From contig CANGHD010000001.1 of assembly GCA_947453525.1 (NCBI GenBank), positions 1-64,000 of the forward strand: a DNA stretch of 64,000 nucleotides. Reading direction: 5' to 3'. Positions within the stretch are counted from its first letter, which is position 1. The number at the start of each line of letters is the position of its first letter. The DNA is from Paracoccaceae bacterium. GTDB lineage: Bacteria; Pseudomonadota; Alphaproteobacteria; Rhodobacterales; Rhodobacteraceae. The position numbers were made by a program, and so were the translations under genes. This document shows, in pieces, positions 1 through 64,000 of this stretch. The notes below the pieces were generated by a model that saw only the letters and a program-made list of their open reading frames with translations, did no database searches and was not told the origin of the DNA.

Positions 1-574
<574 letters not shown>

Positions 575-667
575 CGGGCCCTCCATGCGTTGCGCGCCAA
601 GGGGTAGCCAAAAGGAAGGGGCATGGGAAGCAGGAAAACGGCGGCCTGCGCTCGGCGGACCCGGACG

Positions 668-760
668 CGGGGGGCTGCGCCGCCCCCCGCACCCCCTGCG
701 CCGGGAGGGCTGCGCACCCTCCCGGACCCTCGGCGGGATATTTGCGCCAGTATGAAAGGG
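668..760 (+). repeat. Dispersed intergenic element, copy 1 (GC hairpins + GGGATATTTGCGCCAGTATGAAAG)
   Basis: ggggggctgcgccgcccccc and gggagggctgcgcaccctccc hairpins followed by cgggatatttgcgccagtatgaaag; similar tail at 7 other loci. Confidence 0.7.
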
Positions 761-826
761 GGGAAGCGAAGGCGGGGGAGATCGACGGTGTGTGCAGACG
801 ATCAGGGGTCAGGCCAGCGGCGCGGG

Positions 827-1186
827 TCAGGCGGCGGGCTGGTCCTTGAACTTGATCGACTCGCCGCAGCCGCAGGCCTCGGCGACGTTGGGGTTGCGGA
901 ACTTGAAGCCGCTTTCCAGAAGGCCGATTTCGTAGTCGATCTCGGTGCCAATCAGGAACATCTGCGCCATGGGAGCGATCAGCACGCGGGCGCCGTCTTG
1001 TTCCACCACTTCGTCCAGCGGATTCACCGATGTGACATAGTCCATCGTATATTCCATGCCGGCACAGCCGCCCTTCTTGACGCCGATCCGCAGGCCCTCG
1101 GAGCCTTTCGTTTGCATCAGGCCCGCGATCTGGCGGGCGGCGTTGGGCGACAGGGTGACGGCGGCTTTGCCGGGGATGCCGAACAT
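827..1186 (-). CDS. HesB/IscA/ErpA-family iron-sulfur cluster assembly accessory protein
   Basis: MFGIPGKAAVTLSPNAARQI...GGCAGMEY...CGCGESI; conserved Cys and CGCG motif. Confidence 0.92.
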   Translation of the reverse strand: MFGIPGKAAVTLSPNAARQIAGLMQTKGSEGLRIGVKKGGCAGMEYTMDYVTSVNPLDEVVEQDGARVLIAPMAQMFLIGTEIDYEIGLLESGFKFRNPNVAEACGCGESIKFKDQPAA

Positions 1187-1209
1187 GATGGATCTCCTTT
1201 GGGCGTAAC

Positions 1210-1911
1210 TTAGGGCGTGAGGTCGGGAATTCCAAGCGGGGGCAGGTGGGCCAGTAACGCAGATGTGCCAGCGGCGACGGCTATGGCCCAGAAGACTGAG
1301 GCCAAAGTGCCGATGATGACATATTCTGACAGTTTTCCTTCGTTGCTGACAGCCCCAAAACGCAAGACCGATTTGGCGGCCACCAGATAGCCGATGCCGC
1401 CCGCCTGATCGGTCAGGATCAGGGCAAAGATCAGGCCACGCTCCAAGAGACCGATCATCCGGCCGCCACCGGGCAGGCCTGCGGGGGCAGAGGCGATCCA
1501 AGGCTCCATCAAGAGGCCAACGGCGAAGCCTCCGGCGCGGGTCGACAAGATGGCCCCGGCGGCGAGGGCCATGAGCGGGGCGACAGTGGGGTAGGGCTGC
1601 CAGAGGCCGGGTGGCAGTAGCGGTGCCAGGGCCAGCAGCGTGGCCAGATGGGCGGCCTGATCGACGAGGAAGGGCGCGACGCCGCGTTTGGGCCAGAAGG
1701 ATTTGGCGAGGTCGATGGTGATATGCGCCGCCGTCAGCGCCACAAGCCAAGGCGAGGCGCTGCCGGTGCCGGCGGCAGCGGTGGCCAGAACCGACAGGGC
1801 ATGGACGGACAGGGCGACGGGATGGCGCTTGTGGGCGGCCATCCAGTTGGTTTGCAGGATGAAATCGGCCAGCGCATGGGCGAAAAGCAGGGCTGTGAAG
1901 GCGGCGATCAT
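1210..1911 (-). CDS. DUF3307-family membrane protein
   Basis: 233 aa hydrophobic protein, FTALLFAHALADFILQTNWMA start typical of DUF3307; ends just downstream of the SatD-like gene in the same orientation. Confidence 0.75.
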   Translation of the reverse strand: MIAAFTALLFAHALADFILQTNWMAAHKRHPVALSVHALSVLATAAAGTGSASPWLVALTAAHITIDLAKSFWPKRGVAPFLVDQAAHLATLLALAPLLPPGLWQPYPTVAPLMALAAGAILSTRAGGFAVGLLMEPWIASAPAGLPGGGRMIGLLERGLIFALILTDQAGGIGYLVAAKSVLRFGAVSNEGKLSEYVIIGTLASVFWAIAVAAGTSALLAHLPPLGIPDLTP

Positions 1912-1914
1912 GCG

Positions 1915-2580
1915 TCAGACTCCCGCCACCAGATCCGCGTCGAAGGCGCGAGCCCAATCCTCTGCCGCGGATCGTAGGGTGCGCAGGTTGGCCCCGGCAA
2001 GGCGGTAGTTCACAGCCTGCCGGGAAATCCCCAAGCGCTCCGCCATTTCGGCCAGCGTCGGGTTCTTGGGATGCAGGGCCAGCGCCACGGCCTCGGCCTG
2101 TTCGCGGGTCCAGCCGCACATCAGGGCGTCGGCGAGGCTGGCCAGCGCCTGCTGGAACGGCGTGGCACTGCCGCAGGTGATCCCGAGCCGTTCGGTATGG
2201 TCAAGCCGGTCGAGGCCCTTGCCCGAGGCCGTGAAGGCCGCGCCGCTGGCGTCGGAAAGGTCGGCCGAGCCAAGGCTGGCGACCGGGCCTATGCCGATGG
2301 AGATTCGGGTCGGGATGCCGGTCTTCAGTGCCCGCAGGCCGGCCTGCATCACGAAGGCCGCCCGCAGCGCCTGTGCGGGCCTGCCCAGCACCAACTGCCA
2401 GCCATCGCCGCGCGACCGGGTGAAGCGGCTGTCCGACCCGCCCGGCCACTGGGATATCTGCGCGGCCATGCCGGCGATCTCGCGCATCGCGGCGTCAAGG
2501 GATGCGGTGCCCGCTTCGGTTGAGCCGATCAGGTCACCGGTGAAAACGGCAAAGAGGGGCGGCATGGGGCAAGCCTTCAT
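1915..2580 (-). CDS. SatD-family protein (cyclase-like N-terminal region plus C-terminal HTH)
   Basis: FAVFTGDLIGST...SRGDGWQLVLG...ISIGIGP, then HTH-like TLAEMAERLGISRQAVNYRL. Confidence 0.75.
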   Translation of the reverse strand: MKACPMPPLFAVFTGDLIGSTEAGTASLDAAMREIAGMAAQISQWPGGSDSRFTRSRGDGWQLVLGRPAQALRAAFVMQAGLRALKTGIPTRISIGIGPVASLGSADLSDASGAAFTASGKGLDRLDHTERLGITCGSATPFQQALASLADALMCGWTREQAEAVALALHPKNPTLAEMAERLGISRQAVNYRLAGANLRTLRSAAEDWARAFDADLVAGV

Positions 2581-2671
2581 GCTTGAAATGTGTGACTCAA
2601 GTCCTGCGGCTTGTTGCGGTGAAATTCAAGCAAAAAGGCTTGATATGCAAAAAATCAAGCCAAAAGGCTTG
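2570..2671. promoter_or_regulatory. Array of four 16-bp inverted repeats upstream of and overlapping the satD-like start codon
   Basis: caagccttcatgcttg (2570-2585), caagtcctgcggcttg (2598-2613), caagcaaaaaggcttg (2627-2642), caagccaaaaggcttg (2656-2671). Confidence 0.8.
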
Positions 2672-3043
2672 TCACATGAAGCCGAGTTCCAAGCGGGCTT
2701 CATCCGACATCATCTCCATGCCCCAAGGCGGATCAAAAGTCATCTGCACACGCACTTCCTTGACGCCGGCAACCCCTTCAACGGCCGTTTCAACCCAGCC
2801 CGGCATCTCGCCTGCCACGGGGCAACCGGGGGCGGTCAGGGTCATGTGGATGTCGACAGCGGACTCGTCCGAAATGTCAACTGTATAAACCAGCCCCAGA
2901 TCGAAGATGTTTACCGGAATTTCCGGGTCATAGACCGTGCGGCAGGCATCAACGACAGCCTCGTACAGAGGATGGTCGGTGGTGGAGGGGCGGATCAGGG
3001 GGGTGCCCTCGATCTTGTCCGGCTGCTCGGTCATGGCGCTCAC
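2672..3043 (-). CDS. DUF59/MIP18-family SUF-associated Fe-S assembly protein
   Basis: VVDACRTVYDPEIPVNIFDLGLVY...MTLTAPGCPVAGEMP motifs. Confidence 0.9.
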   Translation of the reverse strand: MSAMTEQPDKIEGTPLIRPSTTDHPLYEAVVDACRTVYDPEIPVNIFDLGLVYTVDISDESAVDIHMTLTAPGCPVAGEMPGWVETAVEGVAGVKEVRVQMTFDPPWGMEMMSDEARLELGFM

Positions 3044-3145
3044 TTCGGTTCCCGTGTTGGCGGTTCGCTCATAGGGGTTGTTGAGCGATTATATAGGGAA
3101 TTTTCGCCGAACGTCCAGAGCAGCCGGAAAAGTCTGTTTTCCGGT

Positions 3146-3739
3146 TCAGAACGGGATTTCGTCGTCGAGGTCCGAGCGGCCACCCTTGGCACCGCCACCA
3201 CTGCCGCCGCCAAAGCCGCCTCCGCCCTGAGCGCCGCCGCGATAGCCGCCACCGGCACCGCTGCCACCCGATCCGCCGCCGCCACCCGATCCGCCTGAGG
3301 ACGCGCTGCCATAGCCGCCGCCCTGCGGTTCATAGCCGCCCCGGTCGTCATAGCCGATCTCGCTGCCGCTGCCGCTGCCGCCACTGTCGCGGCCGCCCAG
3401 CAGGGTCAATTCACCCCGGAACTGTTTCAACACGATTTCCGTCGTGTAACGATCCGCGCCCGACTGGTCCTGCCACTTGCGCGTCTCAAGCTGGCCCTCA
3501 AGATAGACCGTTGAGCCCTTCTTCAGATACTGCTCGGCAATCTTGCCCAAAGCCTCGTTGAAGATGGCCACCCGGTGCCATTCGGTCTTTTCCTTGCGCT
3601 CGCCACTCGCCTTGTCGCGCCAGCTTTCCGAGGTGGCAACCGTCAGGTTCACGACCTTGCCGCCATTCTGGAACGACCGAACTTCGGGGTCCTTGCCCAG
3701 ATTGCCCACGATGATCACCTTGTTGACCGAACCGGCCAT
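3146..3739 (-). CDS. ssb: Single-stranded DNA-binding protein
   Basis: [23 protein letters not shown]-fold start, Gly-rich linker, acidic tail DLDDEIPF. Confidence 0.97.
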
Positions 3740-3969
3740 ATCGCTTCTCCCTGATTCCGTTGCCCGGACAGCCTCGCCGGACATGGTTAAGAAAATCTAT
3801 AGACCGACCAAGCCGCCCGCCGCAATGCATCTGAAAGTCTGATGGGGCGGGCGGCGTCGGCGGAATTGCGGTCTTGTGATGGCTCAAGCCTTTCCCGGTC
3901 GCGCGGCGCAAGCTACATGAGCAGGACGACGGCGGGCGAACCGTTGAGGCAGGCGCAGGGCAGGACGGC

Positions 3970-4515
3970 ATGATCGGCAAAGAGCTTTTGACAAGCACCA
4001 TGCTGCGACCGGGGGTCTGGCCGGTGGTCGGCCTGATCGTCGTGCAGGCGATCTGTACGGTGATCTTCATGGGCGATGTGGCCACGGACATCATCCCGCA
4101 AGGTTTTGGTGCCCTGACCAACCCTTCCAACGTGTCCGAGATTGCTGCCTCGTCCGGGCTGATCCTTGGGCTGGTGTTCGAGGTGATCGTGCTCTGGCGG
4201 CTTTTGGGACGCCAGCACCGGATGCAGCAGAGCCTGAGCGTGGCCACGGGCGCGCTGTCGGACCTGATGGAGGGCTATTTCCGGACTTGGGCGCTGACGC
4301 CGACGGAAGCGGATGTGGCGGCCTTCACCATCAAGGGCTATTCGATTGCCGAGATCGCCGCGTTTCGCGGGTCTGCCGAGGGCACGATCAAGACTCACCT
4401 GAATGCGATCTATCGCAAGTCGGGCACCGCAGGACGGGCGCAACTGGTGTCGGTTCTGGTCGAGGACCTGTTTCGCGGCGCGCTGGTGGGTCGTGATGCG
4501 GGTGCCAAGGCCTGA
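3970..4515 (+). CDS. LuxR-type HTH regulator with N-terminal transmembrane segments
   Basis: Two hydrophobic helices, then LTPTEADVAAFTIKGYSIAEIAAFRGSAEGTIKTHLNAIYRKSG. Confidence 0.85.
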   Translation: MIGKELLTSTMLRPGVWPVVGLIVVQAICTVIFMGDVATDIIPQGFGALTNPSNVSEIAASSGLILGLVFEVIVLWRLLGRQHRMQQSLSVATGALSDLMEGYFRTWALTPTEADVAAFTIKGYSIAEIAAFRGSAEGTIKTHLNAIYRKSGTAGRAQLVSVLVEDLFRGALVGRDAGAKA

Positions 4516-4623
4516 TTTCGGGGCAATCCGGCGCCGATCGGCCTGATCCCCCCTTGCGGCAAAACCGAAGTCAATTATCTTGCACCGATTGAAAGCCGCG
4601 CCCAACCGCGTGGGGGAGGCCAG

Positions 4624-5235
4624 ATGGCGTCGAACAGTTCGGATCAGGCTCTGGGACGGCTGGTGATGTCGCTTGCCGTGTCTCTGGTGCTGGCAGGTCC
4701 GGCTTGGCCCGAGGGGCTGAAGCTGGGCGGTGGCGCGAAAAGCCGGACAGCGCAGTTTCGCAGCCAGGTGGCGCTGCTGGATGGCAAACTGGCGCAGCAA
4801 TATTCCAATTCCAGCCGCCTTAAGCCGGGTGCGGGCAAGGACGACGTCACCAAGGTGCGCTATTCGGGGCAGTACAAGGGCGTCTATCTGCAGATGGCCA
4901 AGGCCGCCGCCCGGAAATATGGTGTGCCTGAGGACATGTTCCTCAAGCTGGTCCAGCAGGAAAGCGGGTGGAACCCCGATGTCGTCTCGGCCAAGGGCGC
5001 TGTCGGGTTGGCGCAACTGCTGCCCACCACGGCCGATCATCTGGGCGTCGACGAAACCGATCCGCAATCCAACCTCGACGGCGGGGCGCGGTATCTGTCG
5101 ATGATGTTCAACCGGTTCGGCAGTTGGAAACTCGCGCTGGCCGCCTATAACGCGGGCCCGGAGGCGGTAGAGGCTGCGGGCGGCATACCGGACTTCGAGG
5201 AAACCCAAAGCTACGTGGCCGCGATCTTGGGCTGA
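4624..5235 (+). CDS. Lytic transglycosylase (SLT domain)
   Basis: LKLVQQESGWNPDVVSAKGAVGLAQLLPTTADHLGV...AYNAGPEAV motifs. Confidence 0.92.
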   Translation: MASNSSDQALGRLVMSLAVSLVLAGPAWPEGLKLGGGAKSRTAQFRSQVALLDGKLAQQYSNSSRLKPGAGKDDVTKVRYSGQYKGVYLQMAKAAARKYGVPEDMFLKLVQQESGWNPDVVSAKGAVGLAQLLPTTADHLGVDETDPQSNLDGGARYLSMMFNRFGSWKLALAAYNAGPEAVEAAGGIPDFEETQSYVAAILG

Positions 5236-5239
5236 GACC

Positions 5240-5815
5240 TGTCCGGAACCGATCGCCTGAAAACGCTCTGGAAGAACGTCGTCCGGGACGGCCCCCGCCA
5301 TCATCTTGCGCTGGAGCTTGCCCGATCCCGGCACCAGCGCCCCGGGATGGGCCGGGCCTTGCCGCAGTGGGATGCGGTTCAGCATGATCCGGTCAAAGGG
5401 TGCCCACCGGCGGCAGAATGCTTTTTCTGGCGAGGATCGACGGCAGCATCCGCAGGACGGATGGCCGCGCCGCTGGCCGCGCGGTCCACATTCGGGCTGG
5501 GGCCATCGGTTCGGCGCTGCGATCGATCCCCTCCGCCAGCAGCTTTTGCGCCGCGAGTTTTGTGCCGCGAGCCCGCCCGGATTATCACCGACCAGGATCG
5601 GCGCCTCGTTCAGCGTTTCCGCCACCGGGCGTGCGTCGGTAAGGTCGTGGGCGATCGTCCGGCTGCCGGCGTCCCTGAGCGCCGTCCCAAGCCAGCCGTG
5701 ATGGCAAAAACCCGCCGCGGCCCCAGCCTGCCGCCGCCAGAAGAGGTTCTGGACAGACGGGTGACAAAGGCCCCGTGACGAAACAGGATCGGCGGCTTGC
5801 CGATGGCGCCTTGCG
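5240..5815 (-). pseudogene. Decayed alpha/beta-hydrolase gene
   Basis: GKPPILFRHGAFVTR in one frame, RPVAETLNEAPILVGDNPGGLAAQ in another, then QKLLAEGIDRSAEPMAP after a further shift; nucleophile elbow GHSxGG reads GDNPGG. Confidence 0.65.
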
Positions 5816-6289
5816 TGACAGGGGCAGGGCGGCCGGCCCGGTGGCAATCGCGCGGGGAGGGGTTCCGGTTTGACCGGACATGGTGCATCTCTTTCGCCAG
5901 CCGCGATTGGCCCATATGGCCGACACCCGTGAACCGCTGGCCCCAGAGGCTTCCCGTTCGGTGCCCGAGTGCCATCAGTTTCGCCTCATGTGCCGGCTGA
6001 CCCGGCAGATAACCGATGAAACGGCAGCGCGGATGGAGGCGCAGGGGCGTCTTGCGATGGTTCCCGCCCACCCTCGGCTCTTGGGCAACCTGGCAACCGA
6101 TTTGGCAAGCGGCATGGTCGGGCCTGCCGGGCAATTCATCCGAAACCTGGGATCGGGCAGGGTTCGCTGACCTCGGCCGGGAGAGACGCGCAAGGACGGG
6201 GCAGCCCCGGAAACCACACAGGCACCCGGCCGGACCGGACTGGGTAGATTCCGAGGCTTCGCAAGGTCCGGCCTTGCGCCCACAAGGGT

Positions 6290-6922
6290 GTGAACGCTTT
6301 CACGCCGCTGCCCCGTCCCATCCTGGAAAGAACCCATCCCGTGCGCATCGAAGAGCCGAAATTTGCCCTTGTCCTGAAGGACGGCGCCTTCGAGTTGCGC
6401 GATTATGCTGCGACCGTGGTGGCCGAGGTCATGGTGACAGGCGATCAGCAGCAGGCCGGGCGCAAGGGCTTTCGGCTGCTGGCGGGCTATATCTTCGGCG
6501 CCAACCGCAAGAAGGAGCGGATTGCGATGACCGCTCCGGTCACCAAAAGTGCGCTGTGGCAGCGGGACGGGCCGGGCGAGAAAATCGCCATGACTGCGCC
6601 GGTGACGCTCGTTGCGGGAATGGGCGACTGGCTGGTGCGCTTCACCATGCCGCGCCACTACACCTTGGCCGATATGCCGGAGCCGAATGACAAGGCGGTC
6701 GCGATAAGGGTTCTGCCGGGCGCGCGTCTTGCCGTTCTGCGCTTTTCCGGTCTGGCCCGTGCGGCGCAGGTGGCCGACCAGACCGCGCGGCTGCGCAGCA
6801 CGCTCCGGGTGCGCGGGCTGGTGCCGGTCGGTCCCGCCTCGATCGCCCGCTACAATCCACCGTGGACGCTTTGGTTCCTGCGGCGCAATGAGGTGATGTT
6901 GCCCGTAGCCTTGGCCCAGTGA
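6290..6922 (+). CDS. SOUL-family heme-binding protein
   Basis: FELRDYAATVVAEV...GFRLLAGYIFGANRKKERIAMTAPVT. Confidence 0.9.
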   Translation: MNAFTPLPRPILERTHPVRIEEPKFALVLKDGAFELRDYAATVVAEVMVTGDQQQAGRKGFRLLAGYIFGANRKKERIAMTAPVTKSALWQRDGPGEKIAMTAPVTLVAGMGDWLVRFTMPRHYTLADMPEPNDKAVAIRVLPGARLAVLRFSGLARAAQVADQTARLRSTLRVRGLVPVGPASIARYNPPWTLWFLRRNEVMLPVALAQ

Positions 6923-7623
6923 CGGGGATGATGCGCCGTCATGTCGAAACCCACCTTGTCAACCGGATCGGCTGGCTTCGAGCCGGGGTTCTGGGGGCCA
7001 ATGACGGCATCCTGTCGACCGCCAGTCTGATCGTCGGCGTGGCCTCGGCCTCGTCGAGCAAGATAGCCGTGATGGTGGCGGGGCTGGCCGGTCTGGTGGC
7101 CGGGGCCATGTCGATGGCGGCGGGGGAATATGTCTCGGTCAGCAGTCAAGCCGATACGGAGGCCGCCGATATCGCCAAGGAGGCGGCGGAGCTGAAGGCC
7201 GATCCCGAGGCCGAGACGGCTGAACTGGCGTTGCTCTATCAGGGCAGGGGCCTGTCCCCGGGGCTGGCCCTGCAGGTGGCGCAGGAGATGATGGCGGGCG
7301 ACGCGCTGGCCGCCCATATCCGCGACGAGTTGGGCATCACGCCCACACTGGCCGCCAACCCGGTTCAGGCCGGTCTGGTCTCGGCCGCCACCTTCGCCAC
7401 GGGGGCGGCTTTGCCCCTGGCGGTGGCGGGCCTGCTGCCAGAGGCGGGCGTCGTGGTCGGGGTTTCGGTGGCGACGCTGCTGGCGTTGGTGGCTCTGGGG
7501 GCCCTTGGCGCGCGGGCCGGTGGTGCCGGGGTCTTGCGCGGTGCGGCGCGCGTTGCGCTGTGGGGGGCGCTGGCCATGCTGGCGACGGCTGTGGTCGGGT
7601 GGGTGTTTGGCACCCTGGCCTGA
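6919..7623 (+). CDS. VIT1/CCC1-family (iron/manganese) transporter
   Basis: WLRAGVLGANDGILSTASLIVGVA...GAMSMAAGEYVSVSSQADTE. Confidence 0.92.
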   Translation: MTGMMRRHVETHLVNRIGWLRAGVLGANDGILSTASLIVGVASASSSKIAVMVAGLAGLVAGAMSMAAGEYVSVSSQADTEAADIAKEAAELKADPEAETAELALLYQGRGLSPGLALQVAQEMMAGDALAAHIRDELGITPTLAANPVQAGLVSAATFATGAALPLAVAGLLPEAGVVVGVSVATLLALVALGALGARAGGAGVLRGAARVALWGALAMLATAVVGWVFGTLA

Positions 7624-7699
7624 GGGAACCACACCGCCGCATGGCGCGTTTCAGACGAGGCCGGTGCGAGCCGATGACCCATTAACCGGGAACCGCAAG

Positions 7700-7906
7700 A
7701 TGTCACATCTGAGCACACAAGCCCGCGACGCCCTGCCCGCGAGCGCCTTTGGCCTGCCGGAAACCCGCGCCTATCCGATGCCGGATGCCGCCCATGCCCG
7801 CAACGCCAAGGCCCGCGCCGCCAAGGAATTCAACGCGGGCAAACTGTCCGCCCTCGACCGGGCGCAGGTCGACCGCAAGGCGAATCACATCCTTGCCGAG
7901 GCCTGA
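7700..7906 (+). CDS. Small conserved hypothetical protein (68 aa)
   Basis: MSHLSTQARDALPASAFGLPETRAYPMPDAAHARNAKARA; resembles DUF6582-type small proteins. Confidence 0.65.
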   Translation: MSHLSTQARDALPASAFGLPETRAYPMPDAAHARNAKARAAKEFNAGKLSALDRAQVDRKANHILAEA

Positions 7907-8060
7907 CCGCCGCCTTGCAGCATCGGCGGTTTTCGGCGCTTGAGTAGATCCCGACCCTGACCGGGCGAGGCGGGCGGCTGATATCCTGCAATCGCGCAGA
8001 CCCAATGCTTCTTTCGACCCCGTTGCGACCCGATCCAGACCCGTTGAAGGGGACAAAGAA

Positions 8061-8699
8061 ATGCCTGACGACTACGACCGCAATCAAGCTGTTCGGGATG
8101 AACGGAATTGGGAGCCGCGCGTGAAGGCCGCCCAGATCGGCGTCAGACCGCAAGGCGCTGACGTGACACCGCCGGGCCCGGTCGAAACCCATGCGGAAAA
8201 GCACGCGACCGGAACGGCGGCCCTGCGGGTCAAGGCCGTGACCGCAGAGGTATCGGTCAAGCTGGCCATCCGTGTCCAGGATGGCGATGCCCAGATTGCG
8301 GAAGCCGCCAGTGACCGTCTGGCGTGGAATGCCGCGGTTCGCACAGCCGCGGTCAAGGTCGCCGTGTTCAAGGGCTGGCTGACGCTGACCGGGCAGGTGC
8401 AGTGGCCCTATCAGCATGACGAGGCCGCCGCTGCCGTGCGCACACTTTGGGGCGTGACGGGTGTCTCAAACCTGATCACCATCAAATCCACGGCCAATGC
8501 GGGCGACATCAAGTCCGACATCATGGAGGCGTTGAACCGGTCGCGGTTCACCCCCGGACGTATCGCTGTCACCGCCGATGACGGCAAGGTCACCCTGACC
8601 GGCACCGTGGACTATTGGGACGCGCGCGCGCTGGCCGGTACCGTCGCCTGGGCCGCGTCGGGTGTCACCTCGGTCACCAACGACATCCGCGTGAACTGA
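8061..8699 (+). CDS. BON-domain protein
   Basis: Two BON-like units (WNAAVRTAAVKVAVFKGWLTLTGQVQWPYQHDEAAAAVRTLWGVTGVSNLI and FTPGRIAVTADDGKVTLTGTVDYWDARALAGTVAWAASGVTSVTNDI). Confidence 0.85.
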   Translation: MPDDYDRNQAVRDERNWEPRVKAAQIGVRPQGADVTPPGPVETHAEKHATGTAALRVKAVTAEVSVKLAIRVQDGDAQIAEAASDRLAWNAAVRTAAVKVAVFKGWLTLTGQVQWPYQHDEAAAAVRTLWGVTGVSNLITIKSTANAGDIKSDIMEALNRSRFTPGRIAVTADDGKVTLTGTVDYWDARALAGTVAWAASGVTSVTNDIRVN

Positions 8700-8831
8700 C
8701 AGACGGGCCGCGCCGGGACACCATTGCGATCTTCGCACAAGATCGAGAGGGGCCTGTGCGGGGCACGCTGCTTTAGTCTCGCGGCGATGCCGGGGGGGCA
8801 ACGCCCGGGCAAGTCCTTGCCGTTTCAGGTG

Positions 8832-9344
8832 TCAGCGGACTTCGCCCGAGGTGATCGTGACCGCCCAGAGTTGGCGGTCGACGCAGCGCCAGACTGCGGT
8901 CATCACTTCGGCCGTTGCCATGTCGCCATAGGCCTGTGCTTCGGTCACCGCATCAAGAACGGACTGGCCAAAGGCATCCAGCGGCGCCAATTCGATTGAC
9001 GCCATGACCATGGGTCCAGAGGGTTGGAACACACGCAAACCCGTGTCCCGCAGGGGCTCGGCCGGCCCGGAGCCATCCAGCAGCATGGGCTTCGGCGGTG
9101 CCGGCCAGGGTGCCGTCTGGCCCAGATCCGCCATGCGGGCGCTTATGAGGGTCGAGCAGACCTCCATGACGCTGGACACCTGCGCGCAGAGGTCATCGAT
9201 CATGATGAAATTCGCGCCAAGCCGGTTGCGCGACGAGTGGTGCATCTGGTCCTGCAGTTGGGCCGCCGCCGCAAGTTGCAGGTTCAAGAGCGACAACGAT
9301 TGCTGCCGGGTCTGGTCTGGGACTACGTTTCTGTCCGTCTGCAT
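8832..9344 (-). CDS. Divergent Dps/ferritin-like protein, apparently without ferroxidase ligands
   Basis: RLGANFIMIDDLCAQVSSVMEVCSTLISARMADLGQTA and FGQSVLDAVTEAQAYGDMATAEVMTAVWRCVDRQLWAV align by eye with Dps helices B/C and the C-terminal helix. Confidence 0.65.
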   Translation of the reverse strand: MQTDRNVVPDQTRQQSLSLLNLQLAAAAQLQDQMHHSSRNRLGANFIMIDDLCAQVSSVMEVCSTLISARMADLGQTAPWPAPPKPMLLDGSGPAEPLRDTGLRVFQPSGPMVMASIELAPLDAFGQSVLDAVTEAQAYGDMATAEVMTAVWRCVDRQLWAVTITSGEVR

Positions 9345-9692
9345 GGCATTCAACTCCTTGGACGAGGGACGGCGGGTGCCCGTCGCAGCCCGAGAAGGCC
9401 AAGGCCGCGCCGGAACCTGCATTCCGCACACTGAGCGACTGTCCGAGGACTGACAGGTGGTCTGACAGGAGCGCGGACAGCGGGACGGTAGGGCACCCAC
9501 CTCAGCCGAGGCTGGCAGTGTTCAGGGGGAGGGGAAAGGCTCGGAATCTACTCAGGCACACCCTTCGGGCGTGGAAACCCGCTGATTGGCCGGCGCAACT
9601 GACCCAGGTTAAAGCGGTGCGGGCGCCGCGCGGTTAGGTCAATCAAGACCCGTCCGTTTCCGGTCCGGTTTCAGGGCTCAGAGGCTAAGTTC

Positions 9693-10502
9693 ATGGCAGA
9701 TATGCGGGCGTTTTTCGCCGATCCTGTTGAAATCTGCACGCTTTGTTCCGCGTCCTGCCATGCGGGCCGGACGGCGGAGCCGGTCACGGCGCGACAGGCG
9801 CGCAAGACGACGGAGGCGGAACCCGACAGGCGGCTGCAGGCCTTGCTGGACCAGCAGATTGCCCAGACCCAGCAGTTGCATGGGCTGTTGTGCGCTTTGA
9901 ACCTGCCCGTCCTGCACCTGTGCCCCGACATGCGCCTGTGCTTTTTCACCCAAGCTGCCGCCGCAGTGTTCGGCATCCGCAGCGCCGATCTGGGCGCTAG
10001 GCTGGACCTGTGCTGGCCGCTGCTGCCCGACAGCGGGGTTGCAGAAGTGCGCCGGACCGCAGCGTCTTGCGCGGGGGGGGCCGCAACCGCAGCCCCCGGT
10101 GCAGGCTCTGCGGAAGAGGCGCAGGGCAGGGTCTGGCAGGCCCATGTGCTGCCTCATGTCGCCCGCGACGGCGCGCCCGGCGGGGCCATTGTCATTCTGC
10201 TGGGGCAGACCGCTTGCGCCTCTGCCATGGGGCAGCCTGAACCGGTGGTGCCCATCGAGGAGGATCTGACCCCCCGGCAGCGGCAGGTCATGGACCTTGT
10301 GCTGGCGGGCCATCCCAGCAAGAATATCGCTGCCGATCTGAAGATCAGTCAGCGCACCGTCGAAAACCACCGCGCCGCGATCATGCGGCGGACCGGGGCC
10401 ACCTCGCTGCCGGCGCTGGCCCGGATGGCGCTGGGCGCGGCAGGGGGGGCCGATTGCCATCCGCGCCCCGCGCCGCGCCGGCTGCAGGAAACCCTGTCAT
10501 GA
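9693..10502 (+). CDS. LuxR-family transcriptional regulator with PAS-like sensor region
   Basis: C-terminal LTPRQRQVMDLVLAGHPSKNIAADLKISQRTVENHRAAIMRRTGATSL. Confidence 0.88.
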   Translation: MADMRAFFADPVEICTLCSASCHAGRTAEPVTARQARKTTEAEPDRRLQALLDQQIAQTQQLHGLLCALNLPVLHLCPDMRLCFFTQAAAAVFGIRSADLGARLDLCWPLLPDSGVAEVRRTAASCAGGAATAAPGAGSAEEAQGRVWQAHVLPHVARDGAPGGAIVILLGQTACASAMGQPEPVVPIEEDLTPRQRQVMDLVLAGHPSKNIAADLKISQRTVENHRAAIMRRTGATSLPALARMALGAAGGADCHPRPAPRRLQETLS

Positions 10503-10518
10503 CGGCGCGCCTTGCGAC

Positions 10519-11544
10519 GTGGCGTGTCGGGAACCGGCTGTGAAGCTGCTGAAGACCATCGGGCTGGTGGCTGTGGTTCTGGCAATGGCGGGTGGGCTCT
10601 TTTGGTGGTGGCAGAACGGCAGGACCTATCCGGGCACGGATGACGCCACGCTGCAGGCCAACCTGCTGACGATCGCGCCGCAGATCGGCGGGCGCGTGGT
10701 CGCGGTGCCGGCCGTCGAGAACGGCCATGTCGCAGCAGGGGATCTTCTGTTCTCGATCGATCCCGCGCCCTCGCAGGCGGCGGTCGACATGGCGCAGGCC
10801 GAACTGGACCGTGCCCGCCTGACGGCCAGTTCGTCGGGCTCGGATGTACAGGCGGCGGCTGCGGGGGTTGCGGCGGCAGCAGCGCTGTTGCGGCAGGCCC
10901 AGCAGGATATGGCCCGCGACCAATCGCTCGCGCAGGGCGGGCAGTTGACCCAGACGATCCTTGACCATGCACATACGGCGGTGGATCAGGCGGTGGCGGC
11001 CAAGGCCTCGGCCGATGCGGCGCTGGCGGCCGCGGCGGCGCTGGCGGGGCGGTCGGTGACCGGTGATACGCCTGCGATCCGCGCCGCGCAAAGCGCGCTG
11101 GCCTTGGCCCAGATCGACCTTGCCCATTGCAAGATCACCGCCCCCGCCGCCGGGTGGATCGCCAATATCAGCCTGCGCCCCGGTCAGATCGTCTCGGCCA
11201 ATGCGCCGCTTTTCGCGCTGGTCGAGGATGGCGCGTGGTGGGTCGAAGGCAATTTCAAGGAAACCGACCTGCAGCGGATCAGGCCCGGCCAGCCCGTGGC
11301 GCTGACGGTCGACATGTATGCCGGTCTGGCGCTGACCGGAACGGTGGACAGCGTGGGCTATGGCTCGGGTGCGGTGTTTTCCCTGTTGCCCTCGCAGAAC
11401 GCGAGCGGAAACTGGGTCAAGGTCACCCAGCGCTTTGCCGTGCGCATTGCGATTGACCACCCGCCTGCCGACCCGGCCCGCCCGCTGCGCGTGGGGGCCA
11501 GTGTCACAGCCACGGTCAACACCGGCGATCTGGTGGTGAAGTGA
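10519..11544 (+). CDS. HlyD/EmrA-family periplasmic adaptor
   Basis: YPGTDDATLQANLLTIAPQIGGRVVAV...ITAPAAGWIANISLRPGQIV; probable GTG start at 10540. Confidence 0.92.
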   Translation: MACREPAVKLLKTIGLVAVVLAMAGGLFWWWQNGRTYPGTDDATLQANLLTIAPQIGGRVVAVPAVENGHVAAGDLLFSIDPAPSQAAVDMAQAELDRARLTASSSGSDVQAAAAGVAAAAALLRQAQQDMARDQSLAQGGQLTQTILDHAHTAVDQAVAAKASADAALAAAAALAGRSVTGDTPAIRAAQSALALAQIDLAHCKITAPAAGWIANISLRPGQIVSANAPLFALVEDGAWWVEGNFKETDLQRIRPGQPVALTVDMYAGLALTGTVDSVGYGSGAVFSLLPSQNASGNWVKVTQRFAVRIAIDHPPADPARPLRVGASVTATVNTGDLVVK

Positions 11545-13079
11545 CACCCGCGCTGGCCGGACCGGCGTCGGTGCCTGCGGTCAAATGGTCCATTGTGCTG
11601 GCGGTGGTTTTGACGGCGGTGCTGGAGGTCTTGGACAGCACCATCGTCAATGTGGCCCTGCCGCATATGAAGGCGGCCTTCGGGATCACCTCGGACCAGA
11701 CGATCTGGATCTTGACCAGCTATATCGTGGCCTCGGTCGTGGTGATGCCGCTGACCGGGTTCTTCGCCAAACGCTTCGGTCGCCGCAGACTGATCATCAC
11801 CGCCATCATCGGTTTTGCCGGGTTCTCCATGCTGTGCGGTCTGGCCGGCAGCATTGGCGTCATGGTGGCCTGTCGTCTGGGCCAGGGGCTGTTCGGCGCT
11901 TTCCTGATCCCCCTGTCGCAATCCATCCTGTTTGACAGCTTCCCGCGCGACAAGCGCGGGCAGGCGATGGCGCTGTTCGGTCTGGGCGTGGTGGTGGCGC
12001 CCATTCTGGGGCCGACTTTGGGAGCTTTGCTGACGGAGTATTTCTCATGGCGGGCGGTCTTCTACGTCAACCTGCCCGTCGCGGCCTTTGCCTTGTTCAT
12101 GATGGCCGGAGAGTTGCAGGCCGAACCTGTCAAAGCCGTCCGCATCGACTGGACCGGATTGATCCTGATGGTCGCAGCCATCGGGGCCTTGCAACTGACG
12201 CTGGATCAGGGCGAGATGCGCAGCTGGTTTTCTTCGCCGCTCATCCAGGGACTGGCTTTGCTGGCGCTGGTGTCTTCGATGGTCTTTGTCCTGCGTGGCG
12301 TGGGACGGCCGGGCAATATCATCGACTTCGCCCTGCTGCGCGATCGCAGCTTTGCCGCAGCCAATTTCACCATGCTGGGCTTCGGGCTGGCAATGTTCGG
12401 CTCCATCGCCATTCTGCCGCTGTTCGTGCAAGGTTTGCTGGGCTACCCGGTGCTGGCGGCTGGCTATCTGTTCATGCCGCGCGGCTTGGCGGCGGGTGTG
12501 TCGATGGTGCTAACCGGCGCGGTCTTGATGAACCGCTTCGATCCGCGCCTGCTGGTCGCGCTGGGTCTGGTGCTGACGGGTTTGGGCAATCTCTCGCTGG
12601 GCTGGCTGAACCTGGACGCGGGCTTCTGGGATCTGGCATGGCCCGGCGTTGTCTCGGGCATCGGGATGGGGTTGTTCTTCGTGCCGATGTCGACGCTGGC
12701 GTTTCAGAACATCGGGCCTGCGCATCAGGATGAGGCTTCGGGGATTTACGGGGTGATGCGCTCGCTGGGGTCATCGGTCGGCATTGCCATCGTCGGATGG
12801 CAGGTGGCCAGCCGGTCGCAGTTTCACTGGGCGGTGCTGAGCGCGCGGATCACGCCTTTCAACCCCGATGTGCTGGCCTATCTGCGCCCTCTGGGCCTGA
12901 CGCCGGGCTCGCCTCAGGGGGCTCAGATGATGGCCGGGCAGGTGGCGGCGCAGTCGAGCCTTCTGGCCTTTCAGGATGCTTTCTGGCTGACCGGCTGGGC
13001 CGCCTTCCTGATGCTGCCGGTGGTCTTGATCCTGCAACGTCCTGCCAAGGGTGCTGCTGCCCCCGTGGGCGCACACTAG
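11541..13079 (+). CDS. DHA2-family (EmrB/QacA) MFS efflux transporter
   Basis: LEVLDSTIVNVALPHMKAAFG...LGPTLGALLTEYFSWRAVFYVNLPV. Confidence 0.93.
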   Translation: MTPALAGPASVPAVKWSIVLAVVLTAVLEVLDSTIVNVALPHMKAAFGITSDQTIWILTSYIVASVVVMPLTGFFAKRFGRRRLIITAIIGFAGFSMLCGLAGSIGVMVACRLGQGLFGAFLIPLSQSILFDSFPRDKRGQAMALFGLGVVVAPILGPTLGALLTEYFSWRAVFYVNLPVAAFALFMMAGELQAEPVKAVRIDWTGLILMVAAIGALQLTLDQGEMRSWFSSPLIQGLALLALVSSMVFVLRGVGRPGNIIDFALLRDRSFAAANFTMLGFGLAMFGSIAILPLFVQGLLGYPVLAAGYLFMPRGLAAGVSMVLTGAVLMNRFDPRLLVALGLVLTGLGNLSLGWLNLDAGFWDLAWPGVVSGIGMGLFFVPMSTLAFQNIGPAHQDEASGIYGVMRSLGSSVGIAIVGWQVASRSQFHWAVLSARITPFNPDVLAYLRPLGLTPGSPQGAQMMAGQVAAQSSLLAFQDAFWLTGWAAFLMLPVVLILQRPAKGAAAPVGAH

Positions 13080-13137
13080 GACAGATCAGTGCGCTTTTCT
13101 GCCCCCGATGCTATCGCCGGAGCCTGACAGGCAGGAG

Positions 13138-13536
13138 ATGGCGATGATCGAACTTCCCTTCGACAGCGACGAGATCGAGCAACTGGTCTTGCGCTTCAAC
13201 GCCGTTATGGCGAAAGAGGGCATGGATATTCCCGATCCGGGGGGCAATGCCTCGGACGACGAGGTGGCCGAGACCCTGCAGGAGACCACCGGCGATCTGA
13301 GCCGGGACGAGATCACGCAAGAGATCGAAAGCATGGACGACGAGCAGAAGGACGGGCTGGTCGCGCTGTTCTGGATCGGGCGCGGCGATGCCGAGCCTGC
13401 GGAATGGGAGGCGACCAAGGCGCTGGCCCGCCAGCAGCATGACGGCCTTGTCAGCCGCTATCTGCTGGGCCAGCCCGAGGTGGGCGAGTTCCTGACCGAG
13501 GGGCTGGAGAAGATGCTGGAGTATGGCGTCGCGTAA
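13138..13536 (+). CDS. DUF3775-family protein
   Basis: MDDEQKDGLVALFWIGRGDAEPAEWEATKALA...YLLGQPEVGEFLTEGL. Confidence 0.75.
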   Translation: MAMIELPFDSDEIEQLVLRFNAVMAKEGMDIPDPGGNASDDEVAETLQETTGDLSRDEITQEIESMDDEQKDGLVALFWIGRGDAEPAEWEATKALARQQHDGLVSRYLLGQPEVGEFLTEGLEKMLEYGVA

Positions 13537-13576
13537 CTCAGGCCAAGGTCTGGGTCGGCGGCAGGTCTGGCGATGA

Positions 13577-13606
13577 CGTAGGGTGGGGTTATAACCCCAC
13601 CCTACG
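13577..13606. terminator. Perfect 30-bp palindrome between convergent genes, probable bidirectional terminator
   Basis: CGTAGGGTGGGGTTATAACCCCACCCTACG equals its own reverse complement. Confidence 0.65.
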
Positions 13607-13612
13607 GACGCG

Positions 13613-15697
13613 TCACTCAGCGGCCATCTTGATGACCGGCTCCATCTGAGCAAGGATATCGTCGGACAGATGGCATTTGATCTGGTGGCCCTCTGCCAGA
13701 TTTCGGACCGGCGGCATCTCGCGGTCGCACAGGCCGTTGGGGACTTGGGATTTCCAGCGGCAACGGGTCTGGAAGGGGCAGCCGGGCGGCGGGTTGACCG
13801 CCGAGGGAATGTCGCCCTCCAGCACGATGCGCTTGCGGATCACCTTGGTGTCGGCCACGGGCACGGCCGACAGCAAGGCCTCGGTGTAGGGATGGTAGGG
13901 CGGGTTGAAAACCTGATCGGTGGTGCCGGTTTCGACCACATGGCCGAGGTACATTACCAGCACCCGGTCCGACAGGTAGCGCACGATCGAGAGGTCGTGG
14001 CTGATGAACAAGAGCGTCGTCTTGTTCTCACGCTGGATGTCCATCAACAGGTCGGTCACCGCCGCCTGCACCGAGACGTCAAGCGCCGAGACCGGCTCGT
14101 CGGCCACGACCACCTTGGCGCCGCCGGCAAAGGCGCGGGCGATGCCGACGCGTTGCTTCTGGCCGCCCGAGAGTTGCCTCGGCATGCGATCGGCAAAGGC
14201 GCGCGGCAGTTTCACGACGTCGAGAAGTTCCAGCATCCGGTTGGTGCGCTCCTCGTCGGATTTGCCGTAGTGGAACACCTCCAGCGCGCGAATGATCTGA
14301 CGGCCGACGTTCATCGAAGGATTCAGCGTGTCGAAGGGGTTCTGGAACACCATCTGCACCGAAGACACGGTATCGACATTGCGCTTTTGGATCGGGGTCG
14401 ACTGGACGTTTTCGTCAAACAGCATGATCGAGCCGGAGGTGGCGGTTTCCAGGCCCATCAGCACCTTGGCGAAGGTGGATTTGCCGCAGCCGGACTCGCC
14501 CACGATCGCGAGGGTTTCGCCCTCATGCGCTTCGAAGCTGAGGGTCTCGTTGGCTTTCACCACTTTTGCCGTGCCGCCGCCAAAGGCACCGGAGGAGATT
14601 GAATAATATTTCTTCAGATCCTCCATCTTCAGCACGACGCGGCCGATCGGGGATTTCTGTTTGACGACACGGGCGGCGGGCGGGGCGTTCCAGTCGATCT
14701 CGGCCCATTTCAGGCAGCGCGAGGCGTGGCGGTCGCCCTTGGGGATGTCCGACATCGGAATATCGGCGGCATCACAGCGGCCCTTCTCGAAATAATCGCA
14801 GCGCGGGCCGAAGTTGCACCCCTGCGGCCGTTCATGCGGAAGCGGGAAGTTGCCGGGGATCGAGATCAGGGGCCGCGTGTTCTTGTCGGCCCCGGGCAAT
14901 GGGATCGAGCGGAACAGGGCCTGCGTGTAGGGATGGCGCATCTCGTCGAAGACCTGCACGACGTTGCCGGTCTCGACCGCCTCGCCGGAGTACATCACGC
15001 AAAGCCTGTCGCAGACGTCCATGATCAGGCCGAGGTTGTGCGAAATGAACAGCATCGAGGTGCCGTATTTGTGGCCGAGGTCTTTGACGAGGTCGACAAT
15101 CCCGGCCTCCACCGTCACGTCGAGTGCGGTGGTGGGCTCATCAAGGATCAGGAGCGCGGGCTTGGACATCAGCGCCATGGCGATGACGATGCGCTGTTGC
15201 TGGCCGCCTGACAACTGGTGCGGGAAGGCGTTCAGGATACGGTCGGGGTCGGGCAGCCGGACATCGGCCACGATCTGGCGGGCCAGTTTCCAGGCCTCCT
15301 CTTTCCCCATGCCCTGATGAATCATTGGAACTTCAGCCAGTTGCGCGCCGATCTTCATGGCGGGGTTGAGGCTCGCCATGGGTTCCTGATAGATCATGGC
15401 GATCTCGGACCCGCGGATGCCGCGCAGTTCCTCGTCATCCATCTTGACCAGTTCACGGCCTTTGAACTTGATGGAGCCGGCAACGATGCGACCGTTCTTG
15501 CCGAGGTCGCGCATCACCGCCAGCGCCACGGTGGACTTGCCGCAGCCCGATTCGCCCACCAGCCCCATCGACTCGCCCGGCATGACCTTGCAGGAGAAAT
15601 CCATGACGGCGGGGATCTCGCGCAGACGGGTGAAGAAGGAGATCGAGAGGTGCTCGATCTCGAGGATGGGTTTGGACGGGTCCCAGGCGGTGGTCAT
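13613..15697 (-). CDS. Fused dual ATP-binding ABC transporter protein (DppD-DppF type)
   Basis: Two Walker A (GESGCGKST) and two signature (LSGGQ) motifs in one ORF. Confidence 0.95.
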   Translation of the reverse strand: MTTAWDPSKPILEIEHLSISFFTRLREIPAVMDFSCKVMPGESMGLVGESGCGKSTVALAVMRDLGKNGRIVAGSIKFKGRELVKMDDEELRGIRGSEIAMIYQEPMASLNPAMKIGAQLAEVPMIHQGMGKEEAWKLARQIVADVRLPDPDRILNAFPHQLSGGQQQRIVIAMALMSKPALLILDEPTTALDVTVEAGIVDLVKDLGHKYGTSMLFISHNLGLIMDVCDRLCVMYSGEAVETGNVVQVFDEMRHPYTQALFRSIPLPGADKNTRPLISIPGNFPLPHERPQGCNFGPRCDYFEKGRCDAADIPMSDIPKGDRHASRCLKWAEIDWNAPPAARVVKQKSPIGRVVLKMEDLKKYYSISSGAFGGGTAKVVKANETLSFEAHEGETLAIVGESGCGKSTFAKVLMGLETATSGSIMLFDENVQSTPIQKRNVDTVSSVQMVFQNPFDTLNPSMNVGRQIIRALEVFHYGKSDEERTNRMLELLDVVKLPRAFADRMPRQLSGGQKQRVGIARAFAGGAKVVVADEPVSALDVSVQAAVTDLLMDIQRENKTTLLFISHDLSIVRYLSDRVLVMYLGHVVETGTTDQVFNPPYHPYTEALLSAVPVADTKVIRKRIVLEGDIPSAVNPPPGCPFQTRCRWKSQVPNGLCDREMPPVRNLAEGHQIKCHLSDDILAQMEPVIKMAAE

Positions 15698-15743
15698 GGC
15701 GGGCCTCAATTCTGGCGGGTTCGGGCGGGCGGAGCCGGCAGGA

Positions 15744-15796
15744 GCGGGGGTTTCACACCCCCGCACCCCCGTGGGATATTTATGGACGCATGAAAG
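15744..15796 (+). repeat. Dispersed intergenic element, copy 2
   Basis: gcgggggtttcacacccccgcacccccgtgggatatttatggacgcatgaaag. Confidence 0.7.
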
Positions 15797-15817
15797 AGAG
15801 GGGTGCGGGGGAGCGCA

Positions 15818-16984
15818 TCAGTCTTTCATGCTTTCTTCGCGCAACCCGTCGGCAAGGAGGTTGAGGCCCAGGACGAGGCTCATCAGGGCCAGGGCCGGGA
15901 CCACGGCGGGGTGGGGGATCATGGAGAGGAGTTTGCGGCCGGCGTTGATGGTGGAGCCCCAGTCCGGGCTTTCGGGCGTGACGCCCAGCCCGAAGAAGCC
16001 CAAGGTGCCGAGGAGGATGGTGGTGTAGCCGATGCGCAGGCAATAGTCGACGATCAGCGGGCCGCGGGCGTTGGGCAGGATTTCCCAGAGCATGATGTAC
16101 CAGGCCTGTTCGCCGCGGGTCTGTCCTGCGGCGACGTAGTCACGCGACTTTATGTCCATCACGATGCCGCGCACGATGCGGAACACGGTGGGGGCGTTGA
16201 CGAAGACGACCGACACGAAGACGTTCAGCAGGTTCGGCGCCATGCCCCAGACGCCCAACGGGTCCCGGTTGAAGGCAAGGCCGGAATAGGCCCAGAGGCC
16301 CAGAACAAGTGTCACGCCGACGTAGAGGTTGCGTTTGGGCGGGTTGGTGTGGAAGCGCGAGTTCAAGAGGACCACGAAGAAGAGGATGGGGATCAGGAAC
16401 AGGATGGCGGCGAGATAGACCGGGATGCCGGTGTTGCGGATCTCCGGTGTGACCAGAAGGTAGAACAGCAGGATCACCGGGAAGGCCAGCACGAGGTTGG
16501 CCATGAAGCTGAGCACGGTGTCGAGCTTGCCGCCGAAATAGCCGGCGGGCAGGCCCAGCGTGATGCCGACGAGGAAGGCGAAGGTCGTCGCGGCGGGGGC
16601 GATGACCAGCACCTGCCGTGCGCCCTCGACCATGCGGGAGAAGACGTCGCGGGCGAGGTGGTCGCCGCCAAGGAGGAACCATGGGTACTGGCCATCTGCT
16701 CCGGCCGGGGTCGGGCTTCCTGGCAGGGGGTTCTTGACGGAGCCAAGCTGCGCCAGGGGATCAAAGGTCACGATCATGTCGGCGAAAAGCGCGGTGAAGA
16801 CCCAGAACATCACGATGGCGAAGCCCACCATGCCGACGGGGCTGTCAAACAGCTTGCCGTAAAGCCCGAGTTTGCGCTTGAAGCGGATCGACAGCACGAA
16901 GGTCACCACCAGCGCCACCCAGACCGGCCAGAACTGTTTGGCCATCAGGGCGAAGATCATCGTCCAGGACAGTGTATCGGGCAT
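15818..16984 (-). CDS. ABC transporter permease (DppC-like)
   Basis: Hydrophobic; ...TRGEQAWYIMLWEILPNARGPLIVDYCLRIGYTILLGTLGFFGLG EAA-loop region. Confidence 0.92.
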   Translation of the reverse strand: MPDTLSWTMIFALMAKQFWPVWVALVVTFVLSIRFKRKLGLYGKLFDSPVGMVGFAIVMFWVFTALFADMIVTFDPLAQLGSVKNPLPGSPTPAGADGQYPWFLLGGDHLARDVFSRMVEGARQVLVIAPAATTFAFLVGITLGLPAGYFGGKLDTVLSFMANLVLAFPVILLFYLLVTPEIRNTGIPVYLAAILFLIPILFFVVLLNSRFHTNPPKRNLYVGVTLVLGLWAYSGLAFNRDPLGVWGMAPNLLNVFVSVVFVNAPTVFRIVRGIVMDIKSRDYVAAGQTRGEQAWYIMLWEILPNARGPLIVDYCLRIGYTTILLGTLGFFGLGVTPESPDWGSTINAGRKLLSMIPHPAVVPALALMSLVLGLNLLADGLREESMKD

Positions 16985-16985
16985 G

Positions 16986-18098
16986 TCAGCTCAGCCTTAT
17001 GCGGGGGTTGAGGAAGACATAGCCGATGTCGGATATCAGCTGTGTTGCCAGAACGAAGATGACGGCGACGACCGAGGCGCCCAGCAGCATCTCGATGTCA
17101 TTGTTGCCGGCGGCGGTCACTAGCATCCAGCCGAAGCCCTTGTAGTTGAAGAGGGTCTCGGTGATCACGACGCCGTTCAAGAGGTAGGGGAATTGGAGCA
17201 TGATCACGGTGAAGGGGGCGATCATGGCGTTGCGCAGGGCATGGCGCAGCACGACATCGCGGAAGGCCACGCCCTTCAGGCGGGCAGTGCGGATGTATTG
17301 CTGGGTCATCACTTCGGTCATCGAGGCGCGGGTCATGCGGGCGATGTAGCCGACACCGTAAAGTGCAATGGTCGCGACCGGCAGGGCGAAGTTCCAGAAG
17401 GTGATATTGTCCATGGCCGAGGTGGCGGTGCCCAGAAACAGGGTCTTGCCACCGATCCAGCCCCAGCCCGACAGCAAGGGCGACAGGCCGGTGGCCGGCG
17501 AGGCGAAAAGGGCCACGAGGATCACGCCTGACACATATTCCGGGGTGGCCGACGAGGCGATCGAGAAGGTCGAGAGCACCCGGTCTGTGCGGGACCCTTC
17601 CCGCATGCCCGCCAGCACGCCGATCAACAGGGCCACGGGCACCATGACGACCATGACCGCGAGCATCAGCCAACCGGTCGCGGCCATTGATTTGCCAAGA
17701 GAATAGAGCACCGGCTTCTTGAAGACGGTGGAAAAGCCCCAGTTGCCCTGAAAGATGCCGCAGAAGGTCGGGGCCAGCGCCGGGTCATCGTTCTGCCGGA
17801 TGCAGAGGCCGCGCGTCACACCCTTGTCATCGGTCAGCACCCATCCGGGGGCCACGCCCAGCCATTCGGCATAGCGGTAAAACACCGAGCCGCCATGGCC
17901 GTTGTCGATGATCCAGGACGCAACCGCCGCGTCCGTCATGCGGACAGACCCTTCGGATCGCGCGAGTTTTTCCAGGTTGGGCGGCAGGTTGGTCAGATAG
18001 AACACGACAAAGGTCAAAACCAGCGCCGTCAATACCATCACGCCCAAACGCCGCAGCACGAATCTTAGCATTTTGCGTCCCACCGAGCCAGACGACAC
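16986..18098 (-). CDS. ABC transporter permease (DppB-like)
   Basis: RFVLRRLGVMVLTALVLTFVVFYLTNLPP...YIRTARLKGVAFRDVVLRHALRNAMIP-like region. Confidence 0.93.
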   Translation of the reverse strand: MSSGSVGRKMLRFVLRRLGVMVLTALVLTFVVFYLTNLPPNLEKLARSEGSVRMTDAAVASWIIDNGHGGSVFYRYAEWLGVAPGWVLTDDKGVTRGLCIRQNDDPALAPTFCGIFQGNWGFSTVFKKPVLYSLGKSMAATGWLMLAVMVVMVPVALLIGVLAGMREGSRTDRVLSTFSIASSATPEYVSGVILVALFASPATGLSPLLSGWGWIGGKTLFLGTATSAMDNITFWNFALPVATIALYGVGYIARMTRASMTEVMTQQYIRTARLKGVAFRDVVLRHALRNAMIAPFTVIMLQFPYLLNGVVITETLFNYKGFGWMLVTAAGNNDIEMLLGASVVAVIFVLATQLISDIGYVFLNPRIRLS

Positions 18099-18168
18099 CA
18101 GCCCGATCGGGCCGGAAAGAAAAGGGCGGGTGCGCCGATGTTGGCGCGCCCGCCCCAGCGTTCAGGCC

Positions 18169-19866
18169 TTAGGCAAGCGACCACTGATAGTGGTGATGCT
18201 CCATCGACGGGTGCATTTCGGCGCCCACGATGTTTTTCTTGGCGTGGCGGAACAGCGAGCGCCAGTAGGGCTGGATGATGTAACCTTCGGATTGAAGGAT
18301 CGTCTCCAGAGTCACCATGACTTCACGGCGCTTGTCGGCGTCGGCCAGCGACAGGGCTTTGACCATTGCGTCGTCGAAGTCCTTGTTGGCCATGCCGCTT
18401 TCGTTCCACGAGCCTGTGGACGTATAGGCGTAAGCCATGTTCTGCACGGCCAGCGGACGGTGGTTCCAGGTGGTCGAGGAGAACGGGTACTTCTGCCAGT
18501 CGTTCCAGAAGGTCGAGCCCGGCATCACGGTGCGCTTGACGTTCACACCGGCGTCGCGCAGCTGGGCAGCCACGGCGTCCGAGGTGTCGAGTTCAAAGCC
18601 GCCATCCAGCGAGATGAACTCGAATTCCTTGTCGTCCAGCTTGTACTTGGCCAGAACGGCTTTGACGCCGGCCTTGTCGAACACTTGCGCGTCGATCTTG
18701 GCGTATTCCGGGTGAACCGGGCAGGCGTGGTGGTTTTCAGCAGTGGTGCCGAGGCCCTTGTAGCCAAGGTCCAGCACAACTTTCGGGTCGATGGCGCGCT
18801 GCAGGGCCGAGCGGACTTCTTTTTCCTTGTAGAGGTCCGAGGTGGCCGAGTTGAAGCGGCAGACGATGGTGGAGGCGGTCACGGCTTCGTACTTCGTCCA
18901 GCCAAGGGTGTTCAGCTGGTCGATGAACTCGCCGGTCGTCTCGTAGTTCATGTCGATCTCGTCCGAGTTGGCGAGGTTGACCATGGCGGAAGGATCGGTG
19001 CCGAAGTCGATGTAATGGATCTCATCCAGCGGGGCCACGCCACCCCACCACTTGTGGGCTTCCGGAGCGCGCACGAGGGTCATCTTCTGGCCGACCGAGA
19101 TTTCGCCCGGAACATAGGGGCCGGTGCCAATTGCATTGACCGACGGATCATCGCCGTCCTTGAAGGACGAGTGCACGATGGCGGCGGGATAGTCGGAGAT
19201 GGCAGCGACCACGGCGATGTCGGAGACCGACATCTTCAGTTCGACGGTGTGATCGTCAACCTTGACGACGGAACCGTCGCGCAGGCGGTTGACCATGACC
19301 GGGTTGCCCTTGTCATCGACGACGGCCTTGCCAGCCGCATCCATCTTGGCGACGGATTCGGTCAGGCCCGGGAAGCGCGACGCCATGGCGTTGCCGTCCA
19401 CCGAACCATCGCCCCAACGCTTGAAGTTGAACAGCACGTCATCGGCGGTGAAATCGTCGCCGTTCTGCCACTTCACGCCCTGACGGACATGCATGGTGTA
19501 GCCGGTCGCGTCGGCATTGGCTTCCCACTTCTCCAGAAGGCGGCCTTCGAAGGAACCGTCGGGGTTGTACTGGACCAGATATTCCAGCCAGCCGCGATAG
19601 ACGTTGGCGATCTGCGGCCAGTCGGCCAGACGCGGGTCTTTCTGCGCCTTGGTTTCCATGCCGACGCGGACGATGCCGCCCACTTTCGCTGCGTCCGCCT
19701 TGGCCGGAGCGTCAAGCCCTAGCAGCGCATAGGCTGCAACCGCCGACACGCCCAAGGCGGTCGTGCGGGTCAGAAACTCACGGCGGTCAAGCTTGCCCGT
19801 CCGGACCTCGTCGAGGTGCATCGCCGCACCCGGATGCAAAGCATCGATCTTTGTCATGTCGTTCAT
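18169..19866 (-). CDS. ABC transporter extracellular solute-binding protein (family 5), Tat-like signal
   Basis: [26 protein letters not shown] leader; [29 protein letters not shown]. Confidence 0.93.
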
Positions 19867-20214
19867 ATTGTTCTCCCTGTCAGGCCATTGCCTTGTTTTG
19901 GTTCATCAGCGGCACCGCTTGCGCGCGTTCCGTGCCACGGGTCTGGCGGCCCGAAGATGGAACTGGCGCGGTGCAGTTGCTCACCACAGCATTCCGCACC
20001 TTTTCCACGCAGACGTCAACGCTTGGATTCGTCGTGCCCTATAACGTTTGCGACAAGAACCCGGAAGAAGCCGGGCCAAGGCCGGGATGCTGCGCTGCGG
20101 CACGCCGTGGTGTGGCAATTGTGCCGGGATTTGGCGAACTTGCACCGTTTCCAGCCTCACGGTCAGCTTTCCGTTTGAACGGAGGAAACCCGGCATCGGG
20201 CCCCGCCGAATCGG

Positions 20215-21012
20215 TCACAGGCTCTTGCGGAACGCCGTCGGAGAACTGCCTGTCATGTGCTGGAACGCCCGGGTGAAATAGGCCGCCGAGGCGAAGCCAA
20301 GGCTGCTGCCGATCCGGTTGACCGGCAATTTCGTTTCGGACAGCAGTTTGCGCGCCTCGAAAATCCGGCGGTCCTGCAACAGATCGATGGCCGAGCGCCC
20401 GCAGGTCAGACGGCAGCAGCGCGTCAGATGCGTGGCCGTGACGCCAAGGATCGCTGCCATGTCGCCCACCCCCGCACCGGTGCGGAACTCGCGCTCCATC
20501 ACATCGGTGAAGCGGGCCACCAGCTTGCGGGCGGCATCGGGTTTGGGGGCATCGGCGGCGATCTTGGCGGCCTGCCGTTCGATCCAGACCGCCAGCAGAC
20601 CGAGATGCGCCAGCGCCGCACGGTCATGGCCCGGCGTATCGGCATCCATTTCGCGCTGGATGGAATCCAGCGTGACATTCAGCTCCTGTTGCGCATGAAC
20701 CTCGCGGATGCGCAGATGCAAGGTCTCGCGCGGCAGCGAAAGCCCGTGATCACGTCCGAAAAACACCGCCGTGCCAAAGACTTGCGGCCCGACCTCAAAG
20801 CCGTGCATCACGCCCGCCGGAATGAAGATACCGTTGTGCGCGGTATAGCCCCGGGTCTGGCCTGCAATGGTGATGCGGCCTTGACCCTTGGTGAACCACA
20901 AGAACACCGGCTCTGACAGCGACCGCATCGCCTCCACCCGCCAGCGCCCGCCGGCGGCCAGTCGGGGGATTGCAACAAGTCGGAACGAAGAGGCTGGGGC
21001 AGGGCTGGACAT
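20215..21012 (-). CDS. AraC-family transcriptional regulator
   Basis: C-terminal LLQDRRIFEARKLLSETKLPVNRIGSSLGFASAAYFTRAFQHMTGSSPTAFR. Confidence 0.92.
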   Translation of the reverse strand: MSSPAPASSFRLVAIPRLAAGGRWRVEAMRSLSEPVFLWFTKGQGRITIAGQTRGYTAHNGIFIPAGVMHGFEVGPQVFGTAVFFGRDHGLSLPRETLHLRIREVHAQQELNVTLDSIQREMDADTPGHDRAALAHLGLLAVWIERQAAKIAADAPKPDAARKLVARFTDVMEREFRTGAGVGDMAAILGVTATHLTRCCRLTCGRSAIDLLQDRRIFEARKLLSETKLPVNRIGSSLGFASAAYFTRAFQHMTGSSPTAFRKSL

Positions 21013-21127
21013 CGAGGCTCGCAGGTTCGTGACGCGGAACGATAGCGCGGCCCCGGTCCGTCCCCAAGCAAAAAAGACCGGGCTCGGCGCAGAGCGCTTG
21101 AACCAGGGGAAGAAAGCCGGCCGACCG

Positions 21128-22000
21128 TTACCCCGGCACCACAGAAGGCACCACGGGGTGCCAGTCCTTCATGCGACTGCGAAACCATGTCCGCTGGCGC
21201 TTGGCATATTGACGCGACGCGAGGATGGCCGCCACGGTTGCCGCCTCCAGTGACATCGCGCCGCGCAGATGCGCCACCAGCTCCGGCGCGCCGATCGCCC
21301 GCGCCCAGGGCCGGTCGGGCTGCCAATGGGGCATGGCGGTGCGAACTTCGTCCAGAGCGCCTGCCGCCAGCATCAGGGCAAAGCGCCGTGAGATCCGGTC
21401 GTCCAGCCAGGGAACCGCAGGACACAGCACCAGCGCCTCGACCTGATCCAAGGGCAGCAGCGGCGGCGCCCCGACCGCTTGCCAGTCGGAGAGGCCGCGC
21501 CCGGTGGCGCGCAACACCTCCCAGGCCCTTTGCACCCGCGCAGGGTTCAGCAAATCGGTTTTGTGGGCCGTGGCCGCATCCAGCGCCGCCCGCATCACGT
21601 CGACCTGCCCCGACAGACGCAAGGCGTCCGCTTCGGCCCGCACCTGCGGCGGAATGGCGGGCACCTCGGCCAGACCCTCGGTCAGGGCGCTGAAATAGAG
21701 GCCCGTGCCGCCGACGATCACCACCGGCCGGTCCAGAAGGCCGGCCACCTGCCGCAACCAGGTTCCCACCGAATAGTCTTCATCCCGCCCGACATGGCCA
21801 TAAAGCGCATGAGGCAGTGCGGCTTCCTCGGCCGGCGAGGGCCGCGCCGTCAGCACCCGCCAGTCGCGATAGACCTGCAAGGCATCTGCGTTGACGATGA
21901 CCCGCCCGTCCCGCGCCGCAAGGTCCAGCGCCAGAGCCGACTTGCCACTGGCCGTCGGCCCCGCGATCAAAACCGGCTTTTCCCGCGAAATCTGCTTCAT
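21128..22000 (-). CDS. miaA: tRNA dimethylallyltransferase
   Basis: [20 protein letters not shown]...[20 protein letters not shown]...YGHV. Confidence 0.95.
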
Positions 22001-22046
22001 CTTGGCCTAAATATCCCGGGGGTGCGGGGGCTGGCCCCCGCTTTGC
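21998..22046 (-). repeat. Dispersed intergenic element, copy 3; its ATGAA tail is the miaA start
   Basis: Reverse complement AGCGGGGGCCAGCCCCCGCACCCCCGGGATATTTAGGCCAAGATG. Confidence 0.75.
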
Positions 22047-22135
22047 CCTGTCATCTGGTTGAACCTTCCGGCGTTTTGCCGCATTTTGGCGCGCAAGCCA
22101 ACCACAGCCCGCCAACCCTATACTGAGAGCACATC

Positions 22136-22864
22136 ATGACCGAACCGGACCACAAGATCGCCTATTCCCGCGTCATGCTGAAAATCTCGGGCGAGGCGCT
22201 GATGGGTGATCAGGGCTTCGGTTTGCACCCGCCGACCGTGCAACGCATCGCCGAGGAGGTGAAATCCGTGCGCGATCTGGGGGTTGAGATCTGCATGGTG
22301 ATCGGCGGCGGCAATATCTTCCGTGGTCTGCAGGGCAGCGCACAGGGGATGGAGCGGACGACGGCGGATTACATGGGGATGCTTGCCACCGTCATGAACG
22401 CGCTTGCCATGCAGGCGGCACTGGAATCGCTTGGCGTCTTCACCCGCGTGATCAGCGCCATCCCGATGGATCAGGTCTGCGAGCCCTATATCCGCAGGCG
22501 GGCGGTCCGCCACTTGGAGAAGAAGCGCGTCTGCATCTTTGCCGCCGGCACCGGCAACCCCTATTTCACCACCGACACCGCAGCGACCCTGCGCGCCAAC
22601 GAGATGGCCTGTCAGGCGATCTTCAAGGGCACCAAGGTGGACGGCGTCTACGACATGGACCCCAAGAAACACGCCCATGCCAAGCGCTATGACACGGTCA
22701 CCTATGACGAGGTGCTGCAAAAGCATCTGGGCGTGATGGATGCCTCGGCCATCGCTTTGGCGCGCGACAATGATCTGCCGATCATTGTCTTCAGCCTCGA
22801 TGAACCCGGCGGCTTCAAGGGAATCCTGTCGGGTCAAGGCACCTATACCCGGGTGCATGGCTAA
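22136..22864 (+). CDS. pyrH: UMP kinase
   Basis: [16 protein letters not shown]...[10 protein letters not shown]...[17 protein letters not shown]. Confidence 0.97.
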
Positions 22865-23141
22865 GGCTGCAAGTCCGCGCGCGTGGCATGGCCCGCATCC
22901 GGCGGTCCGTCCGGCCTCGGTGGGCATTTGGCAGGGTCGGCGTGGTGGCACCCGGTCAGAGTCACTTTGCCAGATGGCGTACGACAGCGGAATTGAGGCG
23001 GACGGCGGACCTGGATCGGGGTGCGCGGCCGACGGTGGCGTCCGCGTCGCGGCCTCTGTACGCCAGCGGCAGCTTCCTGTTATAGAACCACAAGACCTCG
23101 GCCCAAGACCACGGCTGAGGGGCTGGACGCACGAGGACCCT

Positions 23142-23708
23142 ATGGCGCAAGACGACCTTGAAATTGACACCGACGCCCTGCATCGCCGCATGGACGGGGC
23201 GCTGAACGCGCTGAAGAACGAATTCGCCTCGCTGCGCACCGGGCGCGCCTCGGCCTCGATGCTGGACCCGATTCAGGTAGATGCTTACGGCCAGATGACA
23301 CCGATCAACCAGCTTGGCACGATCAACGTGCCAGAGCCGCGCATGGTGGTGATCAACGTCTGGGACAAGGGCATGATCAACAAGGTCGAGAAAGCCATCC
23401 GCGAAAGCGGCTTGGGCATCAATCCGATCGCAGACGGCCCGTTGATCCGCCTGCCGATCCCGGAACTCAACGAACAGCGCCGCCGCGAACTGACCAAGGT
23501 CGCCGCGCAATATGCCGAGGGTGCCAAAGTCGCGATCCGCAACGTGCGGCGCGATGGGATGGATCAGATCAAGAAGGCCAAGACCGCTGGTATGGGCGAG
23601 GATGATCAAAAGATGTGGGCTGACGAGGTGCAGGAGATGACCGACAAGGCCATCCTCCTCGTCGACCGCAATCTTGAGGCCAAACAGAACGAGATCATGC
23701 AGGTCTAG
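23142..23708 (+). CDS. frr: Ribosome recycling factor
   Basis: [41 protein letters not shown]. Confidence 0.97.
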
Positions 23709-23765
23709 GCCAGACCGTTTTCGCCAAGTTTCCCCCCGATCGGGGTCCAGTGTGTAGAAAGAAGG

Positions 23766-24512
23766 ATGAGCGTGGGCTCAGGCAACACATCCGATCCGAA
23801 CGCCGCGCATCTGGCGGAACATGTCGCCATAATCATGGACGGCAATGGCCGCTGGGCGACGCAAAAGGGCTGGCCCCGTCTGGTCGGTCACCGGAAAGGC
23901 GCCGAGCGTGTCAAGGAGATCGTTCGCTGCGCCCCCGATCTTGGCATCAAGTGGCTGACGATTTACGCCTTTTCCACCGAGAACTGGAAACGCTCGACCG
24001 AAGAAGTTCTTGGTCTGATGTCGATCTTCGCCCGCTATATCGAGCGCGAGGCAGATCGGCTGGCCTCCGAGTCCGTGCGGATGCGCTTCATCGGTGACCG
24101 CTCGCGGCTGGACGCGCGCCTTCAGCGCCTGATGTCGGGGATCGAGGCGCGCACGGCACCGTTCAGCCGGCTGAACCTGACCGTCGCCATCAACTACGGC
24201 GGACGTGACGAGTTGACCCGCGCCATCCGTGCGATTGCCGATGACGTGGCGGCGGGCAAGATCGCGCCACAGGAGGTCAATGACGCGCTGATCTCGTCCC
24301 GGCTCGACACCGCCGACCTTCCCGACCCCGACCTGGTGATCCGCACCAGCGGCGAGGCGCGGACCTCGAACTTCCTGCCGTGGCAGGCGGCCTATGCCGA
24401 GTACGAGTTCACCCCCACACTGTGGCCCGATTTCACCCCCGCCGAACTGGGCCGGATCGTGGAACGCTTCGGCAACCGCGAACGCCGTTATGGTGGAGTG
24501 GTCAGGGCATGA
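23766..24512 (+). CDS. uppS: Isoprenyl (undecaprenyl diphosphate) synthase
   Basis: HVAIIMDGNGRWATQKGWPRLVGHRKGAE...DLVIRTSGEARTSNFLPWQ. Confidence 0.97.
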   Translation: MSVGSGNTSDPNAAHLAEHVAIIMDGNGRWATQKGWPRLVGHRKGAERVKEIVRCAPDLGIKWLTIYAFSTENWKRSTEEVLGLMSIFARYIEREADRLASESVRMRFIGDRSRLDARLQRLMSGIEARTAPFSRLNLTVAINYGGRDELTRAIRAIADDVAAGKIAPQEVNDALISSRLDTADLPDPDLVIRTSGEARTSNFLPWQAAYAEYEFTPTLWPDFTPAELGRIVERFGNRERRYGGVVRA

Positions 24513-25378
24513 CCTCGCGCAGGCCCGTCGCCGGTGTGCACCCCCTTCCCGATCCGACAGCGGATGAGGCTCCCTCGACGGCCATGCGGCTTGGCGGGCG
24601 CTGGGGCGATCTGGGTGTCAGGGTGGTTTCCGGTCTGGTTCTGGCCGGGCTTGGCGCCCTGTCGGTCTACGAGGGCGGCGGGTTCTTTGTGGGCATGACG
24701 GTGCTGATCTTCACCCTGATGGGATGGGAGTTGGCGGGTCTGACCGACGAGCCGCTCCAACCTGCAGTCCGGATCATGATCGGACTTCTGGCCGGACTCG
24801 GCGTTGTTCTGGTTCAGGTGCTGCCGGGACCGGGGATCGTGGGGCTGCTTTTCGCACCGGTGGCCATGGCGCTGACGCCCCGGCGGCAAAAGGCCTTGAT
24901 GACGGTCTACGCGCTGGCCCTTCTGGTCGCGGCCAACGAGTTCATCGCCCTCGACCGGCGCGGCGCTGTCATCGTGGTCTGGCTGGTCTGCATCGTGGTC
25001 GCCTCGGATGTCTGCGGCTATTTCGCGGGGAGGACGCTGGGCGGGCCGAAGTTCTGGCCGGCGATCAGCCCGAAGAAAACATGGTCCGGCACGGTGGCGG
25101 GCTGGTTCGGGGCGGCCGTCGTGGGGGCGGGCTTTGTCCTGTGGCAGGGCGGCGACGGCTGGGGGCTTGTGCTGATCTCGCCTCTGGTGGCCTTTGCCGG
25201 TCAAATGGGAGATATCGTGGAAAGCCTGATCAAGCGGCGGGCCGGGGTCAAGGATGCCTCGCGGCTGATCCCCGGCCATGGCGGATTGCTGGACCGGTTC
25301 GACGCGCTGATCGGCGCGATCCTCGCGGTGCGGCTTTTGACCCTGGTGCTGCCCTTGCCCTTGGGATTGCCGGGATGA
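24509..25378 (+). CDS. cdsA: Phosphatidate cytidylyltransferase
   Basis: DVCGYFAGRTLGGPKFWPAISPKKTWSGTVAG...GDIVESLIKRRAGVKDASRLIPGHGGLLDRFD. Confidence 0.96.
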   Translation: MTSRRPVAGVHPLPDPTADEAPSTAMRLGGRWGDLGVRVVSGLVLAGLGALSVYEGGGFFVGMTVLIFTLMGWELAGLTDEPLQPAVRIMIGLLAGLGVVLVQVLPGPGIVGLLFAPVAMALTPRRQKALMTVYALALLVAANEFIALDRRGAVIVVWLVCIVVASDVCGYFAGRTLGGPKFWPAISPKKTWSGTVAGWFGAAVVGAGFVLWQGGDGWGLVLISPLVAFAGQMGDIVESLIKRRAGVKDASRLIPGHGGLLDRFDALIGAILAVRLLTLVLPLPLGLPG

Positions 25379-26559
25379 ACGGGCGCAGGATCTCGATCTT
25401 CGGCGCGACCGGGTCGATCGGAGAAAGCACCTTTGACCTTGTCACCCGTGCGGCACCCGGCAGCTATCACACAGTGGCGGTCAGCGGCGGGCGCAACGTG
25501 GCCCGTCTCGCCGAGATGGCCATGGCCCTGCAGGCCGAAGTGGCCGTGGTCGCCCAGGAAAGCCTGCTGCCCGCGCTGCGCGATGCCCTGTCGGGGTCGG
25601 GGATCGAGGCGACGGCGGGGACCTCCGCCATTTCCGAAGCGGCTTCGCGTCCTGCCGATTGGGTCATGTCGGCCATCGTTGGTGCTGCGGGACTTGCCCC
25701 CGGAATGGCCGCGCTCACCGCGGGGGCGACGCTGGCCTTGGCCAACAAGGAAAGCCTTGTGACGGCTGGCCCGCTTATCCTTGCCACCGCCGCCCAGCAT
25801 GGTGCGCGCATCCTGCCGGTCGACAGCGAACATTCGGCCATCTTTCAGGCTTTGGCGGGCGAGGATATCGCTGCCGTCGAACGCATCATCCTGACCGCCT
25901 CGGGCGGAGGTCTGCGTGACTGGCCCGTCGAGAAGCTGGCAGGGGCCACGCTCAAGGATGCCTCGGCCCATCCGAACTGGGCGATGGGGCAAAGGATCAC
26001 GATCGATTCAGCCTCGATGTTCAACAAGGCGCTGGAGGTCATCGAGGCCAAGGAGTTCTTCGGTGTGACGCCAGACCAGATCGAGGTGGTGATCCATCCC
26101 GAATCGATCATCCATTCGGCCGTGGCGTTCCACGATGGTGCCATCATGGCCCATATGGGCACGCCCGACATGCGCCATGCCATAGGCTACGCCCTGCACT
26201 GGCCGCAGCGACTGCCCTTGCCGGTCAAGCGGCTCGATTTCGCGGCCCTCGGCCGTATGACCTTCCGCGCCCCTGATCTTGACCGCTATCCCGCCCTGCG
26301 TCTGGCGCGTCAGGTGATGGAGACCGGCGGCATGGCGGGTTGCGTCTTCAACGCAGCCAAAGAGGTGGCGCTGGACTGTTTCATTGCGGGAAACATCGGG
26401 TTTCTCGACATGTCCTGGCTGGTCGAAGCCACCTTGGACCGGCTTTCGGCGGACAACCGCCTTGGAAAAGCCGCAACCAGCCTTGAAGACGTGCTGGAGA
26501 TGGACCAAGTCGCTAGAACGGCTGCGCGGGCAGAGGCGCTGAGACGCGCCAGATCATAG
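25375..26559 (+). CDS. dxr: 1-deoxy-D-xylulose-5-phosphate reductoisomerase
   Basis: ISIFGATGSIGESTFDLV...NKESLVTAG...PVDSEHSAIFQAL. Confidence 0.97.
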   Translation: MNGRRISIFGATGSIGESTFDLVTRAAPGSYHTVAVSGGRNVARLAEMAMALQAEVAVVAQESLLPALRDALSGSGIEATAGTSAISEAASRPADWVMSAIVGAAGLAPGMAALTAGATLALANKESLVTAGPLILATAAQHGARILPVDSEHSAIFQALAGEDIAAVERIILTASGGGLRDWPVEKLAGATLKDASAHPNWAMGQRITIDSASMFNKALEVIEAKEFFGVTPDQIEVVIHPESIIHSAVAFHDGAIMAHMGTPDMRHAIGYALHWPQRLPLPVKRLDFAALGRMTFRAPDLDRYPALRLARQVMETGGMAGCVFNAAKEVALDCFIAGNIGFLDMSWLVEATLDRLSADNRLGKAATSLEDVLEMDQVARTAARAEALRRARS

Positions 26560-26570
26560 GGGTTCGGAAT

Positions 26571-27911
26571 TTGGATTTTGCGGGACTTGTCTCTGATCTC
26601 GGCGGTACGGCCTGGACCTTCGCATCGTTTCTGGTGGCGATCCTCGTCATCGTCACGGTTCATGAATTCGGCCACTACATCGTGGGCCGCCTTTGCGGCA
26701 TTCATGCCGAAGTCTTCTCGCTGGGATTCGGTGCGCCGCTGATCTCGCGCACCGACCGGCACGGCACCCGCTGGCAGATTGCGGCACTTCCCTTGGGCGG
26801 GTATGTGCGCTTTCTGGGCGATGCCGATGGCGCCTCGCGCCGCGACGGTGACCTGCTGGACGGGCTGTCGGCGGCCGAAAAGCGCCATACGATGCACGGC
26901 GCACCGTTGTGGGCGCGCTCGGCCACGGTGGTGGCGGGACCCCTGGCCAATTTCATTCTGGCCTTCCTGTTGTTCCTTGGGATCATCCTGTGGAAAGGCG
27001 TTGCCGTTGACGTGCCGCTGATCGGGTCGATCAAGGCGGTGCCGTTCGAGGGGCCGGGCCTGATGGTGGGTGACCAGATCACCGCCATCGAGGGCCAGCC
27101 CACGCCGGACCTTGTCTCCTTCTTCACCCTGGCAGACGGGTTTGCCGACAAGTCGCGGGTCACCTATCAGGTCATCCGCAATGGCCGGAGCCTGACCGTC
27201 GAGGGACCCAACCCGTTGCCGCCGGTTGCCGACACGGTACAGCCGCAAAGTGCGGCGCTGGACGCAGGCATTCAGGCGGGCGATGTCATCATCAAGGCCC
27301 AGGGCAAGGAGATCGCGAGCTTCGGTCAGTTGCCCAAGCTGGTCGAGGCGGATGCGGGTAAGCCCATCGCGCTGACCCTGTGGCGGGCAGGCAAGACCTT
27401 CGACGTCTCGCTGTCGCCGCGTCGCCGCGATCTGCCCACCGCAGATGGCGGATTCGAGACGCGCTGGCTGATCGGCGTTTCGGGTGGTGTGCTGTTTGAA
27501 CCCGTGGCGCGCAGCCCGGGCCTGATCGAGGCGGCGAACCTTGCGTGGAATCAGGGCTGGTACATGGCCAAGATGAACCTGACCGGGCTCGGCTATATCG
27601 TGCGGGGCAAGATCAGCAGCTGCAACGTCTCCAGTCCGATCGGCATGGCCAAGGCGGTGGGGGCTGCGGCGCATAATGGGGTCGAGACATTCATGGGCAT
27701 GCTGGCGCTGGTCTCGCTGTCGATCGGGCTGTTGAACCTGTTTCCGATTCCGGTGTTGGACGGCGGCCATCTGGTCTTTCACGTCTGGGAGGCCGCAACC
27801 GGCCACCCGCCCGGAGACCGGGCCCTCAAGGTGCTGATGTCGGTCGGCCTGACGCTTTTGGCGGCTCTGATGCTGTTCGCCCTGTCCAACGACCTCTTCC
27901 GCTGCACTTAA
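26571..27911 (+). CDS. rseP: RseP-family site-2 metalloprotease
   Basis: VTVHEFGHYIVGRLCGIHAEVFSLGFG HExxH motif, PDZ region, LFPIPVLDGGHLVF. Confidence 0.95.
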   Translation: MDFAGLVSDLGGTAWTFASFLVAILVIVTVHEFGHYIVGRLCGIHAEVFSLGFGAPLISRTDRHGTRWQIAALPLGGYVRFLGDADGASRRDGDLLDGLSAAEKRHTMHGAPLWARSATVVAGPLANFILAFLLFLGIILWKGVAVDVPLIGSIKAVPFEGPGLMVGDQITAIEGQPTPDLVSFFTLADGFADKSRVTYQVIRNGRSLTVEGPNPLPPVADTVQPQSAALDAGIQAGDVIIKAQGKEIASFGQLPKLVEADAGKPIALTLWRAGKTFDVSLSPRRRDLPTADGGFETRWLIGVSGGVLFEPVARSPGLIEAANLAWNQGWYMAKMNLTGLGYIVRGKISSCNVSSPIGMAKAVGAAAHNGVETFMGMLALVSLSIGLLNLFPIPVLDGGHLVFHVWEAATGHPPGDRALKVLMSVGLTLLAALMLFALSNDLFRCT

Positions 27912-28030
27912 GCCGGGCTTTTTCGGGCCTTGCAGACTTATCCACAGGAAATGGGCGAAAGCCGTCCGAGGCTTGGCCCGGCGACGCCGCGCGCTTTTGA
28001 CAAGGCCGGGACAAGAAGCTAGTCAGGGTC

Positions 28031-30535
28031 TTGGAATATGACGGTTTTGGACGTGGGGCGCGGATCGTGGGCAAGAAAAGCATGGGCAATGGCGCTGGGA
28101 CGTCTCGCAAGGGTCTGGCGCTTGGCGCGGGAACCTTGCTGCTGTCTGCAGGTTTGGGATTTGCAGGCCTTGGCCTGATGGCACCGCTGCCCGCCTGGGC
28201 GCAAACCGCCGATCTGGGCGGTGACTTCGTTCTGGGGACGCCCGAGACGCAAACCGCCCCGCCGGTGGCCAAAGTGCCCACGGGCTTCAGCTTTAGCTCG
28301 GTCAAGGTCGAGGGCAACGCCAATGTCGATGCCGCCACGATCATTGCCTATCTGTCGATTGCCAAGGGCAAGACCGTCACCGAAGCCGAACTGAATGACG
28401 CCTATCAGCGCATCGTCGCCTCGCGGCTGTTCCAGCGCGTCGAACTGGTCCCGCAAAAGAACACTCTGCTGATCCGGGTCGTCGAAAACCCGATGATTGG
28501 CGCTGTGGATTTTCAGGGCAATGCCCGGCTGGATGACAAGGTTCTGAACACCATCGTCAAGACCAAGCCGCGCCAGATCTATTCGCCCGCCACCGCCGAG
28601 GCCGATGCCGCAGCGATGACCGAGGCTTATCGCACCACGGGCCGCATGGCCGCCACGATCACGCCGCGGCTGATCCGGCGGGCCAACAACAAGATCGACG
28701 TGGTCTTCGAGATCGCCGAGGGCAATGTCGCCGAAATCGCCCGGCTCAGCTTTGTTGGCAACAAGGCGTTTTCCGATTACCGGTTGCGCCAAATCCTGTC
28801 GACCAAGCAGGCGGGCATCCTGCACAACCTGATCCAGCGCGACACCTACAACGCCGACCGGCTGGATCTCGACAAGAAACTGCTGTCCGATTTCTACCTG
28901 TCGCGCGGTTTTCTGGATTTCCAGATTCTTGACGCCGGCGCGACCTATGCCCGCGACCGGGGGGCGACCTTTCTGACCTTCACCATTCAGGAAGGCCAAA
29001 GCTTCCGGATCGGCAAGGTCACCACGATCTCGGACGTGGCGGGCGTCGATGCGGCCGACTTTGACAAGCTGCGCCGCTTGCGCAGCGGCGTGACCTACAG
29101 CCCGAACGTGGTGCAGAACAACGTCGATGCACTGGAAGCTCTGGCGCTGAAAAAGGGCCTGAATTTCGTCATGGTCGAACCGCGCCTGAACCGCAATGAC
29201 CGGGACGGCACGGTTGACGTGACCTTTGCCATCGTCAAAGGCCAGCGCGCCTTTGTCGAGCGCATCGACATCGAGGGCAACACCACCACGCTTGATTCGG
29301 TGATCCGTCGCCAGTTCGCCACGGTCGAGGGCGACCCGATGAACCCGCGCGAAATCGCCCGCGCCTCCGAACGGATCCGTGCGCTTGGCTATTTCTCGGA
29401 CGTGGCCGTCACCGCCGAACCGGGCAGCGCACCAGATCAGGACGTGGTCAAGGTCGCCGTGACAGAACAGCCCACCGGCTCTTTGGCGCTGGGGGCGACC
29501 TATGGTCTGAACAGCGGTTTCGGCATCAACATCGGCTATAACGAATCCAACTTCCTTGGCCGCGGGCAGGCGCTGACCGTCAACGTGCAGACCGGCGCCA
29601 ATGACGTCAACAGCCGGATCGATTTCACCGAACCCGCCTTCCTTGGCCGCAATCTGGCCTTGGGATTTTCGGCGGGCTATACGACCGCGTCGCATTCGAA
29701 CGCGCACTACGACACGAAAGTCGTCAGCCTGTCTCCCTCGATCGGCTTCCCGGTCAGCGATTTTGGCCGGTTGCGTCTGAACTACCGGCTGGCCAACGAG
29801 GCCGTGTCGAATGTTGATCGTCATGTCGATGCCTCTGTGGGTCCGCCCGTGGTTGTAGCCTCCAAAGGGTCCTCGCAGATCCTGATCGACGAAGAGGGCG
29901 GGGCCATCGTCTCGTCCTTGGGCTACAATTACACTTGGGATGACCGCAAGACGGGCCTGCACCCCAAGGGCGGGGTGATGGTGCAGTTTGGTCAGGAGTT
30001 CGCGGGTCTTGGCGGCGATGTGAAATATGTTAACACCACCGTGAAGGCCTTGGCTGAAACCAAGGTGATGAACGACGACGTGACGTTGCGCGCCACGGTC
30101 GAGGGCGGGGTCGTCTCGACCTTCGGTGGCTATACCAGTCGTGCGACGGACCGGTACTTCCAGGCCGGGACGATGCGTGGCTTTGAACCGAACGGGGTCG
30201 GACCGCGCGATCTGGGGGCCGAAAACAAGGATGCGCTTGGCGGCAATGTCTATGCGGCGCTGCATCTGGAAAGCGAATTCCCGCTGGGTCTTCCCGAGGA
30301 ATATGGCATCAACGGCGGATTGTTCATGGATGTGGGCTCGGTCTGGAGCTTGGACAACACGGCGGGCACGGGCGGCACTGTGGACGACTCCGTGCACCTG
30401 CGTTCGGTGATCGGCTTTGCGCTGTTCGTGAAGTCGCCTCTGGGTCCGCTGCGCTTCGACTTCACCCACGCCTTGCAAAAGCAAAGCTACGACAAAGAGC
30501 AAACCTTCAACTTCGTCATCTCGGCGAAGTTCTGA
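28031..30535 (+). CDS. bamA: Outer membrane protein assembly factor BamA
   Basis: POTRA repeats and C-terminal Omp85 barrel (MRGFEPNGVGPRD; terminal ...FNFVISAKF); likely start 28082. Confidence 0.95.
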   Translation: MEYDGFGRGARIVGKKSMGNGAGTSRKGLALGAGTLLLSAGLGFAGLGLMAPLPAWAQTADLGGDFVLGTPETQTAPPVAKVPTGFSFSSVKVEGNANVDAATIIAYLSIAKGKTVTEAELNDAYQRIVASRLFQRVELVPQKNTLLIRVVENPMIGAVDFQGNARLDDKVLNTIVKTKPRQIYSPATAEADAAAMTEAYRTTGRMAATITPRLIRRANNKIDVVFEIAEGNVAEIARLSFVGNKAFSDYRLRQILSTKQAGILHNLIQRDTYNADRLDLDKKLLSDFYLSRGFLDFQILDAGATYARDRGATFLTFTIQEGQSFRIGKVTTISDVAGVDAADFDKLRRLRSGVTYSPNVVQNNVDALEALALKKGLNFVMVEPRLNRNDRDGTVDVTFAIVKGQRAFVERIDIEGNTTTLDSVIRRQFATVEGDPMNPREIARASERIRALGYFSDVAVTAEPGSAPDQDVVKVAVTEQPTGSLALGATYGLNSGFGINIGYNESNFLGRGQALTVNVQTGANDVNSRIDFTEPAFLGRNLALGFSAGYTTASHSNAHYDTKVVSLSPSIGFPVSDFGRLRLNYRLANEAVSNVDRHVDASVGPPVVVASKGSSQILIDEEGGAIVSSLGYNYTWDDRKTGLHPKGGVMVQFGQEFAGLGGDVKYVNTTVKALAETKVMNDDVTLRATVEGGVVSTFGGYTSRATDRYFQAGTMRGFEPNGVGPRDLGAENKDALGGNVYAALHLESEFPLGLPEEYGINGGLFMDVGSVWSLDNTAGTGGTVDDSVHLRSVIGFALFVKSPLGPLRFDFTHALQKQSYDKEQTFNFVISAKF

Positions 30536-31197
30536 TGCGGCACGGGCTGGCTTTGGCAACAAGGCTGGCTTTCGCCATCGGGCTGGCGCTGGCGGGCGCG
30601 TCCGTTCTGTCAGATCCATCCCGCGCGCAGTCCGCCGGCGCAGTGCCGCAGATCCTGACGCTGGATCAGAACCGGCTGTACGCCGAATCGCTGTACGGCA
30701 AGGCGATGGAGCGCAGGGCGCTGGCCGAGAGCCAGACGCTGGCCGCCGAGAACAGGAAGATTGAGGCCGATCTGGCCGCCGAAGAGGCCGATCTGACGCA
30801 AAAGCGACATGCGATGACGGCAGCGGCCTTTCAGGTGCTGGCGGATGCCTTCGATGCCAAGGTCGAGCAGTTGCGCAAGGATCAGGCGGCCAAGGCGGCA
30901 GCCCTGACAGCGCAGCGCGATGCCGGGCGAACGACGTTCTTTCAGGCCTCGGTGCCGGTTCTGGGTGAGTTGATGAAGCAGATGGGGGCCTACGCGATCC
31001 TGAACCATGATGCCGTGGTGCTGGCCTTCGATTCCATCGATGTGACCGACCGTGCCATTGCGGCCGTCAACGCCAAGCTGGGCAACGGGACCACCGTACC
31101 GAACGGCCCCCGCGTGAAATCCGACGCCCCGGTCCCGGACACCACCGCCCATCCGTCGCCCGATCCGGCGCCAATCCCCGCCGTACCCGCGCCCTGA
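30535..31197 (+). CDS. OmpH/Skp-family periplasmic chaperone
   Basis: Signal peptide, [22 protein letters not shown], coiled-coil region; directly after bamA. Confidence 0.85.
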
Positions 31198-31325
31198 TCC
31201 CTCCGGTCTGTCCGGGCGCTTGTCGCCGCGCGCCCAAGTTGCTAGTCAGGGCCATCAATGCCCCGCCGAAGGGCAGACAGCGGCCGTCTCCGATGACAGG
31301 GTGGGGGCCAATTTGGGGGACATCC

Positions 31326-31793
31326 ATGACCGAGACTGCCGCAGCCATCCACGAAGCCGATCTTGCCCTCATCAAGCGCATCATCCCGCACCGTTATCCC
31401 TTTCTTCTGATCGACAAGGTCAAGGATATCATCCTGAACGAAAGCTGCATCGGCGTGAAATGCGTCACCAACACCGAGCCGCATTTTCAGGGCCATTTCC
31501 CCGACATGCCGATCATGCCGGGTGTGATGATCATCGAGGCTATGGCGCAGACCTCGGGTGTGCTGGTGGGCCTGTCGATGGATCTGGTCGACAAGCAGGC
31601 CAAGGTTTTCTTCATGGGTGTCGACGCCGTGAAATTCCGCCGCAAGGTGGTGCCGGGCGACGTGCTGGAACTGCACGTCAAGGCGATCCGTGGCGGGGGC
31701 CGGGTCTGGAAGTTCGAAGGTCGCGCCACGGTCGACGGCGATCTCGCCACCGAGGCGACCTTCACCGCCATGTTCGACCTGCCAAAGGCCTGA
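31326..31793 (+). CDS. fabZ: 3-hydroxyacyl-ACP dehydratase
   Basis: [17 protein letters not shown]...[26 protein letters not shown]-type motif. Confidence 0.96.
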
Positions 31794-31797
31794 TCGC

Positions 31798-32583
31798 GTG
31801 AGCGTCCTGATCCACCCGTCTTCGGTCGTCGATCCCGCAGCCTCGCTGGGCGAAGGTGTGCGGATCGGCCCCTTCTGCCTGATCGGCCCCGAGGTCACGC
31901 TTGCCGACGGGGTCGAGGTGAAATCCCACGCCGTGGTGACCGGCTGGACCTCGGTTGGCGCGGGCTGCGTGATTTTCCCGCATGCCACCGTGGGCGAGGT
32001 GCCGCAGGATCTGAAATACAAGGGCGAGCGCACAAGACTGATCATCGGCGCCCGCAACCGCATCCGCGAGGGTGCCACGCTGAACCTTGGCACCGAGGGT
32101 GGCGGCGGGGTGACGCGGGTCGGCGACGACAACCTGTTCATGGCGGGCTCGCATGTCGGGCATGACAGCACGGTCGGCAACCGCGTCGTCGTGGCCAATG
32201 GCTCGGCCATCGCTGGGCATTGCCAGATTGGAGACGATGTGATCATCGGCGGGCTTTCGGGCATTCACCAATGGGTGCGCGTCGGGCGCGGGGCGATTAT
32301 CGGCGCCGTCACCATGGTCACCAATGACGTGATCCCCTATGGCCTCGTGCAGGGCGCGCGCGGCGAGTTGGACGGGTTGAACCTTGTGGGTCTGAAGCGG
32401 CGCGGGCTGGACCGGACGGCGATCAGCGCGCTGCGCCACGCCTATGAAGAACTGGCCAAGGGTGAGGGCAGTTTTCTGGAACGGGCCCGCCGCCTGTCGG
32501 ATACCACTGACAGCGACGAGGTGCGCGAGATGGCAGCCTTCATCCTTTCCGCCACCGACCGTTCCTTCCTGACGCCGAAATGA
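31798..32583 (+). CDS. lpxA: UDP-N-acetylglucosamine acyltransferase (GTG start)
   Basis: Hexapeptide repeats, IHPSSVVDPAASLGEGVRIGPFCLIGPEV. Confidence 0.96.
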   Translation: MSVLIHPSSVVDPAASLGEGVRIGPFCLIGPEVTLADGVEVKSHAVVTGWTSVGAGCVIFPHATVGEVPQDLKYKGERTRLIIGARNRIREGATLNLGTEGGGGVTRVGDDNLFMAGSHVGHDSTVGNRVVVANGSAIAGHCQIGDDVIIGGLSGIHQWVRVGRGAIIGAVTMVTNDVIPYGLVQGARGELDGLNLVGLKRRGLDRTAISALRHAYEELAKGEGSFLERARRLSDTTDSDEVREMAAFILSATDRSFLTPK

Positions 32584-33377
32584 GCGACCTTGCCCTGATC
32601 GCGGGCCGTGGTGCCCTGCCTTTGGCGCTGGTGCAAGCCCTGCCCGATCGGCCCTATATCTGCGCGCTCGACGGTTTCGCACCAGAGGGCCTGACCGCCG
32701 ATCTGACCTTCCGGATCGAGCGTCTGGTGCCCTTCCTGCGCCATCTGGGCGAAAAAGGCATCAGCCGCGTGATCTTCGCCGGCGCGGTCAGCCGCCCCCG
32801 GCTCGATCCGTCGTTGTTCGATGCCGCCACCGCCCAACTGGTCCCCCACCTGATGGCGGCTTTCGCGGCTGGCGACGATGCCACCTTGCGTGCCATCATC
32901 ACGCTGTTCGAGGACAGCGATATCGCCGTCGAAGGGGCCGAGACCCTCGCCCCGCAGCTCCTTCCCGCTGCAGGCCTTCTGGCAGGCACCCTGCCGCCCG
33001 GCGCCGAGGCCGATGCCGCAAGGGCGGAGGCCATCGTGGCGGCTTTGGGTGCCGCCGACGTGGGTCAGGGCGCCGTCGTGTCCGGTGGTCTCTGTCTTGC
33101 CGTGGAGGCCTTGCCCGGCACCGACACCATGCTGGCCCAAGTGGCGGCCCTGCCCGAAGACTTGCGCCCCAAGAACAAGGGCCTCTTCTACAAGGCCGCC
33201 AAGCCTGGCCAGGATCGCCGCATCGACCTGCCCACCATCGGCCCCGCCACCCTGCGTGCCGCCGCCGCCGCGGGCCTGTCTGGCGTTGCCTTTCAGGCGG
33301 GCTCGGTCATCTGTCTCGACCTGCCCGCGCTCCGGGCCATCGCCACCGAGACGGGCCTGTTCCTGTGGGCGCGCTGA
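32580..33377 (+). CDS. lpxI: UDP-2,3-diacylglucosamine diphosphatase LpxI (DUF1009)
   Basis: LALIAGRGALPLALVQAL...TEDLRPKNKGLFYKAAKPGQDRRIDLPTIG-like; between lpxA and lpxB. Confidence 0.92.
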   Translation: MSDLALIAGRGALPLALVQALPDRPYICALDGFAPEGLTADLTFRIERLVPFLRHLGEKGISRVIFAGAVSRPRLDPSLFDAATAQLVPHLMAAFAAGDDATLRAIITLFEDSDIAVEGAETLAPQLLPAAGLLAGTLPPGAEADAARAEAIVAALGAADVGQGAVVSGGLCLAVEALPGTDTMLAQVAALPEDLRPKNKGLFYKAAKPGQDRRIDLPTIGPATLRAAAAAGLSGVAFQAGSVICLDLPALRAIATETGLFLWAR

Positions 33378-34492
33378 CCTTCTTCCTCATCGCCGGAGAG
33401 CCCTCGGGCGACAAGCTCGGCGCGGCCTTGATGGACGGTCTGCGTGCGCTCGCACCCGATGTCAGCTTCCACGGCATCGGCGGCCCCCTGATGCAGGCGC
33501 GAGGCCTGACCTCGCTCTTCCCGATGGAGGAATTGGCGGTCATGGGCATCGCCGAGGTCCTGCCGAAATACGTCCACCTCAAACGCCGCATCCGCGAGGC
33601 GGCTTCGGCCGCCACAGCCCTCGGCCCCTCGGCGCTGATCACCATAGACAGCCCCGATTTCTGCCTGCGCGTCGCAGCGCTCGTCAAGGCGGCCAATCTC
33701 GAGCAACGCACCATCCACTACGTCGCCCCCTCGGTCTGGGCCTGGCGTCCCGGCCGTGCAGCGAAAATGGCCAAGGTCATCGACCATGTCTTGGCCTTGC
33801 TGCCCTTCGAACCGCCCTACATGACCAAGGCTGGCATGACCTGCGATTTCGTCGGCCACCCCGTCGTGGCCGAACCCCTTGCCACGCCGGGCGAGCGCCA
33901 GATCTTCGCCAGCACACGGCGCCCGCTGGTCCTTTGCCTGCCGGGGTCGCGCCGGTCAGAGGTCACCCGCCTTGCCCCGATTTTCGGAGCGTCGCTGGCC
34001 CTCTTGCGTCGCTCTCACCCCACGCTGACCGTCGCCCTGCCTACCCTGGCCCACATCGCCCCTCTGGTGCGTGATTTGACCAAGGACTGGCCGGTTCAAC
34101 CCCGTCTGGTCCTTGATCCAGCTGAAAAGCGCGCGGCCTTCGCCGAGGCGAATGTGGCCCTGGCCGCCTCCGGCACGGTTTCTCTCGAGCTTGCCGCCAA
34201 CGCCACGCCCATGGTGATCGCCTATGACATGCACCCGATCAGCTGGTGGCTGATGCAACGCGCCGCCCTGATCGATACCGTGACGCTCGTCAACCTTGTC
34301 TCCGAAACCCGCAGCGTCCCCGAATTCCTCGGGCCCGCCTGCCGTCCCGAGGCCATAGCGCAGGCGCTGACCTCGGTGCTGAACGACAAGAGCCAGCAGA
34401 TCCAGGCCATGGCCAAGACCCTTGACCGGCTGGGCAAAGGGGCCGAGCCGCCGGGTCTGCGGGCCGCCCGCTCGGTCCTTGCTCACCTCTGA
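33365..34492 (+). CDS. lpxB: Lipid-A-disaccharide synthase (GTG start)
   Basis: FLIAGEPSGDKLGAALMDGL...FHGIGGPLMQARGLTSLFPMEELAVMG. Confidence 0.96.
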   Translation: MGALTFFLIAGEPSGDKLGAALMDGLRALAPDVSFHGIGGPLMQARGLTSLFPMEELAVMGIAEVLPKYVHLKRRIREAASAATALGPSALITIDSPDFCLRVAALVKAANLEQRTIHYVAPSVWAWRPGRAAKMAKVIDHVLALLPFEPPYMTKAGMTCDFVGHPVVAEPLATPGERQIFASTRRPLVLCLPGSRRSEVTRLAPIFGASLALLRRSHPTLTVALPTLAHIAPLVRDLTKDWPVQPRLVLDPAEKRAAFAEANVALAASGTVSLELAANATPMVIAYDMHPISWWLMQRAALIDTVTLVNLVSETRSVPEFLGPACRPEAIAQALTSVLNDKSQQIQAMAKTLDRLGKGAEPPGLRAARSVLAHL

Positions 34493-34495
34493 CGA

Positions 34496-34553
34496 TTTCA
34501 TTGGTCCAGATATATCCCACGGGCGCGCGGGGGGAGGACACCCCCGCTTGCGA
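34496..34553 (-). repeat. Dispersed intergenic element, copy 4
   Basis: Reverse complement GCGGGGGTGTCCTCCCCCCGCGCGCCCGTGGGATATATCTGGACCAATGAAA. Confidence 0.65.
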
Positions 34554-34574
34554 AGGCGCAACCTGCGTCACCCT

Positions 34575-35603
34575 TCAGGCCTTGCGGGCCCCGATCAGCC
34601 GCCCCGCGCCAATTTCGGCCAGAAACTCCCGGCTGGCTTCGGTGCCGAAATGCGGCACATGCGCCAGACCCGGAAAGCGCGCCTTCATTTCGGCGGCGAC
34701 CTCGGGCGGCAGGCGGTTCACGGTGGCGTCGTTCACCATCAGGCTTTCCGAGGGCACGCCCTCGGCATAGATGATCTCGTGCCGATCGAAGACCAGACTG
34801 CAATAGTCGACAAAGCCGCCCTCGCGCAGATAGACCGCAGTCCCATCGACCAGATCGCGCGCCTGTACCAAGAGTTCCGAGGTGGGCAGGCCGGGCGCGC
34901 GCTGGCGCTGGTACAGAAAGACCCGGTGATGCTGGCTCACGATCAGATCGCCCGCGTTGCCCAATGTACCCGCCGTGATGACCACCGGCGCAAAGCTGCC
35001 CACGGCGCGCAAGCGGGCATGGCCGATCCAGCGCAAGGGTTGGCGGCCATGATCGCGGGTCAGAACCGCCATGCCCGGCACCAAGGCCTCGATGGCGCGC
35101 TGGCTGCCGTCGGCCAGCGTGATCATGGTGCCGCAGGCAAAGGACAGACACAGAACATCGGCCAGAAGCAGATCGGCGGGCACGGGGTCCACCGCCAAAA
35201 GCGTATAGTCCAGCCCGGCGCCCACCGGCGACAGAGGCAGCGCCAGGCGCAAGCCATCTTCGAGCGACAGAAACAGCAGCTCCACCCTGTCGCCATCCGG
35301 TGCCATCAGGGTGTAACGCGCCTCCAGCCGCACGGCGGCACCGGGCCGGCCCACCTCGGACCCCTGCGCCACCGATTGCGCCCCCTCTGCGGGCTTGCGC
35401 AACACAAGCCGCAAGGGCTGCGCTTGATGATAGAGCGCATAAATGTCCCCGGCGCAGACCTCGTCCGGGCCGCACAGGCCATCGCCCTGGTTTGCGCCCT
35501 GTGCGACATAGATATCCTCGGCCGCGAAGACCTGACAGGCATAGCCCGGCGCCGAGGCAGCGGATGCTGTGGAAATGGGCAGGGCGGCGGCCGACAGTTC
35601 CAT
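34575..35603 (-). CDS. Hint (Hedgehog/intein)-domain protein
   Basis: LSFACGTMITLADGSQRAIEALVPGMAVLTRDHGRQPLRWIG...VSQHHRVFLY. Confidence 0.88.
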   Translation of the reverse strand: MELSAAALPISTASAASAPGYACQVFAAEDIYVAQGANQGDGLCGPDEVCAGDIYALYHQAQPLRLVLRKPAEGAQSVAQGSEVGRPGAAVRLEARYTLMAPDGDRVELLFLSLEDGLRLALPLSPVGAGLDYTLLAVDPVPADLLLADVLCLSFACGTMITLADGSQRAIEALVPGMAVLTRDHGRQPLRWIGHARLRAVGSFAPVVITAGTLGNAGDLIVSQHHRVFLYQRQRAPGLPTSELLVQARDLVDGTAVYLREGGFVDYCSLVFDRHEIIYAEGVPSESLMVNDATVNRLPPEVAAEMKARFPGLAHVPHFGTEASREFLAEIGAGRLIGARKA

Positions 35604-35701
35604 GGGCGGTTCCGGACTAAGGTTGGTTCCGGGCTAGCAATCGCAGGCAGAAACGTCAACAAAGGGATCAATTTGCGGCAAAGCTGCGGCACTGGGAAAC
35701 A

Positions 35702-36490
35702 ATGGAGCGGATGATGGATCTGGGGATCAGGGGAAAACGGGCTTTGGTGACGGCGGCCTCCAAGGGGTTGGGGCGGGGCTGCGCCGAGGCTTTGGCGCAA
35801 GCGGGTGTTGATCTGGTGATCAACGCCCGTGGCGCCGAGGCGCTGGAGGCGACAGCCATGGCGCTGCGCGGCTATGGCGTGTCGGTTACGCCGGTGGTGG
35901 CCGACGTGACCACCCATGACGGGTTGGCCGCGATTCTGGCCGCGGCCGGAGCGTTGGATATCCTTGTCACCAACGCCGGCGGTCCGCCGCCCGGCTCGTG
36001 GGAGAGCTGGGTCAAGGCCGATTACCTCAAAGCCATTGAGGCCAATATGCTGACCCCCATCGCCCTGATGACGGCGCTGATGCCGGGGATGATCGAACGC
36101 GGCTGGGGACGGGTCGTCAACATCACCAGCCAGTCGGTCAAGGCGCCGATCGCCGCCCTCGGCCTGTCCAACGCCGCCCGCGCCGGGTTGACCGGCTTTG
36201 TCGCCGGCACCTCGCGCCAGGTGGCGCCGCATGGTGTGACAATCAACAACCTCTTGCCGGGCATCCACGACACCGACCGTGCCACGGCGCTGGACAGTGG
36301 CATGGTTAAGGCCCGTGGCATCACGATGGAGCAAGCCCGCGCCGAGCGCTCCGCCACCATCCCCGCCCGCCGCTATGGCACGGCGGCCGAGTTCGGCGCG
36401 GTCTGCGCCTTCCTGTGCAGCCAGCATGCCGGCTATATCGTCGGCCAGAACATCCTTCTGGACGGCGGAGCGATGAACTCCACCCTCTGA
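35702..36490 (+). CDS. SDR-family oxidoreductase
   Basis: GKRALVTAASKGLGRGCAEALAQAG...LVTNAGGPPPG...GQNILLDGGAMNSTL. Confidence 0.92.
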   Translation: MERMMDLGIRGKRALVTAASKGLGRGCAEALAQAGVDLVINARGAEALEATAMALRGYGVSVTPVVADVTTHDGLAAILAAAGALDILVTNAGGPPPGSWESWVKADYLKAIEANMLTPIALMTALMPGMIERGWGRVVNITSQSVKAPIAALGLSNAARAGLTGFVAGTSRQVAPHGVTINNLLPGIHDTDRATALDSGMVKARGITMEQARAERSATIPARRYGTAAEFGAVCAFLCSQHAGYIVGQNILLDGGAMNSTL

Positions 36491-36614
36491 CGCAAAGGAG
36501 CGCGTGCCGCGCGCTGCCGATGTCTCGCCTCTGGCGCAAGCGCCAACCGGCTCGGTCGAAGACCCTCCTTGGGGACATATCCGGTCAAAAGCAAAGGCAA
36601 GAACGCTCTTCTCG

Positions 36615-36715
36615 GCTTTCACATTGGCGCAAATATCCACCGGGGTTTCTCAAGGGGAGGCGTGCCTCCCCTTGAGGCAGGGGGGCCGGGGGGGCGGCCG
36701 CGCCCCCGTGCGGGT
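36615..36715 (-). repeat. Dispersed intergenic element, copy 5
   Basis: Reverse complement ...CAAGGGGAGGCACGCCTCCCCTTGAGAAACCCCGGTGGATATTTGCGCCAATGTGAAAG. Confidence 0.65.
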
Positions 36716-36731
36716 CCGCAGAGCGTTTTTG

Positions 36732-37748
36732 TCAGGCGATGGGGGTGATGCGGCGCAGGGTGTCGATCCGCGCCAGCGCCGCGCCGGAGTCGATGGAGGT
36801 GCGGGCCAGAGCCACACCCTCTTTCAGGTCCGCGGCCTTGCCCGCCACCAGCAGCGCCGCGGCGGTGTTGAGCAGGACCGCATCGCGGTAAGCGCCGATT
36901 TGCCCGTTCAGGAGGGCGCGGAAGGCTGCGGCGTTCTCGGACGGCGTGCCGCCGAGGATCGCCTCGAACGGATGGACGGGCAGGCCGGCATCTTCGGGAT
37001 GCGTGGTGAATTCGGTGATCTCTCCACCCTTCAGTTCGACCACGGCGGTGGGTCCGGCGATGGAAATCTCATCCGTGCCGTCGCTGCCATGCACGAGCCA
37101 GGCGGCGTCCGAGCCGAGCGCCCGCAGGGTCTCGGCCATCGGGCGGATCAGCCGGGCGCTGAACGCGCCGGTCAACTGGCGCTTGACGCCGGCGGGGTTG
37201 GTCAGGGGACCGAGGATGTTGAAGATCGTCCTTGTGCCCAGTTCGGCGCGGATCGGGCCGACATGGCGCATCGCGGGGTGGTGCATCGGCGCCATCATGA
37301 AGCCGATCCCGGCTTCGGCGAGACAGCGTTCCACCACCTCTGGGCCCACCATCACGTTCAGGCCCATTTCGGTCAACGCATCCGCCGCACCGGATTTGGA
37401 CGACAGGTTGCGGTTGCCATGCTTGGCGACGGGCACACCGGCGCCCGCCACCACGAAGGCCGTGGCGGTGGAGATGTTCAGCGTGCCCTTGCCATCGCCG
37501 CCGGTGCCGACGATGTCCATCGCGCCCTCGGGCGCCTGCACGGCGTGGCATTTCGAGCGCATCACCGCGGCGGCGGCAGCGAATTCATCGACCGTCTCCC
37601 CGCGTGTGCGCAAGGCCATCAAAAGGCCGCCCATCTGGGCCGGGGTCGCGGTGCCCTCAAAGAAGGCCGTGAAGGCGACCTCGGCCTCGGCGCGTGTCAG
37701 CGGGCGCTCGGAGGCCAGCCCGATCAGTGGCTTCAAGGCATCGCTCAC
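36732..37748 (-). CDS. trpD: Anthranilate phosphoribosyltransferase (GTG start)
   Basis: [53 protein letters not shown]. Confidence 0.97.
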
Positions 37749-38332
37749 GCCATCACCTTCAGGCGCGCCGAGGTCAGGAAGTTTTCCAAAAGCGTGTGGC
37801 CATGTTCGGAGGTGATGGATTCGGGGTGGAACTGCACGCCCTCGATGGGCAGGCTTTTGTGGCGCAGGCCCATGATCGTGCCGTCGGCCAGCCATGCCGT
37901 CACTTCCAGACAGTCGGGCAGGCTGGCGCGTTCGACGATCAGCGAGTGATAGCGTGTGGCCAGAAACGGCGAAGGCAGGCCTGCGAACATGCCTTTGCCC
38001 TCGTGGATCATCGAACCCATCTTGCCATGCACAATCTCGTGGCAGCGCACGACATGGCCGCCGAAGGCTTGGCCAATCGTCTGATGGCCCAGACAGACGC
38101 CCAGAAGCGGTGTGCCGGTTTCTGCCGCAGCCAGCGTCAGGGGCAGGCAGATGCCCGCCTGATCGGGATCGCAGGGGCCGGGTGACAGGACAATGGCCTC
38201 TGGCCGCAGCGCCATGGCCGCCCGCACGTCCATCGCGTCGTTGCGTATGACTTTGACATCCGCCCCCAACTCGCCGAAGTAATGCACGAGGTTGTAGGTG
38301 AAGCTGTCATAGTTATCGATCAAAAGCAGCAT
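37745..38332 (-). CDS. trpG: Anthranilate synthase component II (glutamine amidotransferase)
   Basis: [23 protein letters not shown]...[18 protein letters not shown]...GVQFHPESI. Confidence 0.97.
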
Positions 38333-39275
38333 ATGGATCACAACCGTTTGTTTTTGTTGTGCTTCACCACTCGGTTTGTCTGATGATACCCGCCAGAATA
38401 CCCGCATTCGTCTTTGGTATCCTCGCCAGCCAGCCCAAATGACCGAAGCCTTCGCAAAACTTATCGCTGAACGGCAGACCGGTGTAAACCACGCGGATGC
38501 GCCATTCCAACGCGATCCTGCGGTGCGGTGATCGCGCCGCCCGCGGGTTCCGCGCCACTCTGGAGTCGTGATCCGCCGGCCATGCGATTGGCTGTAAAGT
38601 GTACTCTGCGCGTCTCTGGTGAAGGGATTGGGTGCTTGGATCTCCGAAAGAGGAAGACGGCTGCCGGAAGGCACCAGTCTGCTTCAGCTTAAGATACTGT
38701 ATTTCTGTATCTTTATGGTTGCCATTGAATGTCACATCCACAAGGAATGCCGCACCCGTGGCCCTTGCCTTGGTGCATGGCAAGGCACGTGCTGTGCGGT
38801 CTGATCTTTGGCGTGAAGGCTTGGAACGGCAGCATGATGAGCCCCTTGCGCGTGAACGCATCGACCGAACCGGGAGTTCGACAGCGGATGTCTGGGAGCG
38901 AGTTGGCAGCGAGGACGCAGATGCGCCGTGACAGTGTTCAGGACCGGTCCGTCACATCGCACCGTCGGCGGACGACAGGGCCAATCTCAATGGGCAATGT
39001 GGCGATCGTGGCGCGACGCTCTTTGTTGGTGGCGACCCGCAACCTTTTGGCGGTTCGCCTTCAGATCCTGAACCCAGGTGCCTCGCGGACGGTGCCATCG
39101 GTCTGGAGCCTGCCGTGATACGATATGCCGCACTCTGCGGCCCGCAGTCGCCCATCTTTTGGGCGCGAACAGCTCTGCGAACCATGACGCACCCGCAAGG
39201 CTCCCACACCAGCCGGTCTTCAGATCACCACCTGACCTGCCCCGACGCGGCGGCCATCCAAGACAGAGGCGACAC

Positions 39276-42200
39276 ATGCCCATCCTAAAGGCCTTCGACA
39301 GGGTCATCTTCTTCGCACATGTCCCAGAGTGCGGCGGCACGGCGGTTGAGCGGTATTTGCGGGCGCGTTTCGGGTCGGTTGCCTTTCTGGACGACCATTT
39401 CGATGCCGTGCCCGGCTCGCGCCATTGGACGCGGACATCGGCGCAGCATATTCCAGTTGATATCCTCGACCGGCTTTTTCCTGCGGACTTCTTCGACGCG
39501 ACCTTCGCCGTCGTCCGCCAACCTGTCGACAGGCTCGTTTCGGAATATCACTTCCTGCGCGATCACCTCCGTCGGATCGGGCCGGAAGAAAGCTTCTCGG
39601 ACTGGATCCGGCATCTGGAGCGGGCCTTGGCCGAAAACCCGTGGGTCCATGACAATCACGTCAGGCCTATGGTAGATCTCGTGCCAAAGGGCGCAACGGT
39701 GTTCCGGCTGGAAGCGGGTCTGGACAAGCTGATCCCATATCTGGACGGTCTCTTCGGCACGTCGGGGGATTGCCCAGGATTCGCCCGTGTTCAGGAGCGC
39801 GATCCCAACCTTCCCCGTATCGTGCCCCGTCAGGAAGACATCGCTTTCATCGAGCGGATGTACCATCAGGATTTCGAGACGTTCGGATATGCGCGGCAAG
39901 CTGTGCGTCTGACCGGGGGCATTCGCTTGGCACCTGCCTCGCCGCGATCTGGCGTCACCTTGCCTGACGCGGGTCGGATCGACACGGCGCGCCGGTTCCA
40001 CGACAACGGCGTCGCCTGCTTCCTCAAAGGCGAGATCGCCGATGCCCACGCCAATTTCGTCTACGCGCTGAATTGCGCGCCGGATGACGGGGGGCTCCAT
40101 TCATTGATCGCCAATACCGCGCTGCGGTTGGGCGCGCCGCACCTTGCCGCACATCACGCCTTGACCGCGCTGGACCGGCAAGCCGGCAATGTCGATGCGC
40201 TTGTCGCGCTGGCCGGCGCGCGGTTGCGGCTCAGGGACCCCCGCGCGCGCGCGACGGTCGAGGCGCTGCAAGGCTACGAGCAGCTTGGCGATTTCCGGCA
40301 CTTGCTCCAGATCGCCCTGTCCTGTGGCGAGGAGGCACCGGAAGTTGTGCTGAACGACATCGCCGGCTATCTTGAAAGCCACCCTAAGGACGTCTTTGCG
40401 GGCGAACTTTTGTCCAAGACATTCCGCGCTTTCCAGACTGCGGGCGACGACGCGCGCTTCCGGGCGTTTCTGGACGGGATCGGTCTTCTTGCCGCCCAAC
40501 CCGGCCGCGCGCCGCTGGGTCGTCCCGCCCCCGGACAGGCCGCCTGTGTCGACGTGATCATCCCGGTCTACAATGCGATCGCGGCGCTTGAGGTCTGTCT
40601 TGCCTCGATCCGCACATGGCATTCCCGCTCCATCCGTCGGATCATCCTGGTGGATGACGCTTCCTCGTCAGAATCAGCAGCCTGGCTGGATCACTATCGG
40701 GACAGTCATACCGATGTGACCCTGGTCCGAAATGCCCAGAACCTTGGCTTCACCCGCGCGGTCATGGCGGGCGTCGGGCACAGTGACGCGCCTTACATGC
40801 TGTTCCTGAACAGCGACACCGAGGTGACACCGCATTGGCTGGATGGCATGTTGCAGGCGATGCAGGCCGATCCCTGGACGGCGCTGGTCGGCCCTCTCTC
40901 CAACAACGGATATCACCAGACCATTTTTCCGCCGAAGGCGCTCGACGGACGGCAAACCGCGGATCATGCCACCCACGATATTGCCGCGCTGGTCCGGTCG
41001 GGTTCACACAAGGTGTTTCCCCGTGTCCCATTCCTTTCCGGCTTCTGCCTTCTGGTTCACCGCGAAGCCTTTGACCGCGCCGGAGGTCTGGACTGCCAAG
41101 CCTTCCCCTACGGCTATTGGGAAGTGCAGGACCTTGCGCTAAAGCTGTTCGATCTCGGGTACATGGCAGTGATCGCGGACAATGTCTATGTCCATCATGC
41201 CGGGGCCGGCAGCATCTCGGAGGAGCGCCGACAGGATCTGGTGCTTGAGGGCACGACGAAAATGTATGACCGGTATTCCGGCCTGCGCGTCCTGATCGCC
41301 GAGGCGGTCAGCGCCTCGGACCCTGTGGTAGCCCGGCACCGGATGGCCGCGAGGACTTGGGCCGCGCAAAATCTGTACGCACCACCCGCGCCGCCGATTT
41401 GGCCCGATGTGCTGAAAGGCAGGGGGGGCGACCCCCGGCTTGTCACCCGAAAACAGCCGCCGGCCTCGGTCGCCGGACGGGAAGTGTGCCTCTTTGTCAC
41501 GCATTGCCCGCTGGGGATGCCGCTGGACTATACGCTGACCTATATCGAAGCCTTGAAACAGACGGGGCTTTTGGTGATCGTCTGCCTCATCGTCGAGGAT
41601 CTGGGCATTCCGGTGGCGGACAGCTTGGCGGATCTGGCGGATGGGCTCGTCCTGCGGGAGAATGCCGGCTACGATTTCGGTGCCTGGGCCGATCTTTTGC
41701 GGCACTTCCCGCAAGTCTGGAGCGCGGCGCGACTTTACTTCGTCAACGACAGCATCCTGGGGCCTTTCGGGTCCCTCGTCCCGATCATCGAAAGCATTCG
41801 CGACCGTGACGCGGGCTTCTTTGCGCTGAGCGAATCCACGATGCCACAGTACCATGCCCAAAGTTTCTTCTTTGGATGGAGCCGGAAGAACCTCGCCGCC
41901 GAACCGCTGAGAAATTTCTGGAAAGAGGTGACCAACTTACCCGACAAAGTGGACGTGGTTCTGACCTATGAATTCGGCATTGCTCCGGTTAGCCCGCTTT
42001 TGCCGGACACCTCCCGCCAGATCGTGTTCGGATTTGGGCCAATTCTGGGTTGCCCGGCTTCCGAAATTGTGGGTTTCAACCCGACCCACAACGGCTGGCA
42101 ACGGCTTCTGGCGGCGGGCTTTCCGTTCATAAAGACGGACCTCGTGCGGGACGGGGTCGCACATATCGACAGCGCGGATTGGGAACAGGTTTGTGCGGCA

Positions 42201-42344
42201 CAGGGTGCCGATGTCTCTGCCATGCACCGCAGCATCGAAGGATCACGACTGAACCGCCTGACTTATTCGGTACGGCCATCGACCGATCTTGCTCCAAAGG
42301 ATCGAGCCCTGGACGTTGAAAATGAGTCGGCGGTTCTGAAGTAA
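39276..42344 (+). CDS. Mosaic protein: sulfotransferase-like N-term, TPR region, GT2 glycosyltransferase, C-terminal rhamnan-synthesis RgpF-like domain
   Basis: FFAHVPECGGTAVERYLRARF; VDVIIPVYNAIAALEVCLASI...LFLNSDTEVTPHWLDGM; VLRENAGYDFGAWADLLRHFPQV...FVNDSILGPFG. Confidence 0.85.
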   Translation: MPILKAFDRVIFFAHVPECGGTAVERYLRARFGSVAFLDDHFDAVPGSRHWTRTSAQHIPVDILDRLFPADFFDATFAVVRQPVDRLVSEYHFLRDHLRRIGPEESFSDWIRHLERALAENPWVHDNHVRPMVDLVPKGATVFRLEAGLDKLIPYLDGLFGTSGDCPGFARVQERDPNLPRIVPRQEDIAFIERMYHQDFETFGYARQAVRLTGGIRLAPASPRSGVTLPDAGRIDTARRFHDNGVACFLKGEIADAHANFVYALNCAPDDGGLHSLIANTALRLGAPHLAAHHALTALDRQAGNVDALVALAGARLRLRDPRARATVEALQGYEQLGDFRHLLQIALSCGEEAPEVVLNDIAGYLESHPKDVFAGELLSKTFRAFQTAGDDARFRAFLDGIGLLAAQPGRAPLGRPAPGQAACVDVIIPVYNAIAALEVCLASIRTWHSRSIRRIILVDDASSSESAAWLDHYRDSHTDVTLVRNAQNLGFTRAVMAGVGHSDAPYMLFLNSDTEVTPHWLDGMLQAMQADPWTALVGPLSNNGYHQTIFPPKALDGRQTADHATHDIAALVRSGSHKVFPRVPFLSGFCLLVHREAFDRAGGLDCQAFPYGYWEVQDLALKLFDLGYMAVIADNVYVHHAGAGSISEERRQDLVLEGTTKMYDRYSGLRVLIAEAVSASDPVVARHRMAARTWAAQNLYAPPAPPIWPDVLKGRGGDPRLVTRKQPPASVAGREVCLFVTHCPLGMPLDYTLTYIEALKQTGLLVIVCLIVEDLGIPVADSLADLADGLVLRENAGYDFGAWADLLRHFPQVWSAARLYFVNDSILGPFGSLVPIIESIRDRDAGFFALSESTMPQYHAQSFFFGWSRKNLAAEPLRNFWKEVTNLPDKVDVVLTYEFGIAPVSPLLPDTSRQIVFGFGPILGCPASEIVGFNPTHNGWQRLLAAGFPFIKTDLVRDGVAHIDSADWEQVCAAQGADVSAMHRSIEGSRLNRLTYSVRPSTDLAPKDRALDVENESAVLK

Positions 42345-42601
42345 ATCGTCTGGGTGCCGTATGAGGGGCGGGGGATCTTTTTCCGAAATGGTCGCGATGA
42401 TGATGGACGGCCTATGCTTTTTGCAGACGGACGGCCTGTGCTTTAGCAGATCCACCTCCGGCCGATCTGCCGATGCGAAAATACGGGTTCAAGGTTCCGC
42501 GAAAGAAACGAGTGGCCGGTCATGATTTTATCTTGACCGTACAAAGACCGATCCAAGCTGCGTGTGTCATATTAAAGATTTGGCTCCATCCATGCCACCT
42601 T

Positions 42602-43777
42602 CTATGCCTTACCGGTGTAGGCCCTACCCTCGTAGCGCCCATGGTTCAGATAATGATAAGCAGCATCCATACCTGCCGCCGCAACATCCGAGTTGAGAAG
42701 AAGATACAGGGCAGGGTCGAAATCGGCGGGGAGTCCGGGAAGATTCAAGGCCGGAGCCCTCACTTCCTGTGATGCAAGGCATTCTTGCACAACCCCCATG
42801 AACTGCTTCATGTTGTCTTCACTGAACCCCGGATCCACAGGACCGGCGGCGTGACGAACCTTGGTTCTGAGGGCCTCACCTGAAGGAAGATGCAGGTTGA
42901 TTGTCGCAATCTCATCCGCAAAGGCCTGCAACAGCCGTTCATCCAGTTCCTGACTATATGGATCCCGGCGCCGCTCCGGTTGGGCGCGAAAACGATTGAC
43001 CAGCAACGCGTTGAGAAGGGGCGACCCGATGGTCTCATGCGCCATAACGATGGCTTTCGCCTGCCAATACGAAATAGAGGGGTTGTGTTCCCCGGCCGCC
43101 CGTTCTCTCAGGCCTGCAACTGCGCTGTCCACGCCAATCTCTTGCAACAGCGTCTCAATCAGGTCATGTTTATGCATGTCGTAGTTGCGCAATCTGACAT
43201 CAAACCCTGCATCAAGCAGAGGAGGTAGCTTCCGCCAGATCCCGTTATCGTTCGTCATTCGACGTTCAATATCCTGTTCGAAATGATCCCTACACAGATT
43301 GGTCTTTACTCTCTGCTTCCAAGAGGAAACGGAATGATCATACACATCACGAACAAAGGCTATTAGTGTCAGCTTGTAATACCTCGAAATATCAAGCAAC
43401 CAGGCGGTATGGTCGGAGTTGAGGCACTGACCTATGAATTCACCGGACAATACAACCGTATCCTGTGGTGATTGCGCTATGGCAGCTTCTGCTGCCGGCT
43501 TCAGATACCTGTCGATCACTGCAACCAAATTGCCGTCAAACCGATCCCGACTTGCGTATTGCTGCATCACATGCATCAAGTTTCCGCTACACACCCCTGA
43601 CGACTGGACCTGTTCCGATTCCGGGAAAGGGTAGCTGATGCCAAGCTGTGCCAGACGGACTGCATTGTGGGACAAAAATGCCTGAATCGCGCTGGATCCG
43701 GTTTTCCCAGCCCCGATGTGGATGAAAACGCGCTTGCCGGCACGAGAGTTCTGATTGTCGTTTGCCACAGAGTTCAT
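42602..43777 (-). CDS. Sulfotransferase-like protein with C-terminal glycan-enzyme-associated repeat motif
   Basis: VFIHIGAGKTGSSAIQAFLSHN (PAPS 5'-phosphosulfate-binding-like loop); C-term LPADFDPALYLLLNSDVAAAGMDAAYHYLNHGRYEGRAY. Confidence 0.82.
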   Translation of the reverse strand: MNSVANDNQNSRAGKRVFIHIGAGKTGSSAIQAFLSHNAVRLAQLGISYPFPESEQVQSSGVCSGNLMHVMQQYASRDRFDGNLVAVIDRYLKPAAEAAIAQSPQDTVVLSGEFIGQCLNSDHTAWLLDISRYYKLTLIAFVRDVYDHSVSSWKQRVKTNLCRDHFEQDIERRMTNDNGIWRKLPPLLDAGFDVRLRNYDMHKHDLIETLLQEIGVDSAVAGLRERAAGEHNPSISYWQAKAIVMAHETIGSPLLNALLVNRFRAQPERRRDPYSQELDERLLQAFADEIATINLHLPSGEALRTKVRHAAGPVDPGFSEDNMKQFMGVVQECLASQEVRAPALNLPGLPADFDPALYLLLNSDVAAAGMDAAYHYLNHGRYEGRAYTGKA

Positions 43778-44111
43778 TCTTCCCGGTTGGGCGCCTGCGC
43801 CGTGTCATCGTTTTGCAAACGCATCCGGTTGATGCGTGAGCCTTTGAACTGACGCGCCTTGGCGTCAACATCTACAACATGGAATACACCGGTATTGCCA
43901 GTCTGCGGTGTCGATGGCCCCTGCTCCCTCGACACTGCGCAGGCCTTAGTGAAGCGAAATCTTGCGCTTAACAAGCGCTGCCGCGCGTGCGCGGCAGGCT
44001 GACGCATCAGAAATCTTGCAGATCGCTGCCAAGGTTTCTCCGGGTGCCAAACCGTGTCGGTCGGACCCATCTGCAATCTTGGCCCGGGCTGACAAGCGCC
44101 AGAACGGCCGT

Positions 44112-44453
44112 GGCGCAAAGGCGCTGATTGGTGGGGCTGGCATCGGCACGTTCACGCGGGCGTCGTCAACGGAACGGCGGATTCGGGCATGGTGCGGGCC
44201 CGCGATATCCTCCGAAAATGCACGCGGGGCGAAGACAAGCCGGATTTTGCGGCCGTCAACCCCAGGGACTCTGCGGCGGCAACGCTATCTTCCGCTTCAT
44301 CGGTGCGGCGTTTCATCATTGGAGCGTGATCAAGGCGGCCCCGTACGGCACTTCGACGATCCTGTCGGCAAATGCGACGGGCCATGCGGGGCTGACACGC
44401 GGGTGCCGGTGACGCTTGGCACGTCTGCCGACCCGACCGCCGCCGACTTGGTC
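44112..44453 (+). pseudogene. Decayed RTX / serralysin-type C-terminal gene fragment
   Basis: In three frames: GAKALIGGAGIGTFT; RDILRKCTRGEDKPDFAAVNPRDSA; GGNAIFRFIGAAFHH; VRHFDDP...DTRVPVTLGTSADPTAADLV. Confidence 0.7.
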
Positions 44454-44759
44454 ACGAGATCGTCGATCGGTTGCCTGACGCTTCGGGTGCCACGGCTCCG
44501 GTTTGGCGCGCCGGGGTCGCTCCATGTTTCAACGGTGGGCGTGGCCGGACCAGACTCTTCCGCGCGGTTGAGGACCTTGAAGCCTGCCCCCGATCCTGGA
44601 AAGCATTGCGGTGCTGACCCGTGCCATTTGGGGGTGAACCCGGCGTCGGACAGGGTTATACAGAGCCTGAAAAGCACGGCAGCATGAAGGGATACCCGCA
44701 AAAGGGATCGGTGCCGCCGGGCGGGCCTTGGCCTATTGGGGACGTGAGGGAGCACTGAA

Positions 44760-46844
44760 GTGGCGCGGAGTTTTGCGAGCGGTCTGGTCTGGGGCTTTGT
44801 GGTCATGGGGGCGGGTTTTGCCCTGATGTCGCAACTGACGCCACTGCCCAACAGCCGGTTGTCCAATCCCAAGGCTGTCGTTGCGGGGAATTCGGCGACA
44901 GTGACCCCGAAGGACGCGCAGCCCATAGACGCAGTGCAAGCGGCTCTTCCTCCGCCTCAACCCGCCACGACGGCGGGGAACACGGCCAAGGCCGTTGTGG
45001 ACAACTCCAGTGGGACAGGAACCGTGGGTCAGGCTTCGGACCCTGCAACGGCGGCACCTGCGACGGCGGCAAATGGCGCCGACCCGGCGGATGGAACCAC
45101 GAAGGTCACGGCGGCGACGGGTCCGTCGGTCAGCCCGTCGGTGGCGCAGGCGAGCATTCCGGTGTCGTCTGGTGCGGCACCGGCCGCTGGGACGACGGGC
45201 GTTTCGCCGGCAACACACGCGGCGGCTCCAAAACCGGTCGGGACGGGTCAGGAGGGTATGGCTGCGCTGCAGGCCCCGAAAGTCGACGGGGCGCCGGGTT
45301 TGACCGCGCCGACGGGCAATCAAGTCTCGATACGCGTCACGCCCGGGTCTGCCGCGCCCGCTCTGCCCGCCCTCGCTCCTCCCGGGGCCAGCTTGCCGGG
45401 TGCAATCGATGCCAAGACGTCAGGAACGCAGACCACGACCGGTGAGCCGAAGAGTCCTGACACCGGACCGGGTGATGCGATGGCCAGCGCCCCGGGTGCC
45501 GGGTCTGCACCCAAGGCCGCAACGCAGCCAGCCCGGGCCGCGGATGCTCTGCCCAAGGCCGACACGGCCACCGCGATTGCCGCGGCACCCCGGATTGCCG
45601 CGCCGGCGGCACGGGAAACTTCGGTGACAGCACCCGCTTCGCCCGAACCCGTGGCGCCCGAGGCTGCCGCACCTTTGGCGCAGGGTGCGGCACCTGCGGC
45701 GGGCCCGTTGCCGGAGGTTCCCGCTGTGGCCGAGGCTGCCCCGGCCCTGTCGTCGTTGGATGCGGCGCTCACGGCACCCGATGCGGACCAGATCCCGACT
45801 GCACCTGTGCCTCAGCCCGATCCGCTCGGGTCGAAAGATGGGCTTTTGGTGCCGTCGCAGGGGGCTGGCCTTTCCGAACCGACGCGGTTGCCGCAGATCG
45901 CGGCGCCGGATGATCCGGGTCTTGCAGCCGCACCGATGCCGGTTGTCGTAGCGCCTGATCCCGCCGATGCGAGCCCCGCAGCGCCGCGGGCGCTGGCGCC
46001 GCGCTTGCTCAAACCGGATGCGGCGCAGTTGCCGGCGGTCAAGCCGCTCGGGAGCACTGTGCCAACTGGGCTGAAACCAAGCGTGCCGGGGGTGGAAACC
46101 AATGCCCTGCCGCAGATCGGCGGTGCGACCAAGGGAACCGCTGCGGTGGTCCCGACCGATGCTGCGGCGGATCAGCCGATCGTGAAATACGCGCGCCCCT
46201 TCCAAAGCCGGGACGGCAAGCCGCTGTTCGTCATCCTGCTGCATGACGTGGGGGCTGCGGGGGTGAGTCGCGCGGAACTGGCCAAGCTGCCCTTCCCGGT
46301 GACCTTCGTGGTGGATCCCCTGGCGACCGACGCGAAACTGGCGGAAAAAACCTTCCGCGATGCCGGGCAGGAAGTGCTGATGCTGGCCAATGGCATTCCG
46401 GACGGCGCGACGGCCGGTGACCTTGCCCAGACCTTCCAGACCCTGCAGGATATCTTGCCCGAGGCGGTGGGCGTGATCGATCAGGACACCGCCGGGTTTC
46501 AGGACAACCGCGCCCTGTCGGGTCTGGTCTTGCCGGTCATCGCTGATCAGGGCCGCGGCCTTGTGACCTATGACCAGGGTTTGAATGCCGCCGATCAGAT
46601 CGCCCGCCGTGACGGATTGCCCGCCGCCGTGATCTTCCGTCATCTGGATGGCGCGGGCGAAAGCCAGTCGGTGATGCGGCGCTACCTTGACCGCGCGGCT
46701 TTCAAGGCCGCCCAGGAGGGGTCGGTGGTGGTGATCGGCGATACGCGGGCCAATACAGTGGCCACGATCTTGCAGTGGACGATCGAGGGCAAGGCCTCGG
46801 GCGTCGATCTCGCTCCGGTGACGGCGGTGATGGGGCGGAAGTGA
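44760..46844 (+). CDS. Divergent polysaccharide deacetylase (YibQ-like) with long Ala/Pro-rich N-terminal region
   Basis: Low-complexity A/P/T region, then GKPLFVILLHDVGAAGVSRAELAKLPFPVTFVVDPLATDA...EVLMLANGIPDGATAGDLAQTFQTLQDILPEAVGVID. Confidence 0.82.
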   Translation: MARSFASGLVWGFVVMGAGFALMSQLTPLPNSRLSNPKAVVAGNSATVTPKDAQPIDAVQAALPPPQPATTAGNTAKAVVDNSSGTGTVGQASDPATAAPATAANGADPADGTTKVTAATGPSVSPSVAQASIPVSSGAAPAAGTTGVSPATHAAAPKPVGTGQEGMAALQAPKVDGAPGLTAPTGNQVSIRVTPGSAAPALPALAPPGASLPGAIDAKTSGTQTTTGEPKSPDTGPGDAMASAPGAGSAPKAATQPARAADALPKADTATAIAAAPRIAAPAARETSVTAPASPEPVAPEAAAPLAQGAAPAAGPLPEVPAVAEAAPALSSLDAALTAPDADQIPTAPVPQPDPLGSKDGLLVPSQGAGLSEPTRLPQIAAPDDPGLAAAPMPVVVAPDPADASPAAPRALAPRLLKPDAAQLPAVKPLGSTVPTGLKPSVPGVETNALPQIGGATKGTAAVVPTDAAADQPIVKYARPFQSRDGKPLFVILLHDVGAAGVSRAELAKLPFPVTFVVDPLATDAKLAEKTFRDAGQEVLMLANGIPDGATAGDLAQTFQTLQDILPEAVGVIDQDTAGFQDNRALSGLVLPVIADQGRGLVTYDQGLNAADQIARRDGLPAAVIFRHLDGAGESQSVMRRYLDRAAFKAAQEGSVVVIGDTRANTVATILQWTIEGKASGVDLAPVTAVMGRK

Positions 46845-46848
46845 CGCA

Positions 46849-46873
46849 GCATGGGCAGATTGCCCATCCCACC
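46849..46873 (-). repeat. Short hairpin repeat (GGATGGGCA-nn-TGCCCATC family), copy a
   Basis: gcatgggcagattgcccatcccacc. Confidence 0.6.
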
Positions 46874-46943
46874 ATTGGCCGGCTTGTGCGCGGATGGCGA
46901 AGGTCCTTTGGCCGGATCATGGGCCCGGGTTTGATCCTGGGGG

Positions 46944-47012
46944 ACCACCCGTGTCCTCCGGGAGGGTTTCATACCCTCCGGACCACCCGTGGGTTATTTG
47001 TGCAATGTGAAA
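46944..47012 (+). repeat. Dispersed intergenic element, copy 6
   Basis: cctccgggagggtttcataccctccggaccacccgtgggttatttgtgcaatgtgaaa. Confidence 0.6.
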
Positions 47013-47062
47013 TCGGAAGCGTCTGTCATGGCAGGCGCCGTGGGACGCGGTCGCGGAGATTT

Positions 47063-47087
47063 GGGTAGGATGGGCAGTTTGCCGATG
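47063..47087 (+). repeat. Short hairpin repeat family, copy b
   Basis: gggtaggatgggcagtttgccgatg. Confidence 0.5.
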
Positions 47088-47092
47088 TTCGC

Positions 47093-48601
47093 TCAGGTAT
47101 TGCCGCGGCGTGCAAAGGTTCCTGCATCTTCCGCCGCGCGGCGCAGGGCTTTGGATTTGTTGACGGTTTCCTGATATTCAGATTCAGGGTCGCTGTCATA
47201 GACCACGCCGCCCCCGGCCTGGGTGTAAAGGTATTCGTCCTTCAGGACGGCCGTGCGCAGGGCGATGCAGAAGTCCATCTCGCCATTGGCCGCGAAATAG
47301 CCGATGCCGCCGCCGTAGACTCCGCGTTTCTCGGGTTCCAACTCGTCGATGATCTCCATCGCGCGAACCTTCGGCGCGCCGGAGACGGTGCCGGCGGGCA
47401 TACCGGCCAGCAGGGCGGAGAGGGCGTCTTCGCCGTCAGCGATCTGGCCTACCACGTTGGAGACGATGTGCATGACGTGGCTGTAGCGTTCGACGATGAA
47501 TTGCTCGGTCGGTCGGACGGAGCCGACCTTGGCCACGCGGCCCACGTCGTTGCGGCCGAGGTCTAGCAGCATCAGATGCTCGGCGCGTTCCTTCTGGTCG
47601 GCGAGAAGGTCGGCTTCGAGGAAGCGGTCTTCTTCCGGCGTGGCCCCGCGTCTGCGGGTGCCGGCGATGGGGCGGATGGTGATCTCGCCCTCCCTCAACC
47701 GAACCAGGATTTCCGGGCTGGCACCCACGACCTGAAATCCACCGAAGTTGAAGAAGAACATGAAGGGCGAGGGGTTGGTGCGGCGCAAGGACCGGTAGAA
47801 AGCGAAGGGCGGCAGTTCGAAGCGTTGCTTCCAGCGTTGCGAGGGGACGACCTGGAAGATGTCGCCAGCGCGGATGTAGTCCTTGGCCTTTTCCACCGCC
47901 GCCTTGTAGCCCTCGTGGCTGAAGTTGGATACGGCCTCGCCTACGGGCGCGGCCTCACCCAGATCGCGCTGCGCAGGCGGCGCGCGGTCGAGGTCGCGCA
48001 GCGCGTCCATCACCCGTTCTGCCGCCTGGGCATAGGCGGCGCGGGCAGACAGGCCGGAGGCTACGAAGGCGGGGGCCACGACGGTGACCTCGCCCTTCAC
48101 CCCGTCCAGCACCGCCACGACCGAGGGGCGCAACAGAATGGCGTCGGGCAGGCCCAAGGGGTCGGGGTTCACATGCGGCAGGTGCTCGACCAGACGGATC
48201 ATGTCGTAGCCGAGATAGCCGAAAAGGCCCGAGGCGATGGGCGGCAGGCCATCGGGCAGATCAATGCGGCTTTCGGCGATCAGGGCGCGCAGGCTTTGCA
48301 GCGGCGGCAGGGCCTCGTCCACAAAGGCGCTCGCGTCGAAGCGGGCCTCGCGGTTGATGCGCGCACGGGTGCCGTGGCACTGCCAGATCAGGTCGGGTTT
48401 CATCCCCACCACCGAATAGCGGCCCCGCACCTCGCCGCCAGTCACCGATTCCAGCATGAACGTGTCGGTTCGCGCCTCGGCCAGCTTCATCATCAGCGAC
48501 ACCGGCGTGTCCAGATCGGCGGCCAGCCTCGCAAAGACCAACTGGTTGCGGCCTTGGCCCCAAGCCGCTTCAAAGGCTGCAAAATCGGGCTGCAGCTTCA
48601 T
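47093..48601 (-). CDS. trpE: Anthranilate synthase component I
   Basis: IRPIAGTRRRGATPEEDRFLEADLLADQKERAEHLMLLDLGRNDVGRVA. Confidence 0.97.
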   Translation of the reverse strand: MKLQPDFAAFEAAWGQGRNQLVFARLAADLDTPVSLMMKLAEARTDTFMLESVTGGEVRGRYSVVGMKPDLIWQCHGTRARINREARFDASAFVDEALPPLQSLRALIAESRIDLPDGLPPIASGLFGYLGYDMIRLVEHLPHVNPDPLGLPDAILLRPSVVAVLDGVKGEVTVVAPAFVASGLSARAAYAQAAERVMDALRDLDRAPPAQRDLGEAAPVGEAVSNFSHEGYKAAVEKAKDYIRAGDIFQVVPSQRWKQRFELPPFAFYRSLRRTNPSPFMFFFNFGGFQVVGASPEILVRLREGEITIRPIAGTRRRGATPEEDRFLEADLLADQKERAEHLMLLDLGRNDVGRVAKVGSVRPTEQFIVERYSHVMHIVSNVVGQIADGEDALSALLAGMPAGTVSGAPKVRAMEIIDELEPEKRGVYGGGIGYFAANGEMDFCIALRTAVLKDEYLYTQAGGGVVYDSDPESEYQETVNKSKALRRAAEDAGTFARRGNT

Positions 48602-48604
48602 GGC

Positions 48605-50494
48605 TCAGTTCATCCGGGCCTGAACGGCATTGATCGCTGCCTGGTCGATCTTGAGGCCGCCCTGCGAGGTCATGGCGGTGGAGAACAGCTCATAGGCGTC
48701 CTGCGCGATCGACTGGGCGGCTTGGGTCGACAGCCCGTCCAGCGCCGCCTTGGCCTTGTCGCCGGTCATCTCGGCCTTGGTGATGCTGTCGAGCCGCAGC
48801 AGGGCGACCACGCCTTTCGCGTCGATCTTGGCGACCTCGCCCGTCTTGAGCGTGAAGGCACTGGCCACTGCATCGTCGGGGATGCCGTCCAGCTTGGCAG
48901 CGCGGGTGGTGGAGGAGACGTGATCGGCAATCCCCAGCGTTTCCAGCCGGGCGCCACTTTTGACGGCGGCAAGGTCGGCATCGGCCAAAGCGGTCAGCGC
49001 GGTGGCCAGAGCCTCGGCATGGTAGGCCGTTGCCACCTTGTCATGCGCCTTCTCGAACGGCACCGGGGTGGGCGGCACGGTCTCGCTGACCTGCGCCACC
49101 ATCAGGCCGCCACCTGACAGACCGAAGCTTTGCGCGAAATCACCGGGCTGCATCGCCTCGATCGCCTTGGCGAAGGCCGGGTCCTGCGTGATCGGGTCGT
49201 TGTCGTCGGCGCCCTTGGCATAGTCGGTCGTGCCTACGGTCATCTTCTGATCCTTGGCCACATCCGCAACGGTCGAGCCGCCGGCCAGAAGGTCGTTGAT
49301 CGTCTCGTTCTTGGCGGCGATGGCTGCGACAGCGGCTTTCAGCTGCAGATCGGCCTTCAGCTTGTCATGCGCCTGCTCCAGCGTGGTCGCCTGGGCGGGC
49401 AGGATGCCATTCATCCGGAAGAGGGCAGGCCCGAGGTCCGACGGCAGCGGGCCCACGACGCCCGGCGCAGTCATGGCAAAAACGTCTTTGCCCGCAGCCC
49501 CAAGCTGGGCCACCGTCACGTCGCCCATGTCGATGTCGGTCAGTGCCAGACCACGCGCCTTGACCAGATCCTCGAACGGGGTGCCGGCGTCCAGCTTGGC
49601 CTTGGCCGCCTTGGCCTCGTCTTCGGACGGGAAGACCAAACGTTCGACCAGCCGCTTTTCGGGAAGGTTGTAGGTGTCGGTGGCGGCGTCATAGGCGGCT
49701 TTGATATCTGCCTCGGCCACGGTCTGGTCCTTGGAGATGTCGGCCGGTTGCAAGAGCGCGTAGCTGACACGCTTGGCCTCTGGCCGGGTGAAATCGGCGA
49801 TATGGGCGGTGTAGAAGGCCTTGAGCTGATCGTCAGTGGGCGCGGGCAGCTTCTGAGCCAGACTGCTTTCGGTCAGTTGCAGCAGCGTGAAGCCGCGCGT
49901 CTCACCCTGATAGGCATAGACGGTGTTGGTCAGGGATTGCGGCGTCAGGATGCCGCCGACGATGGCCGCTTGCAGGACCTGACGCGAGAGGTCGGCGCGC
50001 ATGCCGGTTTCGAATTCCTTGACCGAGATGCCGTTCTGTTCCAGCAACTGGGCATATTGCGCGCGGTCGAACTTGCCTGTCACGTCATGGAAGGACTTGT
50101 TGGCGGCGATCTTCTGGGCCACCTGAAGGTTGCCCGCCGAAAGCCCCAACCGCATCGCCTCGTTGTCAAGCGCCGCGTTCGACACAAGTCCGCTGAGCAC
50201 CTGCGCATCCAGCCCGAACATCTGCGCCTGCTGCAGGGTCAGTTGCGTGCCGAACTGTTTGGAGAACTGGTTGATCTGGTTCTTCAGCGCCCGGGCATAG
50301 GTGTTGGTGCTGATCTCTGCCTTGCCGACCGTGGCCACGCTGTCGATCGTATGGCCAAAGTTGGTGACCCCATAGCCGCCAAGACCGATCACGATCATGC
50401 CCAAGAGCACGAAGGCCAGGATGCTGCTTCCCGTGCGGGAGCCCTTGCGGGCGACGATCTCATCGCTGTCGTGCGGCGTGGTGGTCTTGGCCAT
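48605..50494 (-). CDS. ppiD: PpiD-like SurA_N-domain peptidyl-prolyl isomerase
   Basis: N-terminal TM anchor, SurA_N-like helices, parvulin-like region; next to trpE. Confidence 0.88.
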   Translation of the reverse strand: MAKTTTPHDSDEIVARKGSRTGSSILAFVLLGMIVIGLGGYGVTNFGHTIDSVATVGKAEISTNTYARALKNQINQFSKQFGTQLTLQQAQMFGLDAQVLSGLVSNAALDNEAMRLGLSAGNLQVAQKIAANKSFHDVTGKFDRAQYAQLLEQNGISVKEFETGMRADLSRQVLQAAIVGGILTPQSLTNTVYAYQGETRGFTLLQLTESSLAQKLPAPTDDQLKAFYTAHIADFTRPEAKRVSYALLQPADISKDQTVAEADIKAAYDAATDTYNLPEKRLVERLVFPSEDEAKAAKAKLDAGTPFEDLVKARGLALTDIDMGDVTVAQLGAAGKDVFAMTAPGVVGPLPSDLGPALFRMNGILPAQATTLEQAHDKLKADLQLKAAVAAIAAKNETINDLLAGGSTVADVAKDQKMTVGTTDYAKGADDNDPITQDPAFAKAIEAMQPGDFAQSFGLSGGGLMVAQVSETVPPTPVPFEKAHDKVATAYHAEALATALTALADADLAAVKSGARLETLGIADHVSSTTRAAKLDGIPDDAVASAFTLKTGEVAKIDAKGVVALLRLDSITKAEMTGDKAKAALDGLSTQAAQSIAQDAYELFSTAMTSQGGLKIDQAAINAVQARMN

Positions 50495-50628
50495 GTCGGG
50501 CGTCCTTTGCAAAGTAGCAGGGGTTTAAGCCGAAAGGGGGGAGAGGGGCAAGGGCGCAGCCCTGGCGGCGTCGCTGTCCGGCGCGGCGCCAAGGATTTTT
50601 CTGCGAGAATCCCTGCTTTGGCGCCATG

Positions 50629-51813
50629 TCAGGGGTGGAAGGCGGCCAGCCGTTTGAACAGCTCGTCGATGCCCGCGCGGTCGATGTTGGCGAAGGCGAT
50701 GCGGATCTGGCGCTTGCCCTCGGGCGAGCCTTCGGGCTGGAACATCGAACCGGGCAGCATCAGGATCGCGCTTTCGGTGACGGCGGCCTTGCAGACCTCC
50801 TCCGAGGTTTTGGTGAACGGATGCTCGACATAGGCGAAATAGGCGCCGCAGCCCAGAAGCTTCCAGCCGGGCAGGGCGCCAAACCCCTCGACCATGGCGT
50901 TGCGGCGTGACAGGATTTCATCCCGTTCCCCAGCCACCCATTGCGACAGGTTGCGCATGCCCCAGAGCGCCCCGATCTGACCCAGTTGGCTGGGGCAGAT
51001 GGCAACGGTATCAAGGAACTTCTCCACCTCCGCGAGGCGCGCCGTGGAGGCGACGATGGCGCCAACCCGGTGGCCGGTCAGCCGATAGGCTTTCGAAAAG
51101 GAGTACAGCTGGATGAACGTGTCATCCCAATCCGGGTCAGCAAACAGATCATGCGGGCGACCCGTGCGTCCGTCAAAATCGCGGTAGGTCTCGTCGACAA
51201 TCAGAGCAAGTCCACGGGCGCGGGCGAGATCGCGGAATTCGGCCAAGGTTTCGGAAGGGTATTCGACCCCGCCGGGGTTGTTGGGCGATACCAGAACGAT
51301 GGCGCGGGTCTTGCCAGTGATGAGGGCGGCGGCGGCCTCGGCATCGGGGATCAGGCGGTCATCGGTGCGCAGGGCGACGGCCGTCAGGCCCTGCATGTCG
51401 AGCCACATTTTGTGATTGAAATACCATGGCGTGGGCAGGATCACCTCGTCTCCCGCACCGGCGAGGGTGGACAGAACCGCGCAGAAGGCCTGATTGCAGC
51501 CTTGGGTGATGGCCACTTGATCGGCAAGGACCGTGCCGCCATAGGCTTGGGTCCACTGGCTGGCAATCTCGGCGCGCAGGGCCGGCAGGCCCAGGACGGG
51601 GCCGTAGAGATGGGCATTTGGGTCATAGAGGGCTGCATCCGCGATGGCCTGACGCAGGCCTTCCGGCGGCAGGTCGACCGGGGCGGCCTGACTGACGTTG
51701 ATCAGGGGTTTGTCGGCCGGGAAGGTCAGGCCCGCAATCCAGCGCCGCGCCTCCATGACGGGCGGGGGATCGGTGGCGGCCATGGCGGGGTTGAGGGGCT
51801 TGATCTGGGTCAT
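50629..51813 (-). CDS. Class I/II PLP-dependent aminotransferase
   Basis: ITQGCNQAFCAVLSTLAG...LVSPNNPGGVEYP...YSFSKAYRLTGHRVGAIV. Confidence 0.93.
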   Translation of the reverse strand: MTQIKPLNPAMAATDPPPVMEARRWIAGLTFPADKPLINVSQAAPVDLPPEGLRQAIADAALYDPNAHLYGPVLGLPALRAEIASQWTQAYGGTVLADQVAITQGCNQAFCAVLSTLAGAGDEVILPTPWYFNHKMWLDMQGLTAVALRTDDRLIPDAEAAAALITGKTRAIVLVSPNNPGGVEYPSETLAEFRDLARARGLALIVDETYRDFDGRTGRPHDLFADPDWDDTFIQLYSFSKAYRLTGHRVGAIVASTARLAEVEKFLDTVAICPSQLGQIGALWGMRNLSQWVAGERDEILSRRNAMVEGFGALPGWKLLGCGAYFAYVEHPFTKTSEEVCKAAVTESAILMLPGSMFQPEGSPEGKRQIRIAFANIDRAGIDELFKRLAAFHP

Positions 51814-51871
51814 CGCAGGTCCTTTGTTTGGACCAGTTGAAGCGCGGGACGCGGGCAAGTGCAAGGGGCGA

Positions 51872-51895
51872 GGTAGGATGGGCCGTCTGCCCATC
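51872..51895 (+). repeat. Short hairpin repeat family, copy c
   Basis: ggtaggatgggccgtctgcccatc. Confidence 0.6.
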
Positions 51896-51940
51896 TTTCC
51901 AGGGTCATGGGCGGATCGCCGATCCTATCCAAATTCAGGG

Positions 51941-52273
51941 TCAGCCCTTGAGGAAAGCCCGCCGCGATTCTTCCGCGATCGCCTGCCGCATCTCGACTTG
52001 GGCGAGCTGCGCCATCACCGTCTGCCGCGCATTCTCTTCGGTCAGGCTGGCCAATTGCGTTCGCAGGACCGCAGCCTGCTTCTTCAGCGTGATCTCCTCG
52101 GGGAGAACCCCCGCCTCGGCCATGATCCGGAACCCCACCGCATCGCCCGCCGAGACAAAGGCATCGCCGGGCCGATCGGGCAGGGGCTTGCCCTCCCCCT
52201 CCAGCCCCTGCAGCTGTCCTTTCAGCCGCGCTTTGGTGATCTGCTGTTCGGCAAGCCGCGAAAACCATGACAT
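51941..52273 (-). CDS. DUF1992 (DnaJC28-like) protein
   Basis: MSWFSRLAEQQITKARLKGQLQGLEGEGKPLPDRPGDAFV. Confidence 0.85.
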   Translation of the reverse strand: MSWFSRLAEQQITKARLKGQLQGLEGEGKPLPDRPGDAFVSAGDAVGFRIMAEAGVLPEEITLKKQAAVLRTQLASLTEENARQTVMAQLAQVEMRQAIAEESRRAFLKG

Positions 52274-52322
52274 GATGTACCTCGCTGTCCCAATATATGG
52301 TGAGAGATGGCACCAAAGGAAG

Positions 52323-52372
52323 GGGGGCCTCAGCCCCCCTGACCCCCCGAGGATATTTGGGCAAGAATGAAA
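52323..52372 (+). repeat. Dispersed intergenic element, copy 7
   Basis: gggggcctcagcccccctgaccccccgaggatatttgggcaagaatgaaag. Confidence 0.7.
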
Positions 52373-52518
52373 GGGCACAAGGGAGCCAGCCCCCGGTGTT
52401 TTCCCCGAATGGCCCGCGTGGCCCCGAGCCGCTTGACCGCACGCCGGAGTCGGAACGGGGGCCGCGCAAGCCCCGGTTCAGTGTCCGACGGACCGGGCCG
52501 GCACGTGGCCGATTTCGC

Positions 52519-55500
52519 TCAGCCGATTTCGGCCAGTCGGCTCAGCGCTGCCCGCAGCTTGGCGGCCTCGTCCTCGCGGGCGTCCAGATTGGCGCGGGCT
52601 TCGTCGACCACCTCCTCGGGGGCGGAGGCCGCGAAGGCCGGGTTGTTCAGCCGACCCTTCAGCCCGCCGATTTCCTTGGCCAGCTTGTCCATCGTCTTTT
52701 GCAGACGTGCTTTTTCCTCGGCAATGTCGATCAGGCCTGCGAGCGGGATGGCGAAGGTGGCGCCTTCCAGCGCGAGGGTAATCGAACCTTTCGGGGCGGG
52801 GCCTTCGGCGAAGGTCTCGATCCGCGCCAGGCGACGGATCAGACTTTCGTTCCGGTCCCATGCCGCGCGGGATTCCGCCGACAGACTCATGGCCACGAGG
52901 TCGATCTTCAGGCCGACCGGTACATGGACCTGGGCGCGGGCCGAGCGGATTTCGTCGATCAAGGTGGTGACAAAGGCCATTTCGCGGTCGGCCTCGGGGG
53001 TTACGAGGTCCAGGCCATAGGTCGGCCAGTTGGTATGAACCAGGAGCTTTTCACGGGTGCCCGTGGTGGACCAGAGCTCCTCGGTGATGAATGGCATGAT
53101 CGGGTGAAGAAGGATCATGCTTTGGTCGAGGACCCAGGCCATGGTGGCACGGGTTTCCTGCGCTTGTTCGCCGTCGAACAGCGGTTTGGCGAATTCGACA
53201 TACCAGTCGCAGACTTTGCCCCAGACGAATTTATACAGCGCATCGGCTGCGGTGTCGAAGCGGAAGGTCTTCAGCGCCTCGTTCACTTCAGCGAGGGCCT
53301 TGGCGGTCTCGCCGATGATCCAGACGTTGGCGGTGGCGGATGCTGTCGGCGGGGTGGCGGCGGTGGCGTAGCCCTCCCAGACCCCGTTCATCTCGGCAAA
53401 GCGGCAGGCGTTCCACAGCTTGGTGCCGAAGTTGCGGTAGCCGGCGATGCGCTGGGTGTCCATCTTGAGGGTACCACCCAGCGAGGCCATCGCCGCATTG
53501 GCAAAGCGCAGGGCATCGGCGCCGAATTCATTGATGATGTCCAGAGGGTCGATGACGTTGCCCAGTGACTTGGACATCTTCTTGCCCTTGGCATCGCGGA
53601 CGAGGCCATGCAGGTAGACCGTCTTGAACGGCACGTCATTCACCACGGCCAGCTGCATCATCATCATCCGGGCGACCCAGAAGAAGATGATATCCGCCCC
53701 TGTGATCAGGGTGGAGGTCGGGAAATACTTCTGCAGTTCCGGGGTGTTGTCGGGCCAGCCGAGCGTGCCGATCGGCCAGAGGCCGGAGGAGAACCAGGTG
53801 TCGAGGACGTCAGGGTCGCGCCAGATCGGGTAGGTCAGGTGTGTCGGGTCCTGCGACAGGTTATAATCGGCCAGGGACTGCGCCAGCAGCGCCACGGCGG
53901 CGTGGCGGTCGACCACTTCGACGACGCGGGCGGCGTTCAGAGGATGCGGCAGGGGGGCGAGATCGTCACGGAAGAATTCGGCCACGGCTGCACTGTCGGC
54001 GGCGCAATGGGAACGCGCCTCGCGTTCGACATAGCCGCCGTCGCCGAGGATGTTGAGGATCTCGACCTCATCCAGCGCATCGTCGCCTTCGTCGTCGGTG
54101 AAACTGTCGACATCAAGATTCAGGCCATACCACACCGGGATCTGGTGCCCCCACCACAGCTGGCGCGAGATGCACCAGGGTTCGATATTCTCTAGCCAGT
54201 GGAAATAGGTGCGCTCGCCCGATTGGGGCATGATCACGGTGTCGCCGTTGCGCACCGCATCCAGCGCGAGGCCGACGATCTTGGCGGTGTCGACGAACCA
54301 CTGGTCGGTCAGCATCGGCTCGATCACCACTTTGGAGCGGTCGCCGAAGGGCTGCATGATGGGCTTGGCCTCGACCACCGGTTCCAGGTGCAGGGCTTCG
54401 GAGTTGGTTTCTTCGTCGACGGTCCTCACCAGCGTGGTCACGGCAAGGCCAGCGGCGTTGATATCGGCCACAACCAGCTTCCTCGCCTCGAAGCGGTCGA
54501 GGCCGCGGTATTTCTCGGGCACGAGGTTCAGGCTGTCGACTTCGTTCTCGTTGGTCGGCGAACCGGCCGCGATTTCGCGGGCGCGGGCGACGGCGACCTC
54601 ATAGGGCGCGCCATCGGCACGCATGAAGCCGCGAGTGTCCATCAGGCGGTACATCGGCAGGTTGGCGCGCTTGGCGACCTGATAGTCATTGAAATCATGC
54701 GCGCCGGTGATCTTCACGGCACCCGAGCCGAAGGTCGGGTCCGGATATTCGTCGGTGATGATCGGGATCTGCCGGTCACACAGCGGCAGGTGCACCATCT
54801 TGCCGACGATGGGGGCATAGCGGGCATCCGAAGGATGGACAGCAACCGCGCCGTCGCCCAGCATCGTCTCGGGCCTTGTGGTGGCGATGGAGATGTAGTT
54901 GCGCTTCTCGCGCAGGGTCACTTGGCCTTCGGCGTCTTTTTCAAGGTATTCATAAGTCTCGCCGCCCGCGAGGATGTATTTGAAGTGCCACATGTGGCCC
55001 TTCACTTCGATATTCTCGACCTCAAGGTCAGAGATGGCAGTCTCGAAATGGGGGTCCCAGTTGACCAGACGCTTGCCGCGATAGATCAGGCCCTTGTTGT
55101 ACATGTCGACAAAGACCTTGACGACCGCATCGGGGAAATTGCCCGACATCGTGAAGGCCTCGCGGTCCCAATCGCAGGACGCGCCGAGGCGTTTGAGCTG
55201 GTTGATGATCGTGCCGCCGGATTGTTCTTTCCACTCCCAGACCTTGGACAAGAACGCCTCACGCCCCATCTCGCGCCGCGTGGCGTTGGACTTGTCGCGG
55301 GCGAGTTCGCGTTCAACCACCATCTGCGTGGCAATCCCGGCATGGTCGGTACCGACCTGCCAGAGCGTGTCATGGCCCTGCATGCGGTGCCAGCGGATCA
55401 AAATGTCCTGAAGTGTGTTGTTGAAAGCATGACCCATGTGCAGCGAGCCCGTCACATTGGGCGGCGGGATCATGATGGAAAACGCCTCAGCCCCGGGTAC

Positions 55501-55596
55501 CGCGTTCGCCCCGGCGCGGCCGACCTTCTGGTCGATCCACAGCTTGGAGATGCGGGCCTCGGCTTCCGCGGCGTTGAAGGTCTTTTCCATGGGCAT
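52519..55596 (-). CDS. valS: Valyl-tRNA synthetase
   Basis: [21 protein letters not shown] (HIGH-like) and [17 protein letters not shown] (KMSKS). Confidence 0.98.
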
Positions 55597-55658
55597 GACG
55601 GCGATCCTGAAGTAGTTTGCAGGTCTATTAGCGAAGTGTCGGAGGTTGGAAAAGGCTT

Positions 55659-56417
55659 ATGAAATGGAAAGCCTTGCATTACCTGCGCTGGCACGATCCT
55701 TTCCGCGCCCTGCGCAAGGGCGGTGCAGTATGCCTTGCGCTGTCATTCGGCAGTCTGATCATGATGGGTGATGCTCTGCCCGACCTTTCCAAGGTCTGGC
55801 ACCTTTCGCGCAATGGTATGGAAACCAACGGCACCGTGCTGCGCCATTACACCAACGGAACCTCCGGCAAGGGCAATCGCTTCTGGGTCGAATACCAGTT
55901 CGAGGCACAGGGGCGTAATACTGGTTCGGCACCCGTCTCCGAAAGCGAATGGGTCGCTTACCGGCCCGGTCGGCCCATAGCCGTCTGGTATCTGCCCGAC
56001 GATCCAGACAACCATTCGATCAGCCCAGGCGGCGCGCTTTGGCAAACCCTCATCTTCTGCCTCCTCGGTGCTTTTTTCCTGTCCTGCGCGATCTTGGGAA
56101 CGCTTGCCATCCTCGTGCGGACGATCCGGCAGGCTTACCTGCGCAGCGTCGGCCTTCCCATGACAGCGACGATAACCCGCATCGCTTCAAGCGGACGCAG
56201 CAGCTTCATCTCGCAATCCTGGATCATGATCTGGAAGGACGAGACGGGCCGACAGGGGCGTAGCGACCCGCGAACCGCTTGGTTCCATTCCCGTGAGCCG
56301 CTTCCCATCGGAACCACCATCACCATCTACGCCGACCCCAAAGGCCGTCTCCCCTCGGTCTGGGAGGGTGATTGCGGGGCGCGGTGCGGGGTTGGGGACT
56401 TGGAGCGACTGCGTTAG
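55659..56417 (+). CDS. DUF3592-type membrane protein
   Basis: NGTVLRHYTNGTSGKGNRFWVEYQFEAQG...RPIAVWYLPDDPDNHSI, TM segments, C-term TITIYADPKGRLPSVWEGDCGAR. Confidence 0.7.
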   Translation: MKWKALHYLRWHDPFRALRKGGAVCLALSFGSLIMMGDALPDLSKVWHLSRNGMETNGTVLRHYTNGTSGKGNRFWVEYQFEAQGRNTGSAPVSESEWVAYRPGRPIAVWYLPDDPDNHSISPGGALWQTLIFCLLGAFFLSCAILGTLAILVRTIRQAYLRSVGLPMTATITRIASSGRSSFISQSWIMIWKDETGRQGRSDPRTAWFHSREPLPIGTTITIYADPKGRLPSVWEGDCGARCGVGDLERLR

Positions 56418-56460
56418 GGTGGGGCGGATGGTTGACGCTTTGGCGCAAGGCGGGTGCGGG

Positions 56461-57180
56461 ATGGCGGTTTCGAAGCGTGGGGTTCTTGGGTTGGCTCTGG
56501 CTTCGCCGGGGTGGGTCTTTGCGCTTTTGATCCTGATTGGCCTGGGGATCGCCGTCCCGGCCGAGGTGATGTTCGAGCGGGCCTGGCGGTTGCAGATGGG
56601 CGGCGCCACGGTTGAGGGCACGGTGGATCGGCTTTGGACCTCCACCCGGTCCTGCGGCAAGGACAACATGGACACCTGCACCGATTACAATGTCGACTTC
56701 GGCTTCGACCCGGGCACGTGGCGGCAGACCGAGATCAGCGTCACGCAAGGGTTTTTCGAAGCCCTGAAGGAAGGCGGGCCGATCCCGGTCCGCTATGTCC
56801 GGGACGATCCCACGATCATCGAGGTGGAATCGGGCTGGACCTTCTTTGAGGGCATCCTTTTCCTGTACGTCGCACTCACCTTCCTGATCGGCGGCGGGTT
56901 TGGTCTGGGATGGCGCAGGCGTCTGGCCCATCGGCTAGTCACGCTGCGCGAGACGGGTGAACGGCGGCAAGCCATGGTCACGGCGCAGGAGCGAACGAAC
57001 TTCCGCGTCACCGGCACCCCGCTTTACCGGCTGCGCTGGCGCGACGAGGCCGGGGTCACGGGGCAAAGCCAGGCTTGGCCGCAAGCCAGGTTGCCCGCCC
57101 TCGGCAGCGCAGTGACCATTTATGCCGACCCCGCAGGCAATCTCCCTCCCGTCTGGGAGGGAGATTGCGGCGCACGCTGA
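56461..57180 (+). CDS. DUF3592-type membrane protein, tandem paralogue
   Basis: VEGTVDRLWTSTRSCGKDNMDTCTDYNVDFGF...GGPIPVRYVRDDPTIIEVESG, C-term AVTIYADPAGNLPPVWEGDCGAR; start uncertain (56428 or 56461). Confidence 0.7.
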   Translation: MAVSKRGVLGLALASPGWVFALLILIGLGIAVPAEVMFERAWRLQMGGATVEGTVDRLWTSTRSCGKDNMDTCTDYNVDFGFDPGTWRQTEISVTQGFFEALKEGGPIPVRYVRDDPTIIEVESGWTFFEGILFLYVALTFLIGGGFGLGWRRRLAHRLVTLRETGERRQAMVTAQERTNFRVTGTPLYRLRWRDEAGVTGQSQAWPQARLPALGSAVTIYADPAGNLPPVWEGDCGAR

Positions 57181-57183
57181 GCC

Positions 57184-57942
57184 TCAGGCGGGGCCGACAA
57201 GGGCCAGCATGGCACCCTGCGGATCGATGATCTGCAGGGTGAAGGAGCCCCCCGGAATCGCGTCGGGGCCATGCATCACCTTGCCACCGGCCGCAGTGAC
57301 CGCCGTGACGGCGGCATTGGCCGAGACTACGCCGAAATAAGGCTTCCAGAACGGCGGCGCGACCGGCGCGGCGAAGGTGCCGCCGATGTCGACACCGTCG
57401 CGGGCGATCATGTGATAGGTCATGCCGGGCCCCATTTCCATGCTGCCAGACAGGGTCCACCCGAGCAGCGCGCCGTAAAACTCCATTGCGGCGGCGGGGT
57501 CATGGGTCACCAGTTCATTCCAGTTGCCATGTCCCTGCTTGCGCAGATCAAAGGCTGTTCCGCCGCTGCCATCGGCCATCGGCAGAGGCTGCAACAGGCA
57601 GAAGGTGGCGCCCTGCGGGTCGGCCAGAATCGCGAACCGGCCGGTGTTCGGGATATCGGATGGCGGCACATGAACCCGGGCTCCGAGCTCCGTCGCAGCG
57701 GCCACGGCGGCATCGCAGTCATCAACGGCGAAATAGATCGACCATGCGACGGGCTGCTCTCCCTCAGCCTGCATCATGCCCGCCACCATCGCCTCTCCGG
57801 CACGGGCAATCAGGTAAGTCATCCCCGGTGTGCCGCTGTCGGCAACGGTCCAGCCCAGCACCGGGCCATAAAATGCCTGTGCCTTGGCGATATCCTTGGT
57901 GCCCAATTCATACCAGCAGGGCAGGCCGTGAAATCTCGACAT
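57184..57942 (-). CDS. VOC/glyoxalase-family protein (two VOC repeats)
   Basis: PCWYELGTKDIAKAQAFYGPVLGWTV and HGNWNELVTHDPAAAMEFYGALLGWTL. Confidence 0.92.
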   Translation of the reverse strand: MSRFHGLPCWYELGTKDIAKAQAFYGPVLGWTVADSGTPGMTYLIARAGEAMVAGMMQAEGEQPVAWSIYFAVDDCDAAVAAATELGARVHVPPSDIPNTGRFAILADPQGATFCLLQPLPMADGSGGTAFDLRKQGHGNWNELVTHDPAAAMEFYGALLGWTLSGSMEMGPGMTYHMIARDGVDIGGTFAAPVAPPFWKPYFGVVSANAAVTAVTAAGGKVMHGPDAIPGGSFTLQIIDPQGAMLALVGPA

Positions 57943-58019
57943 TCAAACCTCCAGCAAATCTGTTGACGTAACGGCAACCTGCCTCTTGCAGGTCCAGTAA
58001 ACAATTCTAAACTGCATCC

Positions 58020-58709
58020 ATGAACATTTTGCACGATGGTCGCCGTTACGAGGAAGGGTGCTTTTCCGCCCATGCTCTCGACATTGTCGGAGACCGTTGG
58101 ACCTTGCTGATCGTTCGCGAATTGATGCTGGGCCCTCTACGCTTTGCCGAAATCAAGGCCGGAATATCGGGGATTGCCGCCAATATCCTGTTGCGCCGCC
58201 TTGAAGAACTGGAACGGACCGGCATCCTGCGCCAGTCCACCCAGCCGTCGCCGGTCGCGGCGCAAGCCTATCTGCTGACCGCCGCAGGACAGGCCTTGTG
58301 GCCCGTGATCCGATCGCTCTGTCGTTGGGGGGCCACGCAGGCAGGTCATGATCCCACGCTGTTCGTCAGCCCCACTTCCGTCATGCTGTCGATGGGCGCT
58401 GTCTATGGTGGCAAACGGCTCAGCCTTGATGCGGGTTTCAATCTGGACGGCGCGATGTTCACCCTGCGGCTGGAGGCGGGCCGCCCGCTGCTGAGCCGCG
58501 CCAAAAGGCTTGAGGGCGATCTGACCTTCACCGGCACGCCCAACGGCGTGGGTATGGCGATCTACGGACCCTGGCCTCTGGCCGAAAGCGTGGAGCAAGG
58601 CCGTGTCATCGTGACAGGCGACCCCGGCTTGGCCCAGGCCTTCGTGGACGGCTTTGACCTGCAGCGGGCCGACACAGAGCCTGCGCCCTTCAACCTTGTT
58701 CCGACCTGA
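58020..58709 (+). CDS. HxlR-family winged-helix regulator
   Basis: CFSAHALDIVGDRWTLLIVRELMLGPLRFAEIKAGISGIAANILLRRLEELERTGIL. Confidence 0.93.
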   Translation: MNILHDGRRYEEGCFSAHALDIVGDRWTLLIVRELMLGPLRFAEIKAGISGIAANILLRRLEELERTGILRQSTQPSPVAAQAYLLTAAGQALWPVIRSLCRWGATQAGHDPTLFVSPTSVMLSMGAVYGGKRLSLDAGFNLDGAMFTLRLEAGRPLLSRAKRLEGDLTFTGTPNGVGMAIYGPWPLAESVEQGRVIVTGDPGLAQAFVDGFDLQRADTEPAPFNLVPT

Positions 58710-58722
58710 TCGCTTGATCTTG

Positions 58723-58762
58723 GCCCAAATACCCTTGGGGTGCGGGGGCGAGCCCCCGCCTG
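58723..58762 (-). repeat. Dispersed intergenic element, copy 8
   Basis: Reverse complement GGCGGGGGCTCGCCCCCGCACCCCAAGGGTATTTGGGCCAAGATCAA. Confidence 0.7.
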
Positions 58763-58779
58763 TTCCGAGGAATGCCGGA

Positions 58780-59211
58780 TCAGACCGCGCGGTCGATCCG
58801 GGTCGACAGATGGATCAGGCTTTCCGAGGATTTCACCCCGGTCATCGCACCGATCTGATCCAGCACCCCGTCCAGCACCGCCGTATTCGGGGCGGCCACC
58901 TGCAACAACAGATCGAACCGGCCCGAGGTGGTAAAGACCCGCTCCACTTCCGCAATCGCCTTCAGCCGTGACAGGATCGCCGCCTGCCCGCGCGGCTCGA
59001 TCGTGAGCAGAACCGAGGCGCGCAGACGCCCCTGCCGGGCCTCCTCGCCCAGTTTCAACGTGTACCCCGCGATGATGCCGCCGCTCTCCAGACGCTCCAG
59101 TCGGGCCTGTATGGTGGAGCGGGCCACCTTCAGACGGCGGGCCAAGGTGGCCACCGACATCCGCGCATCGGCACTGAGAAGTCCGATTATGGTCCGATCG
59201 AGCTCATCCAT
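58780..59211 (-). CDS. Lrp/AsnC-family transcriptional regulator
   Basis: MDELDRTIIGLLSADARMSVATLARRLKVARSTIQARLERLESGGII. Confidence 0.94.
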   Translation of the reverse strand: MDELDRTIIGLLSADARMSVATLARRLKVARSTIQARLERLESGGIIAGYTLKLGEEARQGRLRASVLLTIEPRGQAAILSRLKAIAEVERVFTTSGRFDLLLQVAAPNTAVLDGVLDQIGAMTGVKSSESLIHLSTRIDRAV

Positions 59212-59434
59212 ACAACATGTCTTCCTTTTTCGTCATTATGACGACTAATTCTGACATTTATATAGTTTTGTTCGGTGAAGTTGTCACGCATATCACGCAT
59301 CCTCAGTTGCAGGAAAAGGGCGGTTCATACGCACCTGGCCTGGTTGGAAAAACCGCGCTAGTGCCAAGGCCGCCTGTCCATTTGTATGGCAACGGGGAGG
59401 GACTAGCATCTTGTTGGCAGAAAGGATTACGCCG

Positions 59435-60580
59435 ATGGGACTGTCCAAAACGATCTGGACCAATCCGACCGAATACCTCCGCAATCAGCAACCGGAAAAC
59501 CCGGTTCTGTTCTTTGCGCCGCAGGTCGTGCAGGCCACTGCACGCCGTTTTCTTGATGGCTTTCCGGGTCTTGTGACCTATGCCGTCAAGTCCAACCCCT
59601 CGGAAGAGGTGGTGGAAAACCTGATGGCGGCGGGGGTCAAGGGCTTTGACTGCGCCTCGCCATTCGAGATCGACCTGATCCGCCGGCTCGATCCGGATGC
59701 GGCGATCCACTACCACAACCCGGTCCGCTCGCGGCCCGAGATTGCGCATGCGGTCGCCCGCAATGTAAAATCGTGGTCGGTGGACAGCCGGTCGGAACTG
59801 GCCAAGCTGGTCGAACTCGTGCCCTATGACGGCTGCGAAATATCGGTGCGCTTCAAGCTGCCGGTCACGGGTGCCGCCTACAACTTCGGCGCCAAGTTCG
59901 GTGCCACGGCAGACCTCGCGGCAGACCTCTTGAAAATCGTGGCCGACGCGGGCTTCATCCCCTCGATCACCTTTCACCCGGGCACGCAATGCACGGACCC
60001 GGAAGCCTGGGCGTCATATATCCGCGAGGCGGCTCTGATTGCGGCAAAGGCCGGCGTGAAGATCGCCCGTCTCAACGTCGGCGGCGGCTTTCCGAACAAC
60101 CGGGTTGGTGGCGAGACGGTCGACCTTGAGTTGATCTTCGAGACCATCGACCGTGTTGCGACCGAATCCTTCGGCGCTGACCGTCCCGCACTGGTCTGCG
60201 AGCCAGGCCGGGGTCTCTGCGGCGACGCCTATGCCGTGGCTGCCAAGGTGAAATCGGTGCGCGATGATGCGCATATCTTCCTGAATGACGGCATCTACGG
60301 CTCGATGTTCGAATTCAGTCAGATCGGCATCATCAACCGCATCGACGTGCTGGACCCGCGCGGCCACCGCCGTATGGGGGCTATCGAAGGCCGTGTCGTC
60401 TTTGGACCGACCTGCGATTCGGTCGACCGTCTGCCGGGCGAAGTGCCGTTGGCCGCCGATATTGCCGAGGGTGACTATGTCATAATCCAAGGCATGGGCG
60501 CCTATTCCACCGTCACCAACAGCCGCTTCAACGGCTTTGGCGAACTGGCCTGCGTCACGGTCCTGTCGCTCAAGCTCTGA
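59435..60580 (+). CDS. Type III PLP-dependent ornithine/lysine decarboxylase
   Basis: VTYAVKSNPSEEVVENLMAAGVKGFDCAS...GGGFPNNRVGG...FGPTCDSVDRLPGEV. Confidence 0.93.
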   Translation: MGLSKTIWTNPTEYLRNQQPENPVLFFAPQVVQATARRFLDGFPGLVTYAVKSNPSEEVVENLMAAGVKGFDCASPFEIDLIRRLDPDAAIHYHNPVRSRPEIAHAVARNVKSWSVDSRSELAKLVELVPYDGCEISVRFKLPVTGAAYNFGAKFGATADLAADLLKIVADAGFIPSITFHPGTQCTDPEAWASYIREAALIAAKAGVKIARLNVGGGFPNNRVGGETVDLELIFETIDRVATESFGADRPALVCEPGRGLCGDAYAVAAKVKSVRDDAHIFLNDGIYGSMFEFSQIGIINRIDVLDPRGHRRMGAIEGRVVFGPTCDSVDRLPGEVPLAADIAEGDYVIIQGMGAYSTVTNSRFNGFGELACVTVLSLKL

Positions 60581-60594
60581 TCGCGTACCATAAT

Positions 60595-60634
60595 AACCCC
60601 CGGACAGGTGCGCCTGTCCGGGGGTTTTCTTTTT
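60595..60634 (+). terminator. Rho-independent terminator after the decarboxylase
   Basis: aacccccggacaggtgcgcctgtccgggggttttcttttt stem-loop plus T tract. Confidence 0.9.
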
Positions 60635-60662
60635 GAATCTTCGGTTGCACTGGTCTGCGGTT

Positions 60663-61808
60663 TCAGTCCTTGAGGACCGAAGCCTCGATCCGCGTCAGAA
60701 GTTTCTGGATATAGGGCCCATGCGGGCGCAGGCTGTGCGCGGCGCGGATCAGGCGCAGCGCCGCATCCGGGTTGGATCCCTGCAGGGCATGAGCTGCCAG
60801 CTTCAAGTCATCTGCCGACAGGGCTTGCAGCGTTGTCGCCCGGCGTCCGAGGGCGACGATGGTTCCCTGCAGCGCCGCCACACAGGCCGCCTCATCGAGT
60901 TCGTCGTTTCCGATCTCAGGGTAGTCGCTGAAATCGTCGTTGAACAACGCCGGCGCGGCGCTGATCGTCAAGCGATCGTTCAGGCGACGATTGCCCTCCA
61001 GATAGGGGTGCAGAAACGCGCGGGCCTGATCGCGAGAGGGCGCCATGCGGTCTTCCACCGGCATCGCTTCGACCAGACAGCGCGTCATGATGTCATCTGC
61101 CAGGGTGGCATTGGCGATATGGCCAACCTTGGCCTGCAACCGACCGAGCGAGACATTGCGGTCCGGTATCCGCTCCAGCCCCTCATGCGACAGACCGATC
61201 ACATCCAGCACGTCAGCGACAATATCTCCGTCTTTCAACAGGTTGCGGTCAAAGATCCGGACGACAAGGTTTTCGGACCCGAAGGCCTTTTCCCACATCC
61301 CGAGGCGCTGGTCATAATCCAGATAGAGCCGGTGCAGTGGCGAGGGGTCGGGCAGGGCGTGCAACCCATGGCCCCACAGCGCGGATTCCGCCATGCGGTC
61401 ATGCTTGGCGCCTTCCTGATGATGTGAGACGGCGTGGCGGTCCTGTCTACGCAGATAGGCCAGGATCCGGACCTCATCGAACTGCTTGGTCAGGGCTGAG
61501 GCCAGATCGTCGATAGCGGCTTGCTGGAAGATGAAGGCGAAATTCTCGGACGAGGCGATCACGGTATCGCTGTCAAAGCTGGCCAGAAACCGGGCAAACT
61601 CCACCGGATCGCGAATCTTGAAGCCTTCGGGCATGACCTGAGCGGGGTTCACATGGGCCAGATGCGGATGCACATGCGGCCAGGGTGCCGATCTTGCCAC
61701 CCCCAGGCCGCGGTCCAGAAGCAGCGCCTCATTGGCGCGCAGGGTCACTTGCAACGACGACGTGCCCGTCTTGTGCGAGCCGATGTGAAGCCAAAGTCGT
61801 CTTGTCAC
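60663..61808 (-). CDS. Sulfotransferase-like protein (GTG start)
   Basis: VTRRLWLHIGSHKTGTSSLQVTLRANEALLLDRGL. Confidence 0.82.
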   Translation of the reverse strand: MTRRLWLHIGSHKTGTSSLQVTLRANEALLLDRGLGVARSAPWPHVHPHLAHVNPAQVMPEGFKIRDPVEFARFLASFDSDTVIASSENFAFIFQQAAIDDLASALTKQFDEVRILAYLRRQDRHAVSHHQEGAKHDRMAESALWGHGLHALPDPSPLHRLYLDYDQRLGMWEKAFGSENLVVRIFDRNLLKDGDIVADVLDVIGLSHEGLERIPDRNVSLGRLQAKVGHIANATLADDIMTRCLVEAMPVEDRMAPSRDQARAFLHPYLEGNRRLNDRLTISAAPALFNDDFSDYPEIGNDELDEAACVAALQGTIVALGRRATTLQALSADDLKLAAHALQGSNPDAALRLIRAAHSLRPHGPYIQKLLTRIEASVLKD

Positions 61809-61912
61809 GCTGTCCGCGCCTCCGGTCCGGCGGGCGGGGTGCGCCCAAATGAAACGACCGGATCCTAGCCTTGATCCGGTCGCCTGTGCAACTGAGGCCC
61901 GCCGGGCAGGGT

Positions 61913-63202
61913 TCAGCGGTCTTTCACATCGACATAATCGCGCTGGGTCGGCCCAATGTACAGCTGACGCGGACGGCCGATCTTGCCGGCATCGGTGATC
62001 ATTTCCTTCCACTGGCTGATCCAGCCGACGGTGCGCGAAATCGCGAAGATCGGGGTGAACATCGCGGTCGGGAAACCCATCGCCTCAAGGATGATGCCGG
62101 AATAGAAGTCGACGTTGGGGTAGAGCTTCTTGGAGATGAAGTAATCGTCCGACAGGGCGATCCGCTCCAGTTCTTTGGCGACTTGCAGGGTCGGGTTGTT
62201 GTGGCTTCCCAGAAGCTCCAGCACCTCGTCCGCCGATTCCTTCATCACCGTCGCGCGCGGGTCGAAGTTCTTGTAGACCCGGTGGCCGAAGCCCATCAGG
62301 CGGAAGCCCGAGTTCTTGTCTTTGGCACGGGCGATGTATTCCGGAATGCGGTCGACGGTGCCGATCTCGCGCAGCATTTCAAGGCAGGCTTGGTTCGCAC
62401 CGCCATGCGCAGGCCCCCAAAGGCAGGCAATGCCCGCGGCGATGCAGGCGAAGGGGTTGGCACCCGACGACCCCGCCAGACGCACGGTCGAAGTCGAGGC
62501 GTTCTGCTCATGATCGGCGTGCAGCATCATGATCCGGTCGAGCGCCTTTTCGAGGATCGGGTTCACCACATAGTCTTCCGCCGGAACGGCAAAGCACATG
62601 TTCAGGAAGTTGCCCGCGTAGGACAGGCTGTTCTTCGGATACACGAAGGGCTGGCCGACCGAGTATTTGTAGGCCATCGCCGCAATGGTGGGCAGCTTGG
62701 CGATCATCCGGATCGCGGCCACTTCGCGCTGCCACGGGTCGTTGATGTCCAGCGAGTCGTGATAGAAGGCCGACATGGCACCGACCACGCCCACCATGGT
62801 CGCCATCGGGTGGCTGTCACGGCGGAACCCACGGAAGAAATAGTGCATCTGTTCATGCACCATCGTGTGCCGCGTCACGCGGTTGCGGAAGTCTTCCAAC
62901 TGGTCTGCCGTCGGAAGTTCGCCGTACAAGAGCAGAAAACACACCTCCAGATGCGAGCTTTCCTTGGCCAACTGGTCAATCGGATAGCCACGATACAGAA
63001 GTTGGCCCTTGTCGCCGTCAATATAGGTAATCGCACTTTTGCAGGCAGCGGTCGAGGTGAAGCCGGGATCATAGGTGAAGATGTCCGCCTCGTCATACAG
63101 CTTGCGGATGTCGACCACATCAGGCCCCATTGTGGGCGACAGGATGGGCAGGTCATAGGTCTGGCCATTGAGGCTCAGTGTCGCGGTCTTGTCAGCACAC
63201 AT
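61913..63202 (-). CDS. gltA: Citrate synthase
   Basis: [21 protein letters not shown]...[47 protein letters not shown]. Confidence 0.97.
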
Positions 63203-63315
63203 CTTGCGTCCCCCATTGGGAGCCTCGGCCCGTGGCAGCGGGCTTCGGCGGATCACGTCCTTTGCAGATGCAGAGGCCATAGTACGCGGCCGCAGCATCC
63301 AAGACCGAAGAGGCG

Positions 63316-64000
63316 TCAGCCAGCCGCCTCGCTCAATCTTGCAACTGTTTCGTCACGTCCAAGTAACAGCATCATGTCATAGACACTCGGCGTCGCGGTT
63401 CGTCCGGCAATTGCGGCCCGCAAGGGCTGCGCCAGCTTGCCGAATCCGATACCAGCCTCGGTCGCGGCGGCGGTCAGGATATGCTCCAGCTCCGCTTTCT
63501 CCCAAATACCATTTTGCAACTGCAGCGTCAACGCGCGCAGTATACCACGGGATACCGCGTCAAGATGCACTGCCGCCGCAGCATCCGGAACGATGGGGCG
63601 CGAGGCCAGGGCAAATTCCGCCTTATCAAGCAGTTCCGGGAAGGTCTTCGCGCGATCCTTGAGGCAATACATCGCCCTCAGCAGCAGGTCATGTTGGGCT
63701 TGGGTCAGCGGCGGTTTGCCGGCCACCCCCAGATAAGCCTCAAGTTCACGCAGCAGCGCAGCATCGTCCGCCTTGGCGATATGCTGGCCGCAGGTGTGTT
63801 CCAGCTTCTTGAAATCGAGCCGGGCCGGCGCGCGGCCGATCCCGTCAAGGTCGAACATCGCCATGGCCTCGTCGCTGGTAAAAATCTCGGCATCGCCATG
63901 GGCCCAACCGAGTCGCGTCAGGTAGTTGCGCATCCCGGCAGCGGGATAGCCCATCACCTGATACTCTTCGACGCCCAAGGCCCCGTGCCGTTTGGACAGT
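63316..64000 (-). CDS. gltX: Glutamyl-tRNA synthetase, C-terminal part (N-terminus outside window)
   Basis: [40 protein letters not shown] runs off the window end. Confidence 0.93.

Follow-up and report, generated by a model that had tools for sequence, protein, structure and literature searches.

The four tandem palindromes upstream of a satD-like gene in the Paracoccaceae window (the whole stretch of 64,000 nucleotides that was analysed) are very probably the operators of the satD-like protein itself, which would read them with its own helix–turn–helix (HTH) motif and keep the satD–DUF3307 unit under negative autoregulation, with its N-domain as the sensor. This reading is drawn from sequence comparison: the bases of the operators vary in step with the DNA-reading part of the protein in more than 100 related genomes.

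The genes around the array follow the order ssb, sufT-like, array, satD-like, DUF3307 and sufA-like on the minus strand. The upstream neighbour is a sufT-like FeS_assembly_P (DUF59) gene (2672..3043, minus strand), which the array does not require. Beyond ssb, on the opposite strand, a gene for a LuxR-type (GerE) regulator, the N-terminal part of which is hydrophobic, is found (3970–4515, plus strand). The satD-like gene (1915..2565, minus strand) encodes a regulator of 216 aa that consists of a class III nucleotidyl-cyclase-like N-domain (residues 1–150; 2116..2565, minus strand), containing the metal aspartates D11 and D54, and a C-terminal HTH, the recognition helix of which (residues 181–190, SRQAVNYRLA; 1996..2025, minus strand) covaries with the operator half-site. 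Its downstream partner encodes a DUF3307 membrane protein (1210..1911, minus strand; Pfam PF11750, E=4e-13), and a sufA-like Fe-S_biosyn gene (827..1183, minus strand) comes next.

An ATG at 2580 sits within the first site. As this codon reads ATT in the nearest relative (locus L016), and homologues of the satD-like protein begin M-PPLFAV, which corresponds to window position 2565, the gene probably starts at 2565 and not at 2580. The whole array then lies upstream of the gene and ends 3–4 nt before the start codon. The intergenic gap with this start is 106 bp, and not the 91 bp of the original prediction, in which the array had also been taken to run into the start codon.

The array is formed from four CAAG-N8-CTTG 16-mers that begin at 2570, 2598, 2627 and 2656, with start-to-start spacing of 28, 29 and 29 bp, exactly as the four 16-bp inverted repeats had been described. 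The CAAG/CTTG arms are present in each, but the pairing inside them is imperfect (5–6 of 8 arm positions pair), and relatives show a natural operator unit of 18 bp, which extends the 16-mer by one base at either end. On this definition the promoter-proximal site 1 spans 2569..2586 (16-mer 2570–2585), site 2 spans 2597..2614 (2598–2613), site 3 spans 2626..2643 (2627–2642) and site 4, which abuts the sufT stop codon, spans 2655..2672 (2656–2671). A step of 28–29 bp is about 2.7 helical turns, so that consecutive sites do not share one face of the DNA.

Such an arrangement is not expected by chance. The 64-kb window contains six CAAG-N8-CTTG matches against 0.91 expected, a number reached in none of 100 dinucleotide shuffles. 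Similarly, no chain of at least two sites at 27–31 bp was formed in 300 mononucleotide shuffles of the window, which itself contains a chain of four. The single-site pattern is uninformative when 2 mismatches are allowed, giving 604 matches in the genome. The genome-wide scan called for in the original prediction places the tandem pattern at this locus only, as a pattern search of the 4.0-Mb assembly found no second occurrence; the reversed control gave 0.

A relative search with the single satD-like protein returned one near relative only. Nine other loci of the genus have the same gene order as far as their contigs extend, and nearly all contain 2–4 palindromes in the sufT–satD gap, with diverged spacers; in one (L023) only single palindromes were called. 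In another sufT–satD gap (L026) about ten tandem CGGGCTT copies form a heptanucleotide microsatellite directly upstream of the array. Five genomes of the genus carry sufT and sufA without an intact satD or DUF3307, and there the gap of about 110–145 bp contains no array. Across the family, 66 of 298 sampled genomes, over 65 genera, carry a satD homologue, and more family genomes were added later; this patchy distribution fits repeated loss or transfer. Comparable arrays of 2–5 sites, 28–30 bp apart, precede most of the Rhodobacteraceae homologues. A strict dyad threshold (at least 6/7) missed most of these arrays, and relaxed and consensus-guided callers were used instead. Among 74 loci, pattern-free chains of 18-bp dyads at 28–30 bp with at least three sites numbered 23 against 0.27 expected, and chains of at least two sites numbered 57 against about 6. 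The caller for the first set was guided by the consensus at half-site positions 2–6, leaving position 1 out, and found at least two sites in most loci. The array is kept at 11 loci where the upstream gene is not sufT. In 20 further genomes (groups of 8 and 12) the strict tandem-pair pattern was matched in 13, only ever beside satD, and had no match in the other 7; the reversed control was again 0. It is this comparison that shows the array to belong to satD. The operators lie in the promoter region of the regulator's gene and reappear along with that gene, as in a multi-operator autoregulatory HTH repressor. What is conserved upstream of the orthologues is the architecture, while the sequence co-evolves, so that the lack of conservation named in the original prediction as a refuting outcome did not occur.

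The DNA sequence of the sites follows that of the recognition helix. In a scan of 200 protein columns over 109 loci, scored by adjusted R2, the best column was residue 182 for half-site position 1 (0.79), residue 183 for position 2, residue 184 for position 4, and residue 187 for both position 5 (0.84) and position 6; position 3 is almost always A. The best-scoring helix residues are therefore collinear with the half-site positions. For position 1, Arg182 goes with G, Gln182 with A, and Pro, Thr, Lys or Ala with T. Gln183 goes with C at position 2, and Lys187 with C at position 5. This rule was read from the first 67 loci. In the 42 loci fetched after it was set, residue 182 predicts the outer base in 40 and Lys187 predicts C at position 5 in all 42. 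Two loci separate residue 187 from residue 180, since both have Lys180 without Lys187 and both keep G5. Covariation and held-out prediction both point to the HTH of the satD-like protein as the reader of the array. Binding by the adjacent HTH, as first suggested, gains further support from arrays that are unique in their genomes and track satD, and from the absence of arrays where satD is lost.

Spacing differs with the same helix. With Lys187 proteins 39 of 44 intervals are 30 bp, and with the others 111 of 137 are 29 bp. A Lys187 clade (L076, L077, L081–L083, L087, L094, L133, L136, L141, L147, L160, L167 and L172) has GCAACC, GCATCC or GCACCC operators at 30-bp spacing, spacing and specificity having shifted together. 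In clades with an altered helix (e.g. VTKQTIQ, LTQQSVQ and SRQMVQK) the array is lost, and no array could be recognised at about 20 loci whose helices have diverged. The altered-helix loci that lack arrays are L075, L093, L146, L148–L150, L153, L164, L168, L169, L171, L173–L175, L178 and L181. In many of these a CTTGCACTTG...CAGCATGG stretch recurs and the ATG is preceded by a GAGGGGCC-type leader, which suggests a different promoter layout. The window protein is itself an exception to the rule, having Arg182 but a mixed T/A/G outer base. On a tree of the N-domain about six changes fall at residue 182, about six at position 1 and two at residue 187, too few for a formal sign test, and shared ancestry also gives high scores to some N-domain columns (e.g. 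R87 with position 5, 0.73). The strength of the covariation therefore lies in its site-specific, collinear pattern and in the held-out prediction, and not in a count of independent events.

The rule linking residues 182 and 187 to the operator holds largely in other Pseudomonadota. For homologues carried by plasmids or second replicons in Vibrio, Salinivibrio and Pseudoalteromonas, the palindromes upstream of satD are different (TTAGCC..., GTAACC...) and repeat at 28 bp, and DUF3307 is annotated next to satD in Vibrio and Salinivibrio, the Pseudoalteromonas records being unannotated there. Sampling across the phylum added 15 loci from outside the family, each of them with DUF3307 downstream. 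In other orders and classes ATAGCC is found with Gln182 and Lys187, GTAACC with Arg182 and Lys187, TTAGCC with Thr182 and Lys187, and GCAAGC with Arg182 and Gln183. Residue 182 agrees with position 1 in 9 of the 10 remote arrays that were read automatically with confidence; for the tenth (L198) the register chosen was wrong, and an alternative one, read by hand, agrees. Gln182 occurs with A in at least three lineages (L078; L199, L203 and L206; and L210, the last read by hand). The automated choice of register is ambiguous in remote loci because tandem palindromes also form palindromes between sites, and in several remote loci besides L198 arrays were picked up only weakly or not at all.

The position of the array relative to the gene suggests how binding would act. 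In 72 loci the proximal site ends 0–4 nt before the start codon, and ATAT or TTAT centres are typical of this site only, the distal sites having TTTT or AAAA. In the same loci the next site has a TTG, mostly 16–17 bp upstream of the -10, and the distance from the -10 to the ATG is most often 6 nt. Applied to the window, the 17-bp rule of the family places a putative -35 (TTGAGT, 2595..2600, minus strand), weak in the window itself, the TTG of which is given by the minus-strand CTTG arm of site 2. The candidate -10 (AAGGCT, 2572..2577, minus strand), 6 nt from the ATG, is also weak; L016 has TAAGGC one base off, and many relatives have ATAT or TTAT. As the window -10 is weak, the promoter step rests on the family comparison, which predicts that sites 1 and 2 overlie a promoter and that the satD mRNA is leaderless. 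With the proximal site on the -10 and the next on the -35, binding should repress the satD promoter, and autorepression is the best reading at the level of the family.

In the proposed mechanism one dimer would bind each 18-bp site, and neighbouring dimers, 28–30 bp apart from centre to centre (about 2.7–2.9 turns), would wind round the DNA. Occupancy of site 1 over the -10 and of site 2 reaching the -35 would block RNA polymerase and give negative autoregulation of the satD–DUF3307 unit, in which the DUF3307 membrane protein would be the regulated product of interest. Neighbouring dimers likely touch each other, because sites 3 and 4 are not needed to occlude the promoter yet keep the same spacing. 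The N-domain would most likely act as a nucleotide- or metal-binding sensor that relieves or strengthens DNA binding.

The sensor role is suggested by the sequence and predicted fold of the N-domain. Its profile aligns with Ma1120 over about 100 residues (E 4.8e-4), and all 24 PDB matches with E<=0.001 in a Foldseek search with a low-confidence model are class III cyclases. The AlphaFold model, built from two sequences with a low pLDDT of 48, served for the order of secondary structure and as a weak Foldseek query. The metal ligands Asp11 and Asp54 are kept in 159 of 160 homologue rows, so that the fold, from a low-confidence model, and both metal aspartates of a class III cyclase are present. 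The transition-state Asn/Arg pair is not: position 112, placed by hand, is Val, Thr, Glu, Ile etc., Asn not being among the common residues, and position 116, in the same hand-placed motif, is Arg in 86 of 160 rows. With the cyclase fold and metal aspartates kept and the catalytic Asn missing, the N-domain is a probable ligand-binding pseudocyclase sensor. The original label 'SatD-like' is only a distant one: the window protein gives no match to PF16264 (Pfam SatD) above the curated cut-off, the window genome as a whole gives none, and 4 of 73 homologues match weakly (best E 0.004).

Of the 141 Rhodobacteraceae loci, 138 have DUF3307 downstream of satD; among the remaining three, the L073 contig stops at satD and L126 offers only 92 bp of sequence beyond the gene. 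No match to DUF3307 was found in phage records or among the PADLOC defence models, and no publication on a satD–DUF3307 system was found in the literature searched for SatD, DUF3307 and cyclase–HTH regulators. On a Sphingomonas insulae plasmid (L185, 2259–5621) the pair adjoins a Pycsar effector, an adenylate/guanylate cyclase-domain gene and a TIR-domain gene, a setting that is defence-island-like; no array was seen there. It is unlikely, though conceivable, that satD–DUF3307 forms a mobile module of its own, serving in stress or against phage, in which the pseudocyclase factor would sense a nucleotide through its metal site, assemble cooperatively as a helix on the array and release the DUF3307 effector when the signal changes.

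Binding by the satD-like protein could also activate the promoter, or do both depending on occupancy or ligand state. The distal sites reach about 100 bp upstream of the start codon and the class III cyclase-like domain suggests ligand control, but a proximal site on the -10 followed by one on the -35 is the classical layout of steric repression, which makes activation distinctly unlikely. The array could instead be bound by a different dimeric regulator, such as an Fe-S or stress regulator of the nearby suf genes. Its operon neighbours are sufT and sufA, and suf genes are often under Fe-S regulators. The operator bases track the recognition helix of the satD-like protein, however, and the array is unique in the genome, is kept without sufT and is missing where satD and DUF3307 are missing though sufT and sufA remain, all of which leaves this explanation very improbable.

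Equally improbable is a role for the repeats as RNA hairpins (a terminator, attenuator or leader structure) in a sufT–satD transcript. The minus-strand RNA does fold better than shuffles (z -4.0), but so would any inverted repeat, and site 4 with its T-run resembles a terminator, yet L016 has no T-run. The predicted transcription start at the ATG lies downstream of the array, and RNA stems would not covary with HTH residues; on these grounds the terminator or hairpin reading was rejected.

An autorepressing operator array would belong to a known kind, for which HipB of E. coli offers a close parallel in layout. HipB, an HTH dimer, binds four palindromic operators cooperatively and so represses the two-gene unit to which it belongs; the operator consensus, TATCC-N8-GGATA, resembles the CAAG-N8-CTTG of the array in layout (PMC3376134). 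However, HipB is a small antitoxin whose partner is a kinase toxin, whereas the satD-like protein is an HTH fused to a cyclase-like domain with a DUF3307 membrane partner. With the class III cyclases (Ma1120, Rv1900c and Cya2) the N-domain shares its profile match and both metal aspartates; unlike them, the satD-like protein is without the transition-state Asn and is fused to an HTH. Pycsar pairs a class III cyclase-type protein with a membrane protein (PMC11224242). satD–DUF3307 likewise joins a cyclase-type to a membrane protein and, by association only, adjoins the annotated Pycsar effector in S. insulae. Unlike Pycsar, satD has an HTH and a probably inactive cyclase site; the catalytic Asn is missing and DUF3307 is without a PADLOC match, where Pycsar has an active pyrimidine cyclase and a cyclic-nucleotide-gated effector.

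The gene pair itself, the cyclase-like domain as sensor and an operator code that can be read are the new elements here. Two uncharacterised genes, one for DUF3307 and one for an HTH protein that carries a cyclase-like domain, would become a defined regulatory unit with operators, a protein–DNA code and a ligand hypothesis, in which two residues of the recognition helix predict operator letters across classes of Pseudomonadota. The family may thus provide a clean system for the co-evolution of repressor and operator, and for asking why the 28–30 bp spacing holds as the sequence drifts.
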